A stretch of DNA of 7,128 nucleotides from JAHJDO01 sp030671985 [NCBI: bacterium] (GTDB lineage: Bacteria > JAHJDO01): positions 1-7,128 of the forward strand of contig DAOVHI010000076.1 in NCBI GenBank assembly GCA_030671985.1. Direction: 5' to 3'. Shown here in pieces: positions 1-7,128 of this stretch (within the stretch, counting starts at the first letter, position 1; each line of letters begins with the position of its first letter). The notes under the pieces were generated by a model. It did not search any database. It saw only the letters and a program-made list of their open reading frames with translations, and was not told the origin of the DNA. The position numbers and the translations under genes were made by a program.

Positions 1-1
1 A

Positions 2-253
2 GGGAGCTCTTTACTTAAAGGAATGGCATCAACTGTAAGAGATATATTCAATCTGCCGACAAGAATAGGTGTGCCAAGTCTTGCATATCAAATTAAAGAT
101 ATACCTGATAAACCAATTTATTCAACATGCACAGGACTATTACAATACGGTTTTGACTTTAGAACATCAGGAGGCACATCGAAATTTGAAAATAAAAATT
201 TCATGGGTAAAATGACAGGAAGTGTAAAGAAGATATTTGGAGATTTTTTCTAG
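2..253 (+). CDS. ftsA: Cell division protein FtsA, C-terminal fragment (5' end outside window)
   Basis: FtsA is the actin-like ATPase that tethers FtsZ filaments to the inner face of the cytoplasmic membrane and helps recruit the divisome. The reading frame is already open at base 2, so the gene begins upstream; 84 codons are visible, and the ATG at 23 is internal. The peptide opens with GSSLLKGM, matching the end of the actin-fold phosphate/adenosine motif (TGGSSLLPG in the family), then FNLPTRIGVPS and PIYSTCTGLLQYG, equivalent to the FtsA segment FNLPVRIG...YATAVGLLLYG. The last residues, KKIFGDFF, fit the usual FtsA amphipathic membrane-binding tail, so the 3' end is natural and not truncated. 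The unusual point is what follows: ftsZ is not adjacent but starts at 3615, after four other genes. The family call is strong; only the C-terminus can be judged. Confidence 0.9.
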   Translation, partial: GSSLLKGMASTVRDIFNLPTRIGVPSLAYQIKDIPDKPIYSTCTGLLQYGFDFRTSGGTSKFENKNFMGKMTGSVKKIFGDFF

Positions 254-271
254 TAACAATTAAATTAGCCC

Positions 272-314
272 CATCCCTAAAACAATTTCAGGGATGTATA
301 GAAGGGTTTTTAGG
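272..314 (+). promoter_or_regulatory. Leader with two mutually exclusive stems; one covers the AlbA_2 gene's Shine-Dalgarno site
   Basis: The ftsA-to-AlbA_2 gap contains a perfect 7-bp inverted repeat, CATCCCT (272-278) and AGGGATG (290-296), with an 11-nt loop. A second perfect 7-bp pairing, CCTAAAA (276-282) with TTTTAGG (308-314), shares bases 276-278 with the first, so both cannot form together. The second stem includes the AGG of the ribosome-binding site at 312-317. The first hairpin is not followed directly by a T-run (TATAGAAGGG comes before TTTTT), so it is a poor intrinsic terminator. The pairings are directly visible; a regulatory role is inference, and short pairings can arise by chance in an AT-rich leader. 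Confidence 0.3.
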
Positions 315-317
315 TGA
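312..317 (+). promoter_or_regulatory. Ribosome-binding site that decides the AlbA_2 gene start
   Basis: AGGTGA lies 6 nt before the ATG at 324, a normal spacing. It abuts the in-frame TTG at 318 with no spacing at all, so ATG 324 is preferred over TTG 318 as the start codon. Confidence 0.6.
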
Positions 318-323
318 TTGATT

Positions 324-980
324 ATGTTCAATGAAGAAATTTTAGATTATATTTTACATGACAAAGAGGAAACCTACCTTGAGTATAAAGATTCTATGAA
401 CTGGAAACAAGACAACACTAAATCAAAAATAATATGCACAATGTTGGCGCTATCTAATCACAGAGACGGTGGCGTTGTTGTAATTGGAGTAAAAGAAGAG
501 AAATTTAATAAAAGTTTTTGTCCGTTAGGTATGAACGATGATGATTTTAATTCATTTAACTATGACGATGTTGGAAGGATAATAAGAGAATATAGCGACC
601 CTTTGATTGAGTTCAAGTTATTAGCAGATACGGCTAAGATTGATGAACAAAATAGGAAGTTTGTCGTAATTCAAGTAGCCGAATCAAAAGAACCAACAAT
701 ATGTGTTAAATTTATTTTACGAAATAAATCAGAGAAGCATTATCCACAGAACATTGCTTTAAGAAAAAATGCGATTTATATTCGTTCTAAGGCTCCTATT
801 GAATCGAGGGAGATTGCGACAATTCATGAGTGGCGAGATTTAATTGATAGGGCTATAGAAAAAAATAAAAAAGAGTTATTTAGAAAATTGCCCTGTTCAA
901 GTTTTATAAAAAAAGAGGACATATCAGACATATCAGACATTAAAAAGCATAATCAAGATTTAACGGATGATAACTTATGA
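324..980 (+). CDS. Schlafen AlbA_2-domain protein (putative nucleic-acid-binding/ATP-binding family)
   Basis: Predicted cytoplasmic protein of 218 residues. Residues about 10-165 match the AlbA_2 (formerly AAA_4) domain shared by many bacterial putative regulators and eukaryotic Schlafens. The marks are an acidic N-terminal helix leading to YLEYKDS (18-24), the core ALSNHRDGGVVVIGV (42-56), and NAIYIRSKAPIESREI (149-164). The rest is a short lysine-rich helical tail (EKNKKELFRKL) ending in DISDISDIK. No helix-turn-helix or C-terminal ATPase region follows, so it is a minimal single-domain form. In Schlafen RNases this fold carries acidic catalytic residues; E15 and E20 have similar spacing, but activity is unproven. 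The start is ATG 324, with AGGTGA upstream. The stop overlaps the next start in ATGA, so translation is probably coupled. No clear promoter is visible, and readthrough from ftsA is possible. The family is recognised with good confidence; the function is unknown. Confidence 0.82.
   Translation: MFNEEILDYILHDKEETYLEYKDSMNWKQDNTKSKIICTMLALSNHRDGGVVVIGVKEEKFNKSFCPLGMNDDDFNSFNYDDVGRIIREYSDPLIEFKLLADTAKIDEQNRKFVVIQVAESKEPTICVKFILRNKSEKHYPQNIALRKNAIYIRSKAPIESREIATIHEWRDLIDRAIEKNKKELFRKLPCSSFIKKEDISDISDIKKHNQDLTDDNL
918..940 (+). repeat. 9-bp tandem repeat (about 2.6 copies) within the AlbA_2 gene
   Basis: The unit GACATATCA is repeated in tandem with period 9, giving 23 identical-phase bases. It encodes alternating Asp-Ile-Ser (DISDISDI) in the C-terminal tail. 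Because the unit is a multiple of three, slippage would change the tail length without shifting the frame. Confidence 0.8.
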
Positions 981-1678
981 GAAAACTAATAGATAAAATT
1001 AAATCACGGGGATACTGGAAAGTTGTCATAAGACCGGCTATTTATAAAGATAATCTGGTTACCTCACTTGATAAATGTAAAGAGATTGTTGAACAAAGCA
1101 AGGTCAGTTTAAGGGGTTGGGATTATCCGCATATTGATTCTAGCAGTATTAAGATTGCAGGGAATAATAGTGTTCATTCTTTTTGTGATTGGTCAGAATG
1201 GCCGATGTTTGAATATTGGAAGTTTTATCAAACAGGACAATTCGTTCATTATTTTTCGATGAGAGAGGATTTAAGAATGACTGAAGATAAAAAAAATGAG
1301 GTCAGGACAAATAATATCAATAAATTTTTAAGTATCATATCTACCATTTATTCTGTAACAGAAGTATTTGAATTTGCCTCTCGGATTGTTTCAAAGATCG
1401 ATAACAGCGACTCATTTGAAATAATAATTGAATTACATGATGCAAAAGATAGAATGTTATTTTTCTGGGATGCATTTCGTTCTTTACGCCGGTCATATAT
1501 TTGCGAATATGATCCTATCATAATCAAGAAAATTTTAACAAAAGAAGAAATTATTTCTAAACCCTCTGAGATAGCATTAGATGTTGCTATTGAGATTTTT
1601 AAAAGATTTAATTGGACCGATGTAAATAGGCAGATTTTTGTTGAGGATCAAAAGAAATTTTTTGAAAGAAGACTTTAA
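977..1678 (+). CDS. Unnamed protein, probable partner of the AlbA_2 protein
   Basis: This 233-residue protein does not match a family I can name. It is soluble by appearance, with no signal peptide or membrane segment. The N-terminal third is aromatic and basic: RGYWKVVIRPAIY (11-23), then SLRGWDYPHID (about 44-54), then EYWKFYQTGQFVHYF (about 79-93). From memory, the phrases VVIRP, LRGWDYPHI and YQSGQFVHYF recur in bacterial hypothetical proteins encoded next to, or fused behind, AlbA_2 domains; this needs a search. The second half (about 105-233) looks all-helical, with EVFEFASRIV and IALDVAIEIFKRFNW. The start codon overlaps the AlbA_2 stop (ATGA), and the next gene begins 3 bp after this stop, indicating one transcript and probably equal amounts of the proteins. 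The coding call is firm; the role is unknown. The simplest inference is that it forms a complex with the AlbA_2 protein. Confidence 0.75.
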   Translation: MRKLIDKIKSRGYWKVVIRPAIYKDNLVTSLDKCKEIVEQSKVSLRGWDYPHIDSSSIKIAGNNSVHSFCDWSEWPMFEYWKFYQTGQFVHYFSMREDLRMTEDKKNEVRTNNINKFLSIISTIYSVTEVFEFASRIVSKIDNSDSFEIIIELHDAKDRMLFFWDAFRSLRRSYICEYDPIIIKKILTKEEIISKPSEIALDVAIEIFKRFNWTDVNRQIFVEDQKKFFERRL

Positions 1679-1681
1679 TCT

Positions 1682-2626
1682 ATGCGACTAAAAATATATC
1701 CAGAAAATGCAATAAAAAAATACGAAACCGGAAAAGATATTGAGAACAAACAGGATGAGCGTTTGAGGTCAGCCCATTTAGGAAATAACATCGCTAAGTT
1801 CCATGACATGGTTCTTGAGAAATCGCAGCTGTTCTTATCTGACAACACGACCCCTGATAAGAAATTCGATGACTTAGTTATTTTTGCCTTGCTTAGTTCT
1901 CTCGTTAAGAGCTACAGGTTATTTAAAGGCATAAATTTATTATGCAAGAATGATCTGGAGCAAGAATCCAAGATTCTGTTCAGGTCTTTGTTCGAAGCTT
2001 ACTTGCTCATAGAGTATGTTGCTGACGCACCCAATGATATCACTAGAGCAGAGGATTGTGCAATTCGAGGTATTATTGCGGATAAGAAGCGCGAGAATGA
2101 GATTGATTCACTGAACATCACAAGAAAAGCTTCTGCCTTTCTCAAAAAGACTGAAACTGAAGCTGATAAATCTGAGCAACTCCGAAAACGAAGTGTTAAC
2201 ATTATTAATGCAAACTATGATGGAGCAATAGAAAGACTAAGGAAAAGACATCCTGATGAAGCTGGGCTTACAAATTGTCAGATAGCCGATAAGTATAAAA
2301 TGGATTTCGTTGACTTGGTCAAAATCATAAACAGGAAATACAAAACACAGTCTTGCGACCTAATACAAGAATACTATGCTATTATAATTCGTGATTGTGC
2401 TAAGTCTGTTCACTGCAATGAGCTCATAGGGGAGAATGTTAATTTGGACGATGATTCTGGGAAATGGGAAATCTTCCTAAAATCAAAAGAAACAAGCAGG
2501 GATACAATCCTTTCAGCAAGTGCAAATATATTCATAGCAATAATGGAGATTACAAATAGACTCTTAGATTTTCAGAAAGAGGTATTACTAACAGATCTCC
2601 GGAACAGATACAAAGAAGTTTCTTGA
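1682..2626 (+). CDS. DUF5677-like helical protein with a HEPN-like R-D-x5-H motif
   Basis: Predicted cytoplasmic, almost all-helical protein of 314 residues. The segment about 64-115 (FALLSSLVKSYRLFKGINLL, then FRSLFEAYLLIEYV with R101 and E105) resembles DUF5677-type proteins, which carry R-S-x2-E in one helix and a later S-x-x-H. Here the later motif is IIRDCAKSVHCNE, with R237, D238, S242 and H244. Arg followed by Asp and then six residues to His fits the R-x4-6-H signature of HEPN ribonucleases, which usually have N, D or H after the Arg. HEPN proteins are common in toxin and phage-defence loci, so an RNase role is possible but is inference. The middle (about 120-200) is highly charged and probably coiled-coil. 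The start is ATG 1682, 3 bp after the previous stop, with only a weak purine-rich GAAAGAAGA upstream. It is the last gene of the three-gene cassette and is followed by the longest non-coding gap. Family assignment is moderate. Confidence 0.65.
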   Translation: MRLKIYPENAIKKYETGKDIENKQDERLRSAHLGNNIAKFHDMVLEKSQLFLSDNTTPDKKFDDLVIFALLSSLVKSYRLFKGINLLCKNDLEQESKILFRSLFEAYLLIEYVADAPNDITRAEDCAIRGIIADKKRENEIDSLNITRKASAFLKKTETEADKSEQLRKRSVNIINANYDGAIERLRKRHPDEAGLTNCQIADKYKMDFVDLVKIINRKYKTQSCDLIQEYYAIIIRDCAKSVHCNELIGENVNLDDDSGKWEIFLKSKETSRDTILSASANIFIAIMEITNRLLDFQKEVLLTDLRNRYKEVS

Positions 2627-2778
2627 CAAACTAAGAAAAAAAGTTGAGAAGATGAGTGTGTAAAAACTAGACGGTGACCTTTTCTTAATTACCCCCCAAT
2701 CCCCTTCCTCAAACCAAAGCATAACCATCTCCATTCGCAATAACAGAAAAAAGCCAAAATCGTGTAGGGGAAAATTGT
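2627..2778. other. Non-coding spacer after the cassette
   Basis: This stretch between the DUF5677-like gene and the promoter of the exported-protein gene holds no credible ORF, tRNA or clear rho-independent terminator. The only ATG (2652) reads three codons. A C-rich run (TTACCCCCCAATCCCCT, 2689-2705) stands out against the AT-rich background and loosely resembles TTAGCCCCATCCCT at 265-278 on the other side of the cassette. Confidence 0.5.
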
Positions 2779-2807
2779 TTGTTTAAATGTTATGAGTATT
2801 CTATAAT
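2779..2807 (+). promoter_or_regulatory. Sigma70-type promoter for the exported-protein gene and probably ftsZ
   Basis: TTGTTT (2779-2784) and a perfect TATAAT (2802-2807) are separated by 17 bp. Transcription would normally start 6-8 nt after the -10 box, which falls on or next to the ATG at 2814. The mRNA would then be leaderless or nearly so. No Shine-Dalgarno sequence precedes this ATG. Because the genes from 2814 to 6419 are packed without an obvious terminator, this promoter could also drive ftsZ, pilT and tsaC. Confidence 0.65.
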
Positions 2808-2813
2808 ACGAAA

Positions 2814-3611
2814 ATGAGAATAAAGCTAGTGTTAATAACTTTCCTGACGATATTATTATCCTGTGGCGGTTATTTAGATAATGCTATGGCGGCAAAAAAA
2901 TCAATTATTATTGATCACACTTGCACTGACCTTTCTAAAATTCCAATAAAATGGATCGAAGCTGCAAAAGCGAAGATTAAACTTCACTATGCTCATACCT
3001 CTCATGGAGGACAACTCTTGGTAGGAATGAAGGAAATAGCCAGATTGAAACCTGCATACAGTTTTATTAGTAAACGCGGCAGTCTTCCAACTACTACAAA
3101 TTCTTTAGCTATATTTGACGGACAGGAAAACGCCACCTATATTACCCCTGAAAAATATTGGGCTTCGGAAGCAGGCAGAAGGGCAACTCAAAGTGTTCTT
3201 AATCGCAATAAGGGAATTAACGTATCAATGTGGTCATGGTGTTGTCAACAAGACCACAATTCACAGAAGACTACCCAAGGATATCTTGACGCAATAAATG
3301 CTCTCGAAAAAGCAAATCCCAAAGTAGTATTTATCTATATGACAGGCAATGCTCAGAAATCTTCTCATAATCGGTATGCTCGCAACGAACAAATCAGGAA
3401 ATATTGCAGAATGAATAATAAGGTTTTATTTGATTTTGCCGATATCGATTGCTGGTATAACGGAAAACAACAGATGGTTGGAAGTATTCCTGTAGAACAT
3501 TCTCAATATAGTGGAAAAGAAGTGGCTCATACTACCCGCGAAAGCTGCAGGATGAAAGGAAACGCTTTATGGTGGATGATGACGAGAATTGTCGAACTAA
3601 GTGGAATATAA
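2814..3611 (+). CDS. Exported SGNH/GDSL-hydrolase-like protein between ftsA and ftsZ
   Basis: A 265-residue secreted or periplasmic protein. It starts with a basic MRIK and a hydrophobic helix (5-16). This is followed either by a possible lipobox (LLSC, Cys17; the residue before Ser is atypical) or a signal peptidase I site after A24-M-A26. The mature part begins IIIDHTCTDLSKIP, then HYAHTSHGGQL (58-68), NVSMWSWCCQQ (136-146), FIYMTGN (173-179), RNEQIRKYC (190-198) and KVLFDFADID (203-212). From memory this pattern (DHTCTDL, HTSHG, MTGH/MTGN, RNxxIRxYC, DFADIE) marks an uncharacterised family of secreted proteins in environmental bacteria that resembles SGNH esterases; MTGN could be the block with the Gly/Asn oxyanion residues. 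The catalytic Ser is not certain and no classic C-terminal DxxH is obvious. The start fits the signal peptide. The gene ends 3 bp before ftsZ, so co-expression is likely. The substrate is unknown. Confidence 0.68.
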   Translation: MRIKLVLITFLTILLSCGGYLDNAMAAKKSIIIDHTCTDLSKIPIKWIEAAKAKIKLHYAHTSHGGQLLVGMKEIARLKPAYSFISKRGSLPTTTNSLAIFDGQENATYITPEKYWASEAGRRATQSVLNRNKGINVSMWSWCCQQDHNSQKTTQGYLDAINALEKANPKVVFIYMTGNAQKSSHNRYARNEQIRKYCRMNNKVLFDFADIDCWYNGKQQMVGSIPVEHSQYSGKEVAHTTRESCRMKGNALWWMMTRIVELSGI

Positions 3612-3614
3612 TCA

Positions 3615-4724
3615 ATGTTTGAAATAGTTAAAGAGACAACAACGGGTGCAAGTATCAAAGTAGTTGGAGTTGGCGGCGGCGGAAACAATTCTGTAGATGC
3701 AATATACAAAAAAGGCCTGTCCGGAGTAGAATATATTAATATCAATACGGATATACAGGCTCTCAAAGCATCTGTTGTTCCACACAAAATCCAAATTGGG
3801 CTAAAGACAACAGGAGGAGTTGGAACAGGTTCTAATATGGATTTAGGATACCGAAGTCTAAATGAAAGCAGATCGGAAGTTGCTGAAGCATTAAATAACT
3901 CAGATATTGTATTTGTAACCTGTGGGCTTGGCGGCGGAACAGGAACAGGAGCCGCGCCGTTAATCTGTGAAATTGCTCAAGAACTGGGAGCGCTAACAAT
4001 AGCAGTTGTTACAAGTCCCTTTCTGTTTGAAGGGGAAAAAAGGAGTACGCAGGCAAAAGACGGGTTAAGAAAAATAAAAGAAAAATCCAATGCAGTAATC
4101 TCTATACCAAATCAGAAACTTTTTGGGGCGATTGATAAAGAATCATCTTTTTCAAAAGCATTTGAGTTTGCAAATAACACTTTATTTGATGCTATCAGCG
4201 CAATTTCCGATCTAATAATTGCCCCGGGAATAATAAATCTTGATATATCAGACATTCAACAGGTGTTAAGCCATGGTAACGAAGCTACCTTAGCAGTCGG
4301 AACTGCGTATGGTGAAAAGAGAATGTCTTCTGTTGTTAAAAACGCTCTTTTATGTCCGCTGATGGAAGGAGTTGATATTAAAGGCGCAAAGACAATGCTT
4401 GTTAATATAACGGGCGACGAAGACCTCAGCATTGGAGAGGTTGAAAAAATCATTGATAACGTCCGTAAGGCAGTTACGCACAGTGCTAACATAGTATTCG
4501 GAGCTATTATAGATAAAAAATTAAATAATGGACTGAAACTTACAATTGTTGCTACCGATATTCCGTCTCTGAAAAAAAAGAAAGAGTTTGTCTCAGACGT
4601 TTCAAAAGTTCACAGAAGGGAATCTACAATAAAGGATCGCGTCATGCTAGAAAAAGTGAATAGAGAGCTGGGTGGTGACAGCAATTTGGATATTCCAACA
4701 TTTTTGAGAGCAAAATCCCGGTAA
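3615..4724 (+). CDS. ftsZ: Cell division protein FtsZ
   Basis: FtsZ is the tubulin-like GTPase that polymerises at mid-cell into the Z-ring, guides septal wall synthesis and is anchored by FtsA. The 369-residue protein has the expected parts: GVGGGGNNSV (18-27) and the tubulin signature GGGTGTG (106-112) for GTP binding, and the T7 synergy loop GIINLDISD (205-213) with N208, D210 and D213, which completes the active site of the neighbouring subunit. The C-terminal domain ends at about residue 316. A basic linker of only about 40 residues follows, then the conserved C-terminal peptide NLDIPTFLR (357-365) that binds FtsA. The loop usually written TRGLGAGANP reads TTGGVGTGSN here, losing the Arg, so the protein is divergent but functional-looking. 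The start, ATG 3615, lies 3 bp after the preceding stop with a weak GTGGA at 3601-3605; translational coupling is likely. pilT follows after 20 bp. Confidence 0.97.
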   Translation: MFEIVKETTTGASIKVVGVGGGGNNSVDAIYKKGLSGVEYININTDIQALKASVVPHKIQIGLKTTGGVGTGSNMDLGYRSLNESRSEVAEALNNSDIVFVTCGLGGGTGTGAAPLICEIAQELGALTIAVVTSPFLFEGEKRSTQAKDGLRKIKEKSNAVISIPNQKLFGAIDKESSFSKAFEFANNTLFDAISAISDLIIAPGIINLDISDIQQVLSHGNEATLAVGTAYGEKRMSSVVKNALLCPLMEGVDIKGAKTMLVNITGDEDLSIGEVEKIIDNVRKAVTHSANIVFGAIIDKKLNNGLKLTIVATDIPSLKKKKEFVSDVSKVHRRESTIKDRVMLEKVNRELGGDSNLDIPTFLRAKSR

Positions 4725-4734
4725 AACAGGATAT

Positions 4735-4740
4735 AAGGAG
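4735..4740 (+). promoter_or_regulatory. Strong Shine-Dalgarno site of pilT
   Basis: AAGGAG lies 4 nt before the ATG at 4745 and 10 bp after the ftsZ stop. It is the best ribosome-binding site in the window and shows that pilT is translated independently of ftsZ, although probably from the same transcript. Confidence 0.75.
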
Positions 4741-4744
4741 AAAA

Positions 4745-5833
4745 ATGAAAATAGAAAAATATCTCAAAGAACTTGTTCAGAAAAACGGTACGGATTTACA
4801 TCTAAAAACCGGAAGCCCAGCTAAGATTAGAATAAGCGGGACTTTAACTTCCTTTGGAGAGAAACTTTCTTCAGAAGATACTAAAAATGTTGCGTTTGAA
4901 CTAATGAGTGAGAAGCAAATACGAAAATTCAACGAAGAACTTGAGATGGATATTTCGTACGGAGTTCCTGATCTAGGACGCTTCAGGGTTAATATTTTTT
5001 TACAGAGAGGAAATGTAGGATTAGTTTTGAGAAAGGTAAGAACGGATATAGGAACATTTAAAGAGTTGAATCTGCCTTCTACGCTGGAAAAAATATCCTT
5101 ATCAAAAAGAGGGCTAATTATTGTTTCAGGCGCAACAAGCAGTGGAAAATCAACAACTGTCGCGTCCATGATAGATTATATAAACGCGAACTTAAGTCGC
5201 CATGTTATAACAGTTGAAGATCCTATTGAATTTCTCTACAAAGACAAAAAAAGCATTGTGAATCAGAGGGAAGTGCATATAGATACATCTTCATACTCTA
5301 TTGCGTTACGCCACGCCATGCGTCAGGATCCGGATGTTATCCTGATAGGTGAAATGAGAGATATTGAAAGTTTTCATATTGCTCTAGCGGCGGCGGAAAC
5401 AGGACATATTGTGCTGACAACACTTCATTCAAATGATACATCAGGCGTGTTTAGCAGAATACTTGACTTTTTTCCTCCGTCTCAACATCATCAGATCAGA
5501 ATGCAGCTTTCTCTCAATCTTAAGGCCGTTATTTGCCAGCGGCTTATACCAAGAATGGACAAGGATGGAATGACCCCTGCAGTAGAAATACTGATAAATA
5601 CTCCCGTGGTTTCCAGATTAATAAGGGAAAATAGACTGGATAAGATAATAGCTGCCATTCAAGGCGGAGCGGAAGAGGGTATGCAAACATTTAATATGTC
5701 TCTGGTTGAATTATGTCAAAAGAGCTTTGTAAGCAAAGAACAGGCCATGGCTAACGCAACAAATCCTGAAGCATTAAAAATGAACCTGCAAGGAATATTT
5801 CTTAGTGAGGATAAACAGATACTCGGCGGTTGA
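4745..5833 (+). CDS. pilT: Type IV pilus retraction ATPase PilT (twitching motility)
   Basis: PilT is the hexameric cytoplasmic ATPase that powers type IV pilus disassembly and retraction. The 362 residues match the family's usual length of about 345-370. The N-terminal PAS-like domain contains GTDLHLKTGSPAKIRISG (15-32). The core has the Walker A motif GATSSGKST (129-137), the Asp box VEDPIE (157-162), atypical Walker B ILIGEMRD (199-206) with E203, and the His box HIVLTTLHSND (221-231). The late helix, AIRNLIRE in classical PilT, is VVSRLIRE here (288-295): the LIRE end needed for retraction is kept and the first half is changed. GMQTFNMSL near the C-terminus is typical of PilT and the paralogue PilU, which cannot be fully excluded. 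No other pilus gene is in view. The last 29 bp overlap the start of tsaC. Its place directly after ftsZ is unusual compared with well-studied bacteria. Confidence 0.94.
   Translation: MKIEKYLKELVQKNGTDLHLKTGSPAKIRISGTLTSFGEKLSSEDTKNVAFELMSEKQIRKFNEELEMDISYGVPDLGRFRVNIFLQRGNVGLVLRKVRTDIGTFKELNLPSTLEKISLSKRGLIIVSGATSSGKSTTVASMIDYINANLSRHVITVEDPIEFLYKDKKSIVNQREVHIDTSSYSIALRHAMRQDPDVILIGEMRDIESFHIALAAAETGHIVLTTLHSNDTSGVFSRILDFFPPSQHHQIRMQLSLNLKAVICQRLIPRMDKDGMTPAVEILINTPVVSRLIRENRLDKIIAAIQGGAEEGMQTFNMSLVELCQKSFVSKEQAMANATNPEALKMNLQGIFLSEDKQILGG
5790..5795 (+). promoter_or_regulatory. Ribosome-binding site for the GTG start of tsaC, inside pilT
   Basis: AAGGAA lies 9 nt before GTG 5805. It supports a start inside the 3' end of pilT; no in-frame ATG exists between 5805 and the conserved PTDTVYGLG segment. 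Confidence 0.6.
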
Positions 5834-6419
5834 GGCCTTAAAAAAAGGGGAAGTTATAGTTCTTCCGACTGACACTGTCTATGGTCTTGGGTGCGTGTGT
5901 AACAGTGAACAGTCCACGGATAAGATTTATGATCTAAAAAGCCGGGATCGCAAAAAGCCCTTAATTCTGTTTGTTTCAAATTTAAAGCAAGTGGAAGATA
6001 TTGCTTATGATATTCCGCCAATAGCAAAAGAGCTTATGAACAAGTTCTGGCCCGGTTCGCTCACTATTATCCTAAGAGCGAAAAAACATGTTCCAGTGTC
6101 TCAAGCATGTATCTTTAAAACAGATAAATTCGGCACAATAAGTTTTAGAATACCCAATCATCCAATACCGCAATTTTTAGTAAAGAAATTAGGAGTGCCT
6201 ATCGCTACAACAAGCGCTAATATTTCCGGATATAACTATCAAGCAGCCTCAGTTAAGATGTTGGAGAAAATATTTGAGGATAAAGTAGATATATGTATTG
6301 ATGATAATGAGATACCGATTGGAATAGAATCCACCGTTATAGACTGCAGTGTCAATCCCCCATCAATATTACGTGAAGGTGCTCTAGGAAATCAGATAAG
6401 ATTATACTTAACGCGCTAA
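5805..6419 (+). CDS. tsaC: Threonylcarbamoyl-AMP synthase (TsaC/YrdC family)
   Basis: This enzyme makes threonylcarbamoyl-AMP from L-threonine, bicarbonate and ATP. That is the first step of the t6A modification at position 37 of tRNAs reading ANN codons, and TsaBDE complete the transfer. The 204 residues form a single YrdC domain without the extra C-terminal Sua5 domain, so it is the short TsaC type. Visible motifs are VLPTDTVYGLG (19-29), the nucleotide-binding KSRDRKKPL (45-53), FWPGSLTIIL (81-90), SFRIPNHP (113-120), PIATTSANISG (132-142) and IESTVID (174-180) followed by ILREG. The start is GTG 5805 with AAGGAA upstream, in a 29-bp overlap with pilT, which suggests coupled translation. 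Its TAA stop (6417-6419) overlaps the TAG stop of the convergent oxidase gene. The family call is very secure. Confidence 0.95.
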   Translation: MRINRYSAVEALKKGEVIVLPTDTVYGLGCVCNSEQSTDKIYDLKSRDRKKPLILFVSNLKQVEDIAYDIPPIAKELMNKFWPGSLTIILRAKKHVPVSQACIFKTDKFGTISFRIPNHPIPQFLVKKLGVPIATTSANISGYNYQAASVKMLEKIFEDKVDICIDDNEIPIGIESTVIDCSVNPPSILREGALGNQIRLYLTR

Positions 6420-7128
6420 ACCAACTTCCTAGAAAAGATATTGTCTAATCCCAAGATACAATGCGGGTCAAGAGTCTTCTTAACTTTTACCATTTCTAAG
6501 ATTCCTTTACTGCCGTACATTACTTCCAAATACTTATGCTTTATCTTCCCTATGCCGTGTTCCGCAGACACTGTCCCTCCCATTTCCACTGCTTTCCGGA
6601 TAGCTTTACTGCATATGCCTTTAACTATCATTTTTTCTTTTTCATTCTTTGGAAAAAGATTAAGATGCAGATGGTTTTCTCCAATATGTCCGTAGAGAAC
6701 AAATTGGATATCCACGTCTCTTAGAACCTGTTTGTAAAAATAGAAAAGTTTTTCAAATGATTCATCAGGCACAGCAATATCAAGAGCAATCTTGGGTGAT
6801 TTAATCTCCTTGAAGTAATTTCTTACTTTCTCCGGAAGCTTGTGCCGAAAATCTATAAGCTCCTGGTACCTCTTTTTATCCTGACTTATCCATGTATCAA
6901 TAACTTCATATTTATCCAGAAGATTCAGCCACACATCCAAAGTATTCTCTCCTTCTTCCTCCTCTATATAAAGAGCCGCTGTTGAGTTACTCGGTATGCT
7001 CTGAAAATCGCTTCTTAAAAAATCCAGGCTGTTTTTGTCAAAATATTCTAATGAAACAGGTTTTAGGTCTGAATTATTCTTAATCTCAGAAACAAATTCA
7101 AAAAGTCTCTGTTCATCAGGCAGGAAAA
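6416..7128 (-). CDS. FAD-linked oxidase, GlcD/D-lactate dehydrogenase type, C-terminal part (5' end outside window)
   Basis: This is the C-terminal half of a flavoprotein that oxidises a 2-hydroxyacid such as glycolate or D-lactate. The minus-strand frame stays open from 7126 to the stop at 6416, giving 236 codons without the N-terminal FAD-binding PCMH domain, which must lie beyond base 7128. The codon at 6940 that could be taken for a start is an internal TTG (Leu). The visible part is the FAD-oxidase C-terminal domain: SLEYFDKNSLDFL, an acidic EEEEGE stretch, IALDIAVPDESFEKL, FVLYGHIGENHLHLNLF and GGTVSAEHGIGKIKHKYL, then KKTLDPHCILGLDNIF. The last two blocks correspond to the substrate/metal histidines and the FAD contact of GlcD-like enzymes; GHIGENHLH differs from GHxGDGNxH but similar variants exist in D-lactate dehydrogenases. 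The exact substrate cannot be told. It is convergent with tsaC, and the stop codons overlap. Confidence 0.88.
   Translation of the reverse strand, partial: FLPDEQRLFEFVSEIKNNSDLKPVSLEYFDKNSLDFLRSDFQSIPSNSTAALYIEEEEGENTLDVWLNLLDKYEVIDTWISQDKKRYQELIDFRHKLPEKVRNYFKEIKSPKIALDIAVPDESFEKLFYFYKQVLRDVDIQFVLYGHIGENHLHLNLFPKNEKEKMIVKGICSKAIRKAVEMGGTVSAEHGIGKIKHKYLEVMYGSKGILEMVKVKKTLDPHCILGLDNIFSRKLV

What the first reader, a model, noticed from the sequence alone, without database searches (positions are those of the whole stretch)
324..2626. Candidate three-gene system: AlbA_2 (Schlafen) + unknown aromatic protein + DUF5677/HEPN-like protein
The ATGA overlap and the 3-bp gap show tight coupling of a Schlafen-fold protein, a protein with no recognised domain, and a helical protein with a potential RNase motif. 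Schlafen and HEPN proteins are both linked to RNA cleavage and antiviral responses, so this could be an undescribed defence or stress module. No trained defence-system name fits what I see.
Basis: partly seen in the sequence, partly recalled or inferred. Interest (0 to 1): 0.65.

Follow-up and report, generated by a model that had tools for sequence, protein, structure and literature searches.

The report
Schlafen RNase with undescribed partner domain
A small inserted gene cassette pairs a bacterial relative of an antiviral RNA-cutting enzyme with a partner protein that matched no family in the libraries searched; the partner turns up in distant microbes attached to several alternative enzymes that can stop a cell, sometimes beside anti-virus genes, which suggests a swappable sensor for cell defence.

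Summary
The three genes are real: AlbA_2 (324-980), a protein without a known family (977-1678, "P2") and DUF5677 (1682-2626). They lie in an insert between ftsA and ftsZ; two sister genomes have the empty site. The core is the first two genes: of 40 P2 loci examined in bacteria and archaea, 34 have AlbA_2 directly upstream (21) or fused (13). P0001 keeps the Schlafen RNase acidic triad at SLFN13 spacing. P2 is not bound to AlbA_2: it is fused to TIR domains in three proteins that are rejected as one clade (AU p 2.6e-6) and to RelA/SpoT in one. P2 loci lie near type I restriction genes more often than expected (5 against 0.28); type III RM, Shedu and PD-Lambda-4 genes also flank some. Most likely P2 senses infection, or gates the response, and switches a toxic effector. 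The third gene is loosely tied: DUF5677 is adjacent in 2 of 40 loci and its HEPN identity is unproven. No activity was tested.

The parts
324..980 (+). P0001, AlbA_2 (Schlafen-type) protein, 218 aa; acidic triad E15, E20, E58; predicted RNase effector
   Evidence: Pfam PF04326 E 6.2e-10; alignment A6 of 23 AlbA_2 proteins: E15 in 23, acidic at 20 in 23, acidic at 58 in 20; profile matches CbCash and SLFN11/14/8/12/5 in the PDB
977..1678 (+). P0002, 'P2' (RGWDYP) domain protein, 233 aa; predicted sensor or gate of the effector
   Evidence: no family in four libraries; AlphaFold2 mean pLDDT 91.7, no confident fold match; AlbA_2 partner in 34 of 40 loci
1682..2626 (+). P0003, DUF5677 protein, 314 aa; optional third gene, helical, R237-x6-H244; role unknown
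   Evidence: Pfam PF18928 E 1.1e-10; AF2 mean pLDDT 69.9; adjacent to the pair elsewhere only in L056
254..3613 (.). insert between ftsA and ftsZ that carries the cassette plus one hypothetical gene (2814-3611)
   Evidence: sister genomes G001 and G002 have ftsA directly followed by ftsZ; G004 has a RelE/ParE-like pair upstream of the hypothetical gene

Best explanation
The cassette encodes a two-component, defence-type unit. P0001 is a Schlafen (AlbA_2) ribonuclease held inactive in the healthy cell. P0002 (P2 domain) is its dedicated partner, which detects an infection-linked signal, or receives it from a neighbouring system, and releases the nuclease, which then cuts tRNA or rRNA and stops translation (abortive infection). 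P2 is a module independent of its effector: elsewhere the same domain is joined to TIR or RelA/SpoT domains. DUF5677 is an optional add-on, perhaps a second effector. Shown here: the pairing, the fusions, the conserved acidic triad, more than one effector change on the P2 tree, the neighbours, the empty insertion site. Inferred: RNase activity, the gating and sensing role of P2, defence against phages, the role of DUF5677.
For: AlbA_2 is directly upstream (21) or in the same ORF (13) in 34 of 40 P2 loci; 16 of the 21 separate pairs overlap by 4 or 8 bases. AlbA_2 and P2 distances correlate, r = 0.80 over 26 loci, 0 of 5000 permutations as high. The triad spacing equals SLFN13 E205/E210/D248, whose mutation diminished activity (PMC5862951, passages read). 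P2 is fused to TIR in L007, L070 and L106 and to RelA_SpoT in L069 (Pfam E 1.8e-11, 8.4e-22, 2.8e-19, 5.5e-12); the three TIR forms are rejected as one clade. Homology of the two P2 subfamilies was checked without shared rows: hhalign 98.4%, E 5e-15. Of 26 HSDR_N genes in 30 P2 genomes, 5 lie within 10 kb of a P2 locus (0.28 expected, Poisson 1.2e-5). Type I, II and III RM, SduA, PDC-S06 and PD-Lambda-4_A neighbours. The insert site is empty in two sisters and has a toxin-antitoxin-like pair in a third.
Against: No activity or phage test exists. A restriction, Shedu or PD-Lambda-4 neighbour was recognised in 12 of 40 loci only; in the other 28 I recognised none, though their neighbours were mostly not scanned by profile and no random-region control was run. 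The window itself has no RM gene beside it, and G000 has no HSDR_N match. HSDR_N is common (17 of 30 P2 genomes, 9 of 14 control genomes), and one of the five neighbours (G012) has an internal stop. P2 has no confident fold match, so sensing is inferred from architecture alone. The acidic residue at position 58 is lost in 3 of 23. P0001 has one AlbA_2 lobe, SLFN13 two. Partner labels are not clustered on the P2 tree beyond shuffles, and long branches weaken the clade test.
Confidence: 0.6

Rival explanations
1. A toxin-antitoxin pair: AlbA_2 is a toxin and P2 merely neutralises it, without sensing anything; the module persists by addiction and mobility.
For: Overlapping two-gene order; in sister G004 a RelE/ParE-like pair lies in the corresponding insert upstream of the shared hypothetical gene.
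Against: P2 is fused to AlbA_2 in one polypeptide in 13 of 40 loci and to TIR or RelA_SpoT in 4, which is unlike a free, labile antitoxin; placement inside type I and III RM operons suggests a working link with restriction.
Confidence: 0.18
2. A regulatory pair: AlbA_2 proteins bind nucleic acid and P2 is a ligand-binding half; together they control expression of neighbouring genes such as RM operons.
For: AlbA_2 homologues are annotated as ATP-binding or RNA-binding proteins; L070 has a LexA-type winged helix.
Against: The RNase acidic triad is conserved; P2 is attached to TIR and RelA_SpoT domains, which belong to enzymes rather than regulators.
Confidence: 0.1
3. A true three-gene system in which DUF5677 is a HEPN-type RNase and an obligate third part.
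For: 3-base gap in the window; DUF5677 next to the pair in L056 (407 bases away, same strand; Pfam E 1e-30); outside the window's genome 2 of 3 DUF5677 genes in P2 genomes lie within 10 kb of P2 (0.018 expected); Pfam HEPN-type families near other pairs (DUF3644 in L006 and L011, DUF4145 in L004).
Against: Adjacent in only 2 of 40 loci; 4 of 34 P2 or sister genomes hold any DUF5677; 10 of the 13 Chloroflexota-sample genomes that have it over the cut-off lack P2; three annotated plasmid or phage neighbourhoods of DUF5677 name no such pair; R of RX6H in 5 of 13.
Confidence: 0.1

Closest known systems
Bacterial Schlafens in anti-phage defence (Taboada et al. preprint, known here only as reference 144 of PMC12839542; not read)
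   Same: by title and citation, AlbA_2/Schlafen proteins acting in anti-phage defence
   Different: PMC12839542 (passages read) describes Schlafen RNases fused to a minimal histidine kinase and wHTH in BREX loci; here the partner is P2, more often a separate gene. Whether the preprint already covers P2 could not be checked
Vertebrate SLFN13 and SLFN11/14 RNase domain
   Same: three-carboxylate triad; P0001 spacing E-x4-E-x37-E equals SLFN13 E205/E210/D248
   Different: one AlbA_2 lobe instead of two; separate partner protein
CbCash (PDB 9ylu, 9ylv, 9ylx)
   Same: best PDB match of the AlbA_2 profile, E 6.2e-11 over 139 residues
   Different: no paper found for it; no PDB chain at all matches the P2 profile
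PHROG 38563 (464 aa, function unknown)
   Same: matches AlbA_2-P2 fusions L058 and L061 over nearly their full length (E 1.9e-40, 2.3e-19)
   Different: unannotated; fused rather than two genes
TIR-containing defence proteins (Thoeris ThsB type, retron-TIR)
   Same: TIR half of L070 matches Pfam ThsB_TIR above its cut-off (27.3 against 21.2 bits)
   Different: joined to P2; NCBIfam whole-protein models for retron-TIR and Thoeris type III are matched far below their cut-offs

Membership tests
Schlafen / AlbA_2 RNase (P0001) | AlbA_2 domain | tested here: met
   PF04326 E 6.2e-10, 40.1 bits against cut-off 25.3
Schlafen / AlbA_2 RNase (P0001) | three-carboxylate active site | tested here: met
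   E15-x4-E20-x37-E58; 23/23, 23/23 and 20/23 acidic in A6; SLFN13 E205/E210/D248
Schlafen / AlbA_2 RNase (P0001) | two-lobed N-domain as in SLFN13 | tested here: not met
   P0001 has a single AlbA_2 match in 218 aa; so not filed as a vertebrate-type SLFN
Schlafen / AlbA_2 RNase (P0001) | tRNA/rRNA cleavage | not testable with these tools
   needs an assay
HEPN superfamily (P0003 / DUF5677) | RX4-6H motif conserved in the family | tested here: not met
   R237-x6-H244 in P0003; H in 13/13, R in 5/13
HEPN superfamily (P0003 / DUF5677) | HEPN fold | tested here: inconclusive
   AF2 pLDDT 69.9; no Foldseek hit under E 0.001; Csm6 rows at Z 8.3-8.4 lie among unrelated helical rows
Catalogued anti-phage systems (PADLOC-DB 2.0.0) | match of any of the three proteins to a model | tested here: not met
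   0 families for all three at E up to 1
Any named family (P0002) | profile match in Pfam, NCBIfam, PADLOC or PHROGs | tested here: not met
   (only a PHROG at E 0.057)
AdoMet decarboxylase-like fold (P0002) | fold match | tested here: inconclusive
   best VIA Z 6.3 (rmsd 3.3, 103 aligned; spermine synthase), AdoMet decarboxylase Z about 6, under the level of 8; Foldseek E 0.035

The most novel reading that the evidence does not exclude
P2 is an undescribed, effector-independent sensor domain of prokaryotic immunity, shared by bacteria and archaea: one sensing fold plugged into at least three enzyme classes (Schlafen RNase, TIR, RelA/SpoT), and placed inside type I and III restriction operons as a tripwire that fires when restriction is blocked or overwhelmed. 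A bolder, weakly supported form: P2's faint likeness to AdoMet-decarboxylase and phage SAM-lyase folds means that it senses loss of, or a product from, the SAM that these restriction systems need.
Probability: 0.4. Interest if true: 0.82.

Novelty: new variant of a known kind. Interest (0 to 1): 0.63.

Why it matters
Schlafens are antiviral RNases in animals, and (from general knowledge) what switches them on in prokaryotes is largely open. A dedicated partner domain that is also attached to TIR and RelA/SpoT domains gives a direct handle: the same signal should activate quite different effectors, so swapping effectors behind one P2 domain can identify the trigger. It would also explain a gene of unknown function found inside several restriction operons.

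Tried and rejected
DUF5677 as a core part: rejected on co-occurrence (adjacent in 2 of 40; one search finds DUF5677 in 4 of 34 genomes; in 16 of 301 genomes of the Chloroflexota sample, 13 over the cut-off, 3 of these shared with the 11 P2 genomes). DUF5677 as HEPN: left open. A 194-aa gene in L066 and a 295-aa gene in L013 look HEPN-like by eye (R-x4-H), but no Pfam or NCBIfam family supports it, so they are not counted; the same holds for a 262-aa gene in L065, DUF5677-like by eye only, which also failed a DUF5677 profile built here. The N-terminal part of L008 looks TIR-like by eye but matches no library tried, so it is not counted as a TIR fusion.

P2 in viruses: one UViG (L005), which scores identically to the Rhizobium locus L013 and is not counted; none in the phage records. 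Yet PHROG 38563, a family of viral proteins, matches two AlbA_2-P2 fusions over nearly full length, so viral or prophage members must exist. Fold searches for P2 gave nothing confident; families not listed there are not excluded. P0001 and P0003 in plasmids: nothing; P0003 in viral contigs: nothing. Promoter scan no better than shuffles, no terminator found. Archaeal phylum survey: only the seed genome, 1 of 300. A paper on Schlafen-domain piRNA nucleases was opened (PMC10567574, passages) and not used.

Rows dropped before counts: G368 (E 7e-4) was never examined; L005 as a duplicate; L068, a 103-aa partial match, is kept in the 40 as 'no partner'. L104 and L105 were dropped from the distance test and tree because my P2 coordinates gave stop codons; L059 and L062 were left out of the tree; L004, L108 and L112 were in neither. 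Pieces of fused ORFs were cut by hand. The surveys score only some first-look candidates per genome (7), so their counts are lower bounds. Literature: searches found no paper describing P2 (listings only, apart from the papers named); the library holds no bioRxiv collection, and the key preprint was not readable. On checking I corrected one statement (defence neighbours recognised in 12 of 40 loci, not about half) and lowered confidence from 0.62 to 0.60 for it.
Full report
OBSERVATION. The window is contig C125 of a 1.25 Mb draft genome (G000) whose phylum is represented by only 5 held genomes, all of one genus. P0001 matches SLFN_AlbA_2 (PF04326, E 6.2e-10), P0003 matches DUF5677 (PF18928, E 1.1e-10), and P0002 matches nothing in Pfam, NCBIfam or PADLOC and only a PHROG at E 0.057. 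The longest + strand ORF of the stretch, 314 codons, far exceeds the best of 500 mononucleotide shuffles, 128. G+C is 31% for genes 1 and 2, 37% for gene 3 and 39% for ftsZ.

THE SITE IS AN INSERT. The bases before the cassette encode the end of FtsA (NCBIfam FtsA, weak E 0.0012, under the cut-off; the identification also rests on its place before ftsZ). In sister genomes G001 and G002 the match to the window jumps from window position 252 to 3614 with no bases between: the ftsA stop overlaps the ftsZ start. The window thus carries about 3.4 kb of extra DNA: the three genes plus a 265-aa hypothetical gene. G004 has that hypothetical gene too but, upstream of it, a small pair whose toxin half resembles ParE/RelE (Pfam ParE_toxin E 0.0051, under the cut-off); its contig ends there. 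In G003 no ftsZ match was found. So this junction seems to take up accessory, conflict-type genes.

THE CONSERVED UNIT IS ALBA_2 PLUS P0002. A relative of P0002 was first found on a Rhizobium plasmid, directly after an AlbA_2 gene. With a two-row profile, genome contigs gave ten relatives, titled as Moraniibacteriota, Bathycorpusculum (an archaeon), Elusimicrobia, Bryobacteraceae, Chloroflexi, Dormiibacterota and Alphaproteobacteria such as Agrobacterium, Rhizobium and Martelella. Surveys of the phyla of these genomes (the genomes themselves are unnamed; phylum names are taken from the seed titles) found the domain ('P2') in 11 of 301 genomes of the Chloroflexota sample, 5 of 398 Pseudomonadota (one weak, not examined), 8 of 286 Patescibacteria, 1 of 300 archaeal genomes and 7 of 297 Acidobacteriota. 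The counts include the seed genomes, two of them in the first sample. A Deinococcus plasmid carries one more. In all I examined 40 distinct loci: the window, L004, L006-L015, L050-L070, L103-L108 and L112. AlbA_2 is a separate gene directly upstream in 21 and part of the same ORF in 13; 16 of the 21 separate pairs overlap by 4 or 8 bases. The remaining six: three TIR fusions (L007, L070, L106), one RelA_SpoT fusion (L069), one 1573-aa protein with an HTH (L062), one 103-aa partial match (L068). AlbA_2 and P2 divergence run in parallel: r = 0.80 for 26 loci, 0 of 5000 permutations as high; linkage by descent alone would also produce this.

P2 IS NOT TIED TO ONE EFFECTOR. Pfam recognises TIR_2 in L007 (E 1.8e-11), L070 (8.4e-22, after a LexA-type DNA-binding domain) and L106 (2.8e-19, with SEFIR 1.5e-16), and RelA_SpoT in L069 (5.5e-12). 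Some of these belong to a diverged P2 subfamily, so I compared profiles that share no rows: hhalign gives 98.4% probability and E 5e-15 over 194 columns. On a maximum-likelihood tree of 32 P2 domains the three TIR forms are rejected as one clade (AU p 2.6e-6), and well-supported branches force at least two changes of partner type (that group also held L008 and L069). Many inner branches are unresolved, and long branches, above all L070, weaken details. Partner type therefore appears to have changed more than once.

THE EFFECTOR LOOKS LIKE AN ACTIVE SCHLAFEN RNASE. In SLFN13, Glu205, Glu210 and Asp248 form a three-carboxylate site whose mutation diminished activity (PMC5862951, passages read). 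P0001 has E15, E20 and E58, the same spacing. Among 23 aligned AlbA_2 proteins (P0001 included), position 15 is E in 23, position 20 is acidic in 23 (one of them, L055, with one residue fewer in between) and position 58 is acidic in 20. A profile of these proteins finds CbCash (E 6.2e-11) and SLFN11, 14, 8, 12 and 5 in the PDB; the printed SLFN11 and SLFN14 alignments place the same residues together. A single-sequence search with P0001 found nothing in the PDB. P0001 has only one AlbA_2 lobe; activity is inferred.

NEIGHBOURS POINT TO DEFENCE. In 30 P2 genomes, 26 HSDR_N genes (fragments merged by me) include 5 within 10 kb of a P2 locus: G005, G012 (a gene with an internal stop), G232, G260 and G743. 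The expectation is 0.28 (Poisson P 1.2e-5; rounded genome sizes). HSDR_N itself is common: 17 of the 30 genomes and 9 of 14 control genomes. In L006 and L066 the pair lies inside a type I RM operon, in L063 between the Mod and Res genes of a type III system, in L064 beside a type III Res, in L059, L103 and L055 beside HsdR or HsdS genes, in L058 near a type II methyltransferase, in L053 214 bases after a Shedu SduA gene and beside a PDC-S06 gene, and in L004 just after PD-Lambda-4_A. On the Deinococcus plasmid pDrdVI an annotated helicase and an Eco57I-type methylase lie nearby. With L013 (G012) this makes 12 of 40 loci. I scanned selected neighbours, not all, and ran no random-region control; in the other 28 loci (L009, L050 and L051 for example) I recognised no such gene. 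G000 itself has no HSDR_N match.

THE THIRD GENE. DUF5677 is present in 4 of 34 genomes searched and beside the pair in 2 of 40 loci: the window, and L056, 407 bases downstream on the same strand (Pfam E 1e-30). In G307 it lies about 9 kb away; in G014 it is on another contig. Outside G000, 2 of 3 such genes are within 10 kb of P2 against 0.018 expected. In the Chloroflexota sample 3 genomes have both against 0.48 expected (hypergeometric P 0.009). These numbers are small, and common residence in accessory islands could explain them. R101 and H244 are invariant in 13 aligned proteins, but the R of the RX6H motif is present in 5. The model is of middling quality (pLDDT 69.9) and its fold search inconclusive. 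DUF3644 and DUF4145, which PMC3710099 (passages read) lists as HEPN families, lie near the pair in L006, L011 and L004. A loose pattern of helical HEPN-type genes near the pair is thus possible but not shown.

P2 STRUCTURE. The AlphaFold2 model of P0002 is confident (mean pLDDT 91.7). Foldseek finds nothing under E 0.001 in the PDB or among viral models; the best aligned rows, spermine synthase and AdoMet decarboxylase (Z about 6), are under the level at which a match means more than a common arrangement. No PDB chain matches the P2 profile by sequence at E up to 1.

MECHANISM. I infer that P2 is the sensing or gating half and AlbA_2 the toxic half: infection, or failure of a companion restriction system, is detected by P2, and the nuclease then cuts tRNA or rRNA and stops the cell. 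This accounts for the frequent pairing, the fusions, the replacement of AlbA_2 by TIR or RelA_SpoT, and the restriction context of some loci. A simple toxin-antitoxin pair is the main rival.

KNOWN OR NEW. Bacterial Schlafens as anti-phage RNases are known in outline: PMC12839542 (passages read) describes Schlafen RNases in BREX loci and cites a preprint that I could not read. PHROG 38563, of unknown function, covers the AlbA_2-P2 fusion. No paper found or 120 describes P2. I file the window's unit as a new variant of bacterial Schlafen defence, with an apparently undescribed partner domain.

Noticed in passing
window 2814-3611: 265-aa protein with a signal-like N-terminus and no family above cut-off; shared with G004, absent from the ftsA-ftsZ junction of G001 and G002.
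   Followed up: partly
L080 5543-6050 (-): In sister G004 a RelE/ParE-like toxin and putative antitoxin lie upstream of the same hypothetical gene, so the ftsA-ftsZ junction looks like a site for accessory conflict genes.
   Followed up: partly
L004 5986-6686: The P2 gene of the Rhizobium beringeri plasmid is interrupted in frame and unannotated; it follows a PD-Lambda-4_A gene and an AlbA_2 gene.
   Followed up: partly
L008 1288-3901: Elusimicrobia: P2 has a 170-aa N-terminal part that looks TIR-like by eye but matches no family, after an AlbA_2 + HATPase + Fic-like_C protein.
   Followed up: partly
L062 6515-11236: P2 inside a 1573-aa protein with an N-terminal HTH, after a HipA-like gene (by eye); the large remainder has no family.
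   Followed up: no
L109 3468-4589 (Bacillus phage SPR spr_109): A DUF5677 relative encoded by an SPbeta-like phage, annotated as hypothetical.
   Followed up: no
L059, L060, L065, L112: Recombinase-like genes lie near the AlbA_2-P2 fusions (by eye; annotated in L112), in keeping with mobility.
   Followed up: no
window 3615-6940: Downstream genes read by eye (recalled, not searched by family profile) as FtsZ, a PilT-type ATPase, a Sua5/TsaC-type protein and an FAD-linked oxidase end on the minus strand.
   Followed up: no
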